The position numbers and the translations under genes were made by a program. DNA of 64,000 bases from Haliovirga abyssi (lineage in GTDB: Bacteria > Fusobacteriota > Fusobacteriia > Fusobacteriales > Haliovirgaceae), in the NCBI RefSeq assembly GCF_030295325.1, contig NZ_AP027059.1, forward strand, positions 310,001-374,000, given 5' to 3'. Below, piece after piece: positions 1 to 64,000 of this stretch. Position 1 is the first letter of the stretch, and each line of letters begins with the position of its first letter. The notes under the pieces were generated by a model. That model worked only from the letters and a program-made list of their open reading frames with translations. It ran no database searches and was not told the DNA's origin.

Positions 1-63
1 AAATGGATTTAAAAAGGAAACTTTATTTGACAATATTATAAAAATACATAGGAGGTGAAAACA

Positions 64-354
64 ATGATAAAAGTAATGTTTAATAACACGCTTATAGCTG
101 AAACTAATAATTGTATAGCTGTAGAAGGAAATTATTATTTTCCACTAGAAGATGTAATGATAAAATATTTAGGGAAAAGTGACTATCATACAGTTTGTCC
201 TTGGAAAGGTGATGGAAGTTATTATAATTTGAAAGCAGAGGGAAAAGTAGTAGAAAATGCAGCTTGGTATTATCCAGAGCCAAAAGAAGAAGCTAAAAAA
301 ATCAAAAATTATATAGCATTTGATAAAAAAGTATTTAATATTTCAGAGGAATAA
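64..354 (+). CDS. DUF427 domain protein
   Basis: Small protein of 96 residues that resembles the DUF427 family, recognised from the spacing of EDVMIKYLGKSDYHTVCPWKG followed by GDGSYYNL and a tryptophan/tyrosine-rich AAWYYPEP segment. The ATG at 64 is chosen because a strong AGGAGGTG site lies just upstream at 50-57; the in-frame GTG at 55 falls inside that site. The biochemical role of the family is not known to me. It stands alone ahead of a hairpin and a signalling gene. Confidence 0.75.
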   Translation: MIKVMFNNTLIAETNNCIAVEGNYYFPLEDVMIKYLGKSDYHTVCPWKGDGSYYNLKAEGKVVENAAWYYPEPKEEAKKIKNYIAFDKKVFNISEE

Positions 355-369
355 GAGGATTAGAAAAAA

Positions 370-393
370 CAGGGTATGTTGCCACGTGCCCTG
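370..393 (+). other. Short hairpin ahead of the EAL gene
   Basis: CAGGGTA at 370-376 pairs with TGCCCTG at 387-393 (7 bp, one G-T) around a 10-nt loop. It is G+C rich for this genome and sits 45 nt before the next start codon. No T-run follows, so it may be a leader structure rather than a terminator. Function unknown. Confidence 0.4.
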
Positions 394-438
394 TGGATAT
401 ATTTGTAAATAACTAATGATAGTGGGGGAGGGAAGCAA

Positions 439-2430
439 ATGAGTTATATAATTTTAGTAGTAATAATTTTAATTATTTTCCATATATTTATTCATAAAAA
501 AAAATTATATTTACTTCCTGAAAAAAATAATAATCCTATTATTTTAATAAGGAAAAAGAAAATTAAATATATGAATGGAGCAGCAAAATGTATATTTTAT
601 CAAAAAGAAGATTTGGATATATTAGAAAATGAAGTAATGAAAAGTAATTATAAAGAATTTGAGGTTAAAATTAATAATAGTTATTATAATTTTAATGTAA
701 GTACAATAGATAAAAATTCATATAATTTATATGGAAAGAATATAACAAAATTAAAAGAAACAGAAAAAAAATTAGAAATCACGTCTAAAATATTTGAAAT
801 ATCTAAAGATGGAATATTAATATTGGATGAAAATTTTGTTATAATTGCAGTAAATGATGCATTTACAAAAATATCTTTATTTACTGAAGAAGAATATATA
901 GGAAAAAAGATATGGGACACTACAGGGTTACTTGAGAGAAAAGAAGAATTTAAAAATATACTGAAAGCTTTATTAAAATTAGATTATTGGGAAGGAGAAA
1001 CATGGTTTAGAAAAAAAACAAAAGAAATTTATAACGTATATTTAAAAATAAAAATAATACGTAGAAATAAAAAAATTATTAATTATATAATTTCTATAGA
1101 AGATATAACGTATTTGAATAAAATAGAGCAAAGAACTAATTTTATTAAAAATTATGATCTGTTGACAGGACTACATAATAGAAATTTTATTATAGAAAAA
1201 GTTGAAAAATATTTTGCTGAAAATAAAAAAATTTATTTATTATATTTGGATATTGATAATTTTAAAAAAGTTAATGATTCTTTAAATTACAAAGCTGGTG
1301 ATAAAATTTTAAATGACTTGTCAGAATATTTGAAAAGTTGTGTTAATAGTTCAGATGAATTGGGAAGATTAGAAGGGGATAAATTTGTTTTATTATATGA
1401 AGAAAAAGATTATAATGAAAAAGAAATTTTAGATAAATTATATAAAATTTTTAAATTACCATTTAAAACATATGAAAATCCATTTTTAGATGAAGTAAAA
1501 GATGTATATTTGAATTTTAGTTTAGGGATAGCATATTCTGAAAATAGTAACAAAAGTGCTTTTGATTTAGTAAAAAATGCGGAAATAGCAATGTACGATT
1601 CAAAAGTTGATAAGAAAAATAGTTTTAGAAATTATGAAAAACTAAAAAATAGAGATTTGATAAAAGAGGTAGAATTAGAAAGTGATTTAAGAAAAGCTAT
1701 AGAAAATGATGAATTTATAGTATATTATCAGCCACAAATAATGATACCAGAAGAAAAAATATTAGGAATGGAAGCATTAATAAGATGGCAAAGTCCAAAA
1801 AGAGGATTTGTAAATCCTGGTGGATTTATTGAATTTGCAGAAAAAAGTGGACTTATAGTAGAAATAGGAGAAATTGTATTTGAAAAAAGTTGTAAATTTT
1901 TTAAAGAACTTATGGAAAATGGCAGAAAGGATTTACTGTTATCAGTAAACTTATCACCATTACAATTTGATGATATAGATTTAATAGATAAAATAATGAG
2001 TATTGTAGAAAAATATAATATACCTACAAATAAAATTAAACTTGAAATCACAGAGAGTTTAATAATGAAAGATATGGATAATAATATAAAAAAAATGGAA
2101 GAGTTAAAAAGTTTAGGTTTTAAATTTTCAATGGATGACTTTGGGACTGGCTATTCTTCACTTAGCTATTTGAAAAATTTTCCATTAGATTTTTTGAAAA
2201 TAGATCAGAGTTTTATAAGAAATTTGCGTGATGATGAAAGCGATAAAAATCTTGTGAAAGCTATTTTAGATATTGGGAAAATATTTAAATTGGGTGTAAT
2301 AGCAGAAGGTGTAGAGACGAAAGAACAATTAGAATTTTTAAAAGGGATAGGAGTAACCGAAATACAAGGATATTATTATAGTAAACCAATAAGTGATACA
2401 GAGTTTATAAAATTTTTAGAAAAAGAGTAA
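439..2430 (+). CDS. Membrane PAS-GGDEF-EAL protein, probable c-di-GMP phosphodiesterase
   Basis: A 663-residue protein with one N-terminal membrane segment (about residues 2-20), two PAS-like regions (about 30-110 and 115-230), a diguanylate-cyclase fold (about 235-395) and an EAL domain (about 415-660). The cyclase active loop reads EGDKF at residues 312-316 instead of GGDEF, so cyclase activity is doubtful. The EAL domain looks intact: EAL at 445-447, then TES, MDDFGTGYSSL, KIDQSF and AEGVET motifs. I infer that it hydrolyses c-di-GMP at the inner membrane, with the cyclase-like domain possibly sensing GTP. A GGGGGAGGG ribosome site precedes the ATG. It is followed after 16 nt by a binding-protein gene. 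Confidence 0.88.
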   Translation: MSYIILVVIILIIFHIFIHKKKLYLLPEKNNNPIILIRKKKIKYMNGAAKCIFYQKEDLDILENEVMKSNYKEFEVKINNSYYNFNVSTIDKNSYNLYGKNITKLKETEKKLEITSKIFEISKDGILILDENFVIIAVNDAFTKISLFTEEEYIGKKIWDTTGLLERKEEFKNILKALLKLDYWEGETWFRKKTKEIYNVYLKIKIIRRNKKIINYIISIEDITYLNKIEQRTNFIKNYDLLTGLHNRNFIIEKVEKYFAENKKIYLLYLDIDNFKKVNDSLNYKAGDKILNDLSEYLKSCVNSSDELGRLEGDKFVLLYEEKDYNEKEILDKLYKIFKLPFKTYENPFLDEVKDVYLNFSLGIAYSENSNKSAFDLVKNAEIAMYDSKVDKKNSFRNYEKLKNRDLIKEVELESDLRKAIENDEFIVYYQPQIMIPEEKILGMEALIRWQSPKRGFVNPGGFIEFAEKSGLIVEIGEIVFEKSCKFFKELMENGRKDLLLSVNLSPLQFDDIDLIDKIMSIVEKYNIPTNKIKLEITESLIMKDMDNNIKKMEELKSLGFKFSMDDFGTGYSSLSYLKNFPLDFLKIDQSFIRNLRDDESDKNLVKAILDIGKIFKLGVIAEGVETKEQLEFLKGIGVTEIQGYYYSKPISDTEFIKFLEKE

Positions 2431-2446
2431 AAATTAGGAGGAGAAA

Positions 2447-3319
2447 ATGAAAAAATTATTATTGTTAGGTATCTCATTACTGTTATTTGTTAATGTAATG
2501 GCAAAAGATGTTGTAGTTGGAGCAAAAATGTTTACTGAAGGGTATGTTGTATCAAATTTAATATCAGAATTACTGAAAAAAGATGGATTTAATGTAAAAG
2601 AAAATTTTGGAATGAGTTCTTTCCCACTTAGAAAAGCACAAGAGACAGGTCAAATAGATATATATCCAGAATATACTGGAACTGCATGGGGAGCTTATTT
2701 TAAAAAGAAAGAATTGATAAAGAATCCTAAAAAATTATATGAAGAAGTAAAAAAATTGGATTATCAAAAAAATAAGTTGGTTTGGTTAGATATGATAAAT
2801 GTGAATAACACTTATGCTTTAGCCATAAGAAAAGATTTTGCTAAAAAATATAATTTGAAAAGTTTAACTGATTTGGCAAATTTGATAAAAGTAAATAAAA
2901 AAATAAAATTTGGAATAAATCCTGAATTTTATAAAAGAGCAGATGGATTTTGGGCAATGGCGAAACATTATAAAATGAAAATAAAAAGAAATGAAGTTAA
3001 ATTAATGGATGCGGGAATAGTATATCAAGCTGTGGCAAGTAAAAAAATAGATGTAGCAATGGCATATTCTACAGATGCTAAGATAAAAAAATATAATTTG
3101 AAAGTATTAAAGGATGATAGTAGTTTTTTCCCATATTATAATTTAGCAGTTGTAGTGAGAGAAGAAACTTTGAAAAAATATCCTGAAATAAGAGAAGATT
3201 TAAAAGTGTTATCTGATAAATTAACAGAAGAAGATTTGATAGATTTGAATTATAAAGTTGATGTAGAGGGGAAAGAACCTAAAGAAGTTGCAAAATGGTA
3301 TTTGAAAAATAAAATGTAA
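2447..3319 (+). CDS. Periplasmic glycine betaine/choline-type binding protein (OpuAC/OsmF family)
   Basis: A 290-residue substrate-binding protein of the quaternary-amine (osmoprotectant) ABC transporter class. It has a Sec signal peptide (MKKLLLLGISLLLFVNVMA) with no lipobox cysteine, then the family start VVVGAKMFTEGYVVSNLI and the DIYPEYTGTAWG segment typical of these proteins. No ATPase or permease gene is adjacent, so it is an orphan here. It is 16 nt downstream of a c-di-GMP phosphodiesterase and probably co-transcribed, so it could deliver a ligand signal rather than serve transport; this is inference. The AGGAGGAG site precedes the ATG. Confidence 0.85.
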   Translation: MKKLLLLGISLLLFVNVMAKDVVVGAKMFTEGYVVSNLISELLKKDGFNVKENFGMSSFPLRKAQETGQIDIYPEYTGTAWGAYFKKKELIKNPKKLYEEVKKLDYQKNKLVWLDMINVNNTYALAIRKDFAKKYNLKSLTDLANLIKVNKKIKFGINPEFYKRADGFWAMAKHYKMKIKRNEVKLMDAGIVYQAVASKKIDVAMAYSTDAKIKKYNLKVLKDDSSFFPYYNLAVVVREETLKKYPEIREDLKVLSDKLTEEDLIDLNYKVDVEGKEPKEVAKWYLKNKM

Positions 3320-3344
3320 AAGTTGTTTTTAAGCCATTCCTAAA
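3320..3344 (-). repeat. Solo end of an A element
   Basis: The stretch after the stop codon ends in the GTTTTTAAGCCATTCC terminus typical of reverse-oriented A elements, followed by TAAA. The other half is absent. It abuts the terminator stem. Confidence 0.55.
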
Positions 3345-3387
3345 TAAGAGATAATAGATTATTATAATCTATTATCTCTTATTTTTT
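3342..3387. terminator. Long AT-rich terminator hairpin
   Basis: A 21-bp perfect inverted repeat with arms 3342-3362 and 3364-3384, with a one-base centre (so a few central pairs would open as loop), followed by a T-run to 3387. It lies between convergent genes and can act in both directions. Confidence 0.75.
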
Positions 3388-3395
3388 CATCTAAT

Positions 3396-3534
3396 AGGAA
3401 AGTATAAATTTATTCAGAAAATAAGCTACGCCATTTTTTTGAAATATGCGATTTTTCAAAGCAAAATTTTTCAGAAACCAAAAATTTAGAAAAACATTTA
3501 TGTTCTACCAGATGAAGCGGAGTTTATTTTTTTA
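3396..3534 (+). repeat. C element, full copy
   Basis: About 139 bp beginning AGGAAAGTATAAATTTATTCAG, containing AAAATAAGCTACGCC, a central ATTTTTCAGAAACCAAAAAT segment and ending in GATGAAGCGGAGTTTATTTTTTT. The same order is found near 18170, 33169, and (inverted) 47721 and 47862. The last codons and stop of the minus-strand gene at 3498-3827 lie inside it. Confidence 0.85.
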
Positions 3535-3827
3535 TAAAGTATTATTTCCCAATTTTGAGTTGTATTTTCTAATTTAAAATAGTATGCTATATATGCAATA
3601 GATAAAAGTAGGAATATGAGAAATATTATATATAGAGATATAAAGTTTAAAATTAGAGATAGAGCTAAAAAGATAAAAGTAAATAATATTGTAAACAGCA
3701 TTATGATTAAATGAATTAGTCGTTCGTGGGATAATATAGTTATGGCAGTTCTATGGATATTTATATCTAAATTTTCAGATGTTATGTAGTTGTTATGTTG
3801 TGTTATGAATTCATTTATATTTTTCAT
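3498..3827 (-). CDS. Small two-helix membrane protein, unknown
   Basis: A 109-residue protein that I do not recognise. A polar N-terminus (about 35 residues) is followed by two long hydrophobic segments (about 38-60 and 62-88) and a short polar tail. The minus-strand ribosome site AAGGAGGT lies 9 nt before the ATG, which supports it as a real gene. Its final residues (about SASSGRT) and stop codon are encoded by the adjacent C element, so the original C-terminus may have been replaced. It is the only accepted minus-strand gene in the window. Confidence 0.65.
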   Translation of the reverse strand: MKNINEFITQHNNYITSENLDINIHRTAITILSHERLIHLIIMLFTILFTFIFLALSLILNFISLYIIFLIFLLLSIAYIAYYFKLENTTQNWEIILYKKINSASSGRT

Positions 3828-3850
3828 TTGAGATGACCTCCTTGATTTTA

Positions 3851-3923
3851 TTTAGGAAGGCTTAAAAACAACTTTTATATTTTATTATAAAATATAAAAA
3901 ACTTATTTTTTAAACCTTCCTTA
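3851..3923 (+). repeat. A element, internally deleted (65 bp)
   Basis: Core 3855-3919 starts GGAAGGCTTAAAAACAAC and ends TTTTTTAAACCTTC. It is flanked by TTTA (3851-3854) and CTTA (3920-3923), a near-match 4-bp duplication. The central part of the 98-bp consensus is missing. Confidence 0.75.
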
Positions 3924-3989
3924 ATTATACTTTATAAATGTGTTAGAAGCAATAGATGATTTAGCCACAAAAATAATGGAGGGATTTTT

Positions 3990-4352
3990 ATGAATATTAA
4001 TGATTTGAAAAACTATTGTTTGAATAAAAAAGGAGTTTATATCGATTTTCCTTTTGATGATAGAACTATTACTTTTAAAATAGGGTCAAAGATGTTTGCA
4101 CTTTCAGATATAAAAACAGGTGAAGAAAAAAATTTAAAGGTAAATTTAAAATGTAATCCTGAATTAGCAATGGATTTGAGAAATATTTATGAAGGAGTTA
4201 TTCCAGGATGGCATATGAATAAAAAACATTGGAATAGTGTATTTTTGAATAGTGATATCCCAATTAATGAAATTTTTAAGATGATAGATCATTCATATGA
4301 ATTGGTTTTTAAATCTTTGAAAAAATCAGAAAAAGCAAAGATAGAGGTATAA
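3990..4352 (+). CDS. MmcQ/YjbR family protein
   Basis: A 120-residue protein of the MmcQ/YjbR family, which has a CyaY-like fold and has been proposed to bind DNA. The recognisable parts are the start region LKNYCLNKKGVYIDFPFDD, the KIGSKMFAL segment, and VIPGWHMNKKHWNSVFLN near the C-terminus. Length is normal. The GGAGGG site precedes the ATG. Family membership is seen; function is not established. Confidence 0.85.
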   Translation: MNINDLKNYCLNKKGVYIDFPFDDRTITFKIGSKMFALSDIKTGEEKNLKVNLKCNPELAMDLRNIYEGVIPGWHMNKKHWNSVFLNSDIPINEIFKMIDHSYELVFKSLKKSEKAKIEV

Positions 4353-4390
4353 AAGTAGAAAAAAATATTATTTCTGAAAGGAGAAGAATT

Positions 4391-5059
4391 ATGAAAAATG
4401 TATTAATTGTGGAAGATGAAAGTGCAATGAGAAAAATAATAAAAGATTATTTGATTAGAGATAATTTTCGTGTTTTTGAAGCAGAAGATGGAGAAAAAGC
4501 CATTGATATGTTTTATAGTCAGAAGATTGATTTGATAATTTTGGATATAATGATTCCAGGTTATGATGGATGGTCAATTTGTAGAAGAATAAGAGAGGAT
4601 TCAACAGTTCCAATTATAATGTTGACAGCCAGAAGTGCAGAAGAAGATGAAATTTTTGGATTAGAATTAGGAGCTGATGAATATATTACAAAACCATTTA
4701 GTCCTAAAGTATTAATGGCAAGAATAAAAAATATTTTTAGAAGGGTTGAAAATAGTGACAATGAAAACGGAAATACAGAATTTGGAGAACTTAAAATAAA
4801 TAATAAAAGTCATCAAGTATATTTAGAAAATAAAGAGTTAAAATTATCTCCAAAAGAATATGAGTTATTACTGTTTTTTTCGGAGAATAAAGATAAAGCT
4901 ATATCAAGAGAAGAAATTTTAAATAAAATTTGGGGATATGACTATTTTGGAGACTTGAGAACTATAGATACACATATAAAAAGGTTGAGAAAAAAATTAA
5001 ATGGGAAATTTATTATAACTGTAAGAGGAACTGGATATAGATTTGAGGTGGAAGAATGA
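4391..5059 (+). CDS. OmpR/PhoB-family response regulator
   Basis: A 222-residue two-domain regulator. The receiver holds the acidic pair VEDE, phosphoacceptor Asp52 in LDIMIPGYDG, the conserved Thr in MLTAR and Lys in YITKPF. The C-terminal winged helix (about 125-222) includes LSPKEYELLLFF and the RTIDTHIKRLRKKL recognition helix. It overlaps the next gene by 4 nt (ATGA), so it is translationally coupled with its kinase. Three AAAGTT repeats at 6565-6590, ahead of the following cassette, could be its binding site (inference). Confidence 0.95.
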   Translation: MKNVLIVEDESAMRKIIKDYLIRDNFRVFEAEDGEKAIDMFYSQKIDLIILDIMIPGYDGWSICRRIREDSTVPIIMLTARSAEEDEIFGLELGADEYITKPFSPKVLMARIKNIFRRVENSDNENGNTEFGELKINNKSHQVYLENKELKLSPKEYELLLFFSENKDKAISREEILNKIWGYDYFGDLRTIDTHIKRLRKKLNGKFIITVRGTGYRFEVEE

Positions 5060-6495
5060 AAATTAAAATGTCTTTAACAATAAAATTTTATTTGATAATA
5101 GTATCTTCTTTGATTTTTGCAATAGGGATATCTATATTGATTAGTAATTTTATGTTGAGTAAATATTATATTGTGCAAAGGGAAAAAAAGATAAAGAATA
5201 TAGCTGTAACTTTACAAGAAATAGATGTTAATTCAGCTTTTAAAGATGAATTTGAAAAATTAAAAAACAAGAATGATATAAATATATTATTTTTAAATAA
5301 AGTTCCAGATTTTATAGCAGAAAATTCAATGTTACAAATAATGATGGCATTAAGTTATGTAACGAAAGATGAAATAAAAAGAGTTTATAATGGAGAGATT
5401 ATATTAAAAAAAGAGTATAGTGTTATAACTTCTAGAAATGAAATAATTGTACTTACTAAAACTAAAAATGGAATAATATTAGCATTAACTAGCTCAATTG
5501 CTTCTGTAAAAGAATATGTAAATACAGTAATTAGATTTGGGATATTTACTGGAATAATAGCATTAATTTTAACAATTTTTATAAATGGATTTTTTGTAAA
5601 AAAAATATTATTTCCATTGAAAAAGCTAAAAGAGATAGCGGAAAAAATGGCTAAATTAGATTTTAGTGATAAATTTGATATTGAAACAGGAGATGAAATA
5701 GAAGAATTTGGGAAAACATTTAATTATTTATCTAATGAATTGGAATTTAATTTAACAAAAATAAAATCTGTGTCAGAAAAATTAACTCTAGAGATAAAAA
5801 AAGAGAAAGAGATAGAAAGAAAAAGAAAAGAATTTATTGGTAATGTAAGTCACGAATTAAAAACTCCAATAGCGTTAATAATGGCATATTCAGAGGGGTT
5901 AAAAGATAATGTAGCAATTGTAGAAGATAGAAATTATTATTGTGATGTAATATCTAGTGAAGCTAAAAAAATGGACAATCTAGTAAAAGAATTATTAGGA
6001 TTAATGAAAATAGAAAAAGAAGAAAAAAAATTGAAATTTGAAAAAATAAAAATAAGAGATATAATAAAAAAAACAATTAAGAAATTTGATTTTGATTTGA
6101 AAGAATTAGGGGTAAAATTGAAATGTAGTAAAAATCAGAATAACGATTATATTGTTATGGCTGATATTGTGAAAATAGAGCAAGTTTTAGATAATTTAAT
6201 AAGTAATGCGATAAATAATGTAAATAAAAATGGAATAATAAGTATAGATGTATTAGAAAAAAATAGTAAAATTGAAATTGAGATTTATAATTCTGGCTCA
6301 CATATACCAGCAGATAAGATAGATGAAATATGGGAACCGTTTGTAAAATTAGATAAATCGAGAAATAGAAAATATGGTGGAACTGGTCTTGGATTATCAA
6401 TAGTAAAAGGAATAATAAAAATACATAATAGTGAAATTAAAGTTGAAAATATAGATAATGGGGTGAAATTTTCATTTTTTTTAGAAATGGCTTAA
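5056..6495 (+). CDS. Membrane sensor histidine kinase (HAMP)
   Basis: A 479-residue kinase with a transmembrane helix near the N-terminus (about 10-32), a periplasmic sensor of about 125 residues, a second helix (about 160-182), HAMP, and HisKA with His266 in VSHELKTP. The ATPase domain has the NSG version of the G1 box and GGTGLGLSI as the G2 box. It pairs with the overlapping regulator upstream. The last three codons and stop (E-M-A-stop) match the beginning of an A element (GAAATGGCTTAA at 6484-6495), so the repeat appears to have set the 3' end of the gene. Confidence 0.94.
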   Translation: MKIKMSLTIKFYLIIVSSLIFAIGISILISNFMLSKYYIVQREKKIKNIAVTLQEIDVNSAFKDEFEKLKNKNDINILFLNKVPDFIAENSMLQIMMALSYVTKDEIKRVYNGEIILKKEYSVITSRNEIIVLTKTKNGIILALTSSIASVKEYVNTVIRFGIFTGIIALILTIFINGFFVKKILFPLKKLKEIAEKMAKLDFSDKFDIETGDEIEEFGKTFNYLSNELEFNLTKIKSVSEKLTLEIKKEKEIERKRKEFIGNVSHELKTPIALIMAYSEGLKDNVAIVEDRNYYCDVISSEAKKMDNLVKELLGLMKIEKEEKKLKFEKIKIRDIIKKTIKKFDFDLKELGVKLKCSKNQNNDYIVMADIVKIEQVLDNLISNAINNVNKNGIISIDVLEKNSKIEIEIYNSGSHIPADKIDEIWEPFVKLDKSRNRKYGGTGLGLSIVKGIIKIHNSEIKVENIDNGVKFSFFLEMA

Positions 6496-6515
6496 AAACA
6501 ACTTATTCTTTGAAT
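6484..6515 (+). repeat. Partial A element overlapping a stop codon
   Basis: GAAATGGCTTAAAAACAAC matches the left end of the A consensus and is preceded by TTTA. The rest of the element is degenerate. It carries the stop codon of the kinase gene. Confidence 0.6.
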
Positions 6516-6564
6516 ATTTTTTAGAAATAGTTTGAAATTTGGATTTTATCACAAATTTAGATTA

Positions 6565-6590
6565 AAAGTTCATAAAAGTTTACTAAAGTT
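6565..6590 (+). promoter_or_regulatory. Three phased AAAGTT direct repeats, candidate regulator site
   Basis: AAAGTT occurs at 6565-6570, 6575-6580 and 6585-6590, exactly 10 bp apart, upstream of the SHOCT/DUF302 cassette. OmpR-family regulators commonly bind short direct repeats on one DNA face. I infer that the adjacent regulator may bind here. A TTGACA (6600-6605) and TATACT (6617-6622) follow, but with only 11 bp between them, so the promoter is not clear. Confidence 0.45.
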
Positions 6591-6677
6591 GTCACGAATT
6601 TGACACATAAAAAGAGTATACTGTTTATAAGAGGTGGAGACGTCCATATGACTAAAAATCGAAAAGGAGTGAGAATT

Positions 6678-7289
6678 ATGAAAATCAGAATGTTTATTGG
6701 TGCATTATTTATCTTAGCTATAGGAGCTATTGCGTATGCAAATGTTGGAAATTTTAGAGGTGGTATGATGGGGGGGGGAATACAATGCAATGGAGTGTAT
6801 AACAACACAAATGTTAATAGTGAAGAAAGCAAAGTAGTAGATGAATTTGTAAAAAAATTAAAAGGGAAATACAAAGTAGGAGAAAGTGAGAAATTAAATC
6901 CAGATAAATTAACTGGAAAAGAATTGGAAGAACTTGGAGATTTAGTGATGGATGTAATGATTCCAAATAAATATCAACATGAAACTATGGATAATATGAT
7001 GGGTGGAGAAGGTTCAAGTAGATTAACAGCAGTACATCAAAATATAGCTTATAACTATTTAAGAGGAAATGGTTTTGCTGGTATGGGCATGATGGGTATG
7101 ATGGGGAATGGAATGATGGGAAATTGGAATAATTCATATAACTCAAATAACTCAAATAACTTAAATAGATTAAATAATTCTAACAGAGGTCAAGAATCAG
7201 CATTAGAAATATTACAAAGAAGATATGCAAATGGAGAAATAACAAAAGAACAATATGAAGATATGAAAAAAGTACTTAATAAAAAATAG
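6678..7289 (+). CDS. Secreted Gly/Met-rich protein with C-terminal SHOCT domain
   Basis: A 203-residue exported protein. The ATG at 6678 is chosen because AAAGGAGTGAG precedes it and a signal peptide follows directly (FIGALFILAIGAIAYA). The mature protein has a GGMMGGG stretch, a middle conserved region, a Met/Gly-rich repeat (GMGMMGMMGNGMMG), an Asn/Ser-rich spacer and a C-terminal SHOCT motif (EILQRRYANGEITKEQYEDM). The methionine clusters could bind copper, but this is inference. It heads a three-gene cassette next to a two-component system and shares the SHOCT motif with the third gene. Confidence 0.8.
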   Translation: MKIRMFIGALFILAIGAIAYANVGNFRGGMMGGGIQCNGVYNNTNVNSEESKVVDEFVKKLKGKYKVGESEKLNPDKLTGKELEELGDLVMDVMIPNKYQHETMDNMMGGEGSSRLTAVHQNIAYNYLRGNGFAGMGMMGMMGNGMMGNWNNSYNSNNSNNLNRLNNSNRGQESALEILQRRYANGEITKEQYEDMKKVLNKK

Positions 7290-7301
7290 GAGGAGAAAAG
7301 A

Positions 7302-7688
7302 ATGAAATATGAATTTAATAAAGAGGTAAAAGGCGAATTTGAAAGTGTAAAAAAGATTGTGATTGAGAAACTAAAAGATGAAGGATTTGGAGCATTATAC
7401 ACTTTAGATATGAAAGAAAAATTTAAAAAGGCATTAAATGAAGAGTTTAGAAGATATGAAATATTGGGGGCATGTAATCCAAAATTTGCAAAAAAAGTGA
7501 TAGATATTGATAAAAATATAGGGCTATTATTACCTTGTAATGTTTTAATAGAGCAAAAAGACGAAGATACAATATATGTTTCTATAGTAAATCCAAGTGC
7601 TGTGATAAATATATCTGGAAATGATAAGATAATAAAATTGGCAAAAGAGATTGCAGAAAAATTGGAAAGAGTAATTAAAAATATTTAA
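7302..7688 (+). CDS. DUF302 domain protein
   Basis: A 128-residue cytoplasmic protein of the DUF302 family, recognised by VKKIVIEKLKDEGFGALYTLD, LGACNPKFAKKVI and LLPCNVLIEQKDED. The family occurs often in heavy-metal, sulfur and stress-related clusters, but no activity is assigned. It lies 12 nt after the secreted SHOCT gene with its own AGGAGGAG site, so an operon is likely. Confidence 0.88.
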   Translation: MKYEFNKEVKGEFESVKKIVIEKLKDEGFGALYTLDMKEKFKKALNEEFRRYEILGACNPKFAKKVIDIDKNIGLLLPCNVLIEQKDEDTIYVSIVNPSAVINISGNDKIIKLAKEIAEKLERVIKNI

Positions 7689-7708
7689 ATAACTTGGAGG
7701 TGTTTAAA

Positions 7709-7924
7709 ATGATGGGATATTATGGTTTCGGAGGTGGTTTTTGGATGATGGGTATATTAATAATAGTAGTTGTATTTGTAATATTATTCTTTTTTAAAGA
7801 AAATAAGGGTTTAGGTAGAGATATAAGTTTAAATAAATCAACACCAATGGAGATATTAAAAGAAAGATATGCAAAAGGTGAAATTACAAAAGAAGAATTT
7901 GATGATATAAAAAAAGATTTATAG
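7709..7924 (+). CDS. Small membrane protein with SHOCT motif
   Basis: A 71-residue protein: a Gly/Phe/Met-rich start, one transmembrane helix (about 12-32), and the SHOCT motif MEILKERYAKGEITKEEFDDI at the C-terminus. The ATG at 7709 follows GGAGGTG; the in-frame TTG at 7694 lies within that site. SHOCT domains are oligomerisation modules. It ends the cassette, followed by a strong terminator. Confidence 0.85.
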   Translation: MMGYYGFGGGFWMMGILIIVVVFVILFFFKENKGLGRDISLNKSTPMEILKERYAKGEITKEEFDDIKKDL

Positions 7925-7928
7925 TGTG

Positions 7929-7960
7929 AAAGAGCTATGTTTATAACATAGCTCTTTTAT
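7929..7960 (+). terminator. Rho-independent terminator
   Basis: AAAGAGCTATGTT pairs with AACATAGCTCTTT, with a three-base loop and a T-rich tail, directly after the SHOCT gene. Confidence 0.9.
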
Positions 7961-8005
7961 TTTAGTTTTTTATTTATTAAGATTGAAATTATTAATTAAT
8001 AAAAG

Positions 8006-8034
8006 TTGACAAATAAAAGTTTAAGTGATACTAT
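8006..8034 (+). promoter_or_regulatory. Promoter of the TauE/SafE gene
   Basis: TTGACA at 8006-8011, 17-bp spacer, TACTAT at 8029-8034. Downstream, 8045-8073 holds an imperfect dyad (CGTTATAT and ATATAAACG) that could be an operator. Confidence 0.75.
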
Positions 8035-8101
8035 ATAATTAAATCGTTATATGGTTATATAATAATATAAACGAAGAAAAAAGAAAAGGACGTGATGAGA
8101 A

Positions 8102-8896
8102 ATGATGGTGGAGTTTTTAGTATTAATATTGATTGTAGGTTTTGTAACAGCTGGATTGAGCATTAGATTTGATAGGTTTTTTACTATTTTACTTTTGTTA
8201 TTTGTATTTAAATTAACCATATTTAATGCAATAAATCTGTTTTTATGGGTTATTTTATTTGGAGCATTAATGATTATATTGGATAATGCAGATAAGATTT
8301 CAAAATTGCCAAAAGCGATGAAAATGAAACTATTTACATTTATTCCAATAATGACATTTATTTTTTCGTGGCTTGGAAGTTATGTATTTATGCTTAGTTC
8401 TAAAACTGTTTTAATTGTTACGTTAGGAATAATTGCTATTTTGTATGGATTAAGACTTGTCTTTATTCATTTTGCACCTGATGAGTTGGATTTAACAAAT
8501 GCAAGTCCAACAATTGTGAAACTATGTGGAATTTTTGGACCTATTATCAGTGGATTTTTTATTGGATTTATAGGAACATCATTAAAACCTTTAAAAATAC
8601 CATTTGCTATTAAATTTGGGAAAATGAATGCAAAACAAGTTTATTTAGGAAATACAATCACAACTTTTTTTGCAGCTTTTTTTACTATAATATGGCATTT
8701 TGTTATGAGTAAAGGAGCTATTACAGGAGCAATATTTTATCAACAAATGATATTAGGGGCAGCACTTTGGACAGGGATTCATTATACGTTTGAACTTACT
8801 AATATTTTCTTTAAAAACAGCTGGAGAAAACCATTCCAAATAATAATAGGATTGACACTGTTATTAGTATCAATTAAAGTATTTATGATGATTTAA
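8102..8896 (+). CDS. TauE/SafE family membrane transporter
   Basis: A 264-residue protein with about eight hydrophobic helices and the Gly/Pro-rich segments of the TauE/SafE (sulfite/organosulfur exporter) family, including the glycine-rich IFGPIISGFFIGFIGTSLKP region. The ATG at 8102 (or 8105) follows GGACGTGATGAG. It has its own promoter and terminator, so it is a single-gene unit. The substrate cannot be told from the sequence. Confidence 0.8.
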   Translation: MMVEFLVLILIVGFVTAGLSIRFDRFFTILLLLFVFKLTIFNAINLFLWVILFGALMIILDNADKISKLPKAMKMKLFTFIPIMTFIFSWLGSYVFMLSSKTVLIVTLGIIAILYGLRLVFIHFAPDELDLTNASPTIVKLCGIFGPIISGFFIGFIGTSLKPLKIPFAIKFGKMNAKQVYLGNTITTFFAAFFTIIWHFVMSKGAITGAIFYQQMILGAALWTGIHYTFELTNIFFKNSWRKPFQIIIGLTLLLVSIKVFMMI

Positions 8897-8929
8897 ACGT
8901 TTTTTAAAATTATATTATTTCATATTAAG

Positions 8930-8956
8930 AAGCCATCCGTTTTGGGTGGTTTTTTA
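8930..8956 (+). terminator. Rho-independent terminator
   Basis: AGCCATCC and GGGTGGTT form a short stem with a loop of five, followed by a T-run, 34 nt after the TauE/SafE stop. Confidence 0.8.
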
Positions 8957-8982
8957 ATATTTTGGTGTATTTGAAAAAATAC

Positions 8983-9038
8983 TTGACAAAATTGCTAAAT
9001 TAAGTTATATTTATATATATAAATATAACTTAATTTAG
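8983..9038 (+). promoter_or_regulatory. arsR promoter overlapped by a 44-bp perfect palindrome
   Basis: TTGACA at 8983-8988, 17-bp spacer and TATATT at 9006-9011 form a good sigma-70 promoter. The -10 lies inside a perfect inverted repeat with 22-nt arms (8995-9016 and 9017-9038) and no spacer. ArsR/SmtB regulators bind AT-rich dyads of this kind and block RNA polymerase, so this is almost certainly the autoregulatory operator. Its length suggests two dimers or a cruciform. Confidence 0.85.
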
Positions 9039-9042
9039 TGCA

Positions 9043-9082
9043 GGAATAGCTTAAAAATAGAATTCTTATTTTTTAAATATTC
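9043..9082 (+). repeat. Deletion derivative of an A element in the arsR leader
   Basis: GGAATAGCTTAAAAATAG and TTTTTTAAATATTC are the two ends of the A consensus with the centre missing (40 bp). It would fold in the 5' leader just ahead of the arsR ribosome site. Confidence 0.55.
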
Positions 9083-9096
9083 CAGAGGAGAAAAGA

Positions 9097-9360
9097 ATGG
9101 AAGAAATACTAAAAGTATCTAAAGGACTATCAGATAAAACAAGATTAAAAATTTTATTATATTTAATTGATGGAGAAAAATGCGTATGTGATATTTCAAG
9201 ACATATATCTAGGAGCCAGCCTACTACATCATTGCAACTAATAAAATTAGAAAGTTTGGGATTGGTTTCTTTTAATATTTATGGTAGAAGTAGATGTTAT
9301 TATATAAAATCTGAAAAAGTAAAGCGTATATTTGAAATTTTTGAATTAAAAAATCAGTGA
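9097..9360 (+). CDS. ArsR/SmtB-family metalloregulator
   Basis: An 87-residue winged-helix repressor. The residues LSDKTRLKILLYLIDGEKCVCDI match the ArsR start, with Cys29 and Cys31 in the CVCD motif used by As(III)/Sb(III)-sensing ArsR proteins. The recognition helix is about SRSQPTTSLQLIKLESLGLV. The 44-bp palindrome over its promoter is its probable operator. It is followed after 18 nt by a methyltransferase. Metal or metalloid sensing is inferred from the cysteine pair. Confidence 0.92.
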   Translation: MEEILKVSKGLSDKTRLKILLYLIDGEKCVCDISRHISRSQPTTSLQLIKLESLGLVSFNIYGRSRCYYIKSEKVKRIFEIFELKNQ

Positions 9361-9378
9361 TAAAATTGGAGGCGTTTT

Positions 9379-9978
9379 ATGATAAAACTTACAAATGAAA
9401 ATTATAATGATTTTATAGATTTGCCTTTTGATAGTATTAGAAATAAGATTTTAGATATAATAAAAGAGAAAAAGGCAAAAAAAATAGTTGATTTATGTTG
9501 TGGAGCAGGAGAGCAATTAACTTTATTAAAAGAAAATGGATATGATAATATAATAGGAATAGATATTTCTGATCATATGTTGGAGATTGCAAATTTAGGA
9601 GAAGATAAACCAATATGTAAAAAAGGTGATGCAACAAATACAGATTTTAAAGATAATAGTTTTGATGTTGCTATTATAAGTTTTGCATTGCATGATAAAT
9701 CTTTAAATTCACAAAAAACATTATTAAAAGAAGCAAAGAGAATTGTTAAGAAAAATATGTATATTATTATTGTAGATTATAATTTTGATAAAAAAACAGA
9801 GAGACTAGGAGAAGTTGGAGTTGAATTAATAGAACAAGCACCAAACGAACATTATGAAAATTATAAAAAATATATAAAAAAAGGTGGATTAGATTCATTA
9901 GTAAAAGGAAAATTTATAAAAATAGAAGAGTACTATTTTTATTTTAATGCTGTAAGATGTAGGGTGTATAAGAATTAA
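9379..9978 (+). CDS. Class I SAM-dependent methyltransferase (copy 1)
   Basis: A 199-residue methyltransferase with the SAM-binding motif DLCCGAGEQL (about residues 39-48), the acidic residue in GIDIS, and DATNTDFKDNSFDVAIISFALHD. It lies in the ArsR unit and is clearly a paralogue of the gene at 10718 (same length, same order of motifs, CCG in motif I). It is not an obvious ArsM, since the conserved ArsM cysteine triad is not apparent. The substrate is unknown; a metal-responsive methylation role is inferred from context only. Confidence 0.85.
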   Translation: MIKLTNENYNDFIDLPFDSIRNKILDIIKEKKAKKIVDLCCGAGEQLTLLKENGYDNIIGIDISDHMLEIANLGEDKPICKKGDATNTDFKDNSFDVAIISFALHDKSLNSQKTLLKEAKRIVKKNMYIIIVDYNFDKKTERLGEVGVELIEQAPNEHYENYKKYIKKGGLDSLVKGKFIKIEEYYFYFNAVRCRVYKN

Positions 9979-10060
9979 AAATTAAGAATTAAAAGAATTA
10001 AAAGAATAAAAGAATAAAAGAATAAAAGAATAAAAATTAAAAATAAAATTTTAAAATCAG
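9979..10060 (+). repeat. Low-complexity AGAATAAA tandem repeat
   Basis: The spacer between the first methyltransferase and the next gene is a run of AGAATTAAA/AGAATAAA units, with the clearest copies about 10003-10034. It looks like slippage-generated sequence and may vary between strains. An AGGAGGAG site follows for the next gene. Confidence 0.8.
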
Positions 10061-10073
10061 GAGGAGAAAAATT

Positions 10074-10622
10074 ATGAAAGAGAGAGTGAGTTTAAGTTAT
10101 TGTCCTACAATGTTACCATATGTTGAGGAGATTAAAAAAAATTTGGAAGAGGTTGAAATTATTCCAGGAGGAAGTGCAGCAGGTGTATTATCAATGTTAA
10201 GAAATGGGAATGTGGATATGATAATCATTGGGAGAAAAGCGTATGAGAGAGAATTAACTAATGAGATTAAAGAGAGAAGATTGCAGGAAGGATATACTTT
10301 GGCATATTCTCAAAAGATGGGAATTTCTGAAGAGAAATTAAAAGAGATATCAGTTAAAACTTATGTAGATGAAAAAATTGTAAAAGAAAAATTTGCAATG
10401 TTAAAAAATGTAACTTATTATGAAGATAAAGATGAATGTATAAATTCAGGAGTAAATATACCTATGCTAGTAGATTGGCAAGATTTTAAAGAGGAGTTTG
10501 AATTATTAATACCTTTGAATAATGAGGGAGGCAAAACATCTGTTTTTAGAGCTCCAGTTGTGTATTATAATAAAAATGTTGATGATAAGATTATTGATAA
10601 AATTGAGAAAATATTAAAATAA
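10074..10622 (+). CDS. Small periplasmic-binding-protein-like protein, no signal peptide
   Basis: A 182-residue protein that I cannot assign to a named family. The segment EIIPGGSAAGVLSMLRNGNVDMIIIGR resembles the anion-binding loop and following helix of PstS/ModA-type binding proteins, and VYYNKNVDDKIIDKIEKILK looks like a binding-protein end. It lacks a signal peptide and is shorter than transport receptors, so it may be a cytoplasmic ligand sensor. It sits between two paralogous methyltransferases in the ArsR unit. Confidence 0.6.
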   Translation: MKERVSLSYCPTMLPYVEEIKKNLEEVEIIPGGSAAGVLSMLRNGNVDMIIIGRKAYERELTNEIKERRLQEGYTLAYSQKMGISEEKLKEISVKTYVDEKIVKEKFAMLKNVTYYEDKDECINSGVNIPMLVDWQDFKEEFELLIPLNNEGGKTSVFRAPVVYYNKNVDDKIIDKIEKILK

Positions 10623-10639
10623 TATTGATTTATAATAAA

Positions 10640-10690
10640 AAATAGTGTAGCTTATTTTCTGAATAAATTGATACTTTATTATTAAATAAA
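10640..10690 (-). repeat. Partial C element
   Basis: TAGTGTAGCTTATTTTCTGAATAAATTGATA matches one end of the C element in reverse orientation; the rest of the element is missing. Confidence 0.6.
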
Positions 10691-10717
10691 TGTTTTTTTA
10701 ATGAGGGGGTAATTTTT

Positions 10718-11329
10718 ATGTCAAAATTTATAGCAGATATTTATGATACTTCTTTATATATTCCATTGAAGGGGATTAGAAAAAAAATTATAGATATAAT
10801 TGATGAATTAGGTGTAGAAGAGATAATTGATATTTGTTGTGGGACAGGTAATCAATTGAAACTGTTAAGAAAAGCAGGGTTTACATATTCTGTAGGAATA
10901 GATTTATCAGATGATATGTTAGCAGTTGCAAATAATGAAAAAAATAATTTAAATTGTAAAAAAGAGGATGCTACCAATTTAAGCTTTAAAGATAATAAAT
11001 TTGAAGTTGGGATAATAAGTTTTGCACTTCATGAAAAGCCATTAGAAATACAAGAAGCTGTATTAAAAGAAGCTAAAAGAGTTATAAAAAAAGATATGTA
11101 TTTAATAATTGTAGATTATATGTTTGATGATAAAGTTAATTTTTTAGGTAGATTTGGAATTGATATAATGGAAAGAATTGCAGGAGAAGAGCATTATAAA
11201 AATTTTAAAAATTATATAAAAAATGGTGGATTAGAGAATTTAACAAAAGATAAATTTGAAAAAATAAAAGAGTATTATTTTCATTTTAATGGGACAAGAT
11301 GTGTGGTATATAGGAACGTGAAGAGATAA
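10718..11329 (+). CDS. Class I SAM-dependent methyltransferase (copy 2)
   Basis: A 203-residue paralogue of the 9379 gene: motif I reads DICCGTGNQL, followed by GIDLSDDMLAVA, DATNLSFKDNKFEVGIISFALHE and the shared HYKNFKNYIKNGGL and YYFHFNGTRC segments near the end. The GAGGGGG site precedes the ATG. Duplication within one locus, with a different gene between the copies, suggests two related substrates or a heteromer. The substrate is unknown. Confidence 0.85.
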   Translation: MSKFIADIYDTSLYIPLKGIRKKIIDIIDELGVEEIIDICCGTGNQLKLLRKAGFTYSVGIDLSDDMLAVANNEKNNLNCKKEDATNLSFKDNKFEVGIISFALHEKPLEIQEAVLKEAKRVIKKDMYLIIVDYMFDDKVNFLGRFGIDIMERIAGEEHYKNFKNYIKNGGLENLTKDKFEKIKEYYFHFNGTRCVVYRNVKR

Positions 11330-11358
11330 TTGACAATTGATAATTGAAAATGTATAAT
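11330..11358 (+). promoter_or_regulatory. Perfect consensus promoter in an ATTGATAATTGA-type repeat
   Basis: TTGACA at 11330-11335, a 17-bp spacer made of ATTGATAATTGAAAATG, and TATAAT at 11353-11358. This is an exact sigma-70 consensus one base after the methyltransferase stop. It could drive the activase gene 330 nt downstream. The spacer belongs to the same sequence family as the in-frame inserts in rmlB. Confidence 0.65.
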
Positions 11359-11453
11359 GGAGGGGATTATTAGTTATTTGAATAATAATGGTTATAATAG
11401 TTGTAATTATAACTTTTTAAAAATAGATTTAAAAATAAATATAGGGAAATAGG
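11359..11453 (+). other. AT-rich leader with a hairpin
   Basis: No gene seen. GTTATAAT (11391-11398) and ATTATAAC (11406-11413) form an 8-bp stem followed by TTTTT, a weak terminator-like structure between the consensus promoter and the activase gene. Confidence 0.4.
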
Positions 11454-11656
11454 GAACATTTAAAAAATAAGTTTCTCATTTTTTGTTATAAAAACGCTTA
11501 AAGAACATTTAAAAAGTAATTATATATATTTTATTATAAAAACGATTGAATCGTTGCGTATTTTATAATAAAATGATAAGGTTGTTTTTAAATCGTTCCT
11601 AAACCATTGCGTATTTTAAAACAAAACCAGAAGGTTATTTTTAAGACGTTCCTAAA
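11450..11656 (-). repeat. Nested pair of A elements
   Basis: The outer copy runs 11454-11652 in reverse orientation. Inside its loop is a second copy at 11503-11599 (97 bp), flanked by TAAA on both sides (11499-11502 and 11600-11603). Removing the inner copy and one TAAA leaves an outer copy of 98 bp, the standard length. The outer flanks are TAGG and TAAA. Confidence 0.9.
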
Positions 11657-11686
11657 TAATAAATTTTATGTTTTAAGGGAGGCATA

Positions 11687-14600
11687 ATGTTAGGTATTGA
11701 TTTAGGGTCTGCAACAGCTAAAATTGTGTTGCTGGATAAAAATAATAATGTAAAATATAAAAATTATATTAGACATAATGGAAAAATAAAAGAGGTATTA
11801 ATAGATTCTTTGAAAGAATTAAAAAAAGAAATTGGAGAAGAAAAATTTTCATTAGCTATAACAGGAACAGCAGGAATGGGAGTAGCAAATAGAAATAATT
11901 TTGAATTTGTACAAGAAGTTATTGCAATTTCAAAAGCTATTGTAAAATTTTATAAAGAAGCTCATACTTTAATAGAACTTGGTGGAGAAGATGCAAAAAT
12001 AATTTTATTTGAAGAGGGAAAAACTCCAGAAATGAGAATGAATGGAAGTTGTGCAGGTGGGACAGGTTCTTTCATAGATCAAATGGCAACTATACTAAAT
12101 GTAGAAATATCAGAATTAAATGAATTAGCTAAAAAAGCAACTAAAAACTTATATATAGCCTCAAGATGTGGAGTATTTGCAAAGACAGATGTGCAAGCAT
12201 TATTAAATATGGGAGAAAGTAAAGAAGATATTGCAAAATCAGTATTTTTAGCAGTTGCAAATCAATCAATCACAACATTAATGGCAGGAGCAACAGTTAA
12301 AGAAAAAGTTATTTTTGCAGGTGGACCTCTTACATTCTTATCAGAATTAAGAAAAGCATTTTATGAAACATTAAAATTATCAGAAGATAAATTCATATTA
12401 CCTGAAAATTCAGAAGTGTTAGTTGCAATTGGTGCAGCACTTCATTCGGAAAAAACAGATGAAAAATATACAGTAGATGAAATAATATATAAATTAAAAA
12501 ATGAGAAAAAAGGTGAAAAGACAATTCGTGTTTTAGAGCCACTTTTTGAAAATAATAAAGAGTACAAACAATTTAAAGAAAGACATTCTCAAAAAGATGT
12601 AAAATATCTTTCAGAAAAAACTGATTTTGAAAAAAAAGATTTATATATAGGAATTGATGCAGGTTCTACAACAACTAAACTTATAATGATTGACAATGAA
12701 AATAATGTTGTAGATAGTTTTTATAGAAATAATTTTGGAACACCTCTTGAAGCAGCAGTAGAGGGACTAAAAAAAATTAGTAAATATATATCAAATGGAA
12801 ATTTAAAAGGGGTTTATGCAACTGGTTATGGAGAGGAATTTATAACAAAAGCTTTAAATTTAGATGGCGGAATAGTAGAAACTATGGCGCATTTTACAGC
12901 AGGAAAAAGTTTTGGAGATAATTTAAGCTTTATTGTGGATATTGGTGGTCAAGATATAAAATCTATAAAAATAGAAAATGATATGATTTCAGATATTCAA
13001 TTAAACGAAGCTTGTTCTTCTGGGACAGGGTCATTTATTGAAACTTTTGCTAAAAATCTAAATTTAACATTGGATGAATTTGTAGAAAAAGCAATTGCAG
13101 CAAAAAATCCAGTAGATTTAGGAACTAGATGTTCTGTATTTATGAATAGTAAAGTTAAAGAAGCATTAAAAGATGGAGTAGAGGTAGGAGATATTGCTGC
13201 TGGGCTAGCATATTCAGTAGTTAAAAATGCATTGTATAAAGTTATAAAATTAAAAAATGCAGATGAATTAGGAGAAAATATTTTTGTACAAGGTGGGACT
13301 TTTAAAAATGATGCTGTACTTCGTGCATTTGAGAAAATAACAGGGAAAAATGTATATAGATTAAATATATCAGAATATATGGGAGCATTTGGAGCAGCAA
13401 TTTATGCAAGAGAATTTTATAAAGGGAATAAAAATTATAAAACTAAATTTAATATAAATAATATAGATAAGATTGATTATAAAAAAGATTTTTTACAATG
13501 CAAAGGGTGCGGAAATAAATGTAATATAACGAAATTTAGTTTTGATAATAATAATATATTTTATACTGGAAATAAATGTGAAAAATATTTTTCAAACAGA
13601 ACAATAAAAAGGGATAACACTAAAAACTTTTTTGTAGAAAAAGAAAAAATGGTTTTTGATATGGAAAAAGAGTATAAGTATGATGAAAACAAACCTGTAA
13701 TAGGAATTCCTAGAATATTATCAATGTATGAACATTTCCAATTTTTTTATAATTTATTAAAAAAATTAGGATTTAAAGTAGTTGTTTCAGGAAAAACTAC
13801 TAGAGCAATGTATTATAGTGGGCTTAGAACAGTATCTGCAGATAATATATGTTTTCCAGCAAAAATTGCAAATGGTCATATTTTAAATCTTATAGAAAAA
13901 AAAGTAGATAGAATATTTATGCCAACTATAATTTATGAAAAATTAGAAGGAAATGATGCAAAAAACTCTTATAATTGTCCAATTGTAACTGGATATGGAG
14001 AAGTTTTGAAAAGAAATATAGAGACAGATATTCCAATGGACACTTTTGCAATTAGTTTTGGATATGAAAAGGGATTAAAGAAAAATTTATTTAATTATTT
14101 AAAACAATTTGGAGTGGAAAAACAAGAATTTAATAAAGCTTTTGAAATTGGAAATAGTGCAGAAGTAGAATTTTTAGAAAAGCAAAGAGAATTGGCAGGA
14201 GAAATTATAGAAAAAGCTGAAAAAGAAGATAAAATTTTAGTAGTAGTACTTGGAAGACCATATCATCTTGATTCAATGGTAAATGCAGGTATAATGGACT
14301 TGATTTATGAATTAGGAGCATATGGAATAACTGAAAATGCAATTCCAGATTTATATGATATGAATTTAGATGGGGTATTGCCATTAACACAGTGGTCGTA
14401 TCATAATAGATTATATTTAGCTGCAAAATGGGTGGCAAAGCAGAAATATAAAAAGGTTACAGTAATACAATTAAATTCTTTTGGATGTGGGCCTGATGCA
14501 GTTGTTGTAGATGAAGTGAAATCAATTGTAGAGAGTGGCGGGAAAATATTTACAGCATTAAAAATTGACGAAATGTCTAATATAGGTGCTGCCAAAATAA

Positions 14601-15880
14601 GGATAAGATCAACATTTGAAGCATTAAATCAAAATAGAGATATTAATTTGAAAAAAAGAAAATATACTAAAAATTATACAAAAGAGGATGAGAAAAAAAC
14701 AATATTAATTCCAAATTTTTCAAAAGTATATTCAGAATTATATGAAGGAGTAATGTATAATTTAGGATATAAAGTAAAAACAATAATAGAGCAAAGCGAA
14801 GAGGCGGTAGATGAAGGATTAAAATATGTAAATAATGATATGTGCTATCCAGCTACAGTGGTAATAGGAGATATAATAAAAGCGTTACAATCTGAAGATA
14901 TAGAGCCTAAAGATGTAGTGGTTGGTTTATCACAAACTGGTGGGCAATGTAGAGCTTCTAATTATGTACCTTTATTAAAAAAAGCTATGGTAGATGCAGG
15001 ATTTGAAGATACACCTGTAATAGCAATTGGAACTGATGCTACAGCTGAAGGGCTTAATATAAATCCGTTAAAATTATTAAAGTATAGTGTGATTTCATTT
15101 GGTGCAGGCGATGTTCTTTCTAAATTAAGATTGGCTACAAAACCTTATGAAAAAGAAGCTGGAGCATCAAAAAATTTGTTTTATGAATTGTTATATGAAC
15201 TAAGAGAAAAGATGTTTTCTAAAAAACCTAATGGAGATATGCTTAAAAAATTTACAAGAGATGCAGTTAGAAGATTTAATGAAATAGAGATTAATGAACC
15301 TAAAGAGAGAAAAAGAATAGGATTAGTTGGAGAAATATATATGAAAACTAATTGTTTTTCTAATAATTATATAGTTGATACTTTAGAAAAAAAAGGATAT
15401 GAAGTAGTTGTACCAACTTTTTTAAAATTTTTAGAATATGATTATTATAGTAGAAAATTTAATAAAGAAGAAAATGTATCGAATAATTATAAAGAGTATT
15501 TAACTAAAAAAGTTATAAAGAAAACTATTGATCATTATAGAAATATTACAGAAAAAGAATTAACTAAATTTGATAGATATATTCCAGAAATAAAATTGGA
15601 AAAAAATTCTAAAAGTGATAATAATATATTGCCAAGGTCTTTGCAATTTGGAGAAGGATGGCTTTTAGCTAATGAAATTGCTGGAATGGAATCAGAAGGG
15701 ATAAAAGATGTTATTTCGCTACAGCCTTTTGGATGTATTTCAAATCATATTATATCAAAAGGAATATATAGAGAATTAAAAGATAAATTAGATGTAAATT
15801 TATTACTTTTAGATTATGAAGCAGGAACAAGTGATGCAAATATTATGAATAGATTAAAACTATTTTTAGAAATGAAATAG
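11687..15880 (+). CDS. Giant 2-hydroxyacyl-CoA dehydratase activase-related protein
   Basis: A 1397-residue protein with two tandem BadF/BcrA-type ATPase domains. The first (about 1-255) starts GIDLGSATAKIVLL and has cysteines in NGSCAGGTGSF and ASRCGVF; the second (about 320-590) starts GIDAGSTTTKLIMI and has NEACSSGTGSF and GTRCSVF. These cysteines hold a [4Fe-4S] cluster at a dimer interface in HgdC-type activators. A CKGCGNKC cluster begins at Cys605, followed by the activase-associated region and a dehydratase-like C-terminal half with further cysteines (DNICFPAK, NSFGCGPDA, NDMCYPA, GGQCRASNY, QPFGCISNH). This architecture is known from anaerobes and related to double-cubane-cluster reductases; the substrate is unknown. 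There is no dehydratase subunit beside it. Confidence 0.9.
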   Translation: MLGIDLGSATAKIVLLDKNNNVKYKNYIRHNGKIKEVLIDSLKELKKEIGEEKFSLAITGTAGMGVANRNNFEFVQEVIAISKAIVKFYKEAHTLIELGGEDAKIILFEEGKTPEMRMNGSCAGGTGSFIDQMATILNVEISELNELAKKATKNLYIASRCGVFAKTDVQALLNMGESKEDIAKSVFLAVANQSITTLMAGATVKEKVIFAGGPLTFLSELRKAFYETLKLSEDKFILPENSEVLVAIGAALHSEKTDEKYTVDEIIYKLKNEKKGEKTIRVLEPLFENNKEYKQFKERHSQKDVKYLSEKTDFEKKDLYIGIDAGSTTTKLIMIDNENNVVDSFYRNNFGTPLEAAVEGLKKISKYISNGNLKGVYATGYGEEFITKALNLDGGIVETMAHFTAGKSFGDNLSFIVDIGGQDIKSIKIENDMISDIQLNEACSSGTGSFIETFAKNLNLTLDEFVEKAIAAKNPVDLGTRCSVFMNSKVKEALKDGVEVGDIAAGLAYSVVKNALYKVIKLKNADELGENIFVQGGTFKNDAVLRAFEKITGKNVYRLNISEYMGAFGAAIYAREFYKGNKNYKTKFNINNIDKIDYKKDFLQCKGCGNKCNITKFSFDNNNIFYTGNKCEKYFSNRTIKRDNTKNFFVEKEKMVFDMEKEYKYDENKPVIGIPRILSMYEHFQFFYNLLKKLGFKVVVSGKTTRAMYYSGLRTVSADNICFPAKIANGHILNLIEKKVDRIFMPTIIYEKLEGNDAKNSYNCPIVTGYGEVLKRNIETDIPMDTFAISFGYEKGLKKNLFNYLKQFGVEKQEFNKAFEIGNSAEVEFLEKQRELAGEIIEKAEKEDKILVVVLGRPYHLDSMVNAGIMDLIYELGAYGITENAIPDLYDMNLDGVLPLTQWSYHNRLYLAAKWVAKQKYKKVTVIQLNSFGCGPDAVVVDEVKSIVESGGKIFTALKIDEMSNIGAAKIRIRSTFEALNQNRDINLKKRKYTKNYTKEDEKKTILIPNFSKVYSELYEGVMYNLGYKVKTIIEQSEEAVDEGLKYVNNDMCYPATVVIGDIIKALQSEDIEPKDVVVGLSQTGGQCRASNYVPLLKKAMVDAGFEDTPVIAIGTDATAEGLNINPLKLLKYSVISFGAGDVLSKLRLATKPYEKEAGASKNLFYELLYELREKMFSKKPNGDMLKKFTRDAVRRFNEIEINEPKERKRIGLVGEIYMKTNCFSNNYIVDTLEKKGYEVVVPTFLKFLEYDYYSRKFNKEENVSNNYKEYLTKKVIKKTIDHYRNITEKELTKFDRYIPEIKLEKNSKSDNNILPRSLQFGEGWLLANEIAGMESEGIKDVISLQPFGCISNHIISKGIYRELKDKLDVNLLLLDYEAGTSDANIMNRLKLFLEMK

Positions 15881-15915
15881 GAAATATAAATATAAAATAG
15901 AGAAGATTAAATTAT

Positions 15916-15970
15916 AAAATACCCTATACAATAAACGAGTAAAAAAGTTGGATTGTATAGGGTATTTTTA
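15916..15970 (+). terminator. Rho-independent terminator
   Basis: A 17-bp stem formed by AAAATACCCTATACAAT (15916-15932) and ATTGTATAGGGTATTTT (15952-15968), ending in Ts, shortly after the activase stop. Confidence 0.9.
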
Positions 15971-15980
15971 TATAATTAAT

Positions 15981-16010
15981 TTGACAAAATGCGTGTTTTG
16001 GTAGTAAACT
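15981..16010 (+). promoter_or_regulatory. Promoter of the ferritin-like gene
   Basis: TTGACA at 15981-15986 and TAAACT at 16005-16010, separated by 18 bp. Confidence 0.65.
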
Positions 16011-16038
16011 TTAATATATGATGGTAGGGGGAATTAAA

Positions 16039-16515
16039 ATGAAGATAAAGATAGAAAAAGCTATACAATTATTAAGATTAGCAGAAGAGCTTGAATGGCA
16101 AATGTCAGATTTATATATGTTGTATTATAAATTATACGATGAAGATAAAGCGTTTTGGTGGGAAATTGCAAATGAAGAGTTAAAACATCAATCATTACTA
16201 GAAGCAGGAGAAGAATTTGTTAAAATCGGAAAATTTCCAGAAGAGTTATTAGAGATAGAAAAAGATACTTTAGAAGAAGTGGTAGGAGTATTAGGGAAAA
16301 AAATAGAAGAGTATAAAAAAAAGGCCCCATCGAAAAAAGAAGCTTATGAGTATGCTTTAAAAATGGAAGATAGTGCATTTGAAAAACATTATCAATATGT
16401 AATGGTTGTTGAGAAGAGTGATTCCAAAATTTTAGATATATTTAAAAGATTAAATGCAGCAGATAAAGATCATTATGAAAGAATAAAAAAATTGATAGAG
16501 GGCTCTGTTAACTAA
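16039..16515 (+). CDS. Ferritin-like (rubrerythrin-type) diiron protein
   Basis: A 158-residue helical protein with two pairs of helices carrying a carboxylate/histidine pattern: EELEWQMSDLY, then NEELKHQSLLEAGEE, MEDSAFEKHYQYV, and DKDHYERIKKL. This is the E...ExxH...E...ExxH arrangement of ferritin-like diiron proteins; there is no rubredoxin domain. The ATG at 16039 is chosen because AGGGGGA precedes it; an ATG at 16018 is in frame but has no site. It may detoxify peroxide or handle iron in an anaerobe (inference). Confidence 0.8.
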   Translation: MKIKIEKAIQLLRLAEELEWQMSDLYMLYYKLYDEDKAFWWEIANEELKHQSLLEAGEEFVKIGKFPEELLEIEKDTLEEVVGVLGKKIEEYKKKAPSKKEAYEYALKMEDSAFEKHYQYVMVVEKSDSKILDIFKRLNAADKDHYERIKKLIEGSVN

Positions 16516-16557
16516 ATAGTAGCTTAATAATTGATTTTTAAAGATATAATAATAGAT

Positions 16558-16663
16558 TAAGGAACGTTTAAAAAATAAGTTTCTTATATTTTGTTATAAA
16601 AACGCTTAAATTATTGCGTATTTTAAAACAAAATGGGAATGTTATTTTTAAGCCATTCCTAAA
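16558..16663 (-). repeat. A element, full copy (98 bp)
   Basis: Core 16562-16659 in reverse orientation, with GAACGTTTAAAAAATAAG at one end and TTTTTAAGCCATTCC at the other. Flanks are TAAG and TAAA (3 of 4 match). Confidence 0.85.
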
Positions 16664-16695
16664 TTTTAATTTAATCTATTCTGAAAGGAGATATT

Positions 16696-17961
16696 ATGAA
16701 AAAGAATAAATTAAAAGAAATAAATATTTCTTTATTTGAATTTATATTGGAGTTTGCAGAAATATTTAATTTTATAGATGGAGAAATTCATGGTCATAGT
16801 TACGATGTAGCTTATATAGTGATGAGAATAGTAGAAAAAATGGACTTTAATAATAACGAAAAGTTAGAAATAGTATTAGCTGCTTTATTACATGATATAG
16901 GAGTTTTAAAAGAGAATGAAATGAAAGATTTAATGAATTTTGAAGTTGCAAATACTCAGCGACATGAAAAAATAGGCTTTTTTCTATTAAACAACTATAG
17001 ACCATTTAAAACTGTAGCTTATATAGTTAGACATCACCATATAAAATGGAATGAAAAAATATTAGATGAAGATATCCATATTGGGAGCTATATAATTAGT
17101 CTTGCAGATAGATTTGCTATTTTAATAAATGGAGATAAAAACTATTACAAGAAAAAAACAGAAATTTTAGATATAATAAATAAAGAAAAAGGAAAAATGT
17201 TTTCTCCTGAATTAGTTGATATTTTAAATGAATTAGTTACAAAAGAGGAGTTTTGGCTGAATATAGTATATGGAGATAAAAAAAATATTATTTATGAAAA
17301 TTATAAGGATAAAGTTACCAAAACTGGTTTAAAAGATATTTTGAGTTTGGGTAAAATCATATCTTTTTTTACAGATTCAAGAGATAGATTTACAGCAATT
17401 CATAGTACAGGAGTAGCATATGTGGCAGGAAAATTAGCTAAAATTCTGAACTATAGTGAAAGAGATCAAGAATATTTCTTATTAGCTGGATTTTTACATG
17501 ATATAGGGAAAGTGGCAATTCCCATTGAAATTATAGACAAAAAAAGTGCATTAACAAATTGTGAATTTGAAACGATAAAGAGTCACACTTATCATACCTA
17601 TAGAATACTTGATAGAATAAAAGGGTTTGATGAGATAGCAAAAATAGCAGCTTACCATCATGAAAAATTAAACGGAAAAGGGTACCCTTTTGGATTAAAA
17701 GGAGAAGAGATAACAAAAGAAGCTAGAATAATGGCTGTAGCAGACGTGTTTACGGCGCTATCTGAAAAAAGACCATATAGAGATAGAATGGGGAAAGAAA
17801 AAATAATAGAAATATTGGAAAGTATGGGGAAAGATAATCATTTAGACAAAGAGATAGTTAATAAAGTAAAGGAAAATTATGAAAATCTTGAAAAAATAAA
17901 TATAGAAGTACAAAAAGAAGTTTTAGAAGAATTAAAAATAATAGATGAATTTATTTATTAA
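16696..17961 (+). CDS. Tandem HD / HD-GYP protein, probable c-di-GMP phosphodiesterase
   Basis: A 421-residue protein with no membrane segment. An N-terminal HD domain (about 25-185) has His66-Asp67 in LLHDIGV and the VRHHHIKWNE and SLADRFA motifs. A second, HD-GYP domain (about 215-400) has the HS start, His268-Asp269 in FLHDIGKVAIP, AYHHEKLNGKGYPFGLKGEEI with the GYP triad, and AVADVFTALSEKRPYR. HD-GYP domains hydrolyse c-di-GMP. The N-terminal domain is another HD phosphohydrolase-like unit and may be regulatory. It has a good AAAGGAG site and stands alone between repeats. Confidence 0.88.
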   Translation: MKKNKLKEINISLFEFILEFAEIFNFIDGEIHGHSYDVAYIVMRIVEKMDFNNNEKLEIVLAALLHDIGVLKENEMKDLMNFEVANTQRHEKIGFFLLNNYRPFKTVAYIVRHHHIKWNEKILDEDIHIGSYIISLADRFAILINGDKNYYKKKTEILDIINKEKGKMFSPELVDILNELVTKEEFWLNIVYGDKKNIIYENYKDKVTKTGLKDILSLGKIISFFTDSRDRFTAIHSTGVAYVAGKLAKILNYSERDQEYFLLAGFLHDIGKVAIPIEIIDKKSALTNCEFETIKSHTYHTYRILDRIKGFDEIAKIAAYHHEKLNGKGYPFGLKGEEITKEARIMAVADVFTALSEKRPYRDRMGKEKIIEILESMGKDNHLDKEIVNKVKENYENLEKINIEVQKEVLEELKIIDEFIY

Positions 17962-17965
17962 TTTA

Positions 17966-18171
17966 CTAAGAAATGGCTTGAAAATAACCTTCCGATTTTG
18001 TTTTAAAATACGCAACGATTTAGGAATGATTTAAAAACAACCTTTTCATTTTGTTTTAAAATACGCAATGGTTCAAGCGTTTTTATAACAAAATATATAA
18101 AATTATTTTTAAACATTCTTTAAGCGTTTTTATAACAAAAAAAGAGAAACTTATTTTTTAAACGTTCCTAG
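17966..18171 (+). repeat. Nested pair of A elements
   Basis: The outer copy is 17970-18167, flanked by CTAA and CTAG. The inner copy, 18023-18118 (96 bp), sits in its loop and is bounded by TTTA on both sides (18019-18022 and 18119-18122). Removing the inner copy and one TTTA restores an outer copy of exactly 98 bp. Confidence 0.92.
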
Positions 18172-18308
18172 GAAAGTATAAATTTGTTCAGAAAATAAGT
18201 TACGCTATTTTTTTAAAATATGTGATTTTTCAAAGCAAAATTTTTCAGAAACCAAAAATTTAGAAAAACATTTATATTTTACCATATGAAGCGTATCTTA
18301 TTTTTTTA
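18170..18308 (+). repeat. C element, full copy
   Basis: Starts AGGAAAGTATAAATTTG directly against the nested A pair, contains AAAATAAGTTACGC, the CAGAAACCAAAAATTTAG centre and CCATATGAAGCGTA, and ends in a T-run. Together with the A elements it fills most of the 468-nt gap before pgeF; 18309-18429 holds only AT-rich sequence and the pgeF ribosome site. Confidence 0.85.
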
Positions 18309-18429
18309 TTATGTAACTTAATATGTTGGGTTAAAATTAAAAACAGCAAATTGTGCGATGAAGCAGATATTGTACGAAAGCTTTTTAAGTGATTTTTTAA
18401 AAAAATTATAAAAAATATTAGGAGAAAAA

Positions 18430-19185
18430 ATGTTTGAAGAGTGTAATAATTATTACAAAATAGATGAATTTGAAAAAAATGGAGTAAAAGCTATATACAC
18501 AAAAAAAAATGTTGGTAACTTAGCATATTATACAGCAGAAACAAATGAAGAATTAAAACAAGTAAAAGATAACAGGGATAAAATTTTATTAGATATAGGT
18601 GCAGGTAACAGAAAATTATTTTACGCAAAACAAATACATTCTGATAAAATTAAAATAATAAGAAACACAGACATTGCAAAAGAATATGATGGTTATGATG
18701 GATTTATAACAAATAGAAATGATGTTGTAATACTTATGCATTATGCAGATTGTCTGCCAATATATTTTTATGATAAATCAAAAAAAATAATTGGTATTTG
18801 TCATGCAGGTTGGAAAGGAAGTTATAAAAATATTGGGTTAAAATTAATAAATATGATGAAAAAAGAGTTTGGATCTGAATTAAAAGATGTTTTAATAGGA
18901 TTAGGAATTGGGATAAAAGGATGTTGTTATGAAACTGGGAAAGAGATATATGAAAAATTTAATAATCAATTTAATAATAGTATAATAGAAAAAAGCTTTG
19001 ATATTAGAAATGATAAAATATATTTTGATTTAGAAGAATTTAATTATAATTTATTTTTAGAATATGGAATTAAACCTGAAAATATAATAAAATCGGAGAT
19101 GTGTACTTATTGCAATGAAGATTTTTTCTCATATAGAAAAGATGCAGATAAAAGAGGAAGAAATGGAGCTTTTATTTTTTTATAG
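18430..19185 (+). CDS. pgeF: Peptidoglycan editing factor PgeF (YfiH/laccase-domain family)
   Basis: A 251-residue member of the YfiH/DUF152 family. It has the metal-binding residues of the family: His in AKQIHSD, MHYADCLPIYF with Cys, CHAGWKGSYKNI, and a C-terminal CTYCNEDFFSYRKDADKRGR. In E. coli this enzyme removes mis-incorporated L-Ser from UDP-MurNAc; related proteins also act on purine nucleosides. AGGAG lies 8 nt ahead of the ATG. The stop codon overlaps the first bases of a partial C element. Confidence 0.9.
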   Translation: MFEECNNYYKIDEFEKNGVKAIYTKKNVGNLAYYTAETNEELKQVKDNRDKILLDIGAGNRKLFYAKQIHSDKIKIIRNTDIAKEYDGYDGFITNRNDVVILMHYADCLPIYFYDKSKKIIGICHAGWKGSYKNIGLKLINMMKKEFGSELKDVLIGLGIGIKGCCYETGKEIYEKFNNQFNNSIIEKSFDIRNDKIYFDLEEFNYNLFLEYGIKPENIIKSEMCTYCNEDFFSYRKDADKRGRNGAFIFL

Positions 19186-19258
19186 GAAAGAATAAATTTA
19201 TTCAGAAAATAACCTACACTATTTTTTTAAGTGTGCAATTTTGTAAGGTGAAATTATA
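19184..19258 (+). repeat. Partial C element at the pgeF stop codon
   Basis: AGGAAAGAATAAATTTATTCAGAAAATAACCTACACTATTT matches the left half of the C element; the right half is lost. Confidence 0.75.
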
Positions 19259-19269
19259 AAAAATGATTC

Positions 19270-19298
19270 TTGACAAAATTAGTATAGAAAGGTATAAT
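19270..19298 (+). promoter_or_regulatory. Consensus promoter of nifS-iscU
   Basis: TTGACA at 19270-19275, 17-bp spacer, TATAAT at 19293-19298: a perfect sigma-70 promoter. Confidence 0.9.
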
Positions 19299-19336
19299 AA
19301 GAGCATAGAAGTATAATATTAAGTGAGGTGAATAAA

Positions 19337-20497
19337 TTGAAAGAAGTTTATTTTGATAATAATGCAACAACTAAAGTGGATGAAAGAGTATTTGAAGCTA
19401 TGCTTCCTTATTTTGTAGATAACTATGGGAATCCTTCAAGTATTCATAGAGTAGGGCAAAAAGTAAGAAAAAAAATAGAAGATTCTAGAGATATAATATC
19501 AAATTTATTAAAAATAAATCCTAATGAATTAATATTTACATCTTGTGGGACCGAATCTAATAATATAGCAATAAAAGGAGTGGCAAGAGCTTATAAAAAT
19601 AGAGGGAAACATATAATTACTTCTGTAATAGAGCATCCATCTGTTTTAAATACGTGTAAAGCATTAGAAAAAGAGGGGTTTGAAGTTAGCTATATTCCAA
19701 TTGATGACAAAGGAATAGTAAACTTAGAAAAATTAAAAGAAGCTATAAGAGAAGATACTATTTTGATTTCAATAATGCATGGGAATAATGAGATAGGAAC
19801 TGTACAACCTATAAAAGAGATAGGTGCTATAGCAAAAGAAAATAAAATATTTTTTCATGTAGATGCAGTTCAAACAATAGGAAAAATGGAATTAAATATA
19901 AAAGAAAATAATATATCACTGTTATCATTTTCAGGTCATAAATTTTATGGGCCTAAAGGTATTGGTGGATTATATGTTAAAAATGGAATAAAATTAGAAA
20001 AAGTTTTAACTGGTGGGCATCAAGAAAGAAATAGAAGACCAGGAACAGAAAATGTAGCTAGTATTGTAGGAATGACAAAAGCACTTGAATTATCATATGA
20101 AAATATGGAAGAAGAATCTAAAAGAGAAAAAGAATTAAGAAATTATTTTGAAGAAGAAATCGTAAAAAAGATACCAGAATTAATTTTAAATGGAGATAGA
20201 GAAAAAAGATTGCCTGGAACGTCAAGTGTTACTATAAAATTTGTAGAGGGAGAATCTATTTTATTAAATTTAGATTTTAAAGGTATTGCAGTAAGTTCAG
20301 GCTCAGCTTGTACATCAGGTTCGTTAGAACCATCTCATGTTGTACTAGCATTAGGAGTTCCTATGGAACATGCTCATGGTACAATAAGATTTAGTCTTGG
20401 AAGATATAATACAAAAGAAGAGGTAGATTATGTTTTGGAAGTTTTACCACCAATTGTAGAAAAAATAAGAAGCATGTCACCATTTTGGAATAATTAA
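19337..20497 (+). CDS. nifS: Cysteine desulfurase (NifS/IscS family)
   Basis: A 386-residue PLP enzyme that removes sulfur from cysteine for Fe-S cluster assembly. It begins EVYFDNNATTKVDERV; the Schiff-base lysine is Lys202 in SGHKFYGPKGIGG, and the persulfide cysteine is Cys325 in SSGSACTSGSLEPSHV, the NifS-type loop. The TTG at 19337 is chosen because GAGGTG lies 7 nt upstream; the ORF also has a GTG at 19328 inside that site. It is followed after 38 nt by the scaffold gene. Whether to call it nifS or iscS cannot be decided from sequence alone. Confidence 0.93.
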   Translation: MKEVYFDNNATTKVDERVFEAMLPYFVDNYGNPSSIHRVGQKVRKKIEDSRDIISNLLKINPNELIFTSCGTESNNIAIKGVARAYKNRGKHIITSVIEHPSVLNTCKALEKEGFEVSYIPIDDKGIVNLEKLKEAIREDTILISIMHGNNEIGTVQPIKEIGAIAKENKIFFHVDAVQTIGKMELNIKENNISLLSFSGHKFYGPKGIGGLYVKNGIKLEKVLTGGHQERNRRPGTENVASIVGMTKALELSYENMEEESKREKELRNYFEEEIVKKIPELILNGDREKRLPGTSSVTIKFVEGESILLNLDFKGIAVSSGSACTSGSLEPSHVVLALGVPMEHAHGTIRFSLGRYNTKEEVDYVLEVLPPIVEKIRSMSPFWNN

Positions 20498-20535
20498 AAT
20501 AAATTAGAGATTAGAAAAGATAGGGAGGGATAGAT

Positions 20536-20910
20536 ATGTATTCAGAGAAAGTTATAGATCATTTTTCAAATCCGAGAAATGTTGGAAAAATTGAAAATCC
20601 TGATGGTTATGGAAAGGTTGGAAATGCAGCATGTGGAGATGTTATGGAAATATTTTTAAAAATAGAAGAGGACAAAATAAAAGATGTGAAATTTAGGACT
20701 TTTGGATGTGCAGCAGCAATAGCTACATCATCTATGTCAACAGAAATGATATTAAATAAACCTGTAGAGGAAGCTTTGAAATTAACTAATAAAGCAGTGG
20801 CAGAAGCTTTGGATGGGCTTCCAGCAAAAAAAATGCATTGTTCAGTATTAGCAGAAGAAGGTATACAATCTGCTATTGAAGATTATATGAGTAAAAAAGA
20901 TAAGTCGTAA
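20536..20910 (+). CDS. iscU: Fe-S cluster assembly scaffold (IscU/NifU N-terminal type)
   Basis: A 124-residue scaffold protein with the three cluster-binding cysteines in NAACGD, FRTFGCAAAIATSS and KKMHCSVLAEE. The start YSEKVIDHFSNPRNVG is diagnostic. It works with the upstream desulfurase. It lacks the C-terminal NifU domain. The stop codon lies inside the terminator stem that follows. Confidence 0.95.
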   Translation: MYSEKVIDHFSNPRNVGKIENPDGYGKVGNAACGDVMEIFLKIEEDKIKDVKFRTFGCAAAIATSSMSTEMILNKPVEEALKLTNKAVAEALDGLPAKKMHCSVLAEEGIQSAIEDYMSKKDKS

Positions 20911-20927
20911 TGACTTATCTTTTTTTA
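20893..20927 (+). terminator. Terminator overlapping the iscU stop codon
   Basis: A 14-bp stem, AAAAAAGATAAGTC (20893-20906) with GACTTATCTTTTTT (20912-20925), with loop GTAAT, containing the stop codon. Confidence 0.92.
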
Positions 20928-20935
20928 TAAAATAT

Positions 20936-20995
20936 ATAACGATTTAACTGTTTTTATAACAAAATATAAAAAATTTATTTTTTAAACATTCTATA
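20936..20995 (+). repeat. Right half of an A element
   Basis: TTTTTATAACAAAATATAAAAAATTTATTTTTTAAACATTC matches the right arm of the A consensus; the left arm is replaced by the iscU terminator region. Confidence 0.65.
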
Positions 20996-21071
20996 GTGAA
21001 AATATTTAATTGAAAATAAAAATAAATTATGGTATGATAAAATTATAAAAAATGTAGGAGGAGAGATTAAA

Positions 21072-22193
21072 GTGAAGAGAATAAGTGTGATTTTATTATT
21101 ACTATTAACAATATTTTCAATTTCATATTCAAATACAAATTATGTGGCTAGGATTTTAACAGATCAAAATGGGAATTTTATTGAGGGAGAAAACATAACA
21201 TTAAAGCATCCATTAGCTTCACTTACAAAAATGATGACAATATTAGTAGCTATAGATGAAGTAGAACAAGGGAAAATTGCATATACTGATATGGTAAAAG
21301 TATCAAGGAGAGCAGATAGAACCGGAGGAAGTAGTGCTTATCTAAAAGCTGGAGAAAAGATATCTTTATCAGACTTAATGAAAGCAGTTATTGTACGTTC
21401 TGGAAATGATGCAGCAATAGCAATAGCAGAATATATAGCAGGAAGCGAAGATAAATTTGTAAAATTAATGAATGAAAAAGCAAAAGAATTAGGGATGATA
21501 GATACAAATTTTTATACAGCAACAGGATTAACAAAAGATATGACTGGTAAAAATTTAGATAAATCAACAGTAAAAGATATTGCAATACTTTCAAGTGTGT
21601 TATTGAAAAAAGATGTTTTTATGAAAGACGCAGATAAAGCAAAAATAACAATATCAAAAAGAAGAAAGTTTGCAAATAGAAATAAATTAATAGGAAAAGT
21701 AAAAGGTGTAGATGGATTAAAAACGGGTCATCATTCAAAAGCACAATATAATGTAGCGATTACAGTAAAAAGAGATGGATTGAGATTTATAGTGGTTTCA
21801 TTTGGTTCGCCAACAGAGAAAATTAGAGATAAAGAAGTTACAAAATACATTGATTATGCATATAAAACATATGAAAAAGTTAAAATAGCTTCAAAAGGAG
21901 ACTTTGCAATAGAAATAAAAGTAAAAGATGCAGTAAATAGAAAAATACCATTATATTTAGGCAGAGATATTTATGGAATTATAGATAAAGAAAAAAAATG
22001 GAATTTTTATAAAGTGGCATATATTCCAAAAGAGGTAACAGCTCCAGTAAAAGCTAATGAAAAAATAGGAGTTATTTCTGTTAAATATAGAAGTAGAGTT
22101 ATAGATGAAGTGCCTTTAGTATCAAAAATAGATATAAAGAAAATATCTGGATTTAGAAATTTTTTAAGAATTATAACTTTTAATCTGTTTTAG
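21072..22193 (+). CDS. dacA: D-alanyl-D-alanine carboxypeptidase (PBP5/DacA family)
   Basis: A 373-residue exported penicillin-binding protein that trims peptidoglycan pentapeptides. It has a signal peptide (about 1-20) and the three active-site motifs: Ser50-Leu-Thr-Lys53, Ser110-Gly-Asn112 and Lys217-Thr-Gly219. A PBP5-type beta domain follows (about 275-350) and the C-terminus ends in a weakly amphipathic helix that could anchor it. Translation starts at GTG 21072 behind AGGAGGAG. Single-gene unit with a terminator downstream. Confidence 0.93.
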   Translation: MKRISVILLLLLTIFSISYSNTNYVARILTDQNGNFIEGENITLKHPLASLTKMMTILVAIDEVEQGKIAYTDMVKVSRRADRTGGSSAYLKAGEKISLSDLMKAVIVRSGNDAAIAIAEYIAGSEDKFVKLMNEKAKELGMIDTNFYTATGLTKDMTGKNLDKSTVKDIAILSSVLLKKDVFMKDADKAKITISKRRKFANRNKLIGKVKGVDGLKTGHHSKAQYNVAITVKRDGLRFIVVSFGSPTEKIRDKEVTKYIDYAYKTYEKVKIASKGDFAIEIKVKDAVNRKIPLYLGRDIYGIIDKEKKWNFYKVAYIPKEVTAPVKANEKIGVISVKYRSRVIDEVPLVSKIDIKKISGFRNFLRIITFNLF

Positions 22194-22213
22194 GAAGAAT
22201 AAAAATATTGAAA

Positions 22214-22250
22214 TAAAAAAAGAATTCTACAAATGTGGAATTCTTTTTTA
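22214..22250 (+). terminator. Rho-independent terminator
   Basis: AAAAAAGAATTC pairs with GAATTCTTTTTT around a short loop, after dacA and only 20 nt before birA. Confidence 0.88.
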
Positions 22251-22269
22251 TAAATAGGGAGTAAAAATT

Positions 22270-22983
22270 ATGGATTTGACAATATTAGAAAAAATAGATT
22301 CTACAAATAAATATTTAAAAGAAAAAAAATATAAAAAAAATTGGGAAATAGTAATGGCTAAAGAGCAAACTGCAGGTAAAGGACGTAGAGGTAAAGTTTG
22401 GAATTCTAATAAGGGAGGAGCATGGTTTAGTTTTTGTTTTGCAGAAGATAAATATCTATCTAAAACTGAATATGGAAAGATTCCATTAATAGCTGGATTA
22501 GCAGTAATAAAAGGACTAGAGGAGATAGAAAAATTAAATTATAAAATAAAATGGCCTAATGATGTATATGTAGGAAAAAGGAAAATTTCTGGAATTTTAT
22601 TGGAAAAATCAGGAGATTTTTTTATAGTTGGAATTGGAATAAATGTTAATAATGTTGATTTTGGCGAATTTAAAGATATAGGAATTTCATTAAATAAAAT
22701 AACTGATAAAATTTATAATATAGAAAAATTAGTAATGTTGGTAGCTTCAAAATTTAAAAAAGAATATTATAGATTTTTAAGAGGAGAATGGGAAGAGATT
22801 TTATTAGAAATAAAAGAAAAAAATTATTTAAAAAATCGAGTGGTAGAAGTTATGGTAAATAGTGAAGTTATAAAAGGAGAAGTAATAGGAATTAATAATA
22901 GTGCAGAATTATGTATTAAGAAGAATAATGAAATATATGAAATAAAAAGCGGAGAAATTAGAATAGTATACACTAATAATTAA
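22270..22983 (+). CDS. birA: Biotin--[acetyl-CoA-carboxylase] ligase
   Basis: A 237-residue biotin protein ligase without the N-terminal DNA-binding domain, so an enzyme only and not a repressor. The motifs are STNKYL, the biotinyl-AMP loop AGKGRRGKVWNSNKGGAWFS, KWPNDVYVGKRKISGILLE and the IVGIGINVNN strand. A C-terminal SH3-like domain (about 190-237) follows. It attaches biotin to carboxylase or decarboxylase carriers. GGGAG site present. Confidence 0.94.
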   Translation: MDLTILEKIDSTNKYLKEKKYKKNWEIVMAKEQTAGKGRRGKVWNSNKGGAWFSFCFAEDKYLSKTEYGKIPLIAGLAVIKGLEEIEKLNYKIKWPNDVYVGKRKISGILLEKSGDFFIVGIGINVNNVDFGEFKDIGISLNKITDKIYNIEKLVMLVASKFKKEYYRFLRGEWEEILLEIKEKNYLKNRVVEVMVNSEVIKGEVIGINNSAELCIKKNNEIYEIKSGEIRIVYTNN

Positions 22984-22988
22984 TTATA

Positions 22989-23040
22989 AATAAAAAAATA
23001 AGCTACATTTCATCTCGGAAAACATAAATATATTTTGTAG
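22989..23040 (-). repeat. Degenerate partial C element
   Basis: AAAAAAATAAGCTACATTTCATCTCGG resembles the reverse-oriented left end of the C element (ATAAGCTACGCTTCATCTGG); the remainder is lost. Confidence 0.5.
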
Positions 23041-23071
23041 GAAAATATATTTCTAAAAGGGAGTTATACCA

Positions 23072-23623
23072 ATGAAAGAAAACAATAAAAAACTATTGTA
23101 TATAATAATTTTAATTTTGATTGGAGCAATTGGATTAAAATTTTTCGAAAACAAGTCAGATGAAAAAGATATAAATATAAGAAAATTAAAAACTTATAAA
23201 GTCGATTATCACAAAAAATTCAATAAAGGAAAGTTAGATATAAATAAAGTTTCAGAAAAAGAGTTGATAGATAGAGGAATGTCAGAAAAAATGGCATATA
23301 ATATTATAAAATATAGGGGAATTGTTGGGAATATATTAAAAATAGATGAACTTACAAGAGTTAAGGGTATTGGAGTAAAAAGAGTAGAAAAACTAAGAGA
23401 TATTATTTTTGTGGATAATAAAGATTTGAAACCAAAGATGATAAATATAAATAAAGTCAATGAAGAAGCTTTGAAATATTTTGGGTTTAGCAAAAAAGAG
23501 ATAGGGAATATTATAAAATGGAGAAAAAATAACGGGAGTATATATTCGAATATGGACTTGATTGAGATAATAGGAGAGAAAAGGTATTATGAGATATCAG
23601 ATAGAGTGGATTATTTGGAATGA
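23072..23623 (+). CDS. ComEA-like membrane-anchored helix-hairpin-helix protein
   Basis: A 183-residue protein with one N-terminal transmembrane helix (about 7-24) and two helix-hairpin-helix units. The first (about 50-115) reads KLDINKVSEKELIDRGMSEKMA... with ELTRVKGIGVKRVEKLRDII; the second (about 125-180) reads ININKVNEEALKYFGFSKKEIG. This is the layout of ComEA, which binds incoming double-stranded DNA at the cell surface. comEC and a pseudopilin gene lie within 5 kb, which supports a competence role. The duplicated HhH arrangement is longer than a minimal ComEA. Confidence 0.8.
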   Translation: MKENNKKLLYIIILILIGAIGLKFFENKSDEKDINIRKLKTYKVDYHKKFNKGKLDINKVSEKELIDRGMSEKMAYNIIKYRGIVGNILKIDELTRVKGIGVKRVEKLRDIIFVDNKDLKPKMININKVNEEALKYFGFSKKEIGNIIKWRKNNGSIYSNMDLIEIIGEKRYYEISDRVDYLE

Positions 23624-23653
23624 GATATATAAGACAAATAAAAATAAAAAAAC

Positions 23654-23683
23654 TTGACAATTGTAGTGTTGAAGTGGTATTGT
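23654..23683 (+). promoter_or_regulatory. Promoter of the exonuclease-rmlD gene
   Basis: TTGACA at 23654-23659 and TATTGT at 23678-23683, 18-bp spacer; a TATATAAT lies 5 bp further on. An ORF extension that starts at the TTG of this -35 box is therefore rejected. Confidence 0.6.
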
Positions 23684-23740
23684 TTTTATATAATCTTACA
23701 ATTCGTCTGCCACAAAAAAATAAAAAAGAGGTTGGTTTTT

Positions 23741-25414
23741 ATGATATGGATATTTGACATAGAAACAATATTAGATGCAGAATTAATCAGAAAAACAATG
23801 AATTTAGAGGGAACTGATGTAGAAGTAATGAATCTTGCTAAAGATATTTACCAAGGAAAAAAAGGAAATAGGTTTTTGCCTTTGCCATATCATAAAATAG
23901 TAAATATATCAATATTAGGATTAGATAAAGATAAAAATTTTCTAAAATTGAGCTCTATAAATGATGAAGATGAAAAAGAGATAATAGAAAAGTTTTTAGA
24001 TGCTCTAAATAAAAATAATCCTCAAGTAATAACTTTTAATGGGAGAAGTTTTGATTTGCCTGTATTAATGATAAGAGCGATGAAATATTCTCTGAGTTGT
24101 AATACGTATTTTGAGAATGAAAATAGTAAAATAGGAAAAAATAGATGGTCGAATTACAGAGCTAGATATAATGAGAAATTTCATTTAGATTTAATGGATA
24201 GTTTATCAGAATTTGGAGCGGTAAGAGGGTTGAGTTTGGACCTGTTGTCTTCAATGATTGGAGCACCAGGAAAATATGAAGTGAATGGAAGTCAAGTAAT
24301 AGATTTATATTATAATGGAGAATTAGAAAAAATAAAAGAATATTGTGAAAGTGATGTTTTAAATACATATTGGCTTTATTTAAAATATGAAGTTTTGCGT
24401 GGGAATATTACTAGAGAAGAATTTGGAAAAAAATTAGAGATATTAAAAGAAAATTTGATAAAGAATAGGTATTATTTTGAAATATTTGAGGAAAATATTA
24501 ATAAAGAATTAGATAATCTTAATGGCGTTGAAAAAGGAATTGAAGAAGAAAATAAAAAAGAAAATAAAGGAGAAAAAATGATATTATTAACTGGAGCAAA
24601 TGGACAGCTTGGAACAGATTTTAAAAAATTATTTGATGAAAAACAATTAAAATATATAGCTACTGATTATAAAGAATTAGATATTACAAATATAGATAAT
24701 GTTAGAGAATTTGTAAAAAATAAAAATATAAAATATATTATTAATTGTGCAGCATATAATAATGTAGATAAAGCAGAAGAGGAAAGAGATAAGGTGTATG
24801 CTTTAAATTGTGATGCACCTAAAAATTTAGCAATTATAGCAAAAGAGATTGATGCTATTTTTGTTACTTACTCTACTGATTTTGTATTTGATGGAGAAAA
24901 AGGGGAAGCATATGTGGAAAAAGATAAAGTAAGTCCTGTGTCTGTTTATGGTCAAAGCAAAGCTGATGGAGAAAAAAAAGTTTTAGAAGCATATGAAAAA
25001 GTATTTGTAATAAGAACTTCTTGGGTGTTTGGAACAGGTAATAGTAATTTTAATACTCAAGTAATTAATTGGTCTAAAAGTAGAACTGAATTATCTATAG
25101 TAGATGATCAAATATCGGTTCCTACATATTCTTGGGATTTGGCAGAATTTTCTTGGAAACTTATAGAAACAAATGAATTTGGATTGTATCATATTTCAAA
25201 TGACGGAATAGCAAGTAAATATGATCAAGCTAAATATCTGCTTGATAAAATAGGTTGGAAAGGTGAATTAAAAAAAGCTAAAACGAGTGATTTTAATTTA
25301 GCAGCTAAAAGAGCTAAATTTAGTAAATTATCAAGTGAGAAAGTAGAAAAATTAGTTGGAGAAAAACTCCCTAATTGGAAAAGTGGAATAGATAGATATT
25401 TAGGAATGGCTTAA
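23741..25414 (+). CDS. PolB-type 3'-5' exonuclease fused to dTDP-4-dehydrorhamnose reductase (RmlD)
   Basis: A 557-residue single reading frame joining two unrelated enzymes. Residues 1 to about 250 are a predicted DEDD 3'-5' exonuclease (PolB exo-like): DIET near the start, ITFNGRSFDLPVL, LDLMDSLS and YCESDVLNTYWLY. A charged linker (EENKKENKGEK) leads to RmlD from Met280: LTGANGQLG, INCAAYNNVDKAEEE, TYSTDFVFDGEKGEAY, VYGQSKADGEK and RTSWVFG. The reductase makes dTDP-L-rhamnose. A ribosome-site-like AAAGGAG precedes ATG 24578, so the reductase may also be made separately. The final GMA-stop comes from an A element. Confidence 0.85.
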   Translation: MIWIFDIETILDAELIRKTMNLEGTDVEVMNLAKDIYQGKKGNRFLPLPYHKIVNISILGLDKDKNFLKLSSINDEDEKEIIEKFLDALNKNNPQVITFNGRSFDLPVLMIRAMKYSLSCNTYFENENSKIGKNRWSNYRARYNEKFHLDLMDSLSEFGAVRGLSLDLLSSMIGAPGKYEVNGSQVIDLYYNGELEKIKEYCESDVLNTYWLYLKYEVLRGNITREEFGKKLEILKENLIKNRYYFEIFEENINKELDNLNGVEKGIEEENKKENKGEKMILLTGANGQLGTDFKKLFDEKQLKYIATDYKELDITNIDNVREFVKNKNIKYIINCAAYNNVDKAEEERDKVYALNCDAPKNLAIIAKEIDAIFVTYSTDFVFDGEKGEAYVEKDKVSPVSVYGQSKADGEKKVLEAYEKVFVIRTSWVFGTGNSNFNTQVINWSKSRTELSIVDDQISVPTYSWDLAEFSWKLIETNEFGLYHISNDGIASKYDQAKYLLDKIGWKGELKKAKTSDFNLAAKRAKFSKLSSEKVEKLVGEKLPNWKSGIDRYLGMA

Positions 25415-25504
25415 AAATAACATTCCCATTTTGTTATAAAATACGCAATGTTTTAAGCGTTTTTATAACAAAATATGATAACATTATTTTTTAAACATTC
25501 TTTA
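25399..25504 (+). repeat. A element, full copy with exact TTTA duplication
   Basis: Core 25403-25500 (98 bp) from GGAATGGCTTAAAAATAAC to TTTTTTAAACATTC, flanked by TTTA at 25399-25402 and 25501-25504. The internal arms TTTTGTTATAAAA and TTTTTATAACAAAA form a long hairpin. It carries the stop codon of the upstream fusion gene. Confidence 0.93.
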
Positions 25505-25540
25505 GGAAGAGAATTGATAATTGGAAAAGGAGAAAAATTT

Positions 25541-25960
25541 ATGTTAGATTTAAAAAGTTTTGAAAAGGCTATAAATTCATTAGAACAACTTATTTTGAAA
25601 ATGAAAGACAAAGAATTAATGAATAGTTTAGATGAAATAGTAATATATGGATTAAAAGCAGGTATTATTCAAAATTTTGAATTTACATATGAGATTTCAT
25701 GGAAATATATTAAGAGATGGTTGGAATTAAATATTGGTTCTAGTTTTGTAGATGGAGTTTCAAGAAGACAACTGTTCAGATTAGCAATAGAGCATCATTT
25801 GATAGAAAATGTAGATATTTGGATGGATTATCATTTGGCGAGAAATAGAACATCGCATACATATAATTTGAACACAGCGGAGGAAGTTTATAAGACGGCA
25901 ATTGAATTTCTAGGAGATGTAAAAAAATTATATAAAGAATTAGAGTTAAAAAATGATTAA
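25541..25960 (+). CDS. HEPN-domain protein (HI0074-type nucleotidyltransferase partner), probable toxin
   Basis: A 139-residue helical protein of the HI0074 family. The HEPN RNase signature R-x4-H is present as Arg101-NRTS-His106 followed by Tyr. The ATG at 25541 follows AAAAGGAG; longer in-frame starts run into the A element. It overlaps the MNT gene by 8 nt. HEPN/MNT pairs of this kind act as toxin-antitoxin modules in which the MNT protein AMPylates and silences the HEPN RNase; that role is inferred here. Confidence 0.88.
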   Translation: MLDLKSFEKAINSLEQLILKMKDKELMNSLDEIVIYGLKAGIIQNFEFTYEISWKYIKRWLELNIGSSFVDGVSRRQLFRLAIEHHLIENVDIWMDYHLARNRTSHTYNLNTAEEVYKTAIEFLGDVKKLYKELELKND

Positions 25961-26249
25961 TTTAAAAGATGATGAGTTAGAAATAGTAAAAAGAATATTA
26001 AAAAAATATTTTGATAAGTGTGAAATAATTATTTTTGGATCAAGAATAACAGATGATATTAAGAAATATTCAGATTTGGATATTGCGATTAAAGGAACGA
26101 AAAAAAAAGATATAAGATTGTTAAATAGGGCTATTGAAGAGTTTGAATATTCTGAACTTGCATTTAGAGTTGATTTATTAGACTATTGGAGATTATCGGA
26201 GAGTTTTAAAAATATTATTGATGATAAAAATGAAAAACTTTATTTATGA
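25953..26249 (+). CDS. Minimal nucleotidyltransferase (MNT), probable antitoxin
   Basis: A 98-residue polymerase-beta-type nucleotidyltransferase. The catalytic signature is Gly29-Ser30-Arg31 followed by Asp41-Leu-Asp43 in GSRITDDIKKYSDLDIAIKG, with a third acidic residue in FRVDLLDY. It overlaps the HEPN gene, and the two are almost certainly one translational unit. In known HEPN/MNT systems this protein adds AMP to the partner near the R-x4-H site. Confidence 0.9.
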   Translation: MINLKDDELEIVKRILKKYFDKCEIIIFGSRITDDIKKYSDLDIAIKGTKKKDIRLLNRAIEEFEYSELAFRVDLLDYWRLSESFKNIIDDKNEKLYL

Positions 26250-26290
26250 TAAAAACAGTTATAAAAATAAAATTATAAAAGGATAAAATC

Positions 26291-26827
26291 ATGAAATATA
26301 AGAAGTTAAGAAGAGGATTTACGCTAATAGAATTAATGGTTGTAATAGCGATAATAGGGATTTTAGCTTTTTTAGAGGGAGCAGATGTAAGTAAAAGTGG
26401 AGAAGGTAGAGATTTGGATACTGCAAAGACTAAAATAATGACTTTCATGAGAGGTATATCAGATAAAAGCTTTGAAACTGGTAATGTATATGAGATTAAT
26501 TTTGAATTTGATAAATATAGAATAGTAGCAAAAAAAGATGAAAAAATAATAGATAGCATAACAGTACCAAAAAGATTTGAATATAGAGATGTTAATTGGA
26601 ATAATAATTTTAATAGGAAAACAACGTCCTTGGGAAATATTTCGAAAAGTTTAAGTATATTTATAATTGATAAAAAAAACAGTAAATTTTGTGCAAGAGC
26701 AACGTTTTTAAATATGAGTTCTGTGCATTATATGGGAATATCGCTATATGCGCCAACTGATAAATTGACATTTGAGAAAAAAGATTATAGTGATACTAAT
26801 AATTGGAAAAGGTTGAGTTGGAATTAA
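26291..26827 (+). CDS. Type IV pilin-like (pseudo)pilin
   Basis: A 178-residue prepilin. The leader RRG|FTLIELMVVIAIIGILAF is cut by prepilin peptidase after Gly9, and Glu5 of the mature protein is present. The globular part has the GspH/ComG-like start (SGEGRDLDTAKTKIMTFMRGISDK) and no obvious disulfide pair. With comEA and comEC nearby I infer a competence pseudopilus subunit, though a role in type II secretion is also possible. The RBS, AAAAGGA, is modest. Confidence 0.82.
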   Translation: MKYKKLRRGFTLIELMVVIAIIGILAFLEGADVSKSGEGRDLDTAKTKIMTFMRGISDKSFETGNVYEINFEFDKYRIVAKKDEKIIDSITVPKRFEYRDVNWNNNFNRKTTSLGNISKSLSIFIIDKKNSKFCARATFLNMSSVHYMGISLYAPTDKLTFEKKDYSDTNNWKRLSWN

Positions 26828-26914
26828 AATTATAGGATATTTAGAAATAAATAAGTGAAATTTAATATATACAAAATATAAATTACAATTAAACTTTTGT
26901 AAAAGGGGCTATAT

Positions 26915-28249
26915 ATGGGAATAATAACGTTTTCTATATTATTATTGATTTCTACATTAATAGCTATACATATTAATATTAGTATTTACATCTATTTTTT
27001 AATGTTGTTAATTACAATTATATTTTTTTCTATTTATAAGAAAAAAATTATTTTAATAGTTTTGATTTTAATATTATTTAATATATTTAGCTTAATGAGA
27101 ATTTATAAAATTAATATAAAAAGTAATGAGTATTATCATATATCAGGAAAAATAATAGGTGACAAAATAAAAGTTAATAAAATAAATAACAAATATATTA
27201 GTAATAAAATCTATTTAAGTATTAATAGAGAACTTGACGGCGAAAGTGTAGATTTAGATTTTATATGTAAAAAAATAGATAAATTTCATAATATATTATA
27301 TTTACAAGGAAAAATGTTAAATGTGAAATTGCATAATAATTATCTAAAAGAATTTATAAAAAATAGAATATATAAATTTTCATATGTTTATGGCGAGAAT
27401 CTATATGGATTTTTATTAGCAGTTTTTTTAGGCGATAGTTCAGAATTAAATCAAGATATGATTAAAAAATATAGATATACAGGGGTTTCGCATCTTTTAG
27501 TTATTTCGGGATTACATATGAGCATATTGCTTTTTTTAAGTTTGAAATTATTTGATAAGTTGAAATTTAATTATTATTCACAATATTTATTAACATTGGT
27601 TGTACTGACAGTTTATATTTTTATAACAGGAGCATTGACATCTGTATTGAGAGCGTATATAATGATTGTTATATATATATTATCAATGTTGATGTATGAA
27701 AAAGTAGATCCATTAAAATCATTATCTATTGCAGTTATAATAAATATAATTATAAATCCGACTTCTATTATATCGGTTTCATTTATATTATCATATTTAG
27801 CTGTATTATCTTTACTGATAATATACCCAAGAATAAAAATTGGGATTTTTAAATTTGATTTTGTTAATCAAATGATATTTATAACATTATCTATACAATT
27901 AATGTTAGCACCAGTATTTTTATATAATTTTAATCTGATTCCATTTTTATCCTTTTTTTCGAATATTATAGTTGTTGCTTTAGGTAGCTTTCTAATTGGG
28001 GTTTCATTTATATTGATTTTTATAGGTATATTTTCTACAAATTTAGCGATTATACTGGGATTTTTAGTTGATTTTTTATTAAAGATTTTAAATTTTTATG
28101 TAAATATTTTATCAAAAATATCATTTATGCAAATAGAATATAAAAGTAAAATTCCATTATTATTTATAATGTTATTTTATACAACTATTTTTATTATTAT
28201 ATATAAAGAAAAAATACATGAAAAATTAAAAATTTATTTTAATAATTAA
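26915..28249 (+). CDS. comEC: ComEC/Rec2 family DNA uptake channel (membrane part only)
   Basis: A 444-residue polytopic protein with about ten hydrophobic helices, an OB-like soluble region (about 65-150) and the family signature HLLVISGLHMS beginning at His193. It lacks the C-terminal metallo-beta-lactamase nuclease domain that many ComEC proteins carry, so strand degradation, if any, must come from another protein. It passes single-stranded DNA across the inner membrane. It has an AAAGGGG site. The neighbours are a pseudopilin and rmlB. Confidence 0.88.
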   Translation: MGIITFSILLLISTLIAIHINISIYIYFLMLLITIIFFSIYKKKIILIVLILILFNIFSLMRIYKINIKSNEYYHISGKIIGDKIKVNKINNKYISNKIYLSINRELDGESVDLDFICKKIDKFHNILYLQGKMLNVKLHNNYLKEFIKNRIYKFSYVYGENLYGFLLAVFLGDSSELNQDMIKKYRYTGVSHLLVISGLHMSILLFLSLKLFDKLKFNYYSQYLLTLVVLTVYIFITGALTSVLRAYIMIVIYILSMLMYEKVDPLKSLSIAVIINIIINPTSIISVSFILSYLAVLSLLIIYPRIKIGIFKFDFVNQMIFITLSIQLMLAPVFLYNFNLIPFLSFFSNIIVVALGSFLIGVSFILIFIGIFSTNLAIILGFLVDFLLKILNFYVNILSKISFMQIEYKSKIPLLFIMLFYTTIFIIIYKEKIHEKLKIYFNN

Positions 28250-28320
28250 AACTTCGTAATGGTGAACTGCTATTGACCCTTACAAAGACAAAACACAAAA
28301 ATATAGGAGGAATTAAAGAT

Positions 28321-29574
28321 ATGAAAACATATTTAGTAACAGGTGGAGCAGGATTTATAGGCGCAAATTTTGTAAAGTATATGCTGAAAAAATATGATGA
28401 TATTAAAATAATAATATTGGATAAATTAACATATGCTGGAAATTTAGGTACTATAAAAGAAGAATTAAAAGATAAAAGAGTTGAATTTGTAAAAGGAGAT
28501 ATAGGAAATAGAGAGTTAGTAGAAAATATATTTATGCAACATAATATAGATTATGTAGTGAATTTCGCAGCAGAATCACATGTAGATAGAAGTATTGAAA
28601 ATCCTAAAATATTTTTAGAAACAAATATTTTAGGGACACAAAATTTATTAGACATATCAAAACAACATTGGATTATTGGAAAAGATGAAAATGGATATCC
28701 AACTTATAAAGAAGGGAAAAAGTTTTTACAAGTTTCGACAGATGAAGTTTATGGGTTTTTAAATAGAGAATATCCTGATGGAAAACTATTAATTGATAAT
28801 GGACAATTGACAGTTGACAATGGACTAAAAATTGAAGAATTAAAAAAAGTTTTAGAAGATAGAGAAGTTATGCCAAAGATATTTGGAGAAAAGTTCTTTA
28901 CTGAAGAAACAGCACTTAACCCTAGAAGTCCTTATGCGACATCAAAAACAGCTGCTGATATGTTGACTAGAGCTTATAGCGAGACATATCATATGCCTAT
29001 TAATGTAACAAGATGTAGTAATAATTATGGGCCTTACCATTTTCCAGAGAAACTTATTCCTTTAATAATAAAAAATATATTAGAGGGAAAAAAATTGCCT
29101 GTGTATGGAGATGGGAAACAGGTAAGAGATTGGTTATATGTAGAAGACCATTGTAAAGGAATTGATATGGTGATAAATGGTGGGAAATTAGGAGAAGCAT
29201 ACAATATAGGTGGCTTTAATGAAGAACAAAATATTAATATTGTAAAATTAACAATAGATACAATAAGAAAATTGATAATTGATAATGGACAATTGGCAAT
29301 TAAAGAGGAGTATAAAAATATAGTGAAATGTAATTTGAATGATATAAGTTATGATTTGATAACTTATGTGCAGGATAGATTAGGGCATGATGCTAGATAT
29401 GCGATAGATCCTAGTAAAACAGTGAGAGAACTTGGGTTTTATCCTGAGACACCATTTAATATAGGTATAGAGAAGACGATAAAGTGGTATCTAAATAACC
29501 AAGATTGGGTAAATGAAGTTGTTAGCGGAGATTATCAAAAATATTATGAAAAAATGTATTCAAATAAAAATTAA
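28321..29574 (+). CDS. rmlB: dTDP-glucose 4,6-dehydratase with two repeat-derived inserts
   Basis: A 417-residue short-chain dehydrogenase of the RmlB family: VTGGAGFIGANFVKY, NFAAESHVDRSIE, STDEVYGF, SPYATSKTAADML, NYGPYHFPEKLIPL and RDWLYVEDH. It makes dTDP-4-keto-6-deoxyglucose in the rhamnose pathway. It is longer than usual because of inserts at residues about 156-169 (LLIDNGQLTVDNGL) and 318-327 (LIIDNGQLAI). Both are translations of an AATTGATAATGGACAATT-type DNA repeat inserted in frame, at surface-variable positions. The ATG at 28321 follows AGGAGGAA. Confidence 0.92.
   Translation: MKTYLVTGGAGFIGANFVKYMLKKYDDIKIIILDKLTYAGNLGTIKEELKDKRVEFVKGDIGNRELVENIFMQHNIDYVVNFAAESHVDRSIENPKIFLETNILGTQNLLDISKQHWIIGKDENGYPTYKEGKKFLQVSTDEVYGFLNREYPDGKLLIDNGQLTVDNGLKIEELKKVLEDREVMPKIFGEKFFTEETALNPRSPYATSKTAADMLTRAYSETYHMPINVTRCSNNYGPYHFPEKLIPLIIKNILEGKKLPVYGDGKQVRDWLYVEDHCKGIDMVINGGKLGEAYNIGGFNEEQNINIVKLTIDTIRKLIIDNGQLAIKEEYKNIVKCNLNDISYDLITYVQDRLGHDARYAIDPSKTVRELGFYPETPFNIGIEKTIKWYLNNQDWVNEVVSGDYQKYYEKMYSNKN
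28788..28832 (+). repeat. In-frame intergenic-type repeat inside rmlB (site 1)
   Basis: TTAATTGATAATGGACAATTG followed by ACAGTTGACAATGGA, in a family with the ATTGATAATTGA stretch at 11335-11347. It encodes residues about 156-169. Confidence 0.75.
29272..29302 (+). repeat. In-frame intergenic-type repeat inside rmlB (site 2)
   Basis: TTGATAATTGATAATGGAC then AATTGGCAATTAAAG: a second copy of the same repeat type in the same gene, encoding residues about 318-328. Confidence 0.75.
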
Positions 29575-29592
29575 AATTTTAATAGAAATTAG

Positions 29593-29627
29593 AAAAAAGG
29601 ATGGCTTGTTTTAAGTCATCCTTTTAA
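29593..29627 (+). terminator. Rho-independent terminator
   Basis: AAAAGGATGGCTT (29595-29607) pairs with AAGTCATCCTTTT (29613-29625) after rmlB. Confidence 0.88.
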
Positions 29628-29752
29628 AGTAGGAAAAATCTAAAATTTAATTATTATTTTTATTTTTCAAAATAAAAATAAAATAATTTGCATATTTAAA
29701 AAAAATATATTATAATTTAAAATAGGGTAGTTTCTATTACAAGGAGAATAAA

Positions 29753-31492
29753 ATGGGATACAACAAAAAAGATGTAGAAAATTTAATAGAAAATCTAGAT
29801 ATAGTTGAAATAATAGGCGAATATGTAGAATTAAAAAAATCAGGAAGTGGATATAAAGGGTTATGCCCTTTTCATGATGAAAAAACTCCATCTTTTAGTG
29901 TTAGCCCAGAAAAAGGTATTTATAATTGTTTTGGTTGTGGTGCTAAAGGGAATGCTTTGCAATTTTATATGGAAAAAAATGGATTAGATTTTATAACTGC
30001 AATAGAAGAGCTGGCTAAAAAATATAATTATAAATTGAGGAATGAAACTGGATACAGTATAAAAAAAAATAGTAATTATGATAGATATTATTCTTTAATG
30101 GAAGAGGTACAAAAATATTTTGGGGAGATACTTTTTTCTAAACAAGGTATTTTAGGATTAGAATATTTAAAAAATAGAGGATTAGATGAAGATTTTTTGA
30201 AAAGATATCATTTAGGATACGCAATAGATGGATGGAATAATATAGGTGATTATTTAAAAGAAAAAGGGTATACAGAACAAGAAATTTTTGATATGGGTCT
30301 AATAAAAAAAGGGGAAAAAGGTTATTATGATACTTTTAGAGGAAGAGTTATATTTCCTATATTTTCACCAAAAGGAAAAACTATTGGATTTGGTGGAAGA
30401 ATATTAAATTCTGAGAAAAGCACTGCTAAATATTTAAATTCTCCAGAGACGAAAATTTTTACAAAAGGAGATAATTTATACGGCTTTATAAATAAAGGGA
30501 GTAATATTAGGAAAAATGGCTTTGTAATGCTTATGGAAGGCTATATGGACGTGTTAGCTGCACATAAAAACGGATTTGCAAATGCAGTAGCCTCGCTTGG
30601 GACTTCGCTTACAGAGAAGCAGGCTAGCCTTATGAAGAAATATACTCAAAATATAGTTATATGTTATGATATGGATAACGCAGGAAGGAAAGCTGTTGAA
30701 AGAGCAAGTATAATATTAAAAAGATATAAATTTAATATAAGAGTTTTAGAACTATCTGAAGGGAAAGATCCTGATGAATACTTAATGAAAAATGGAAAAG
30801 AAAAATTTAAAAAAGAGTTGAGAAATTCAATTGAAATTTTTGATTTTTTATATAATTATTATATTGAAGGAATTAATTTAAATGATATTATCCTGAAGAA
30901 AAATTTTATTTATAGATTTAAAGATTTTTTTAATAGTATAGAGGATGAAATCGAACACAGTATATATATAGAAAAATTGTCAATAGCAGTAGATATACCC
31001 AAAGAAGATTTAAAATCTATTTTTAAAAAAGATAATAAAATAATAAATAAAAGATATAAATATGCCAAAATAAATAAAAACAATAAAATAGATAAGCTTG
31101 AAAAAGAAACAATAAGAATTATATTAAAAAATATAGATTATTATAATAAATTAAATTTTATAGAGATAGAAAATCCATTACTCAGAAAAGTTTTGGGGAT
31201 TATTGCTCAAAAACTAGAATTTAAAGATTTGAAAATAGAAAAAGAAATTATAAATAATGAAGATTTTGATGAAGAAGAAAAAGCTATGATTATAGATATT
31301 TTATTTAGTGTTGATGAGATAGAAAACGAAAAAGAATTTTTTAAAGATATATTGGAAAGTTGGGAAAAAAAGAGGTTTCAAAATGAATTGGAAGAGGTAA
31401 AAAAACAGCTAGAAAACCAAAATTTAACTATTGGGGAAAAGAGAATTTTGGTTGGAAAAAGAATGGAAATAATAAAAAAATTAAAATTTTGA
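29753..31492 (+). CDS. dnaG: DNA primase
   Basis: A 579-residue replication primase. The N-terminal CHC2 zinc site is Cys38-x2-His41 in [11 protein letters not shown] with the second pair in CFGCGAKG. The catalytic core (about 110-250) includes [11 protein letters not shown]-like sequence ([11 protein letters not shown]), and the TOPRIM domain has [10 protein letters not shown] and [10 protein letters not shown]. The C-terminal helicase-binding region is present but divergent. It is followed by rpoD with overlapping signals, the common dnaG-rpoD order. Confidence 0.97.
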
Positions 31493-31506
31493 GGAGGAAT
31501 ATATAT

Positions 31507-32676
31507 ATGAAAAAATTTTTTAAAGATGAAAAATTGCTCAAGCTAGTAAGAAAAGCTCAGGAAAGCAAAATTGTTACTTATGAAGAAATAAATGAAAATT
31601 TACCTGAAAATTTTCCATTGGAAGAGATAGATACATTAATAAAAGGGTTTAAAGGGTTTGGAATAAAAGTAATTCCTAAGAAAATAAATGATGAAAAAGA
31701 AGATGAATCAAAAAAAATATCTAAAGAAGGAATACCAATAGTAGAAATAGATGAAGAAGAAGATTTTATAGAAGAAGATGAGGATGTTAATGATGCTGCA
31801 GTAGAAGAACTTTTAAAAGAAAATTTGTTGGAATTTGAAAACAATATGAAAGTAGATGAACCTATAAAAATGTATTTGCGTGAAATAGGGCAAATACCTC
31901 TGTTAAAATACTCTGAGGAAGTAGAATTAGCTAAAAGAGCAGCAGCATTAGATAGAGAGGCAGAACAAGAACTTGTAAAAGCTAATTTGAGATTAGTTGT
32001 AAGTATAGCGAAAAAACATACAAATAGAGGCTTAAAACTTTTGGATTTAATTCAAGAAGGAAATATTGGTTTAATGAAAGCAGTTGAGAAATTTGAACAT
32101 GAAAAAGGATTTAAATTTAGTACTTATGCTACATGGTGGATACGTCAAGCGATAACTAGAGCTATAGCTGACCAAGGAAAGACTATAAGAATACCGGTAC
32201 ATATGATAGAGACAATAAATAAAATAAAAAAAGAAACTAGAATATATATACAAGAAACAGGAAAAGAACCAACACCAGAAATTTTAGCTAAAAGATTAAA
32301 GATGGAAACAGAAAAAGTAAAAAGTATTTTAAAAATGAACCAAGAGCCAATCTCTTTAGAAACTCCAGTTGGAAGTGAAGAAGATAGCGAATTAGGAGAT
32401 TTTGTAGAAGACAAAAAAGTACAAACCCCTCATGAAGTTACGAATAATAATATGCTAAAAGAACAATTAGGGAGAGTATTAGAAACACTTAGTGAAAGAG
32501 AGGAACAGGTAATAAGATTAAGATATGGATTAGATGATGGATACCCAAGAACTTTGGAAGAAGTAGGTAAGATATTTAACGTAACAAGAGAAAGAATAAG
32601 ACAAATAGAAGTTAAGGCACTTAGAAAATTAAGGCATCCAAGCAGAAGAAAAAAACTAGAGGATTATTTAGAATAG
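31507..32676 (+). CDS. rpoD: Primary sigma factor RpoD
   Basis: A 389-residue housekeeping sigma-70. A short region 1.1 is followed by a very acidic linker (about 70-105), region 1.2 ([12 protein letters not shown]), region 2 ([40 protein letters not shown]), region 3, and region 4 with [18 protein letters not shown]. The ATG at 31507 follows GAGGAGG, which overlaps the dnaG stop; an in-frame TTG at 31489 lies inside dnaG. The promoters found in this window match its expected TTGACA/TATAAT specificity. Confidence 0.96.
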
Positions 32677-32740
32677 AAGAGTATAACACAGTATAAAGAT
32701 ATATTCCTTGAAAATGTCTTTAAATCGCCTGATATCATTG

Positions 32741-32769
32741 TTGATAAAAAGCGACTTTTACTATATAAT
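32741..32769 (+). promoter_or_regulatory. Promoter of the tRNA cluster
   Basis: TTGATA at 32741-32746, 17-bp spacer, TATAAT at 32764-32769, 18 nt before the first tRNA. Confidence 0.85.
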
Positions 32770-32786
32770 TGTCCTTGCCAGTTTGA

Positions 32787-32863
32787 GGGCCTATAGCTCA
32801 GTTGGTTAGAGCACTCGGCTCATAACCGAGTGGTCATTGGTTCGAATCCAATTAGGCCCACCA
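32787..32863 (+). tRNA. tRNA with CAT anticodon (Met or Ile2)
   Basis: A 77-nt cloverleaf with acceptor arms GGGCCTA and TAGGCCC, encoded CCA, and anticodon loop CTCATAA. The acceptor and D-arm look like tRNA-Ile(GAT) genes of related bacteria, so this could be tRNA-Ile2, in which the C is changed to lysidine, rather than elongator tRNA-Met. Confidence 0.9.
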
Positions 32864-32867
32864 AAAT

Positions 32868-32942
32868 GCTCCCTTCGTCTAGCGGTTAGGACACCGCCTT
32901 TTCACGGCGGAGACAGGGGTTCGATTCCCCTAGGGAGTACCA
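32868..32942 (+). tRNA. tRNA-Glu (TTC), copy 1
   Basis: A 75-nt cloverleaf with acceptor GCTCCCT/AGGGAGT, the CTTCGTCTAGCGGTTAGGAC D-arm typical of tRNA-Glu, anticodon loop TTTTCAC, and encoded CCA. Confidence 0.95.
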
Positions 32943-32965
32943 AACTAAATATTAGCATTGTATAT

Positions 32966-33041
32966 GGGAGCATAGCTCAGCTGGGAGAGCACCTGCCTTA
33001 CAAGCAGGGGGTCACAGGTTCGAGCCCTGTTGTTCCCACCA
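32966..33041 (+). tRNA. tRNA-Val (TAC)
   Basis: A 76-nt cloverleaf with acceptor GGGAGCA/TGTTCCC, anticodon stem CCTGC/GCAGG around the loop CTTACAA, T-loop GGTTCGAGCC and encoded CCA. Confidence 0.94.
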
Positions 33042-33044
33042 TAT

Positions 33045-33119
33045 GCTCCCTTCGTCTAGCGGTTAGGACACCGCCTTTTCACGGCGGAGACAGGGGTTCG
33101 ATTCCCCTAGGGAGTACCA
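33045..33119 (+). tRNA. tRNA-Glu (TTC), copy 2
   Basis: Identical over all 75 nt to the copy at 32868-32942, so it arose by recent duplication or is kept the same by gene conversion. Confidence 0.95.
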
Positions 33120-33133
33120 ACAAGAAAGTTAGA

Positions 33134-33161
33134 CCTTACTTAATAGAGTAAGGCTTTTTTT
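33134..33161 (+). terminator. Terminator of the tRNA cluster
   Basis: CCTTACT (33134-33140) pairs with AGTAAGG (33147-33153), followed by CTTTTTTT. Confidence 0.9.
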
Positions 33162-33165
33162 GTTT

Positions 33166-33306
33166 AATGGAAAGAATTAATTTATTTTAGAAAAGAAGAT
33201 ACGCTATTTTTTAAGTATGAGATTTTTCAAGACAAAATTTTTCAGAAGCCAAAAATTTAGAAAAACATTTGTGCTTTACCATATGAAGCGTAACTTCTTT
33301 TTTTGT
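33166..33306 (+). repeat. C element, full copy flanked by a direct repeat
   Basis: A divergent C element (GGAAAGAATTAATTTATTTTAG... GATACGC ... CAGAAGCCAAAAATTTAG ... CCATATGAAGCGTAACTT). The run TTTTTTTGTTTAATG occurs at both ends (about 33155-33168 and 33299-33312), followed each time by an AATTAATTTA stretch, so the border sequence is duplicated. Confidence 0.75.
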
Positions 33307-33361
33307 TTAATGAAAAAATTAATTTAATTTGGAAAAAATATAAAGATTTGAGGTGAATATA

Positions 33362-34390
33362 ATGAATAATGAATATTTATTAAGAGAAATAAAAAAAAGA
33401 ACAAAGAATAACTCAATAAAACAATCTGACATAGAAGATATATTAAGTATGGAAAAAATAGATGAAAATAGTTATGAAGAAATAATTGATTATTTAGTAT
33501 CTAAAAATATAAAAGTATTAGATGAAGAGATTATAATAGAAAGTGAAGAAGATATGGAAAGTGTATCTTTGATGAAAGATGTAGATATTATGAAACAATA
33601 TATGAAAGAAGTTTCAGAATATGAATTGTTATCTCCAAAAGTACAAATGGAATATTTAAATATAAAAGATAATGATGAAAAAGTGAAAAATTTATTGGTA
33701 GAAAGCAATTTGAGATTAGTTGTTGGGTTAGCTGTAAAATATTCGAAACAAGGAGTTTCATTTTTAGATTTAATTCAAGAAGGAACATTAGGTCTTATGA
33801 AAGCAATAGATAAATTTGATGGCACAAAAGGGTATAGATTGAGTACATATGCAACATGGTGGATAAAAAAATATATGATAGATTTTTTAAATGAGAAAGT
33901 TGCAAGCATGAAAGTTCCTACACACATATATTTGAAGTATCAAATGTTGAAAAAAGCTGAAAAAGCTATATCACAAGAGAATGGCAGAGCAGCTACATTA
34001 GAAGAAATAGCAGAAAGAACTTATATGACAGTAGATGAAGCATCGAGAATAAAAAGTATAATAGAAAGCAAAATGATAGCAATTGACTCATATACTGGTG
34101 AAGATGGAAATGGGAAATTTGATATTTCAGATGATAGCACCGAAGAAGAGATTGAAGCAGAGTTAGAAAAATTAGCTTCTGAAAATAAAATAAATAAAAT
34201 GTTGAAAAAATTGGATTCAAGAGAAATTAAAATTATAAAAATGTATTTTGGATTTTCTGAAGATGGAAGAAGATACACTTTTAAAGAAATTGGAGAAGAG
34301 TTAAATTTATCAGCAGAAAGAATTAGAGTTATAAAAGAAAGATCATTAAAAAAATTAAGATATATTGGGAAAAAAATATGGAAAGATTAA
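33362..34390 (+). CDS. Alternative sigma-70 family factor
   Basis: A 342-residue second sigma factor with an RpoD-like layout: region 1.2-like MKQYMKEVSEYELL, region 2 NLRLVVGLAVKYSKQGVSFLDL and [16 protein letters not shown], region 3, and region 4 ending FKEIGEELNLSAERIRVIKERSLKKL. It has no region 1.1. Regions 2.4 and 4.2 differ from RpoD (WWIKKYMIDF against [10 protein letters not shown]), so it should read different promoters. It may be a stationary-phase or stress factor; inference. The ATG at 33362 follows GAGGTG. Its stop overlaps the next ATG by one base. Confidence 0.88.
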   Translation: MNNEYLLREIKKRTKNNSIKQSDIEDILSMEKIDENSYEEIIDYLVSKNIKVLDEEIIIESEEDMESVSLMKDVDIMKQYMKEVSEYELLSPKVQMEYLNIKDNDEKVKNLLVESNLRLVVGLAVKYSKQGVSFLDLIQEGTLGLMKAIDKFDGTKGYRLSTYATWWIKKYMIDFLNEKVASMKVPTHIYLKYQMLKKAEKAISQENGRAATLEEIAERTYMTVDEASRIKSIIESKMIAIDSYTGEDGNGKFDISDDSTEEEIEAELEKLASENKINKMLKKLDSREIKIIKMYFGFSEDGRRYTFKEIGEELNLSAERIRVIKERSLKKLRYIGKKIWKD

Positions 34391-35478
34391 TGAAGCTATC
34401 TAAAATTATTTCTAAATTAGAAAGTAGATTTCCATTAAAACTGCAAGAAGATTGGGACAATAGTGGACTGTTAGTTGGAGATTTGAATAGTGAAATAAAT
34501 AGAATTCAAATATCACTAGATGTAACAGATGAGGTAATTGAAAACGCTATAAAAATAGGTGCTAATTTAATAATAACGCATCATCCTTTAATATTTAAGC
34601 CTATAAAAAGAGTAACATCGGGAGATAATATTGGGAAAAAAATATTGAAGTTAATAAAAAATGGAATTAGCTTATATTCTATGCATACAAATTTAGATTC
34701 TGCTAAAATGGGATTAAATGAATATATTATGAATTTGTTGGGTGTAGAAAATGGAGAAGTTTTAGATAAAAATTATAAAAATATTTATCGAATTGGAATT
34801 TATATTCCAGAAGATAAATTTATAGAGTTTAGAAAAAAAATTATCTCTTTTGATAAAATTTACAAAGATGAAAGATATGAGAAAGTATCATATTCCACAG
34901 AAGTAGAGGAAACTTTCTTTGCGAAAGAAAAAGCCAATCCTGCAATAGGAGAAAAAGGAAAGTTATCTATTGTAGAAAATAAAAAATTGGATATAATAAT
35001 AGAGAAAAAATATATAAATAATTTTTTAAATTATGTTTCTAAGAATCATCCATATGAGGATTTTTCTTATGAATTAATAAAATTGGAAAATAAAATAGAA
35101 AATGGTGGAATTGGAAGAATTTATAAATTGGATGAAAAAATAAAAATAAGTGAATATATAAAAATTGTAAAAGAAAAATTAAATATAAATAATATAAGAG
35201 CAGTTTATGATGAAGATAAAGAGATAAAAAAAATAGGATTAGTTAATGGAAGCGGAGCATCTTATATAAGTAGAATGAAGAATAGAGGAGTGGAGTTGTT
35301 TATAACTTCTGATATAAAATATCATGAAGCATTTGATGCACGTGAATTAGGAATGGCGTTATTAGATATAGGACATTATGAGACTGAAATATGGTTTTCC
35401 GATATAATAAAAAAAGAGTTGTTAGAAATAGTGGAGGTAGATGTTTTTAATTCTGAAAAAGTTTTTAAATATTTTTAA
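34390..35478 (+). CDS. Nif3-like dinuclear metal centre protein (YqfO/DUF34)
   Basis: A 362-residue protein of the Nif3/YqfO family, often annotated as GTP cyclohydrolase I type 2, though that activity is doubtful. Metal ligands are seen in ITHHPLIF, MHTNLDSA and the C-terminal GHYETE. The insert domain between the two halves (about 125-235) is present, as in Gram-positive YqfO. The start at 34390 gives the usual family beginning (MKLSKIISKLESRFP); an ATG at 34378 is also in frame. It is next to an sigma gene, as YqfO often is next to rpoD. Confidence 0.9.
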   Translation: MKLSKIISKLESRFPLKLQEDWDNSGLLVGDLNSEINRIQISLDVTDEVIENAIKIGANLIITHHPLIFKPIKRVTSGDNIGKKILKLIKNGISLYSMHTNLDSAKMGLNEYIMNLLGVENGEVLDKNYKNIYRIGIYIPEDKFIEFRKKIISFDKIYKDERYEKVSYSTEVEETFFAKEKANPAIGEKGKLSIVENKKLDIIIEKKYINNFLNYVSKNHPYEDFSYELIKLENKIENGGIGRIYKLDEKIKISEYIKIVKEKLNINNIRAVYDEDKEIKKIGLVNGSGASYISRMKNRGVELFITSDIKYHEAFDARELGMALLDIGHYETEIWFSDIIKKELLEIVEVDVFNSEKVFKYF

Positions 35479-35492
35479 AGGGGAAATAAAAA

Positions 35493-36176
35493 ATGTGTAA
35501 TAAAAAATTGATAAAGATAATAATATTGTATTTTGTTATAATTAACTCTATTTTTGCAAATGTAACAGATGAATTAGGTGTTTTTAATCAGGAGGAAAAA
35601 AATAATTTAGAAAAAAAAATAAAAAATGTGGAAAAAGAGTACAAAATAAGTTATTATATATATATATTAAATAAAGATAGCGAAGTAGAAAAAACTTTAG
35701 TGGATTTAAAGAGAAGCGTTATTATAAAAATTGTAAAAAAATATAAAGTTAAATTATATTTTACAAAAGATATATCAATTGAAGGATATAGTGACGAAAT
35801 AGACAACTTGTTAAATAAAACAACAGATTTAATTGCTGGAAAGGATTATTTAGACTATATTTATGAAGTTATAGGTGATACAAAAGATATAATTAATATT
35901 ATTGATGTAGGTGAAAAAACTGATTCTAAACAATTGATTAATAACACTATGAAAAATATTTTTATAGGGATATTAGTTTTTTTAATAATAATAGTATTAA
36001 TATTTAGATACATAAAAAAATATAAAGAAAATATGAAAATATGTAAACACTGTAATTTGGAGATGGATTTAATTGATAAATATTATGAAAAAAATAAAGA
36101 AATAAAGCTTTATAGTTGTAAAATTTGTGGATATTCAAAAAAGATAATATCTTTAAAAAAGAACATAGGTAAATAG
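35493..36176 (+). CDS. Secreted TPM-domain protein with C-terminal zinc ribbon
   Basis: A 227-residue protein with a signal peptide (about 1-22), a TPM-like domain (starting VTDELGVFNQEEKNNLEKKI, about 23-135), a transmembrane helix (about 155-175) and a cytoplasmic zinc ribbon with CKHC and CKIC pairs. TPM domains are found in membrane-anchored proteins linked to photosystem repair and cell-envelope quality control. The role here is unknown. It follows the Nif3-family gene by 14 nt. Confidence 0.72.
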   Translation: MCNKKLIKIIILYFVIINSIFANVTDELGVFNQEEKNNLEKKIKNVEKEYKISYYIYILNKDSEVEKTLVDLKRSVIIKIVKKYKVKLYFTKDISIEGYSDEIDNLLNKTTDLIAGKDYLDYIYEVIGDTKDIINIIDVGEKTDSKQLINNTMKNIFIGILVFLIIIVLIFRYIKKYKENMKICKHCNLEMDLIDKYYEKNKEIKLYSCKICGYSKKIISLKKNIGK

Positions 36177-36207
36177 TTTGATAGTTTAAAATAATTGTAG
36201 AAAAAAA

Positions 36208-36252
36208 GAATATTCAACGCAGAGTCACAGAGAACGCAAAGTTACGCAGAGA
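36208..36252 (+). repeat. D-type fragment (CGCAGAG/CGCAAAG repeats)
   Basis: CAACGCAGAGTCACAGAGAA followed by CGCAAAGTTACGCAGAGAG. Its composition is far from the surrounding AT-rich DNA. Similar motifs occur in intergenic DNA of many unrelated bacteria. It abuts an A element. Confidence 0.7.
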
Positions 36253-36260
36253 GATATTAG

Positions 36261-36366
36261 TTATGGAATGGCTTAAAAATAACCTTCCCATTTTTTTATA
36301 AAATACGCAATGTTTTAAGCGTTTTTATAAAAAAATATGAGAACATTATTTTTTAAACGTTCCTAT
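36261..36366 (+). repeat. A element, full copy (98 bp)
   Basis: Core 36265-36362 with flanks TTAT (36261-36264) and CTAT (36363-36366), 3 of 4 identical. It is nearly identical in sequence to the copies at 25403 and 55428. Confidence 0.9.
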
Positions 36367-36453
36367 GGATATAAGCAAATGTATATGAGCGTATGAAAAA
36401 CATTTTTTAATTGCAAAAACTTTGATGCTATCAATAATTTTTTAAGCTGTTTC

Positions 36454-36791
36454 TAGGCGTAAGAGACAGTCGCAGGATGAAATATTCCTGAGGAAAGTCC
36501 GAACTTCATAGGGCAGGAGGGCAGATAACATCTGCTAAGAGAAATCTTAAGGAAAGTGCCACAGAAAATAGACCGCTATTTTATGGTAAGGGTGAAAAGG
36601 TGGTGTAAGAGACCACCGGTGTTTTTTGTAAAAAAAGCAGCCAGGTAAACCCCCTCCGAAGCAAGACCAAATAGAAAAACAGATAGAGCTTGCCCGCTCT
36701 TGTTTTTGGGTAGGTCGCTTGAGGCAGTAAGTAATTATTGTCCCAGATAAATGATTGTCAAATACAAAATTCGGCTTATACTTACACCTAG
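36454..36791 (+). ncRNA. rnpB: RNase P RNA
   Basis: Bacterial type A RNase P RNA, about 338 nt. Conserved blocks in order: GAGGAAAGTCCGAAC, ACAGAAAATAGACCGC, GGTAAGGGTGAAA, AAACCCCCTCCGAAGCAAGACCAAATAG and GAGGCAGT. The 5' end TAGGCGTAAG pairs with 3' CTTACACCTA, which fixes the ends. It is the catalytic RNA for tRNA 5' processing. The first A element of the array begins within a base or so of the 3' end. Confidence 0.95.
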
Positions 36792-37180
36792 GAACGGCTT
36801 AAAAAATTAGTTGCTCTTCACGAAAAAATATGCATGTTTAAGCATTTTTAGAGTGATTAGAGCAAATTACTTATTTCAACGTTCTCTAGGAACGGCTTAA
36901 AAATAACCTTCCGATTTTGTTTTAAAATACGCAATGGTTTAAGCGTTTTTATAACAAAAAATTAGAAATTTATTTTTCCAACGTTCCCTAGGAACGGCTT
37001 AAAAAATTAGTTGCTCTTCACGAGAAAATATGCATGTTTAAGCATTTTTGGAGTGATTAGAGCAAGTTATTTATTTCAACGTTCTTTAGGAACGGCTTAA
37101 AAAATTAGTTGCTCTTCACGAAAAAAATATGCGTGTTCAACCGTTTTTAGAGTGATTAGAGCAAGCTGTTATTTATAATT
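36787..37180 (+). repeat. Tandem array of four A-family elements after rnpB
   Basis: Cores at 36791-36884 (94 bp, variant B), 36889-36986 (98 bp, standard A), 36991-37084 (94 bp, variant B) and 37089 to about 37175 (variant B, right end lost). The 4-bp spacers are TCTA, CCTA and TTTA; the left flank is CCTA. Variant B keeps the ends GGAACGGCTTAAAAA and CAACGTTC, but its inner arms are TTGCTCTTCAC and GAGTGATTAGAGCAA. Confidence 0.9.
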
Positions 37181-37228
37181 TTATTATTGTTTATATTAGA
37201 TAGCTACAAAAATAAAAAGAAAAAAGAT

Positions 37229-37312
37229 TTAAACCACGAATGAAACGAATGTAAGCGAATTAGGAAAAATGTTGCATTCGAGATAATTCGAGTATATTCG
37301 TGGTTAAAAAGA
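37229..37312. repeat. D-type inverted repeat ahead of lon
   Basis: AAACCACGAATGAAACGAATG at about 37230 and the inverse ATTCGTGGTTAAA at about 37299-37311, with CGAATTAG and CGAGATAATTCGAG between. It is a partly palindromic unit of an accessory repeat type known as AACCACGAAT in many genomes. It lies just upstream of the lon ribosome site. Confidence 0.7.
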
Positions 37313-37333
37313 TATAAATAGGAGGCTGGCGAT

Positions 37334-39670
37334 ATGAATATAGAAGAAAAAATTGAATTACCTTTATTAGTAGTAAGAAATGTAGTTATTTTTCCATATA
37401 TGGTAATCCCTCTAAATGTTGGCAGAGAGTTTTCTGTAAGAGCAGTAGAAGAATCGCTTAAGAGAAATAGTGAAATAGCCATATTCACTCAAAAAAAGAT
37501 AGAAAAAGATGAAATGAAAAAAGATGATATATATGAATTTGGAGTTTTAACAAATATATTAAAAATGGTAAGATTTCCAGATGGGACTCTTAGGATATTA
37601 GTAGAAGCGATAAAGAGAATAGAATTAAAAGATTTTAAAATAGATGAAAAAACTAAAATGAGTAAAGGTGAAGTTGTTGTTTTAAATGAGATAGGAAATC
37701 AAAAAGATAAGGATAAAGAGGAAGAAGCGTTATATAAAATAGTAAAAAATAAATTTGAAACATGCTTATCAAGAGGATTAACAGTCACTCCTGAAATAAT
37801 TTCACCTACAATAGATGTAGAGTTACCTGGAAGATTATCAGATATAATAACAGCTCAATTAGATATAAATTTAGAAGAAAAATATAATGCGTTAAAAGAA
37901 CTTGATGTAAAAAAAAGGCTTGAATTAACAATAGAAAACTTAAATAAAGAATTAGACGTTTTAGAAATAAAAAATAAAATTCAAGATAAAATAAAAAAAG
38001 GTATGGATGAAACACAAAAAGAATTTTTCTTAAGAGAACAATTAAAAGCAATAGAAGAAGAGTTGGGAATTCAAGTTGAAAATGATGAGGAAGTAGAAAG
38101 GTATAAAAATGAATTTAATAAACGTAAATTCCCAAATAATGTAAAAAAATTAGCTGAAAAAGAGATAGATAGATTGAGCAGATTGCCATTGGATTCTTCA
38201 GAAGCTGGGGTTATTAGAAGTTATTTGGACTTTATAATAGAATTGCCTTGGAAAGATGTTTCTAAAGGGAAATTAGATGTAAAAAAAGCAAAAGAAATAT
38301 TAGATGAAACTCATTATGGATTAAAAGATGTGAAAGAGAGAATATTAGAATATTTAAGCGTAAAAAAGATATCTAAAGAGTTGAAAACTCCAATTTTATG
38401 TTTAGTGGGGCCTCCTGGAGTTGGAAAAACTTCAATTGGGAAAGCTATTGCAGAAGCAATGAGTAGGAAATTTATAAGAATATCTCTTGGAGGAGTAAGA
38501 GATGAAGCTGAAATTAGAGGACATAGGAGAACTTATGTAGGAGCACTCCCAGGAAGAATTTTAACAGGGATAAAACAATCTGGAAAATCAAATCCAGTAT
38601 TTATGCTTGACGAAATAGATAAATTAGGGTATGATTTTAGAGGAGATCCATCTTCTGCAATGTTAGAAGTTTTAGATCCTGAACAAAATATTGATTTTGT
38701 AGACCATTATTTAGAGATGGGGTATGATTTGTCAAAAGTATTTTTTATTACTACGGCAAATAGATTAGATACAATACCTGCACCTTTGAGAGATAGAATG
38801 GAGATAATTAGAATACCAGGCTATTCATTAAATGAAAAAGCTATTATTGCAGAAAAATATTTGATTCCACGTCAAAAAAAGCAAAATGGAATAGAAAAAT
38901 ATGAAATAGTTATTGAAAAAATGGCATTGGAAAAATTAATATTAAATTATACAAGAGAAGCAGGAGTAAGAAATTTAGAAAGAGAAATAGGAAAAGTATT
39001 TAGGAAAATAGTGAAAAAAATTGTTATGGGAGAGGAATATCCAGAAGTAGTAAATGAAAATGAAATAGAAAAATTATTAGGAATTCCAAAATATGAGATG
39101 AGTGATACTGAAGATATTCATGATATAGGAGTTGTAACAGGACTTGCTTGGACAGAATTTGGCGGAGATGTACTTAATATAGAGGTAAATCTTGTGCCAG
39201 GGCATGGAGAGCTAATTTTAACAGGAAAATTAGGGGATGTAATGAAAGAATCAGCAAGAATAGCTTTAACATATATTAGAAGTAAAATTGATAATTATAA
39301 TGGAGATAAAGAATATTATAAAAATTATGATTTACATATTCATGTTCCTGAAGGAGCAGTTCCAAAAGATGGACCATCAGCAGGAATTACATTAACTACA
39401 GCAATAGCCTCTAAATTGTTAAATAAACCAATTTCAAATAAAATAGCAATGACAGGAGAAATAACATTAACAGGTAGAATATTGCCAATAGGAGGATTAA
39501 AAGAGAAACTCTTAGCAGCGAAATTAAGAGGTATAAAAAAAGTATTTGTGCCTAAAAAAAATGAAAAAGATTTAATAGAGATAGATGAAGAGATAAAAAG
39601 TGGAATAGAGATAAAATTTGTGAATTACGCAGAAGAAGTTTTTGAGGAGTTGCAACTTCAACAAGGATAA
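37334..39670 (+). CDS. lon: ATP-dependent protease Lon
   Basis: A 778-residue Lon protease. The N-terminal substrate domain (about 8-205) is followed by a coiled-coil region, the AAA+ ATPase (GPPGVGKTSIGKAIA, PVFMLDEIDKLG) and the serine-lysine peptidase with Ser682 in PKDGPSAG and the catalytic lysine in the GGLKEK segment at 720-725. It degrades misfolded and regulatory proteins in the cytoplasm. AGGAGG precedes the ATG. The next gene starts about 14 nt later. Confidence 0.97.
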   Translation: MNIEEKIELPLLVVRNVVIFPYMVIPLNVGREFSVRAVEESLKRNSEIAIFTQKKIEKDEMKKDDIYEFGVLTNILKMVRFPDGTLRILVEAIKRIELKDFKIDEKTKMSKGEVVVLNEIGNQKDKDKEEEALYKIVKNKFETCLSRGLTVTPEIISPTIDVELPGRLSDIITAQLDINLEEKYNALKELDVKKRLELTIENLNKELDVLEIKNKIQDKIKKGMDETQKEFFLREQLKAIEEELGIQVENDEEVERYKNEFNKRKFPNNVKKLAEKEIDRLSRLPLDSSEAGVIRSYLDFIIELPWKDVSKGKLDVKKAKEILDETHYGLKDVKERILEYLSVKKISKELKTPILCLVGPPGVGKTSIGKAIAEAMSRKFIRISLGGVRDEAEIRGHRRTYVGALPGRILTGIKQSGKSNPVFMLDEIDKLGYDFRGDPSSAMLEVLDPEQNIDFVDHYLEMGYDLSKVFFITTANRLDTIPAPLRDRMEIIRIPGYSLNEKAIIAEKYLIPRQKKQNGIEKYEIVIEKMALEKLILNYTREAGVRNLEREIGKVFRKIVKKIVMGEEYPEVVNENEIEKLLGIPKYEMSDTEDIHDIGVVTGLAWTEFGGDVLNIEVNLVPGHGELILTGKLGDVMKESARIALTYIRSKIDNYNGDKEYYKNYDLHIHVPEGAVPKDGPSAGITLTTAIASKLLNKPISNKIAMTGEITLTGRILPIGGLKEKLLAAKLRGIKKVFVPKKNEKDLIEIDEEIKSGIEIKFVNYAEEVFEELQLQQG

Positions 39671-39684
39671 GGGGTGTGGATGCA

Positions 39685-40800
39685 ATGAAAGTATTATTAA
39701 TCGATGATGGTGGTTTATTTGGGAAAGTACTAAGAGATATTTTAATAACTAAAGATTTAGAGGTAGTGAATATAACCCAAAAGAAAGATGCCATGAAAAT
39801 ATTAGATGAAAAACCAGACGAAATTGGAGTAGTCATTTTAGATGGCGGAATATCTTTGAATGATCATATTGGATTAATTAATCATGTAAAAAATAGTGAT
39901 AGAACCGAATATATACCAATTATTTTTATAGACTCATATAATGAAGTTGTAAATATAGAAGAATTTTTAAATATAGGTGTTTATGATTACTTAAAAAAAC
40001 CTTTTGATAATGGAATTTTTTATCTTAAAGTAAAAAATGCTATAAAATATTATGAAAATTTCAAAAAATTAAAAGATGCAAAAAATAAAATAGAAAAGAT
40101 GAATTTAAATTTAAGAGAGAATTATAGAAGAGCTGATGAATTAAATAGAAGGTTAGAGGAAAAAAACAAAATACTTGGATTTTTGGTAGATGCTAGAACA
40201 GAAGAGTTAGAAAGAATGACAACATCTTTAATATCAGCTCTTGAGAATGCAAATTTATATAATGATGAAAATACAGGGAAACATATAATTAGAGTTTCAT
40301 TATATGCAGAATTAATATCTGAAAAAGCTGGATTTGATAAACTGTTTAGTAAAAAAATTAAGATGTATGCTCCATTACATGATATAGGAAAAGTGGGAAT
40401 AAGCGATAATATATTGAAAAAACCTGGAAGGTATACAGAAGAAGAATTTGAAGAAATGAAAAAACATGTAACTATAGGATATAATATGATAAAAGATTCT
40501 CCTTTGCCTAAGTTAGCGAAAGAGATTATATTGTATCATCATGAAAAATGGGATGGGACAGGATATACAAATGGATTAAAGGGGGAAGAGATACCTCTAG
40601 CAGCAAGAATTGTTGCAATAGCAGATGTATTTGATGCTTTAACTACAAAAAGAACTTACAAAGAGGCATTTTCTTTGATGAAAGCTCTTAAGATATTAGA
40701 AGATGGAAGAGGAAAACATTTTGATCCATTTTTATTAGATATTTTTTTTGATAATATTGATTCTGTTTTAGAAATTAGAGAAGAAAATAAAGATGAATAA
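39685..40800 (+). CDS. Receiver/HD-GYP response regulator (RpfG-like)
   Basis: A 371-residue protein: receiver domain (about 1-125, IDDGG near the start, candidate phosphoacceptor Asp in VVILDGG, Lys in YLKKPF), coiled coil (about 125-185) and HD-GYP domain (about 190-365) with His232-Asp233 in LHDIGKVGI and HHEKWDGTGYTNGLKGEEIP. The GYP motif reads GYT, a substitution at the third position. It is probably a phosphorylation-controlled c-di-GMP phosphodiesterase. The GTG at 39676 is in frame, but ATG 39685 is better placed after GGGGTG. Confidence 0.88.
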   Translation: MKVLLIDDGGLFGKVLRDILITKDLEVVNITQKKDAMKILDEKPDEIGVVILDGGISLNDHIGLINHVKNSDRTEYIPIIFIDSYNEVVNIEEFLNIGVYDYLKKPFDNGIFYLKVKNAIKYYENFKKLKDAKNKIEKMNLNLRENYRRADELNRRLEEKNKILGFLVDARTEELERMTTSLISALENANLYNDENTGKHIIRVSLYAELISEKAGFDKLFSKKIKMYAPLHDIGKVGISDNILKKPGRYTEEEFEEMKKHVTIGYNMIKDSPLPKLAKEIILYHHEKWDGTGYTNGLKGEEIPLAARIVAIADVFDALTTKRTYKEAFSLMKALKILEDGRGKHFDPFLLDIFFDNIDSVLEIREENKDE

Positions 40801-40808
40801 ATAAAAAT

Positions 40809-40841
40809 AAAAAAATTCTCCGATAAAGGAGAATTTTTTTA
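40809..40841 (+). terminator. Rho-independent terminator
   Basis: AAAAAATTCTCC and GGAGAATTTTTTT form a stem after the HD-GYP regulator. Confidence 0.92.
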
Positions 40842-40910
40842 TTTTTATTTGTTTTGAAATTGAAATATAAAACAAATTTAGAATAAAAATTTATTTTATA
40901 TTTTTTAATA

Positions 40911-41003
40911 TTAAGAAATAGATTAAAAATAACCTTCTTATTTTGTTATAAATACGCAATAATTTAAACAAAATATAATAAATTTATTTTTTAGCATTCT
41001 TTA
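40911..41003 (+). repeat. A element with internal deletion (85 bp)
   Basis: Core 40915-40999 from GAAATAGATTAAAAATAACC to TTTTTTAGCATTC, flanks TTAA and TTTA. About 13 bp of the loop is missing. The rest of the gap 40842-41090 is AT-rich with no gene seen. Confidence 0.75.
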
Positions 41004-41090
41004 AATTGAAAAAAAGAATCAAAAATAGTATAATAGAGATGGAAACAATACATAAATTTCGAAATAAAAAAACAGAAGAGGTGAAGATGG

Positions 41091-42191
41091 ATGCGTAAAA
41101 TGATTTTTATAGGAATAATCATATTAGGAACAGCAGTGTATATGTTTAGAACAACTTTTATAGATAAAAGTAAATCAATAAAAAAGTTAGATATAATGGT
41201 GTTTTCTCCAAATTATGAATCGTTAAATGGAATATTATATAAGTATTCAGAAGAAAATAATATTAAAATTAATTTAGAAGAGGCACAGTATTTTAATTTT
41301 ACATCAGCGTTTAAAGAAAAAAGTAAAAAAAATGAAAAAATCCCAGATATATTTTTAGTTGTAAATGATTGGATTGGAGATTTGGTAGAGAAAAATTTAA
41401 TTGAAGAAGTAAAAAAAGAGAATCTAAATGAATTATCAAAAATAGCTGTTGAAAGTATAAAATATAAAAACAGATATTATGGATATCCTTTTAAAGAAGA
41501 AACATTGTTTTTGTTTTATAATCCCAAATATATAAAAAAAGTTCCAAATAAAATTTCAGATTTATTAATATTATCAAAAAAAATAAAAGAAAAATATGGG
41601 ATAGAAGGAATGGTTTTTCCAACTGATGAATATTATTACCATTTCCCATGGTATAGTTATGTGGGTGGAGATGTAAAAGAGCTTATAAACATTAGTGATA
41701 AAACATTAAATAATATGGAGAAAGAGATGAAAATCATTAAAAATAATTTTAAGTATATGAATTCTAATTTAGCAACAACTTTATTTAAAGATGATAAAGC
41801 AGCTATGATGATAAATGGACCTTGGAGTATAGATTATCTAAAAGGGGTAAATTATAAAATAAAAACTATAAAAGATGAAAAATTTAAACCTTTTGTAGGG
41901 ATAAAAACATTTGTGATATACAAAAAATCAAAAGAAAAAGTTGAGGCTGAAAAATTATTGAAATATTTAATTGGAAAAGATATACAAGAAAAATGGTCAA
42001 AAGACCCAAAATTTATTTCTGTGAATAAAAATGTTAAAAATTCAATGAAAAATGGGATTATTATGCCAAATTCTCCGAAACTAAACAGATTTTGGATGGA
42101 AAGTAACAAAATGATTTATGATATATTAAAAAATAGTTTAGATATAAAAAAATCTATAAAAAAAAATCTAATTAAAGAGAAGATACAATGA
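41091..42191 (+). CDS. MalE-like extracellular solute-binding protein
   Basis: A 366-residue binding protein of the sugar-binding (SBP_bac_1/8) class with an N-terminal signal or anchor helix (about 4-20). Features include PDIFLVVNDWIGDLVEKNLIEEV, YYGYPFKEETLFLFYNPKYIKKVP, AAMMINGPWSIDYLK and a C-terminal helical region. It overlaps the following histidine kinase by 4 nt, with no permease or ATPase near, so I infer that it feeds a ligand signal to the kinase instead of a transporter. Confidence 0.85.
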   Translation: MRKMIFIGIIILGTAVYMFRTTFIDKSKSIKKLDIMVFSPNYESLNGILYKYSEENNIKINLEEAQYFNFTSAFKEKSKKNEKIPDIFLVVNDWIGDLVEKNLIEEVKKENLNELSKIAVESIKYKNRYYGYPFKEETLFLFYNPKYIKKVPNKISDLLILSKKIKEKYGIEGMVFPTDEYYYHFPWYSYVGGDVKELINISDKTLNNMEKEMKIIKNNFKYMNSNLATTLFKDDKAAMMINGPWSIDYLKGVNYKIKTIKDEKFKPFVGIKTFVIYKKSKEKVEAEKLLKYLIGKDIQEKWSKDPKFISVNKNVKNSMKNGIIMPNSPKLNRFWMESNKMIYDILKNSLDIKKSIKKNLIKEKIQ

Positions 42192-43969
42192 AAAAAAATA
42201 TAGGATTTAAAACAAAAGTTGTAGTAGTAATATTTGCAGTTATGTTTTTGGGAATGTTTATGTCATATTATATACAACAAAATTTTATGTTAAAGATGAT
42301 ACAAGATAATTTGAAGTTAAATATGGAAAACAACTTAAAAATTATATCAAATGAGATAGAAAATAAAAAAAAAGACTTAATGGTAAAAGCTGTAATTATA
42401 GAAAAAGATAATGCTATATTGGAGCTATTTAATAAAAATGATTATAATATAGCACAAAATATTTTGTTGAAGTATATCGAAATATATAAAGATGTTGCAA
42501 TAGAAATATATGATTTGAATGGAAATATTATAACTAAAAGTTTGAATTATTCTAATGATATGAATTTTAATATGATAAATAATTTTATTAAAACTAGAAA
42601 AAAAGAAAAAATTTTAGATTCGTGGTTAGTTGAAAATAAAAATGGAGCATATATAAAATCATTTATAACAATTAGAAAAAATGCAGAAAATATAGGATGG
42701 GTTATACTTACTTATAGAATTTCAGATAAATTTTTAGATAATATAAAAAACAGGATTGATATGGAAATAAATATTTATAATAATAAAAATAGATTAATAG
42801 GAACTACAATGTATAATAAAAAAGGCGTTAGAATAAAATCAAGAAAAAGTTTAAATACAGATAGAGAAAAAATTAATTTTGAAGAAAAAAAAGAGGAATT
42901 AGTAGCAGTAAAAAAGAATAAGAATTTAAATATAAAAATTGAAGTTGTATACAGACTAAAAGAATTTGTAAAAAACCAACAAAGAATAAGGAATAAAATA
43001 TTTTATTTAAATTTTTTGTTAATGCTGGGAATAGTAATATCTTTAAATTTAATATTAGGGAAGTTAATAAAACCTGTTGGAGAGTTAATAAAAGGATTAC
43101 AAAAGATAGAAACTGGTAATTTTGAATATAAAATAGAAAAAAGTAGTTATGATGAATTAGGGCAGGCAGTGGAAAGTTTTAATAAAATGGTAGAAAAATT
43201 AAAAGAAAACAAAGAAAATGAAAAAAGAATAGCTAATTTAGACAAAATAGCTTCTGTGGGAAGATTAGCGGCAAGTATAGCACATGAAATAAAGAATCCA
43301 TTGTCGTCAATATCTATGATAGCTAATATGTATTATCAAGAGTTTGATAGTATAGACTTTACAAGAGAAGATTTTAAAGTGATTTCTAAAGAGATAAATA
43401 GAATAAATGATATAATAGAAAGGTTACTTGATTTCTCGAGAGAGAGAAAAATAGTTTTGAAAGATGTAGATATAAATTTGTTGTTTTCAGAATTAATAAT
43501 GTTATTAAGTAAAAAAATGATGGAAAAAGGCAATAAATTAATATTAAATAGTGATTATAAAGAGATTTATATTAAAGCTGATGAAAATATGTTGAAGCAG
43601 GCATTTTTAAATATTTTAATTAATAGTAATGATTCAATGGAAAAAGGAGTTGTATATATAAATATAGAAGAAAAAGAAAAAAATAAAGATAAAGAGATAA
43701 AAATAGAGATAAAAGACAATGGAAAGGGGATGAAGCCAGAAGTATTAAAAAAAGCATTTGAGCCATTTTATACAACAAAAACAAAAGGGAGCGGAATAGG
43801 TTTAGCAGTGGTAAAAAAAATGTTTGATATTCATCGTTTTAAATGTAATATAGATTCTCAAAGTGGGGTTGGGACAACTATTACAATAATAATAGATGTT
43901 GAAAAAAATAAAAAATTAACTTTTGAAGGTGTGAAATATGAAAGCGAGATATTAGAAAGGAGAGATTAA
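42188..43969 (+). CDS. Membrane sensor histidine kinase (NtrB-like output)
   Basis: A 593-residue kinase: transmembrane helix (about 9-29), periplasmic sensor (about 30-270), second helix (about 275-295), HAMP, HisKA with His366 in SIAHEIKNPLSS, and ATPase domain with DNGKGMKPEVLKKAFEPFYTT and GSGIGLAVVKKMF. It is coupled to the binding-protein gene by a 4-nt overlap and to a sigma-54 regulator 3 nt downstream. A three-part sensing system is inferred. Confidence 0.93.
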   Translation: MKKNIGFKTKVVVVIFAVMFLGMFMSYYIQQNFMLKMIQDNLKLNMENNLKIISNEIENKKKDLMVKAVIIEKDNAILELFNKNDYNIAQNILLKYIEIYKDVAIEIYDLNGNIITKSLNYSNDMNFNMINNFIKTRKKEKILDSWLVENKNGAYIKSFITIRKNAENIGWVILTYRISDKFLDNIKNRIDMEINIYNNKNRLIGTTMYNKKGVRIKSRKSLNTDREKINFEEKKEELVAVKKNKNLNIKIEVVYRLKEFVKNQQRIRNKIFYLNFLLMLGIVISLNLILGKLIKPVGELIKGLQKIETGNFEYKIEKSSYDELGQAVESFNKMVEKLKENKENEKRIANLDKIASVGRLAASIAHEIKNPLSSISMIANMYYQEFDSIDFTREDFKVISKEINRINDIIERLLDFSRERKIVLKDVDINLLFSELIMLLSKKMMEKGNKLILNSDYKEIYIKADENMLKQAFLNILINSNDSMEKGVVYINIEEKEKNKDKEIKIEIKDNGKGMKPEVLKKAFEPFYTTKTKGSGIGLAVVKKMFDIHRFKCNIDSQSGVGTTITIIIDVEKNKKLTFEGVKYESEILERRD

Positions 43970-43972
43970 TTA

Positions 43973-45337
43973 GTGGGGGAATATAGAGTATTATTAATAG
44001 ATGATGAAGAGGATGTGCTTTATAGTTTACAAAGGATATTGTTAAGAGATAAAGAGTTGAAAATAGATACTGCTGAAAATGGAGTGGTTGGATTAGAATT
44101 GTGTAAAAAAAATAGATATGACATAATTATAACAGATTTGATTATGGGAGAAATAAATGGTTTAGAGATTATAGAAGAGGTAAAAAAAATAGATGAAAAT
44201 TCTATAATTATATTAATTACAGGGAAAGGGAATGAAGAGATATACAAAGAAGCAATTGAAAAAGGAGCATATGATTATTTTTCAAAACCTTTTAATTATA
44301 CGGAATTTTTTAAAGTTATTAGAAATGCAAAAGAGAAATTGGATTTAGAACTATATCAAGAAAAATATAAAAACATCACAGAGAAAGAAAATAAATTTTA
44401 TAATATTTATTATAAAAGTGAAGAGATGCGTGAAGTTATAGAAAAAATAAAAAAAATATCAAAAATAGATAGTCCTGTATTAATTAATGGCGAAAGTGGA
44501 GTAGGTAAAGAACTAATAGCCGAAAGTATTCATATGAACAGTTTGAGAAATAATAAACCATTTATAAAAATAAACTGTGGAGCTTTACCAGAAAATTTAA
44601 TAGAATCTGAACTTTTTGGATATGAAAAAGGAGCATTTACTGGTGCAGAAAAAAATAAAAAAGGGAAATTAGAGTTAGGGAATAATGGAAGCGTTTTTTT
44701 AGATGAGATAGGAGAATTAAATATTTATTCTCAAGTAAAACTTTTAAGAGTTTTAGAAGATGGGCAGCTAGAGAAGTTAGGAAGTGAAGGAACGAAAAAA
44801 ATAGATATAAGAATAATAGCAGCTACAAATGTGGATTTGAAAAAAAATATTAGTGAAAATAAGTTTAGAATGGATTTATATTATAGATTAGGAGTTTTTA
44901 ATATAGTTATTCCGCCATTAAGAGAAAGAAGAGAAGATATTATATTTCTTGCTGAAAAATTTTTAGATGATTTTTCAAATAAATTTAATATAGAAAGAAA
45001 AATTATGTCAGATGGTTTAAAATTAAAACTATTAAATTATAGTTGGCCAGGAAATATAAGAGAATTAAAAAATGTTATTCAAAATATATTGTTATTAAGT
45101 GGAGATAAAAATGTAATAAGTGTAGAGATGCTACCAGAATTTTTATTTGAGAGACATTTAGAGGATGAAAAGTTAGAATTTGAGGAATTACCTTTAAGAG
45201 AATATATGAAAAAAAACGAAAAAAAATATTTAAAAAAGATGTATTCGAAATATAAGGATAATAAATCACATTTGGCTAAAATTTTAGGAGTTACAAGGAA
45301 GACTTTATATGATAAATTAAAAGAGTATGGAATATAG
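43973..45337 (+). CDS. Sigma-54-dependent response regulator (NtrC family)
   Basis: A 454-residue regulator: receiver with Asp55 in ITDLIMG, AAA+ domain with GESGVGKELIAESIH, the sigma-54 contact GAFTGA at residues 220-225, GSVFLDEIGEL, and a Fis-type helix-turn-helix at the end (NKSHLAKILGVTRKTLYDKL). It starts at GTG 43973 behind AGGAGAG. It needs sigma-54, which is not encoded in this window. The partner kinase is directly upstream. I found no convincing -24/-12 promoter nearby, so its targets lie elsewhere. Confidence 0.95.
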   Translation: MGEYRVLLIDDEEDVLYSLQRILLRDKELKIDTAENGVVGLELCKKNRYDIIITDLIMGEINGLEIIEEVKKIDENSIIILITGKGNEEIYKEAIEKGAYDYFSKPFNYTEFFKVIRNAKEKLDLELYQEKYKNITEKENKFYNIYYKSEEMREVIEKIKKISKIDSPVLINGESGVGKELIAESIHMNSLRNNKPFIKINCGALPENLIESELFGYEKGAFTGAEKNKKGKLELGNNGSVFLDEIGELNIYSQVKLLRVLEDGQLEKLGSEGTKKIDIRIIAATNVDLKKNISENKFRMDLYYRLGVFNIVIPPLRERREDIIFLAEKFLDDFSNKFNIERKIMSDGLKLKLLNYSWPGNIRELKNVIQNILLLSGDKNVISVEMLPEFLFERHLEDEKLEFEELPLREYMKKNEKKYLKKMYSKYKDNKSHLAKILGVTRKTLYDKLKEYGI

Positions 45338-45365
45338 AGCTTTATAATATTTTGCGTATTTCCTA

Positions 45366-45394
45366 TTGACTAAAAAAAGTAAAAATGATATAAT
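45366..45394 (+). promoter_or_regulatory. rplS promoter
   Basis: TTGACT at 45366-45371, 17-bp spacer, TATAAT at 45389-45394. Confidence 0.9.
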
Positions 45395-45399
45395 TAAAT

Positions 45400-45469
45400 G
45401 CTTCAAAAAGGGTGGTCCTCTTTGTGAAACTGGCAAATGAACATCGCGTAAAGAGGGGAGGAACAAAAT
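45400..45469 (+). promoter_or_regulatory. Structured rplS leader (candidate L19 autoregulatory element)
   Basis: CCTCTTT (45417-45423) pairs with AAAGAGG (45450-45456), whose end overlaps the GGGGAGG ribosome site at 45455-45461. The loop contains CTGGCAAATGAACATCGCG. Leaders controlling L19 are known in Firmicutes; here the stem could limit ribosome access. Identity with the known family is not checked. Confidence 0.6.
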
Positions 45470-45820
45470 ATGAAAGAAAAACTAATCGAATTAGTTGAAA
45501 AAGATTACATTAGAGAAGATATTCCTCAATTTAAAGCTGGAGATACTGTAAAAGTACATTATAGCGTAAAAGAAGGAGAAAAAGAAAGAATACAAATTTT
45601 CGAAGGTGTAGTTTTAAGAGTTAGTGGTGGTAGTGTTGCTAAAACTATGACTGTAAGAAAAATGTCTTATGGTGTAGGAGTAGAAAGAATAATACCAGTT
45701 AATTCACCTCTTGTAGCTAAGATTGAAGTAACAAAAATAGGAAAAGTAAGAAGAGCAAGACTTTATTACTTAAGAGAATTAAAAGGAAAAGCTGCAAGAA
45801 TAAAAGAAATTAGAAAATAA
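45470..45820 (+). CDS. rplS: 50S ribosomal protein L19
   Basis: A 116-residue L19: [50 protein letters not shown] and [22 protein letters not shown]. Standard length. It has its own promoter, a structured leader and a terminator at the stop codon, so it is controlled separately from lepB. Confidence 0.98.
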
Positions 45821-45850
45821 AAAAAAGCTAGCGTATTGCTAGCTTTTTTG
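45820..45850 (+). terminator. Rho-independent terminator of rplS
   Basis: AAAAAAGCTAGC and GCTAGCTTTTTT form a stem around GTATT. lepB begins 14 nt later. Confidence 0.92.
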
Positions 45851-45863
45851 CATAGGAGGAAAA

Positions 45864-46796
45864 ATGAAAAATATTTATATAAACATTTTAATATATATAG
45901 TAGTAACATCTTTTTTTGCATATATTTGGATAAAAGAAAAAGAGTTAGGAAAAAAAATACAAAATATAAAAGATAAATTTTCTGATAAAATAATTGGAAA
46001 ATATGAAGTAAAATCTCCAATGAAAAAGAAAGTAATTAGAGGAACTGTTAATTGGACTGAAACAATTGTAACTGCAGTTGTTTTAGTGTTAGTAATACAA
46101 CATTTTTACGTCGGAAATTTTTTAGTTCCAACAGGTTCAATGATACCTACAATTGAAATTGGAGATAGAGTGTTCGGAGATATGGTTTCATATAATTTTA
46201 GAGACCCTAAAAGAGGAGAAATTGTAGTATTTAGAGAGCCAATGGATAATAAATTGTTATTTACAAAAAGATTAATAGGAGAATCTGGAGATAAAGTAAA
46301 AATAGGCTCTGATAAGAGGATTTATATTAATGGAAAAAAATTAACAGATAAGAAATATGATAGAGATTACTTTCAATTAGGGTATTTAGGAGCTGGAGAA
46401 TGGTATATTCCTAAAAAAGGCGATACTATTCAAATAGCTGGAGAGTTTAAACCTGCAGAAGGTAAATTAAGTGATATTGGAAAATTAAATGATGTTCAAA
46501 GATATTTAATGTCAAGAGGTGATGTAATAACAAGAGCACTTCCATATGCCAAATTTATTGTTAATGGGAAATATGAAACAGGAATAATAATGGATTTTTT
46601 AAGAGATGATGAAATTGCTAAAAAATTGTTAAGTGGAGAAAAAATAACATTAAAAGAAAATTATTATTTTGTACTTGGAGATAATAGTAAAACTAGTTTT
46701 GATTCAAGATGGTGGGGATTAGTTGCAGAACATAGATTTAGAGGACGAGCAATGTTTAGATTTTGGCCAGTTAATAGGATGGGATTATTAAAGTAG
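45864..46796 (+). CDS. lepB: Signal peptidase I
   Basis: A 310-residue inner-membrane protease that removes Sec signal peptides. There is one N-terminal helix (about 4-22) and a second before the catalytic domain (about 68-88). The catalytic Ser92 is in PTGSMIPTI and Lys135 in LLFTKRLIG. The C-terminal box is GDNSKTSFDSRWWG. It is longer than Gram-positive SipS because of an insert of about 90 residues in the middle. The last nucleotides run into rimI. Confidence 0.95.
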   Translation: MKNIYINILIYIVVTSFFAYIWIKEKELGKKIQNIKDKFSDKIIGKYEVKSPMKKKVIRGTVNWTETIVTAVVLVLVIQHFYVGNFLVPTGSMIPTIEIGDRVFGDMVSYNFRDPKRGEIVVFREPMDNKLLFTKRLIGESGDKVKIGSDKRIYINGKKLTDKKYDRDYFQLGYLGAGEWYIPKKGDTIQIAGEFKPAEGKLSDIGKLNDVQRYLMSRGDVITRALPYAKFIVNGKYETGIIMDFLRDDEIAKKLLSGEKITLKENYYFVLGDNSKTSFDSRWWGLVAEHRFRGRAMFRFWPVNRMGLLK

Positions 46797-46806
46797 GTGA
46801 ACTGTT

Positions 46807-47232
46807 ATGAATAAAAAAATTACAATATTAGATTCCATATCATTTATTGAAATGGAATCTTTTAATAAACCATGGAATAAAAATATTATAAAATCTATGT
46901 TTGAATCTAAAGAATATTTAATTTTAGTGGAATATGTAAAAAAAGAGATAGTTGGTTATATAATTTTATATAACACTTCAGATGTAGTTGAGGTATTAAG
47001 AGTTGCGGTAATGAAAAAGTTTAGAAATCAAGGAATTGGGAAAACTCTTTTAGAAAAAGCTATTGATGAAACTAAAAAAATAGGTTATAATGAAATATTC
47101 TTAGAGGTAAGAGTAACTAATTATAGTGCTATTTATCTATATAAAAAAGTAGGGTTTGAAAAAATAAATATTAGAAAAAATTATTATAAAGACAGTAATG
47201 AAGATGCGTTAATAATGAAAAAAAAGTTATAG
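46807..47232 (+). CDS. rimI: Ribosomal protein S18 alanine N-acetyltransferase
   Basis: A 141-residue GNAT acetyltransferase: VEVLRVAVMKKFRNQGIGKTLLEKAI is the acetyl-CoA-binding segment, then EIFLEVRVTNYSAIYLYKKVGFEKINIRKNYY, the RimI-type signature. It starts 10 nt after lepB. Confidence 0.9.
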   Translation: MNKKITILDSISFIEMESFNKPWNKNIIKSMFESKEYLILVEYVKKEIVGYIILYNTSDVVEVLRVAVMKKFRNQGIGKTLLEKAIDETKKIGYNEIFLEVRVTNYSAIYLYKKVGFEKINIRKNYYKDSNEDALIMKKKL

Positions 47233-47258
47233 AATTAGTCAAAAAACGAGGTATTAAA

Positions 47259-47729
47259 ATGAAAGAAAAAATTGAAAAAATTATGCAAAATTATAATTAT
47301 AATTTTGATTCAGAAGAATATATAAAAAAAAATATATTAGAAAATATATATTTAACTTATTCAGAATTAAAGGAAGTAATAGAGATTCTTTATGAATTGG
47401 AGTATATAAAGGAGATGGATCTAAAAGAAGTTTTTGAAAGTATAAAATTTGATACAGTTAAAAGTAAAAAAGAAAAAGGAAGCTATTTTCTGAAGGAACT
47501 ATTATATTATAAATATCCACTTTATCAAAAAACAATGAAAAAATTAAAATTTCATCTAAATAAGATAAAAGATTCTAAAATAAAATTAACATATCCTCAA
47601 AATTTAGAGGGAGACAATTTAAAAATTGAAATTACAATAAAAAATGAAAAAGACGTGGATAATATATTGGATAAATTATTAAAAAATAGAGATAATTTAA
47701 AAGATATAATATCATTAATAAAAAAATAA
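47259..47729 (+). CDS. Unknown protein, ParB-like C-terminal pattern
   Basis: A 156-residue charged protein I do not recognise. The N-terminal two-thirds is helical. The C-terminus (LNKIKDSKIKLTYPQN...NLKIEITIKNEKDVDNILDKL) has the strand-strand-helix pattern of a ParB dimerisation domain, but this is only a resemblance. There is no ParB-box or HTH. It follows rimI by 26 nt with a weak ribosome site. Its stop codon lies at the first bases of a C element. Confidence 0.55.
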   Translation: MKEKIEKIMQNYNYNFDSEEYIKKNILENIYLTYSELKEVIEILYELEYIKEMDLKEVFESIKFDTVKSKKEKGSYFLKELLYYKYPLYQKTMKKLKFHLNKIKDSKIKLTYPQNLEGDNLKIEITIKNEKDVDNILDKLLKNRDNLKDIISLIKK

Positions 47730-47855
47730 GCTACGCTTCATCTGGTAAAATAAAAATATTTTTCAAATTTTTGGTTTCTGAAAAATTTTGCTTTGAAAAA
47801 TCGCAAATTTAAAAAAATGGCGTAGCTTATTTTCTGAATAAATTTATATTTTTTG
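47721..47855 (-). repeat. C element, inverted copy 1
   Basis: AAAATAAGCTACGC (about 47723-47736) and GCGTAGCTTATTTT (47820-47833) form terminal inverted repeats around the conserved centre TTTTTGGTTTCTGAAAAATTTTG. Encloses the stop codon of the preceding gene. Confidence 0.9.
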
Positions 47856-47861
47856 AATAAA

Positions 47862-47995
47862 TAAAAAAATAAGCTACGCTTCATCTGGTAGAATAAAAAT
47901 ATTTTTCAAATTTTTGGTTTCTGAAAAATTTTGTTTTGAAAAATTGCAAATTTAAAAAATGGCGTAGCTTATTTTCTGAATAAACTTATAATTTT
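47862..47995 (-). repeat. C element, inverted copy 2
   Basis: A second near-identical copy directly after the first (period about 140 bp), with inverted ends at about 47866-47879 and 47962-47975. The pair fills most of the 294-nt gap before the next gene. Confidence 0.9.
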
Positions 47996-48023
47996 CAAAT
48001 AAATGAAAAAGGGTGAATAAATT

Positions 48024-50111
48024 ATGAACAAAAAATTAGAAATAACATTATTATCTATTAGTTTTGTGGTTTTATTTTTGTTTAGTATTATATTTTCTAC
48101 AAAAACTTTAATATATAGTTCTTTTATATATTTTAATCTTTTTTCATTAGTTGTAATTTCTGCAATAATGATATTATCTTTGCGTTCATATTTAATTTTA
48201 AAAAACTTTATGCATCTATTCTTTTCAATTTCTTATGGAATTTTAATGTTTATTTATATATTGATCATGAAAGAGTACTATTTTAATAATATGTATATAG
48301 ATTATATGATCCCGATTATAAAATATACAGAAGTACTAATTTTTATGTTTGGAATATTTGTTTTAAGAGAAAAAGTAGATAAAAGAAAAATATTGAAATC
48401 TTTTATCATTTTAATAATAGTAAATTTATTTTATTTTTTTATAACTATATTTTTTATAGAGAGTAATGTTTCTATAGTCATATTTTATATAGAACTATTA
48501 TTAGTATATTCTTATTTGTCAGATGAATCTATAAAAGATTATTTTACAAAAATTTTGTGGTATAAAATATTTTCATGGTTATTTGGAGTTATTTATACGG
48601 TTACATCTTTTAATTATTTTAATCTTATATCTTTTTTTATGTATTTTTATTCTTTATATAAATTTTTAGAATATTTGAATTATGTGTTGAATAGAGGCTT
48701 TTTTAAGGAGATTTATAATAGAGAACAAAAAATCAGAAAACTTATAAAATATCATAATTCTGGAATAATTATAATAGATGATTATTACATAAATTATATA
48801 AATGATTCAGCATTAAAAATATTAGGGAAAGATAGTAAGAGAGAATTAAAAAATAAAAGTATATATTTAGCATTAGAGGGAATATCATCGGAATTATTGG
48901 AAGATACATTAAAAAAATTTCCAGAAGAAAATGTTGTTGAGATAGTAAACTTTAATAAAAAAAATAAAAAAATAAAAATAAAAGCATATAAAACAGGAGA
49001 TGAATTTTCAGAAGAGATTATAATAATTTTGGATGAACTTCTAACTCAAAAAGAAGTTTTTGAAAAAGCAAATAATTTATTATCAAATAATGTTGTGTAT
49101 TTATATAATGAAGATGAAAGAGAATATGTATATATGAATAATGGAGTAAAAAATATTTTAAATAAATCTCCTGAAGATTTTTATAATAATTCAACAATGA
49201 TGTTTGATATGATTCCAGAAGGTAATTCTAAATGGTATATGGAGTTTATGGCAAATAAAAAAGATGGACTTGAAGAGTTTTCCTATGTTAAAGAAAATGG
49301 AGAATTAGTTTGGTTGCTGGGAGAAAGAAGAAAATTTGAATTTTATGGAAATGAGTATTATTATGGTGTAGGTGCAGATATAAGTAGATATAAAATTAGA
49401 GAAAATGAACTGTTGTTAAAAAATGAAAAATTGGAAAAAGAGAATAAAATAAAGGATATGAGTGTATCGGTCATATCACATGAGATAAGGACTCCAATTA
49501 CTTCAATAATAGGATTTCTAGAGAATATAATAATGAATAAAAAATTTATATATCCAAAAGTATTAACAATGGTATATAAAGTATATAATAATAGTATGAG
49601 GTTGAAAGAGCTAATTAACAACCTTTTGGATATAAATAAATTAAATGCAGGGAAAATGGAAATAAGTAAAGAGATATTAGTTTTAAAAGATATGGTAACA
49701 GAAATAATGCTGAATAATGAGATTCTAATGGAAATAAGAGATATAGAATATAGTGTAAATATAGATGAAGAGCTAGAAGCTTATGCTGATTATAATTTAA
49801 TTTATCAATCTATAAATAATATTGTTAGTAATGCAATAAAATATAATAAAGATAATGGAAAGATTATAGTATCTGGAATTGATAATGAAAAAAGTGTAAC
49901 GTTAAGCTTTAAGGATACTGGAATTGGAATAAAATTGGAAAATATAAACTCTGTATTTGAGGAATATGAAAGAATAGAGGGTTCGCATATACAAGGGACA
50001 GGAATAGGTATGCCATTAACAAAAAAAATGGTAGAATTAAATGGTGGTAAAATATGGATAGAATCTGTTTATGGAGAAGGTTCTACTATTTTTATAGAGT
50101 TGTTAAAATAA
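48024..50111 (+). CDS. Seven-helix-type membrane, PAS-PAS histidine kinase
   Basis: A 695-residue kinase with seven or eight N-terminal membrane helices (about 7-215), two PAS-like domains (about 240-340 and 345-465, the second with SRYK linker), HisKA with His486 in VISHEIRTPITS, and ATPase domain with FKDTGIGIKLENINSVFEEYERI and GTGIGMPLTKKMVELNGGKIWIES. There is no receiver domain and no adjacent response regulator. It is preceded by tandem C elements and followed by the DUF350 operon 21 nt later. Confidence 0.92.
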   Translation: MNKKLEITLLSISFVVLFLFSIIFSTKTLIYSSFIYFNLFSLVVISAIMILSLRSYLILKNFMHLFFSISYGILMFIYILIMKEYYFNNMYIDYMIPIIKYTEVLIFMFGIFVLREKVDKRKILKSFIILIIVNLFYFFITIFFIESNVSIVIFYIELLLVYSYLSDESIKDYFTKILWYKIFSWLFGVIYTVTSFNYFNLISFFMYFYSLYKFLEYLNYVLNRGFFKEIYNREQKIRKLIKYHNSGIIIIDDYYINYINDSALKILGKDSKRELKNKSIYLALEGISSELLEDTLKKFPEENVVEIVNFNKKNKKIKIKAYKTGDEFSEEIIIILDELLTQKEVFEKANNLLSNNVVYLYNEDEREYVYMNNGVKNILNKSPEDFYNNSTMMFDMIPEGNSKWYMEFMANKKDGLEEFSYVKENGELVWLLGERRKFEFYGNEYYYGVGADISRYKIRENELLLKNEKLEKENKIKDMSVSVISHEIRTPITSIIGFLENIIMNKKFIYPKVLTMVYKVYNNSMRLKELINNLLDINKLNAGKMEISKEILVLKDMVTEIMLNNEILMEIRDIEYSVNIDEELEAYADYNLIYQSINNIVSNAIKYNKDNGKIIVSGIDNEKSVTLSFKDTGIGIKLENINSVFEEYERIEGSHIQGTGIGMPLTKKMVELNGGKIWIESVYGEGSTIFIELLK

Positions 50112-50132
50112 GGAAGAAGGGAGGGGAAATAA

Positions 50133-50432
50133 TTGTTTATACTTTTTTTTATAATTTTAGGAATATTTTTATTCGTCAGATATAATTTGGGAGTTGGGCA
50201 GATTTTAATTGGATTTGTAGTAATAATGGTTGTGTTTAGCTTGTTTTTACGACCGGTATTTTCACCATTTTTTGGTGGATATTATTCACCGTGGGGAGGA
50301 TATTCTCGAGGGTCAAGTTTTTTCTTTTTTAATAACAGTCATTCGAGCAGAAGTTATACACCAAGAAGGACAAGAAGTGTAAGAAGAAGCGTATCAGGAT
50401 TTAGAAATAGAGGAACAGGTTTCGGAAAATAA
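50133..50432 (+). CDS. Small membrane protein with basic Ser/Arg/Gly tail
   Basis: A 99-residue protein: two hydrophobic segments (about 2-13 and 20-44), a Gly/Tyr/Trp/Phe-rich stretch (FGGYYSPWGGYSRGSSFFFF), and a strongly basic tail (RRTRSVRRSVSGFRNRGTGFGK). It starts at TTG 50133 behind GGGAGGGG. It ends one base before the SD-ATG region of the DUF350 gene, so it belongs to that operon. Small Gly/Ser-rich membrane proteins often accompany DUF350; function unknown. Confidence 0.78.
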   Translation: MFILFFIILGIFLFVRYNLGVGQILIGFVVIMVVFSLFLRPVFSPFFGGYYSPWGGYSRGSSFFFFNNSHSSRSYTPRRTRSVRRSVSGFRNRGTGFGK

Positions 50433-50446
50433 TGGAGGTGGATAAA

Positions 50447-51316
50447 ATGTTATATGTATCAATTTATATTTTAGTAGGATTAATATTTGCATTTTTTATA
50501 TCAACAATAGTATATGACAAAGCATTAACAAAAGGATTTAGTTTAAAAGAGTATCTGTTTGAAAAAGATAGTAAAGCGGTATGGGTAGATTACTTTGGTG
50601 GATTTATTTTACCAGCATTTTTAATAACATATAATTCTGTAACAGGAGGGGAAGCAAAATCATTAATATTAGACTTATTAACAATATTAATTATTTTATC
50701 AGTTGCAATAGCAGTTTTAGCAGTAGTTAGAGTGTTAAATGATAAAATTATATTGAATATATCTAGTAAATATGGTGATAAAACTACATTGAATAATGAG
50801 ATATTTAATCAATCTAATTTATCAGCTTCATTTTTTAATATTGCTTTTACATCTGTTATAACAAATATTCTTTTGCAAGAATCTATATTTGAAGAAAAAA
50901 TTTCAGTTATGTTATTAAGAGCTTTATTAATATTTTTATTTAATATAATAGTATTTATTGCTTATAAATTTTTAGAAGTAAAAAGAGAAGTGAAAATATA
51001 TGAAAATTTATTTGAAAAGGATAATAGTGCATCTGGACTTACATTTTTAGGATATATTGTAAGTTGGCAAATAATTTTATATAAATTAGTTAATTTTTAT
51101 GATTTGAAAGAGTTATATTCTATGGTAGTTAGTTTTATGTTGATTTTAGTTTTTTATGAAATAATAAAATTGATTATTAAATTTGGAATAAAATATATAT
51201 TAAAAGAAGATATAGAAGATGAAATTTATTTACAAAAAAATATAGGTGCAGGGTTTGGAATGTTTGTTATATATACAGGAATTGCACTTTTGATATCAGG
51301 AGTATTATTTGGATGA
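50447..51316 (+). CDS. DUF350 membrane protein (two repeats)
   Basis: A 289-residue integral membrane protein with about eight helices arranged as two DUF350 halves; KALTKGFSLKEYLFEKDSKAVWVDYFGG and VKIYENLFEKDNSASGLTFLGY mark the repeat. ATG 50447 follows GGAGGTG; an ATG at 50432 lies inside the preceding stop/SD region. It overlaps the next gene by 4 nt. DUF350 proteins occur with polyamine-synthase-like and PspA-type membrane stress genes; this cluster has the first. Confidence 0.88.
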   Translation: MLYVSIYILVGLIFAFFISTIVYDKALTKGFSLKEYLFEKDSKAVWVDYFGGFILPAFLITYNSVTGGEAKSLILDLLTILIILSVAIAVLAVVRVLNDKIILNISSKYGDKTTLNNEIFNQSNLSASFFNIAFTSVITNILLQESIFEEKISVMLLRALLIFLFNIIVFIAYKFLEVKREVKIYENLFEKDNSASGLTFLGYIVSWQIILYKLVNFYDLKELYSMVVSFMLILVFYEIIKLIIKFGIKYILKEDIEDEIYLQKNIGAGFGMFVIYTGIALLISGVLFG

Positions 51317-52845
51317 AAATAAAAAGTGAAAATTTATTAGCAATTGCAATATTAATGACAGGAATAACAGGAATGGTAGCAGAGTATTCTCTCTCTACCA
51401 TTGCTTCATATTTTGTTGGGAATAGTATAACCCAATTTTCATTAGTAATAGGAATTACAATGTTTTTTATGGGAATAGGCTCAAAAATATCAAAATATAT
51501 AGAAAAAGAAATATTTTATAAATTTATATTATTTGAATCTTTACTTTCTATTATATCTGCATATTCAATAATATTTACTTATTATTTAATGGGGATAAGC
51601 GGAGAAAAATTGTTTTATATATATATGTTATCAGGAATAGTGGGTACATTAATCGGGCTTGAAATTCCATTAATTACAAGGATAAATGAGCATTATAATA
51701 TAGCGTTGAAAGAAAATATAAGCAAGGTTTTATCTTATGATTATTTTGGAAGTTTAATAGGAAGTATATTGTTTGCATTTTTATTCTTACCATATTTAGG
51801 GCTTACAAATACATCAATTTTGTTAGGATTTTTTAATTTTTTAGTAGCTTTTTTTGTATATGTAAGTATAATAAAAAGAGGAATTGAAGTAGACTCTAAA
51901 AAAATAAAAAATATATTTATATTAAGTTTTTTAGTTATTTTATCAGCCTTTATATTTGGTAAAAAGATTGTAATGTATAGTGAACAGATGCAATATAAAG
52001 ATAAAATAGTTTTTAAAGAACAAACAAAATATCAAAATATAATTTTAACTAAATTTAAAAAAGATTATAGATTATATTTAGATGGTCAAACTCAATTTTC
52101 TACATTTGATGAATATAGATATCATGAGAGCCTTGTGCACACTCCAGTTACTTTTTTGGACAATATTCCCAAAAGAGTATTAGTTCTAGGTGGTGGAGAT
52201 GGAATGGCTGTTAGAGAACTGTTAAAATATAAAAAGATAGAGTCTATAACATTAGTGGATTTAGATGATCAGATGACAAAACTTTTTTCTACAAATAAAC
52301 TTTTAAGAAGCTTTAATAAAAGTTCATTGTTAAATAAAAGGGTAGAAGTAATAAATGAAGATGCATATATATATTTGAAGAATAATAAGAGTAAATATGG
52401 ATTAATTATAATAGATTTTCCTGATCCAAATAATATTGCATTAAATAAACTTTATACAGTTGAATTTTATAAATTGGTAAAAAGAAATTTAGAAAAAAGT
52501 GGAGTGTTTGTAACACAATCAACAAGCCCGATATATTCAAAAGAAGCGTATATATGTATAAGAAAAACAATAAAGGAAGTAGGGTTTAACGTATATTCGT
52601 ATAAGACTCTAGTTCCTTCTTTTGGAATGTGGGGGTTTAATATTGGAAGTATGCAAAAAAGAGATTTGAATAAAATATTTAATAAAAAAATAGAGATTCC
52701 TACAATATATTTAACAAATGGAGTAATGAAATCAAACTTTTCTTTGGGGAAAGATATAAAGCTAGATGATGAAAAAATAGAGGTAAATAAGCTATTAGAG
52801 CCTAAATTATTGAAATATTATAATAATAGTTGGGTTTATTATTAA
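51313..52845 (+). CDS. Membrane-embedded spermidine synthase-like aminopropyltransferase
   Basis: A 510-residue protein: an N-terminal MFS-like membrane domain of about seven helices (1-225) and a C-terminal spermidine-synthase fold. The synthase part shows LYLDGQTQFSTFDEYRYHESLVH, the decarboxylated-SAM-binding GGGDG at 293-297, VDLDDQM, NEDAYIYL and IIDFPDPNN. It is a polyamine aminopropyltransferase of the membrane type. It is translationally coupled to DUF350. The natural substrate may be a membrane component instead of putrescine; inference. Confidence 0.9.
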   Translation: MKIKSENLLAIAILMTGITGMVAEYSLSTIASYFVGNSITQFSLVIGITMFFMGIGSKISKYIEKEIFYKFILFESLLSIISAYSIIFTYYLMGISGEKLFYIYMLSGIVGTLIGLEIPLITRINEHYNIALKENISKVLSYDYFGSLIGSILFAFLFLPYLGLTNTSILLGFFNFLVAFFVYVSIIKRGIEVDSKKIKNIFILSFLVILSAFIFGKKIVMYSEQMQYKDKIVFKEQTKYQNIILTKFKKDYRLYLDGQTQFSTFDEYRYHESLVHTPVTFLDNIPKRVLVLGGGDGMAVRELLKYKKIESITLVDLDDQMTKLFSTNKLLRSFNKSSLLNKRVEVINEDAYIYLKNNKSKYGLIIIDFPDPNNIALNKLYTVEFYKLVKRNLEKSGVFVTQSTSPIYSKEAYICIRKTIKEVGFNVYSYKTLVPSFGMWGFNIGSMQKRDLNKIFNKKIEIPTIYLTNGVMKSNFSLGKDIKLDDEKIEVNKLLEPKLLKYYNNSWVYY

Positions 52846-53010
52846 GGAATGAGTTAAATTTGTTTGGAGTTATTGAACGTTAGAAATTATGAGCTTAGAC
52901 TCTTCTTTTACTGGGTGTAAACCTATTATATGGAAATTAGTGATAGAAACATTGAAAAAATTGACATTGAACAACATTGAAGTTTTTTTACTTTACAAAA
53001 AGGAGAAAAG

Positions 53011-53382
53011 ATGAATTTAGAAGAAAAATATATAGATTATTTGCTAGACGAAGTAAATAAAAAGCTAAGAATGGAGTATTCAATAATTGAAGATTTGAAT
53101 TATATTTTAAATGATTTTGAAAGATTTCAAGTTATGATAAAAGGAAATAACAAAATTAGGTCAGACATTAAAAAAGTTATTTTATCTAAAAATATTAATT
53201 TTAAAAAAATTAAAAATGATTATTATTTAAAATTAAATAGAAACAGAGTAATGAAATTAATTCCTATAATAAGATTATTTATAAAAATACAAGAGAAAAA
53301 TTTTGAGAATAAATTTGTAAAAGAGCAATTAGATTTTTTTCGATTTGAATTCAATTCAATTAAGTTAGCAATGTTGAGTTAG
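53011..53382 (+). CDS. Unknown helical protein
   Basis: A 123-residue, highly charged, probably all-helical protein I do not recognise. It has no signal peptide, cysteines or known motif. AAAGGAG precedes the ATG. The upstream gap 52846-53010 has no feature I can name. It may belong to the tatD operon, 50 nt downstream. Confidence 0.6.
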   Translation: MNLEEKYIDYLLDEVNKKLRMEYSIIEDLNYILNDFERFQVMIKGNNKIRSDIKKVILSKNINFKKIKNDYYLKLNRNRVMKLIPIIRLFIKIQEKNFENKFVKEQLDFFRFEFNSIKLAMLS

Positions 53383-53432
53383 GTATAAAAGGAAAAATGT
53401 AAGATATTGGATAATAATAGGAGGAGAATAAA

Positions 53433-54194
53433 ATGAAACTTATAGATGCACATTGCCATATAAATTTAGATGAATTTAAAGATGATTTTAATGAAGTGGT
53501 AGAAAGAATTAATAAAAAACTTGAATTTGCAGTAAATATTGGATTTGATATGAAAACTTCTTTAGAAAGTGTAGAACTAGCTAAAAAATATGATTTTATC
53601 TATTCTGCAATAGGGATTCATCCAAATGAAGCAAAAGAATATTCTGATGAAGTTGAAAAAAAATTAATAAAACTTGCTGAAAATCCAAAAGTTTTGGCAA
53701 TAGGAGAAATAGGACTTGATTATTATAGAGAGGGAGCTCCAAGAGATTTGCAAAAAGATGTTTTTAGAAAACAGATAGAATTAGCAATAAAATTAGATAA
53801 ACCAATATTAATTCATTGTAGAGATGCTTATGGAGATACATTTGATATATTAAACGAATATAAAGAAGCTAGAGGAATAATGCATAGTTACTCTGGAAGT
53901 TATGAATTTGCTAAAAAATTAATGGATAGATTTTATTTTTCTATAAGCGGACCAGTAACATTTAAAAATGCCAAAAATGTAAAAGAGATGGTTAGAGAAT
54001 TGCCAATAGAAAGAATAATGGTAGAGACAGATTCGCCTTATTTAACTCCAACTCCATATAGAGGGAAAAGAAATGAACCAATATTTGTAGAGTATGTAGC
54101 AAGAGAAGTTGCAGATTTAAAAAATATGAAATATGAAGAAGTAAAAGATATAACAAATAAAAACACAAAAAAAGCATTTGAAATAGAGGTGTAA
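53433..54194 (+). CDS. tatD: TatD-family metal-dependent DNase
   Basis: A 253-residue TIM-barrel hydrolase. Metal ligands: His-x-His in DAHCHINLDE, Glu in IGEIGLDYY, His in PILIHCRDAYGDT, His in MHSYSGS, Asp in METDSPYLTP-type segment (VETDSPYLTP). It is a 3'-5' exonuclease family that acts on DNA or RNA. AGGAGGAG precedes the ATG. It is followed at 2 nt by rlmA. Confidence 0.96.
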   Translation: MKLIDAHCHINLDEFKDDFNEVVERINKKLEFAVNIGFDMKTSLESVELAKKYDFIYSAIGIHPNEAKEYSDEVEKKLIKLAENPKVLAIGEIGLDYYREGAPRDLQKDVFRKQIELAIKLDKPILIHCRDAYGDTFDILNEYKEARGIMHSYSGSYEFAKKLMDRFYFSISGPVTFKNAKNVKEMVRELPIERIMVETDSPYLTPTPYRGKRNEPIFVEYVAREVADLKNMKYEEVKDITNKNTKKAFEIEV

Positions 54195-54196
54195 AA

Positions 54197-54997
54197 GTGC
54201 AGATAATATGTCCTGTATGTAAGGAAGAGTTAAAAAAAGAGAATAATAAAATGAGTTGTATTAATGGACATTCATTTGATTTTGCAAAACAAGGATATAT
54301 AAATCTTCATACTAAAAGAGGAGAAAAAAATCCTGGTGATAATAAAGAGATGGTGAAAAATAGAAGAGCATTTTTAGAAATAGGGCTTTATAATAATTTA
54401 AAAGAAAAGATAAAAAAAGTATTATATAAATACAGAGATTTATATAATTTTAATAGTTTATTAGATTGTGGATGTGGAGAAGGATATTATACATCATCTT
54501 TTGAATTAAAAGATGTTATTGGGATAGATATTTCTAAATTTGCAATATTAGAAGCTGCTAAAAAATATAAAAAGTTAAAATTTATTGTTGCTTCAGGGAA
54601 AGATATACCTATAAAAAGTGAGAGTGTAGAAATAGTTACATCTATTTTTACTAAACTTTTTCCGAATGAATATTATAGAATATTAAAAAATAATGGTATA
54701 GTAATAACAGTTCATTCAGGTATAAATCATTTAAAAGAGATAAAAGAAGTTGTGTATGAAAATGTAAAATATGATGTATATAATCCTGATAGAGATATGC
54801 TAGACAAATTTAAAAAAATAGATTCTATAAACTATTTTTATAAAGAAAAATTAAAGACAAATTTAGAGATAAAAGAGCTATTTGAGATGACTCCATATAA
54901 ATGGAAAAGTCCAAAAGAGGGGATAGACAGACTTTACAGTTTAGATAATTTAGAAATAACAATAGATGTGAATATAGATATTTATAAGAAGGTGTAA
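54197..54997 (+). CDS. rlmA: RlmA-type 23S rRNA guanine methyltransferase
   Basis: A 266-residue enzyme. The N-terminal zinc finger is C-P-V-C near residue 5 with C-x-N-G-H in SCINGHSFDFAKQGYINLH. The SAM domain has LLDCGCGEGYYTSS and IGIDISKFAI. This family methylates G745 or G748 of 23S rRNA (RlmA-I/II, TlrB). Translation starts at GTG 54197, 2 nt after tatD, so coupling is likely. Confidence 0.9.
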   Translation: MQIICPVCKEELKKENNKMSCINGHSFDFAKQGYINLHTKRGEKNPGDNKEMVKNRRAFLEIGLYNNLKEKIKKVLYKYRDLYNFNSLLDCGCGEGYYTSSFELKDVIGIDISKFAILEAAKKYKKLKFIVASGKDIPIKSESVEIVTSIFTKLFPNEYYRILKNNGIVITVHSGINHLKEIKEVVYENVKYDVYNPDRDMLDKFKKIDSINYFYKEKLKTNLEIKELFEMTPYKWKSPKEGIDRLYSLDNLEITIDVNIDIYKKV

Positions 54998-54998
54998 A

Positions 54999-55364
54999 AT
55001 GAAAATACTTGGAATAGGAAATGATATAATTGAGATATATAGAATACAAGAAGCTATAGAAAAAAACAGTAAATTAGAAAAAAGAGTTTATACAGAAAAA
55101 GAGATTGAGTATGCTAATAGTAATAGAAAATATGAAGTGTTGGCTGGCAGATTTGCAGCAAAAGAAGCAATATCAAAAGCTTTTGGAACAGGGATAAGAG
55201 GATTTAAATTAACAGATATAGAGATATTAAATGATGAATTAGGGAAACCGTATGTTAATTTGTATGGTAAATTAAAAGAAAAATATTTAGGTTATAATAT
55301 TATGGTAACAATATCTCATAATAAGAGTAATGCCATATCAACTGCTATAATTTCTTGTGAATAG
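54999..55364 (+). CDS. acpS: Holo-[acyl-carrier-protein] synthase
   Basis: A 121-residue phosphopantetheinyl transferase with GIGNDIIEIYRI, the Mg-binding RFAAKEAISKAFGTGIRGF segment and a C-terminal VTISHNKSNAIST. It attaches phosphopantetheine to ACP for fatty-acid synthesis. It begins 1 nt after rlmA. Confidence 0.95.
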   Translation: MKILGIGNDIIEIYRIQEAIEKNSKLEKRVYTEKEIEYANSNRKYEVLAGRFAAKEAISKAFGTGIRGFKLTDIEILNDELGKPYVNLYGKLKEKYLGYNIMVTISHNKSNAISTAIISCE

Positions 55365-55387
55365 TGTAAAGGTTTTGTAAGAAAGAT

Positions 55388-55547
55388 AATTTCAGCACAA
55401 AGAAAGGAGAACTCAAAGTTACACAAAGGAATGGCTTAAAAATAACATTCCCATTTTGCTTTAAAATACGCAATGTTTTAAGCGTTTTTATAACAAAATA
55501 TGAGAACATTATTTTTTAAACGTTCCAAAGAAAAAAATTATTTAAAA
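55388..55547 (+). repeat. D repeat interrupted by an A element
   Basis: AATTTCAGCACAAAGAAAGG...ACACAAA (55388-55427) continues as CAAAGAAAAAAATTATTTAAAA (55526-55547) after a 98-bp A element. The same D sequence without the interruption is present, inverted, at 60710-60767. The D sequence resembles the accessory CACAAAG/CGCAGAG repeat type. Confidence 0.9.
55424..55529 (+). repeat. A element, full copy with exact CAAA duplication
   Basis: Core 55428-55525 (98 bp), flanked by CAAA at 55424-55427 and 55526-55529. It is nearly identical to the copies at 25403 and 36265. The remaining gap to the next gene, 55548-55726, holds a promoter and no gene. Confidence 0.93.
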
Positions 55548-55640
55548 CTATTGGGTGAATACTGATGAATAAAAATTGAAAGATAGTTATTTTGGATGGA
55601 ATTCTATAAAAATTTTATACTATCTTCTTGTGAATAGAGA

Positions 55641-55669
55641 TTGTAAAAACAAAAATTAAATGATATAAT
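55641..55669 (+). promoter_or_regulatory. Promoter of the 55727 gene
   Basis: TTGTAA at 55641-55646, 17-bp spacer, TATAAT at 55664-55669. Confidence 0.7.
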
Positions 55670-55726
55670 ATAAACAGGAGATTCGTGTGCCACTCTTAAT
55701 ATAATATAGATTGTAAGGAGAGAAAT

Positions 55727-56932
55727 ATGTATAAAAAAATTGTTATTTTTATGTTTTTAATAATGGGGTCATTTATTTTTGCAGAAAATTTGGGAACAAA
55801 TATTATTTTGGATGATGCAATATTTTATTATGAAGGGAATAATGAAAATATATTGGATTTAAAAGATGATACTATTAAAGAATATCAGGATGTTTTGATG
55901 AAATATAAAAGCTTTTATGATTTGGATATAACAAAATTATTTGAAAGTAATTATGCAATATCTTTTCATAAAAGAAAGGATGAAAAGAAATTTTTTATTT
56001 ATAAAAAGATTGAAACTGCAGATTTTGTAGGTACAAAATTTTATAATAATAAATTTTTTGAAAGAGATATAATTAGCGGAATGACTACATATTATATTTT
56101 AGGGGATAATCAATTTATATATTCATATGATTCTGGAAATTTATATATAAGTAATGATATAGCTTTATATTTTGAAATGTTAGATAATTTGAAAAAAGAA
56201 AAACACACATTAAGAAAAGATAAAAATTTTGTTAATTTGCTTAATTATAATAAAGAATATAAATATAAATATTATTTATTGCAAAGTAAACCTATTGAAA
56301 AAAATGGATATGTAATAAAAAAATATAGTGAAATTAATGGAGAGAAAAGAATAAAAAGATATTTAGTAGATAATCTTAGTGAAAAAGAAGAAGATAATAT
56401 TAATTTAGCTGATTTAATTAGTGGCGATGTAGATAGAATTTATATTGGAAAAAATATTCAAGGTGTTACATCATTATTAAATGATGATTTTAAAATAATG
56501 AATTATACAGTTTCAAAAGAGTTGTTAAATTATCTGAATACTAATATAAAATTAGCAGTATATATAGAAAAAGGCAAAGATTTTTATATTTTATTATTAC
56601 CTAAAGAAAATTTTGATAATTCAATTGAACTATTGAGAAAAGAATATGAAAAAGTATTTTTTTATGATAAAAAATTAAAACTTTTAAAAAATGAATATGG
56701 GTATGAAATTCATATTCCAATTTTACAAATAGATAGATATATAGATGTTTATAAAAATAAATATCTTATATTGAGTAATAGTTCAGAAGTATTGAAAAAT
56801 ATAGAGATAGGAAAATATTATAACTATGATTATTCAAAGATAAATCTACAAAGTACAATATATAAAGACTTTATAAATAATATAGATGAAAGTTTTGAAG
56901 TGAAAAACAATATAATTGAAGAGATAGAATAA
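55727..56932 (+). CDS. Exported protein of unknown function
   Basis: A 401-residue protein with a signal peptide (MYKKIVIFMFLIMGSFIFA) and no recognised domain. The mature part is rich in Lys/Tyr/Asn with alternating strand-like segments (for example DNQFIYSYDSGNLYISNDIALYFEML), reminiscent of DUF3352-type periplasmic proteins, but I cannot confirm that. It has no lipobox. It is a single-gene unit with its own promoter and terminator. Confidence 0.7.
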   Translation: MYKKIVIFMFLIMGSFIFAENLGTNIILDDAIFYYEGNNENILDLKDDTIKEYQDVLMKYKSFYDLDITKLFESNYAISFHKRKDEKKFFIYKKIETADFVGTKFYNNKFFERDIISGMTTYYILGDNQFIYSYDSGNLYISNDIALYFEMLDNLKKEKHTLRKDKNFVNLLNYNKEYKYKYYLLQSKPIEKNGYVIKKYSEINGEKRIKRYLVDNLSEKEEDNINLADLISGDVDRIYIGKNIQGVTSLLNDDFKIMNYTVSKELLNYLNTNIKLAVYIEKGKDFYILLLPKENFDNSIELLRKEYEKVFFYDKKLKLLKNEYGYEIHIPILQIDRYIDVYKNKYLILSNSSEVLKNIEIGKYYNYDYSKINLQSTIYKDFINNIDESFEVKNNIIEEIE

Positions 56933-56973
56933 AAAAACAAATAAAAAATTATAAAATAAATTTGAAAAATTTA

Positions 56974-57016
56974 AAAAATAAGAGTTTTGCTGAAAAGTTT
57001 AGAGCTCTTATTTTTA
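56974..57016 (+). terminator. Terminator
   Basis: AAAATAAGAG and CTCTTATTTTT form the base of a stem after the exported protein gene. Confidence 0.75.
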
Positions 57017-57054
57017 TTATTTTTAAAAAATAAATACATTATATGGAGGATAGA

Positions 57055-58671
57055 ATGAAAGAGAAAATTTTAGTGGTAGGTCATAAAAATCCGGACAGCG
57101 ATTCTATTTGTTCTGCAATAGTATATGCAAATTTAAAAGAAAAATTGGGACTTGATACAAAGCCGGTTAGATTAGGAAAAATAAATAAAGAAACAGAATT
57201 TATATTAAATTATTTCGGAGTAGAAACACCTGAATTAATAGAAACAATAAAACCACAATTAAAAGATTTGAGAAAAGGTGTGAAGGATGTAATAAGAGAA
57301 GAAGATTCATTGAGAAAAGTAATTAAATTAATGACAGAAAAAAATTACTCTAGTTTGGCTGTTGTAGATAGTGAAAATAGATTAAAAAGTATGCTTCATA
57401 TTTCTGAAATTGCAGATGCATATTTGGAAATGGGAGCTATTGATATTTTTAAAAATTATGAAACAACTTTTGAAAATTTATGGCAAGCTCTAGGAAAAGA
57501 AGCTTCACTTGTTAATGGAATTTATCCAAAAGGGATAATAAGAGGAAATCTTAGAGGTGTATCTGAATTATCAAAAATTAAAAAAGGAGATATTGTTATT
57601 ACAACATTATTATCGAAAAATATAAATAATGCTGAAAAAGCAGGTGCAGAATTAATAATAATATGTGTAGATGAAACAGATGTTATTCCAGATTGTAATG
57701 TGAAAATTCCTATTGTTAGAGTGAATAATGGAATTTTTAAAGTATTTAAAAGAATATCTGAATCAGTACCAATAAAATCAATATTATCTGATAGTAAATT
57801 TATACATTTTTACACAAATGATTATATTGATGATGTAGAAGAAATTATAGATAATAGCGAACAAAATAATTTTCCTGTAGTAGATGAAAATGGAAAAGTA
57901 GTTTCAACAATTCGTTTGAAACATATTATGAATATTGAAAAGAATGAAGTTATTTTAGTAGATCATAATGAAGCGCCACAGTCAATAGATGGGATTGAAA
58001 CAGCTAAAATATTAGAAATAGTAGATCATCATAAATTTGGAAATTTTGAAACTATAGAGCCTTTAATGATAAGAGCAGAACCAGTAGGAGCAACATCTAC
58101 AGTTATATATGGACTATATAAAGAAGCTAAAATCATTCCAAGTAAAAAGATGGCAGGGCTTATGTTAAGCGCAATATTATCAGATACACTTATTTTTAAG
58201 TCGCCTACTTGTACCCAAAAAGATATTAATTATGCAAAAGAATTAGCAAAAATAGCAGATATAGATATTGAAAGTTATGGAATGAAAATGTTAATAGCAG
58301 GAACTTCTTTAGGAGATATTACACCATCTGAAATTATAAATATAGATAAAAAAGAGTTTTCAATGGGAAAATTTAATGTTGCTGTAGCACAGGTAAATAG
58401 TGTTGATGTAGAAGGAGTTTTAGAAAAGAGAGATGAATTAAAAAAAGTTATAAATGATGAAATATTAGAAAAAAATTATGATATGTTTTTATTTATGATA
58501 ACAGATATAATAAGAAACGGTTCAAAGATTGTAGCTTTAGGAAAAGCAAAAGAGTTAGTTACTAAAGGATTTAATATTGAGCTAGTTGAGGATGAAGCTT
58601 GGTTAGATGGAGTGGTATCTAGGAAAAAACAAATTATTCCATTTTTAATGGATGCAAGTCAAATGATATGA
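57055..58671 (+). CDS. CBS/DRTGG-containing family II manganese-dependent inorganic pyrophosphatase
   Basis: A 538-residue DHH-family enzyme with an inserted regulatory region: VGHKNPDSDSICSAI (metal ligands), two CBS-like segments and a DRTGG region (about 70-300), then the catalytic ILVDHNEAPQSIDG and EIVDHHKFGNFET, and a DHHA2 domain with the RKKQIIPF motif. CBS-PPases hydrolyse pyrophosphate and are controlled by adenine nucleotides. ATG 57055 follows TGGAGGA; an ATG at 57043 lies in that site. Confidence 0.92.
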   Translation: MKEKILVVGHKNPDSDSICSAIVYANLKEKLGLDTKPVRLGKINKETEFILNYFGVETPELIETIKPQLKDLRKGVKDVIREEDSLRKVIKLMTEKNYSSLAVVDSENRLKSMLHISEIADAYLEMGAIDIFKNYETTFENLWQALGKEASLVNGIYPKGIIRGNLRGVSELSKIKKGDIVITTLLSKNINNAEKAGAELIIICVDETDVIPDCNVKIPIVRVNNGIFKVFKRISESVPIKSILSDSKFIHFYTNDYIDDVEEIIDNSEQNNFPVVDENGKVVSTIRLKHIMNIEKNEVILVDHNEAPQSIDGIETAKILEIVDHHKFGNFETIEPLMIRAEPVGATSTVIYGLYKEAKIIPSKKMAGLMLSAILSDTLIFKSPTCTQKDINYAKELAKIADIDIESYGMKMLIAGTSLGDITPSEIINIDKKEFSMGKFNVAVAQVNSVDVEGVLEKRDELKKVINDEILEKNYDMFLFMITDIIRNGSKIVALGKAKELVTKGFNIELVEDEAWLDGVVSRKKQIIPFLMDASQMI

Positions 58672-58910
58672 GGGGATAATTGAAAATTAATAATGGGAAA
58701 TTGATAATGAAAAGATAAAATTAAAAAAGCCAAATATCCACGCTATAGGTTTCTCTTAGATAAGAGAAACCGACAACAAGGGAGGAGTAGAGTTTTTATA
58801 AAATTCTTAGCTTTATGACATTGGGATAAAGGCGGATAAAAGATAAATAAAAGATTTTATAGGGGCAGATTCTGTATTTGCCTAAATAATAAAAGTTAAT
58901 GGGGGCAAAA
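58672..58910 (+). other. Gap with hairpin and repeat fragments
   Basis: No gene. It holds ATTGAAAATTAATAATGGGAAATTGATAATG-like repeat sequence, a 10-bp stem GGTTTCTCTT (58748-58757) with AAGAGAAACC (58762-58771), and GGGATAAAGGCGGAT (58823-58837), which recurs after the next gene at 60514-60528. Confidence 0.65.
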
Positions 58911-60461
58911 ATGAAAGAATTTAATATAATAGGAACTTGTATTCCAGAAGAGCATTATATGGTAGATACAACATCTAAATTAAATCAAATAATAAAATTA
59001 ATAGAAAAAAGAAAATATTTTACAATAAATAGGCCTAGACAATATGGGAAAACAACAACAATATATTTGTTGGAAGAAAGATTAAAAAAGAGTAAAGAGT
59101 ATTTAATGATATCAATAAGTTTTGAAGGTCTTGGAGATGAAAATTTTGAAAATTCAGAGATTTTAGGTAAATCTTTAATAAGAAAAATAAATAAAATGTT
59201 AAAAATAAAAAAATTTGAAAATTTAGTAATTGATATTGAAAAAACTCAAATGAAAACGATGGATGATTTAAGCGATATTATAACTGATTTTGTATTAAAA
59301 ACAGATAAAAAAGTGATATTAATGATAGATGAAGTGGATAAAAGTAGTAATAATCAACTGTTTTTAAATTTTATAGGAATGTTACGAGAAAAATATTTAT
59401 CAGCAATAAAAAAGCAAGATTATACATTTCATAGTGTGATTTTAGCAGGAGTACATGATGTAAAAAATTTAAAATTAAAGTTACGACCAGATGAGAATAG
59501 AACATTAAATAGTCCGTGGAATATAGCGGTAGATTTTGACGTAGATATGTGCTTTAATCCTCAGGAGATAGCAACGATGTTAAGAGAATATGAAGCAGAT
59601 GTAAAAACAGGAATGGATATAAAAAATATGTCAGAAAAGATATATATGTATACAACTGGTTATCCGTTTTTAGTAAGTAAATTATGCAAAGTAATGGATG
59701 AAAAACTAGATAGAAATTTTAGTGAAAAAGGGTTGGAAGAAGCTATAAAAATAACATTGGAAACTCCTAATACACTGTTTGATGATATAATAAAAAATAT
59801 AGAAAATAATAGAGAATTTTATAAATTTATAGAAAAAGTTATATTAGGGAATGATAAAGTTGATTATGTACATACAGATACAATGGTATCAATAGGAAAA
59901 ATGTATGGAATAATAAGAGAAAAAAATAGAAAAGTTGAGATAGATAATAAAATATTTGAGATATTACTTTATAATCATATTATAGCGAAACGAGAAAGAG
60001 AAAAAGGGGCAGTTTTAACTTATGAATTTAGAACAAAATTTATAGATGATAATGGTAATTTAGATATGGAATTGGTATTGAGTAAATTTCAAGAATTAAT
60101 GAAAGCAGAATATAGAAAAATAGATGAAAAATTTGTGGAAAGAGAAGGTCGACTACTATTTTTAGCATTTTTGAAACCAATAATAAATGGAACAGGATTT
60201 TATTTTGTGGAATCAGAAACAAGAGAGTCAAACAGAATGGATATAGTAGTGACATATAATATGAAAAAATATGTAATAGAGTTGAAGATATGGCGTGGTG
60301 GTAAGTATGAACAAGAGGGAAGAGAGCAGTTGTGCGGATATTTAGAATCACAAAATTTAGATAAAGGGTATATGATATTTTATAGCTTTAATAAGGGGAA
60401 AAAGTATATTAAGGATAAAGTTATGGTTAAAGGGAAGGAAGTTTTTGAGATAGTTGTATAA
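58911..60461 (+). CDS. AAA-ATPase-like protein with PD-(D/E)XK nuclease domain
   Basis: A 516-residue protein: AAA-ATPase_like region (about 1-300) with NRPRQYGKTTT as Walker A and KVILMIDEVDKSS as Walker B, a helical linker, and a C-terminal PD-(D/E)XK fold with MDIVVTYNMKKYVIELKIWRG (Asp, Glu-x-Lys). Such proteins (AAA-ATPase_like/DUF1703 type) are numerous and scattered in anaerobes and Bacteroidetes, with unknown role and suspected mobility. It is bracketed by 15-bp direct repeats. ATG 58911 follows GGGGGC. Confidence 0.9.
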   Translation: MKEFNIIGTCIPEEHYMVDTTSKLNQIIKLIEKRKYFTINRPRQYGKTTTIYLLEERLKKSKEYLMISISFEGLGDENFENSEILGKSLIRKINKMLKIKKFENLVIDIEKTQMKTMDDLSDIITDFVLKTDKKVILMIDEVDKSSNNQLFLNFIGMLREKYLSAIKKQDYTFHSVILAGVHDVKNLKLKLRPDENRTLNSPWNIAVDFDVDMCFNPQEIATMLREYEADVKTGMDIKNMSEKIYMYTTGYPFLVSKLCKVMDEKLDRNFSEKGLEEAIKITLETPNTLFDDIIKNIENNREFYKFIEKVILGNDKVDYVHTDTMVSIGKMYGIIREKNRKVEIDNKIFEILLYNHIIAKREREKGAVLTYEFRTKFIDDNGNLDMELVLSKFQELMKAEYRKIDEKFVEREGRLLFLAFLKPIINGTGFYFVESETRESNRMDIVVTYNMKKYVIELKIWRGGKYEQEGREQLCGYLESQNLDKGYMIFYSFNKGKKYIKDKVMVKGKEVFEIVV

Positions 60462-60504
60462 AAAATTGGTAAAAAAAATAAAATTAAAAAAGAAAAAAGA
60501 GTGT

Positions 60505-60626
60505 TTTAACCACGGGATAAAGGCGGATGTTCTCAAGTTAAGAGGAACTGGTAATATAGAAAAGTGCTAGATTAATTCGTTCAGCACAAAGACACCAAGA
60601 ACGCTAAGACACACTAAGAAAACATT
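60505..60626 (+). repeat. D-type fragments
   Basis: TTTTAACCACGGGATAAAGG and TTCAGCACAAAGACACCAAG followed by AACGCTAAGACACACTAAG. They are of the accessory CACAAAG/CACTAAG type and have an unusual composition. No gene in 60462-60912. Confidence 0.7.
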
Positions 60627-60649
60627 TTTTTATTTATTTAATTAGTAGG

Positions 60650-60709
60650 AAAGTATAAATTTTTCAGAAAAAGATTTATGTTTTTCCATATAAAGCGTTA
60701 ATCTTATGT
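60650..60709 (+). repeat. Deleted C element
   Basis: AGGAAAGTATAAATTTTTCAG and AAAGATTTATGTTTTTCCATATAAAGCGTTA: both ends of a C element with the centre removed. Confidence 0.6.
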
Positions 60710-60767
60710 TTTTAAATAATTTTTTTCTTTGTGTAACTTTGAGTTCTCCTTTCTTTGTGCTGAAATT
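60710..60767 (-). repeat. D repeat, uninterrupted copy (empty site)
   Basis: The reverse complement of 55388-55427 plus 55526-55547: 41 bp are exact, and the rest matches with one base of indel. This copy has no A element. Confidence 0.92.
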
Positions 60768-60830
60768 GTTTTTCCTACAAAAATTTCGAACTATTGATTT
60801 TTTGAGTATTCTTTATATATAAAATGCTCT

Positions 60831-60858
60831 TTGTTTTTATAAATAGTTATGATATAAT
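60831..60858 (+). promoter_or_regulatory. prfB promoter
   Basis: TTGTTT at 60831-60836, 16-bp spacer, TATAAT at 60853-60858. Confidence 0.65.
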
Positions 60859-60912
60859 ATGAGTATAATGGAAAATAGACAAGAAAAAAATGAATTTAAA
60901 TCAGGAGGATTT

Positions 60913-62011
60913 ATGGATATTTTAGAAATAAAAAGAGATTATGAAAAAATGAAAGAGAAATTAGAAGAGATGAGGAGGCATCTTTGACCTTGCTAACAAA
61001 AAAGAAGAGATAAAGAAATTAGAAAAAATAACAGTTGAAGATGGATTTTGGAATGATAAAAGAGAATCAGAAAAAATAATAAAAGAATTAAATATATTAA
61101 AAGAGAAAATATCAGAATTTGAAAATATTGAAAGTGAAGTTGAAGAATTAGAAGTTTTAATAGACTTTGTAGAAAGTGGAGAAACAGATTTTGAAGAAGA
61201 ATTAGAAGAAAAATATAATAAATTAGTAAAAAATATGGATGAGTATGATACTAAGATATTACTATCAGGAGATTATGATATAAATAACGCAATAGTAACA
61301 ATTCATTCTGGAGCAGGTGGGACAGAAGCTTGTGATTGGGCAGATATGTTATATAGAATGTATAGCAGATGGTGTAATGATAAAAAATATAAAATAGAAG
61401 TTTTAGATAGATTAGATGGAGATGGAGCTGGGATAAAAGCAATAACTTTTTTAGTTAAAGGTGAATATTCTTATGGATATTTAAAAAGCGAAAAAGGGGT
61501 ACATAGATTAGTGCGAATATCACCATTTGATTCAAATAAAAGAAGACATACCTCATTTGCATCAGTAGATATAATGCCAGAAGTAGATGATAATATAGAG
61601 ATTGTTATTAATAGTCAAGATTTAAGAATAGATACCTATAGAGCTAGTGGTGCTGGTGGACAACATGTAAATATGACAGATTCAGCGGTTAGAATAACAC
61701 ATTTACCAACAAAAACAGTTGTTACGTGTCAAAATCAGAGGTCGCAAATTCAAAATAGAGAAACAGCAATGAAAATATTAAAATCTAAACTTTTTGAAAT
61801 GGAAATGAAGAAAAAAGAGGAAGAATTAAAAAAAATGCAAGGTGAAATGTCTGAAATAGGTTGGGGGAATCAAATTAGGAGTTATGTATTTCAACCTTAT
61901 ACAATGGTAAAAGACCATAGAACTAATTTTGAAATAGGAAATGTAGCATCTGTTATGGATGGAAATATTGATGGATTTATAAGAGCATATTTGAAATGGA
62001 TAAAAAGATAA
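60913..62011 (+). CDS. prfB: Peptide chain release factor 2, with programmed +1 frameshift
   Basis: RF2 of 365 residues read from 60913-60984 and then, after skipping T60985, from 60986. The shift site is CTT-TGA-C with the internal Shine-Dalgarno AGGAGG at 60973-60978, as in most bacteria: low RF2 favours the +1 shift at the UGA. The second part carries the codon-recognition tripeptide SPF (203-205), which marks RF2, and the GGQ motif (248-250). The intact shift site means the gene is functional, not broken. Confidence 0.97.
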
Positions 62012-62022
62012 GGGGAAAAATA

Positions 62023-63303
62023 ATGGAAAAAAAATTGATATATTTATTTTTTATAATGTTATTTTCCACAACGATATACGCTAGTAGAGAACAAACTAAA
62101 AAAATAAATTTTTCTGTTTTAAGTGTTGGAGATTTTAATGGAGAATATAAAAAAATCCCTAAAATTTTTAATATTGTAAAGCAAACAGAAAGGTTAAGAG
62201 ATAATCTTGTAAAAATAGATATAGGAAATAATTTTTCAAAAATAGATAATTATAATGATATTATAATGAGATTTTTAAAAAAATCAAAATTTGATTTTAA
62301 TTTTTTAGGAATAGATGAATTTAAAAGTAAAGTTTATATAAAAGAAAATAAATTTTTTTCAAGTTTAAATTTAATTGAAAATTCTGTAATTCCTTATAAA
62401 TTAATAAAAAAAGATAATTATATATTAGCAATTGTAGGAATATCAAATTTATATGGGAAAACAGATAATTTAGTTGATTATAAAAAAGAATTAGAAAAGT
62501 TGATATATAAGCTTGATTCAAAATCAGATTTTGTATTTATAGTTTCAGATTTAACTAGAGCAGAAAATTTAAATATATTAGCTCAATTTAAAGATATATC
62601 AATTTTATTTGAAAGTAATAGTTTTTCATATAATCCAATAGAAAAAATTGGAGAACAGTATATTATAGCTAATAAAAATCCAATTTTATTGGATTTTGTA
62701 TATAATCCAAATGTTGCAAAACAGATAAACAAACATAATAAAAATTTTTCTTTGAAAAATTTATTTATAGAAGATTATAAAATAATAGATGATTATTCAT
62801 ACTATGAAGAAGACAATAAGTTAAAAGATTATATTAACTGGAAAGAAGAAGTAGAAAAGAAAAAAAATAGTGAATTTAAAATTTTTAATAATAAAACTTT
62901 TTACAAAGAAAATGTTTTGTTGGGAGAAAGAATTCCATTTTTAGATAGTATTGGAGAATATTTATCATATTATTATGATTCTGATACAGTTGCATTTGTA
63001 AGTTCAGATATAAAAAGAGGATTAAAAAAAGGTATTGTAACTGTAAAAGAGTTGAAAGAGTTATTAAAAAATGATAATATAGAGATATATAATATTTCAG
63101 ATTTAGAATTACAAAAATTAATAAAAGCTAATAAATTTTTTAAAGGGACAGACAAATATATCTATTTTATTAACGAGTATAAAAATTTAGGAAAAAAAGA
63201 GAGTTATAAAATCATTTCAACAGAAGAGTTTGAAAATAGATTTGGATATAAAGGCAAAGTTTTAAATTATACAATATCTGATTTTTTATTACAAAGGAGA
63301 TAA
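62023..63303 (+). CDS. Exported degenerate 5'-nucleotidase-like protein
   Basis: A 426-residue protein with a signal peptide (about 1-20). The layout follows the UshA/YfkN family: metallophosphatase-like N-terminal half and 5'-nucleotidase C-terminal half (LGERIPFLDSIGEYLSYYYDS, AFVSSDIKRGLKKGIVTVKEL, YNISDLELQKLIKAN). The metal motifs are lost: GDFNG replaces NDxHG, IDIGNN replaces the DxGD box, and FLGIDEF replaces GNHEF. It is therefore probably not catalytic. ATG 62023 follows AAGGGGA; an ATG at 61996 is inside prfB. Confidence 0.75.
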   Translation: MEKKLIYLFFIMLFSTTIYASREQTKKINFSVLSVGDFNGEYKKIPKIFNIVKQTERLRDNLVKIDIGNNFSKIDNYNDIIMRFLKKSKFDFNFLGIDEFKSKVYIKENKFFSSLNLIENSVIPYKLIKKDNYILAIVGISNLYGKTDNLVDYKKELEKLIYKLDSKSDFVFIVSDLTRAENLNILAQFKDISILFESNSFSYNPIEKIGEQYIIANKNPILLDFVYNPNVAKQINKHNKNFSLKNLFIEDYKIIDDYSYYEEDNKLKDYINWKEEVEKKKNSEFKIFNNKTFYKENVLLGERIPFLDSIGEYLSYYYDSDTVAFVSSDIKRGLKKGIVTVKELKELLKNDNIEIYNISDLELQKLIKANKFFKGTDKYIYFINEYKNLGKKESYKIISTEEFENRFGYKGKVLNYTISDFLLQRR

Positions 63304-63306
63304 AAT

Positions 63307-63858
63307 ATGAAAAAAATATTTGTTTTATTTATAATTTTATGTAATTTAATAGTGGCACAAGATTACAATAAAGCTGTTATGGAAAATAAAAATATAAAGA
63401 GCATCGAGCAAAAACAGATAACAGAACAAGAGATAAGTTTAATTGGAGTAAATGTGGATGGAATTAGAGTAGATAAAATTTATACTAATTTATTATCTCA
63501 AAAAAGTGAAGTTGTAATTTTAAAAAAAGATTTGGAAACAGCATTTTTAGCAAAGAATAAAGATATTAAAGAGATAAATTTGACTATAGGTAAAGATAAA
63601 TTAATAGCAAAAGGAAAAGTTAGTTTGTTAGGGATTATAATGAGTGTTTATTTAGAAGGGGAATTTATTTTAAATGATAATCAAGAATTAGAATTTGATA
63701 TAAAAAAGGCAAAAGTAAATGGAATTATAGGAGTACCTAAAAAGATTATAGAAGGGTTTAAAAAGCGGTTAAATCCAATATTTAAATTAAAGAAATTTGG
63801 GATTCCGTTATATGTAAGTAAGATAATTTTTGAAAAAGATAAAATAAAATTCATATAG
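63307..63858 (+). CDS. Exported LmeA/DUF2993-like lipid-binding protein
   Basis: A 183-residue protein with a signal peptide (MKKIFVLFIILCNLIVA). The mature part has the beta-rich, amphipathic pattern of DUF2993 (LmeA) proteins: VNVDGIRVDKIYTNLLSQ, LETAFLAKNKDIKEINLTIGKDKLIAKGKVSLLG and FGIPLYVSKIIFEKDKIKF at the end. LmeA binds phosphatidylinositol lipids in actinobacteria; the ligand here is unknown. It starts 3 nt after the 5'-nucleotidase-like gene. Confidence 0.7.
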   Translation: MKKIFVLFIILCNLIVAQDYNKAVMENKNIKSIEQKQITEQEISLIGVNVDGIRVDKIYTNLLSQKSEVVILKKDLETAFLAKNKDIKEINLTIGKDKLIAKGKVSLLGIIMSVYLEGEFILNDNQELEFDIKKAKVNGIIGVPKKIIEGFKKRLNPIFKLKKFGIPLYVSKIIFEKDKIKFI

Positions 63859-63868
63859 GAGGACATAA

Positions 63869-64000
<132 letters not shown>

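Follow-up and report, generated by a model that had tools for sequence, protein, structure and literature searches.

A 99-bp MITE-like element and its 3-bp target duplication within a dispersed repeat of Haliovirga abyssi

A copy of a dispersed repeat (hereafter D) in the Haliovirga abyssi genome is interrupted by 102 extra bases, which almost certainly arose when a non-autonomous DNA transposon of 99 bp, or MITE (hereafter A), inserted once and duplicated 3 bp of its target in D. Taken as a whole, the observations are very probably best explained by the insertion of this MITE into D, presumably moved in trans by a transposase that may since have been lost or may have been missed in our searches. 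We analyzed a window of 64,000 nucleotides (the whole stretch of DNA under study, positions 310001-374000 of contig C1), which has a G+C content of 25% and lies inside the 2.43-Mb contig of a two-contig, 2.73-Mb genome.

An initial sequence-only reading had paired an interrupted with an uninterrupted D repeat as the filled and empty sites of a mobile element, and both sites are present in the window, with the uninterrupted copy sitting 5 kb from the interrupted one. When 55388-55547 (160 bp) is aligned with the reverse complement of 60710-60767 (58 bp), the sole difference is one 102-bp block. The 40 nt at 55388-55427 and the 18 nt at 55530-55547 match 60767-60710 on the minus strand at 58 of 58 bases, leaving no room for the one-base indel that had been described after the junction, and the likeness runs on for about 25 nt further upstream. 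The parts of the two sites are as follows.

55361..55427, plus strand: left part of the interrupted D, aligning with D copies from about 55360
55425..55427, plus strand: left target duplication AAA, placed by the insertion set and the D alignment
55428..55526, plus strand: A element (99-bp MITE), an imperfect palindrome with inverted ends, placed by the filled/empty pair, 67 insertions, alignment and fold
55527..55529, plus strand: right target duplication AAA, placed by the insertion set and the D alignment
55527..55592, plus strand: right part of the interrupted D, identical to the 60.7-kb copy up to 55547, with weaker D similarity (ACTGATGAATAAAAATTG) beyond
60710..60767, minus strand: uninterrupted D copy (empty site), with the target AAA at 60728-60730 and 58/58 identity with the spliced filled site

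The short match downstream of the junction exceeds chance, since the junction-anchored match is 18 nt long, whereas shuffling the 60 nt that follow the junction 500,000 times never gave more than 13 nt. This 18-mer is low-complexity and A-rich, and recurs once by chance in a gene at 22816, so stronger evidence comes from ten further uninterrupted D copies that align across the spliced junction, in several cases continuing more than 45 nt beyond it. The interpretation as filled and empty sites of a mobile element is thereby strongly supported. The many independent D copies without the insert, aligning through the spliced junction, also support D without the insert as the ancestral form. The copy at 60710-60767, which had been taken to show the ancestral sequence directly, is a paralogous D copy rather than the 55.4-kb locus before insertion; as a result, the insertion at the 55.4-kb locus is seen against a paralogue and not against an orthologous empty site.

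D has dozens of matching places in the genome and is unrelated to A. Its copies often begin with ...TAGTGTCAAGTTTTTGTAGGG, which resembles the end, TGGTAGTGTCAAA, of an element encoding a 483-aa transposase, and from this resemblance D may contain or derive from the ends of that element. Parts of D (CACAAAGAACGCAAAG... and AACCACGGGATAAACATAGATTAA...) presumably recall repeats of many bacterial genomes. The window also contains a second dispersed-repeat family of about 150 bp (TAGGAAAGTATAAATTT...), whose copies are 80-94% alike.

3378-3541, 18150-18315, 33155-33304 and 47714-48010, both orientations: second dispersed-repeat family

The filled/empty pair alone cannot fix the ends of A, because CAAAG flanks the core on both sides and a 97-bp element with CAAAG, a 98-bp element with CAAA, and a 99-bp element with AAA all fit equally. 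The exact ends that had been read from this pair, a 98-bp element with a CAAA duplication, are replaced by the partition obtained from a tally of oriented element ends at 67 distinct simple insertions. An exact 3-bp duplication is present in 55 of these, compared to a mean of 17.7 and a maximum of 29 under shuffled pairing (2000 shuffles); an earlier, smaller set had the exact triplet on both sides in 40 of 45 cases. The base before the triplet equals the last base of the element in 31 of 67 insertions (24.7 expected by shuffling, P about 0.04), which is barely above chance. The extra DNA therefore divides into 99 bp plus 3 bp: the A element occupies 55428-55526 (GGAATGG...ACGTTCC) and AAA is duplicated, and the C and G around AAA at this site (C-AAA-G) are the same bases as those with which the element ends and begins, respectively. 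It was the insertion set alone that separated 99+3 from 98+4, a single filled/empty pair being insufficient to define ends. The 12 of 67 insertions without an exact triplet match are possible cases of decay, partial elements or other events. Among the 55 exact triplets, TTA (26) and TAA (14) are the most frequent, and the target consensus, TAY|TWA|G, is not mirror-symmetric, with A at position -2 in 44 of 55 cases and the triplet followed by G in 32 of 55.

Our census of the A family was built from genome search counts and fetched loci. The exact 15-base left end occurs 116 times genome-wide and the right end has 154 genome-wide matches with up to three mismatches, with reversed controls giving 0 in both searches. 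Forty near-full-length copies are spread over both contigs, and three of these copies share 98 identical bases. At full length, A is an imperfect palindrome with terminal inverted repeats GGAAYG...CRTTCC, and it contains no ORF of at least 80 aa, 99 bp being too short for a gene. The lengths of duplication-flanked elements group at 99, 146 and 199-200 bp, and a few elements measure 51-53 bp. Since these shortest elements still carry duplications, their sequences suggest that the ends alone may suffice for movement.

The larger forms record events within the family. The 199-bp form consists of one A inside the center of another, with TTA flanking the inner copy on both sides; this composite is present at several loci, each with its own duplications, and so most likely moves as a unit. 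Elements in head-to-tail order, separated by one triplet, are found at 36791-37187 in the window and at two other loci. A 146-bp variant, found at no fewer than three loci (C1:414.4, 475.8 and 2019.1 kb), has an unrelated central segment, GGCTCAAGGTTCTTTTATGAAAACCACATAAAAAACTACGCCCAACG, as though the A ends had picked it up and moved it. Representative copies in the window are listed here.

11453..11652, minus strand: second nested form, at an unrelated place
16561..16659, minus strand: full A copy, TTA duplication
17970..18168, plus strand: nested form, inner A at 18023-18119 with TTA on both sides
25403..25501, plus strand: full A copy with a TTA duplication; it lies at the 3' end of the gene at 23654-25414 and now contains the stop codon of that gene
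36265..36363, plus strand: full A copy, TAT duplication
36791..37187, plus strand: head-to-tail A-family array (variant, A, variant, variant) with CTA/TTA separators, directly after the RNase P RNA gene

In the ORF at 23654-25414, a PolB-like 3'-5' exonuclease domain (PF10108) is unusually combined with an RmlD-type domain (PF04321). Immediately before the four-unit array, at 36454-36794, lies the RNase P RNA gene (Rfam), and the array may affect the 3' end of the RNase P RNA transcript.

We searched for the transposase and for relatives of A. In the genome, PF01609, PF13586, PF13359, PF13612 and PF07592 all lack a match that passes the curated cut-off, and no IS5/PIF transposase-coding element sharing the A ends was found. 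The genome carries eight copies of an IS3-type transposase, three copies of the 483-aa transposase, and no recognizable intact IS5-type gene. The ends of the rve-type transposase elements (TGTACCC... and TGGTAGTGTCAAA...) are unlike the A end, GGAAYGGCTTAAAAA, and one A copy on the second contig adjoins a decayed transposase-like ORF. The IS3-type element itself looks recently active from its sequence, as six of its eight copies, distributed over two contigs, share at least 1457 identical bases. A search of the fetched loci for a long ORF between A ends spaced 600-2800 bp apart and bordered by matching triplets yielded no transposase partner. The candidates inspected held ordinary host genes, identified by eye (argininosuccinate synthase-like, isocitrate dehydrogenase-like, and a solute-binding protein), with separate A copies or fuzzy matches to the ends on either side. 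An HD-domain gene at 16696-17961 was likewise rejected as cargo, being flanked by two separately inserted A copies. MITEs need no autonomous partner sharing their ends, and that partner is often lost; the parent transposase of A may be lost from the genome or too distant for the searches used.

The relatives compared belong to the same order as the source genome, in other families. Full-length A was found in none of 40 relatives, and the left-end 15-mer occurs once each in two of the 95 other genomes of the order, which is not above the reversed control pattern; of the 96 genomes of the order, only the source genome yielded the A family. The exact A core pattern had no match in the GTDB or in viral contigs, a set that possibly does not include the source genome, and no A was found in plasmids and phages.

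In the mechanism we propose, a transposase acting in trans would bind ends of roughly 17-20 bp, cut a TWA-like target of the above consensus with a 3-bp stagger and join the element there, and gap repair would then create the 3-bp duplication. An orthologous site without A would be expected to read TTACACAAAGAAAAAAATT at the junction. Because the first base of A is G and its last is C or T, an insertion into TTA would re-create Y-TTA-G at the junctions, allowing the element to insert repeatedly into its own duplicated target, which would explain the tandem arrays. The inverted ends, the constant 3-bp duplication and the movement of 51-bp forms fit a DDE transposase working in trans. By analogy, the 3-bp TWA duplication tips the balance slightly toward an enzyme of the IS5 (IS1031/ISL2-like) or PIF/Harbinger-like type. 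The asymmetry of the target weighs the other way. A MITE moved by some other enzyme, perhaps that of an IS element still present, is a less probable but serious competitor: the genome does hold IS3-type and 483-aa transposases and lacks a recognizable intact IS5-type gene, whereas the ends of the IS elements present do not resemble the A end and 3-bp TWA duplications fit IS5/PIF best.

Placement of A was evaluated using mechanical ORF calls. Most insertions with long flanks (48 of 53) lie outside ORFs, which holds for 67 of 400 TWA sites drawn at random from the window. Where the neighboring genes share a direction, A is oriented along transcription in 31 cases and against it in 11 (P = 0.003). 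Insertions fall at stop codons in 9 of 48 cases versus 5 of 67 random sites, an excess that is suggestive only. We consider it unlikely that A is an orphan, recently active element moved by an unrecognized transposase that makes the asymmetric 3-bp cut at its target and needs about 50 bp with two ends, and that A for this reason tends to lie along transcription.

The intergenic siting and the orientation bias would also suit a structural or regulatory RNA or DNA element, such as a terminator or processing hairpin, spread by recombination, as would the hairpin-like fold of the 55.4-kb copy (RNA-fold z-score -2.5). We regard this as very improbable, since recombination makes no 3-bp duplications of varying triplets, the covariation term of the family consensus fold is about zero, and A matches no Rfam family in the window; the duplications already largely refute it. 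A function acquired by A after insertion is possible. Equally improbable is that the interrupted D is the older form and the 60.7-kb copy lost A by precise excision, as described for PIF/Harbinger MITEs (PMC2836001) and as the identity of both flanks would permit: at least ten other D copies here lack A and only one of 20 inspected D copies is interrupted at this point, so that shared presence followed by loss everywhere else would be far less economical.

With MITE insertion as the preferred explanation, these loci document, to the base, the insertions of a MITE family from a sparsely studied branch of the order, with built-in controls in the form of host-repeat copies with and without the insert. 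The 51-53-bp forms bear on the minimum length that an element of this type may require, and the nested 199-bp form indicates that self-insertion can enlarge a MITE and that the composite can afterwards move as one piece. The points most deserving of specialist attention are the absent parent, the asymmetry of the target and the 51-bp forms.

The A family is new, but as a MITE it belongs to a well-known kind. Like the prokaryotic MITEs already described (Correia, RUP, ERIC and others; reviewed in PMC10969869), which are about 50-200 bp long, it has inverted ends and a target duplication, is non-coding, and occurs in many intergenic copies. Its sequence is unlike anything in the collections searched. 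Correia and RUP elements duplicate TA, in contrast to the 3-bp TWA of A. The REP and REPIN sequences linked to RAYT transposases are, like A, short, palindromic, intergenic and present in high copy number, but they are palindromes without target duplication, whereas A duplicates its target and its inverted ends are long. The closest parallel in target choice is with the Tourist-type PIF/Harbinger MITEs, in which a 3-bp duplication, mostly TTA or TAA, is also made; mPing, for example, duplicates TTA (PMC2836001). A differs from Tourist-type and IS5 elements in its asymmetric target and in that no homologous transposase was found in its genome. The bacterial relatives of PIF/Harbinger form the IS5 superfamily (IS1031 and ISL2 groups), whose target triplets the TWA of A resembles, and IS5/PIF targets, unlike that of A, are typically not asymmetric.
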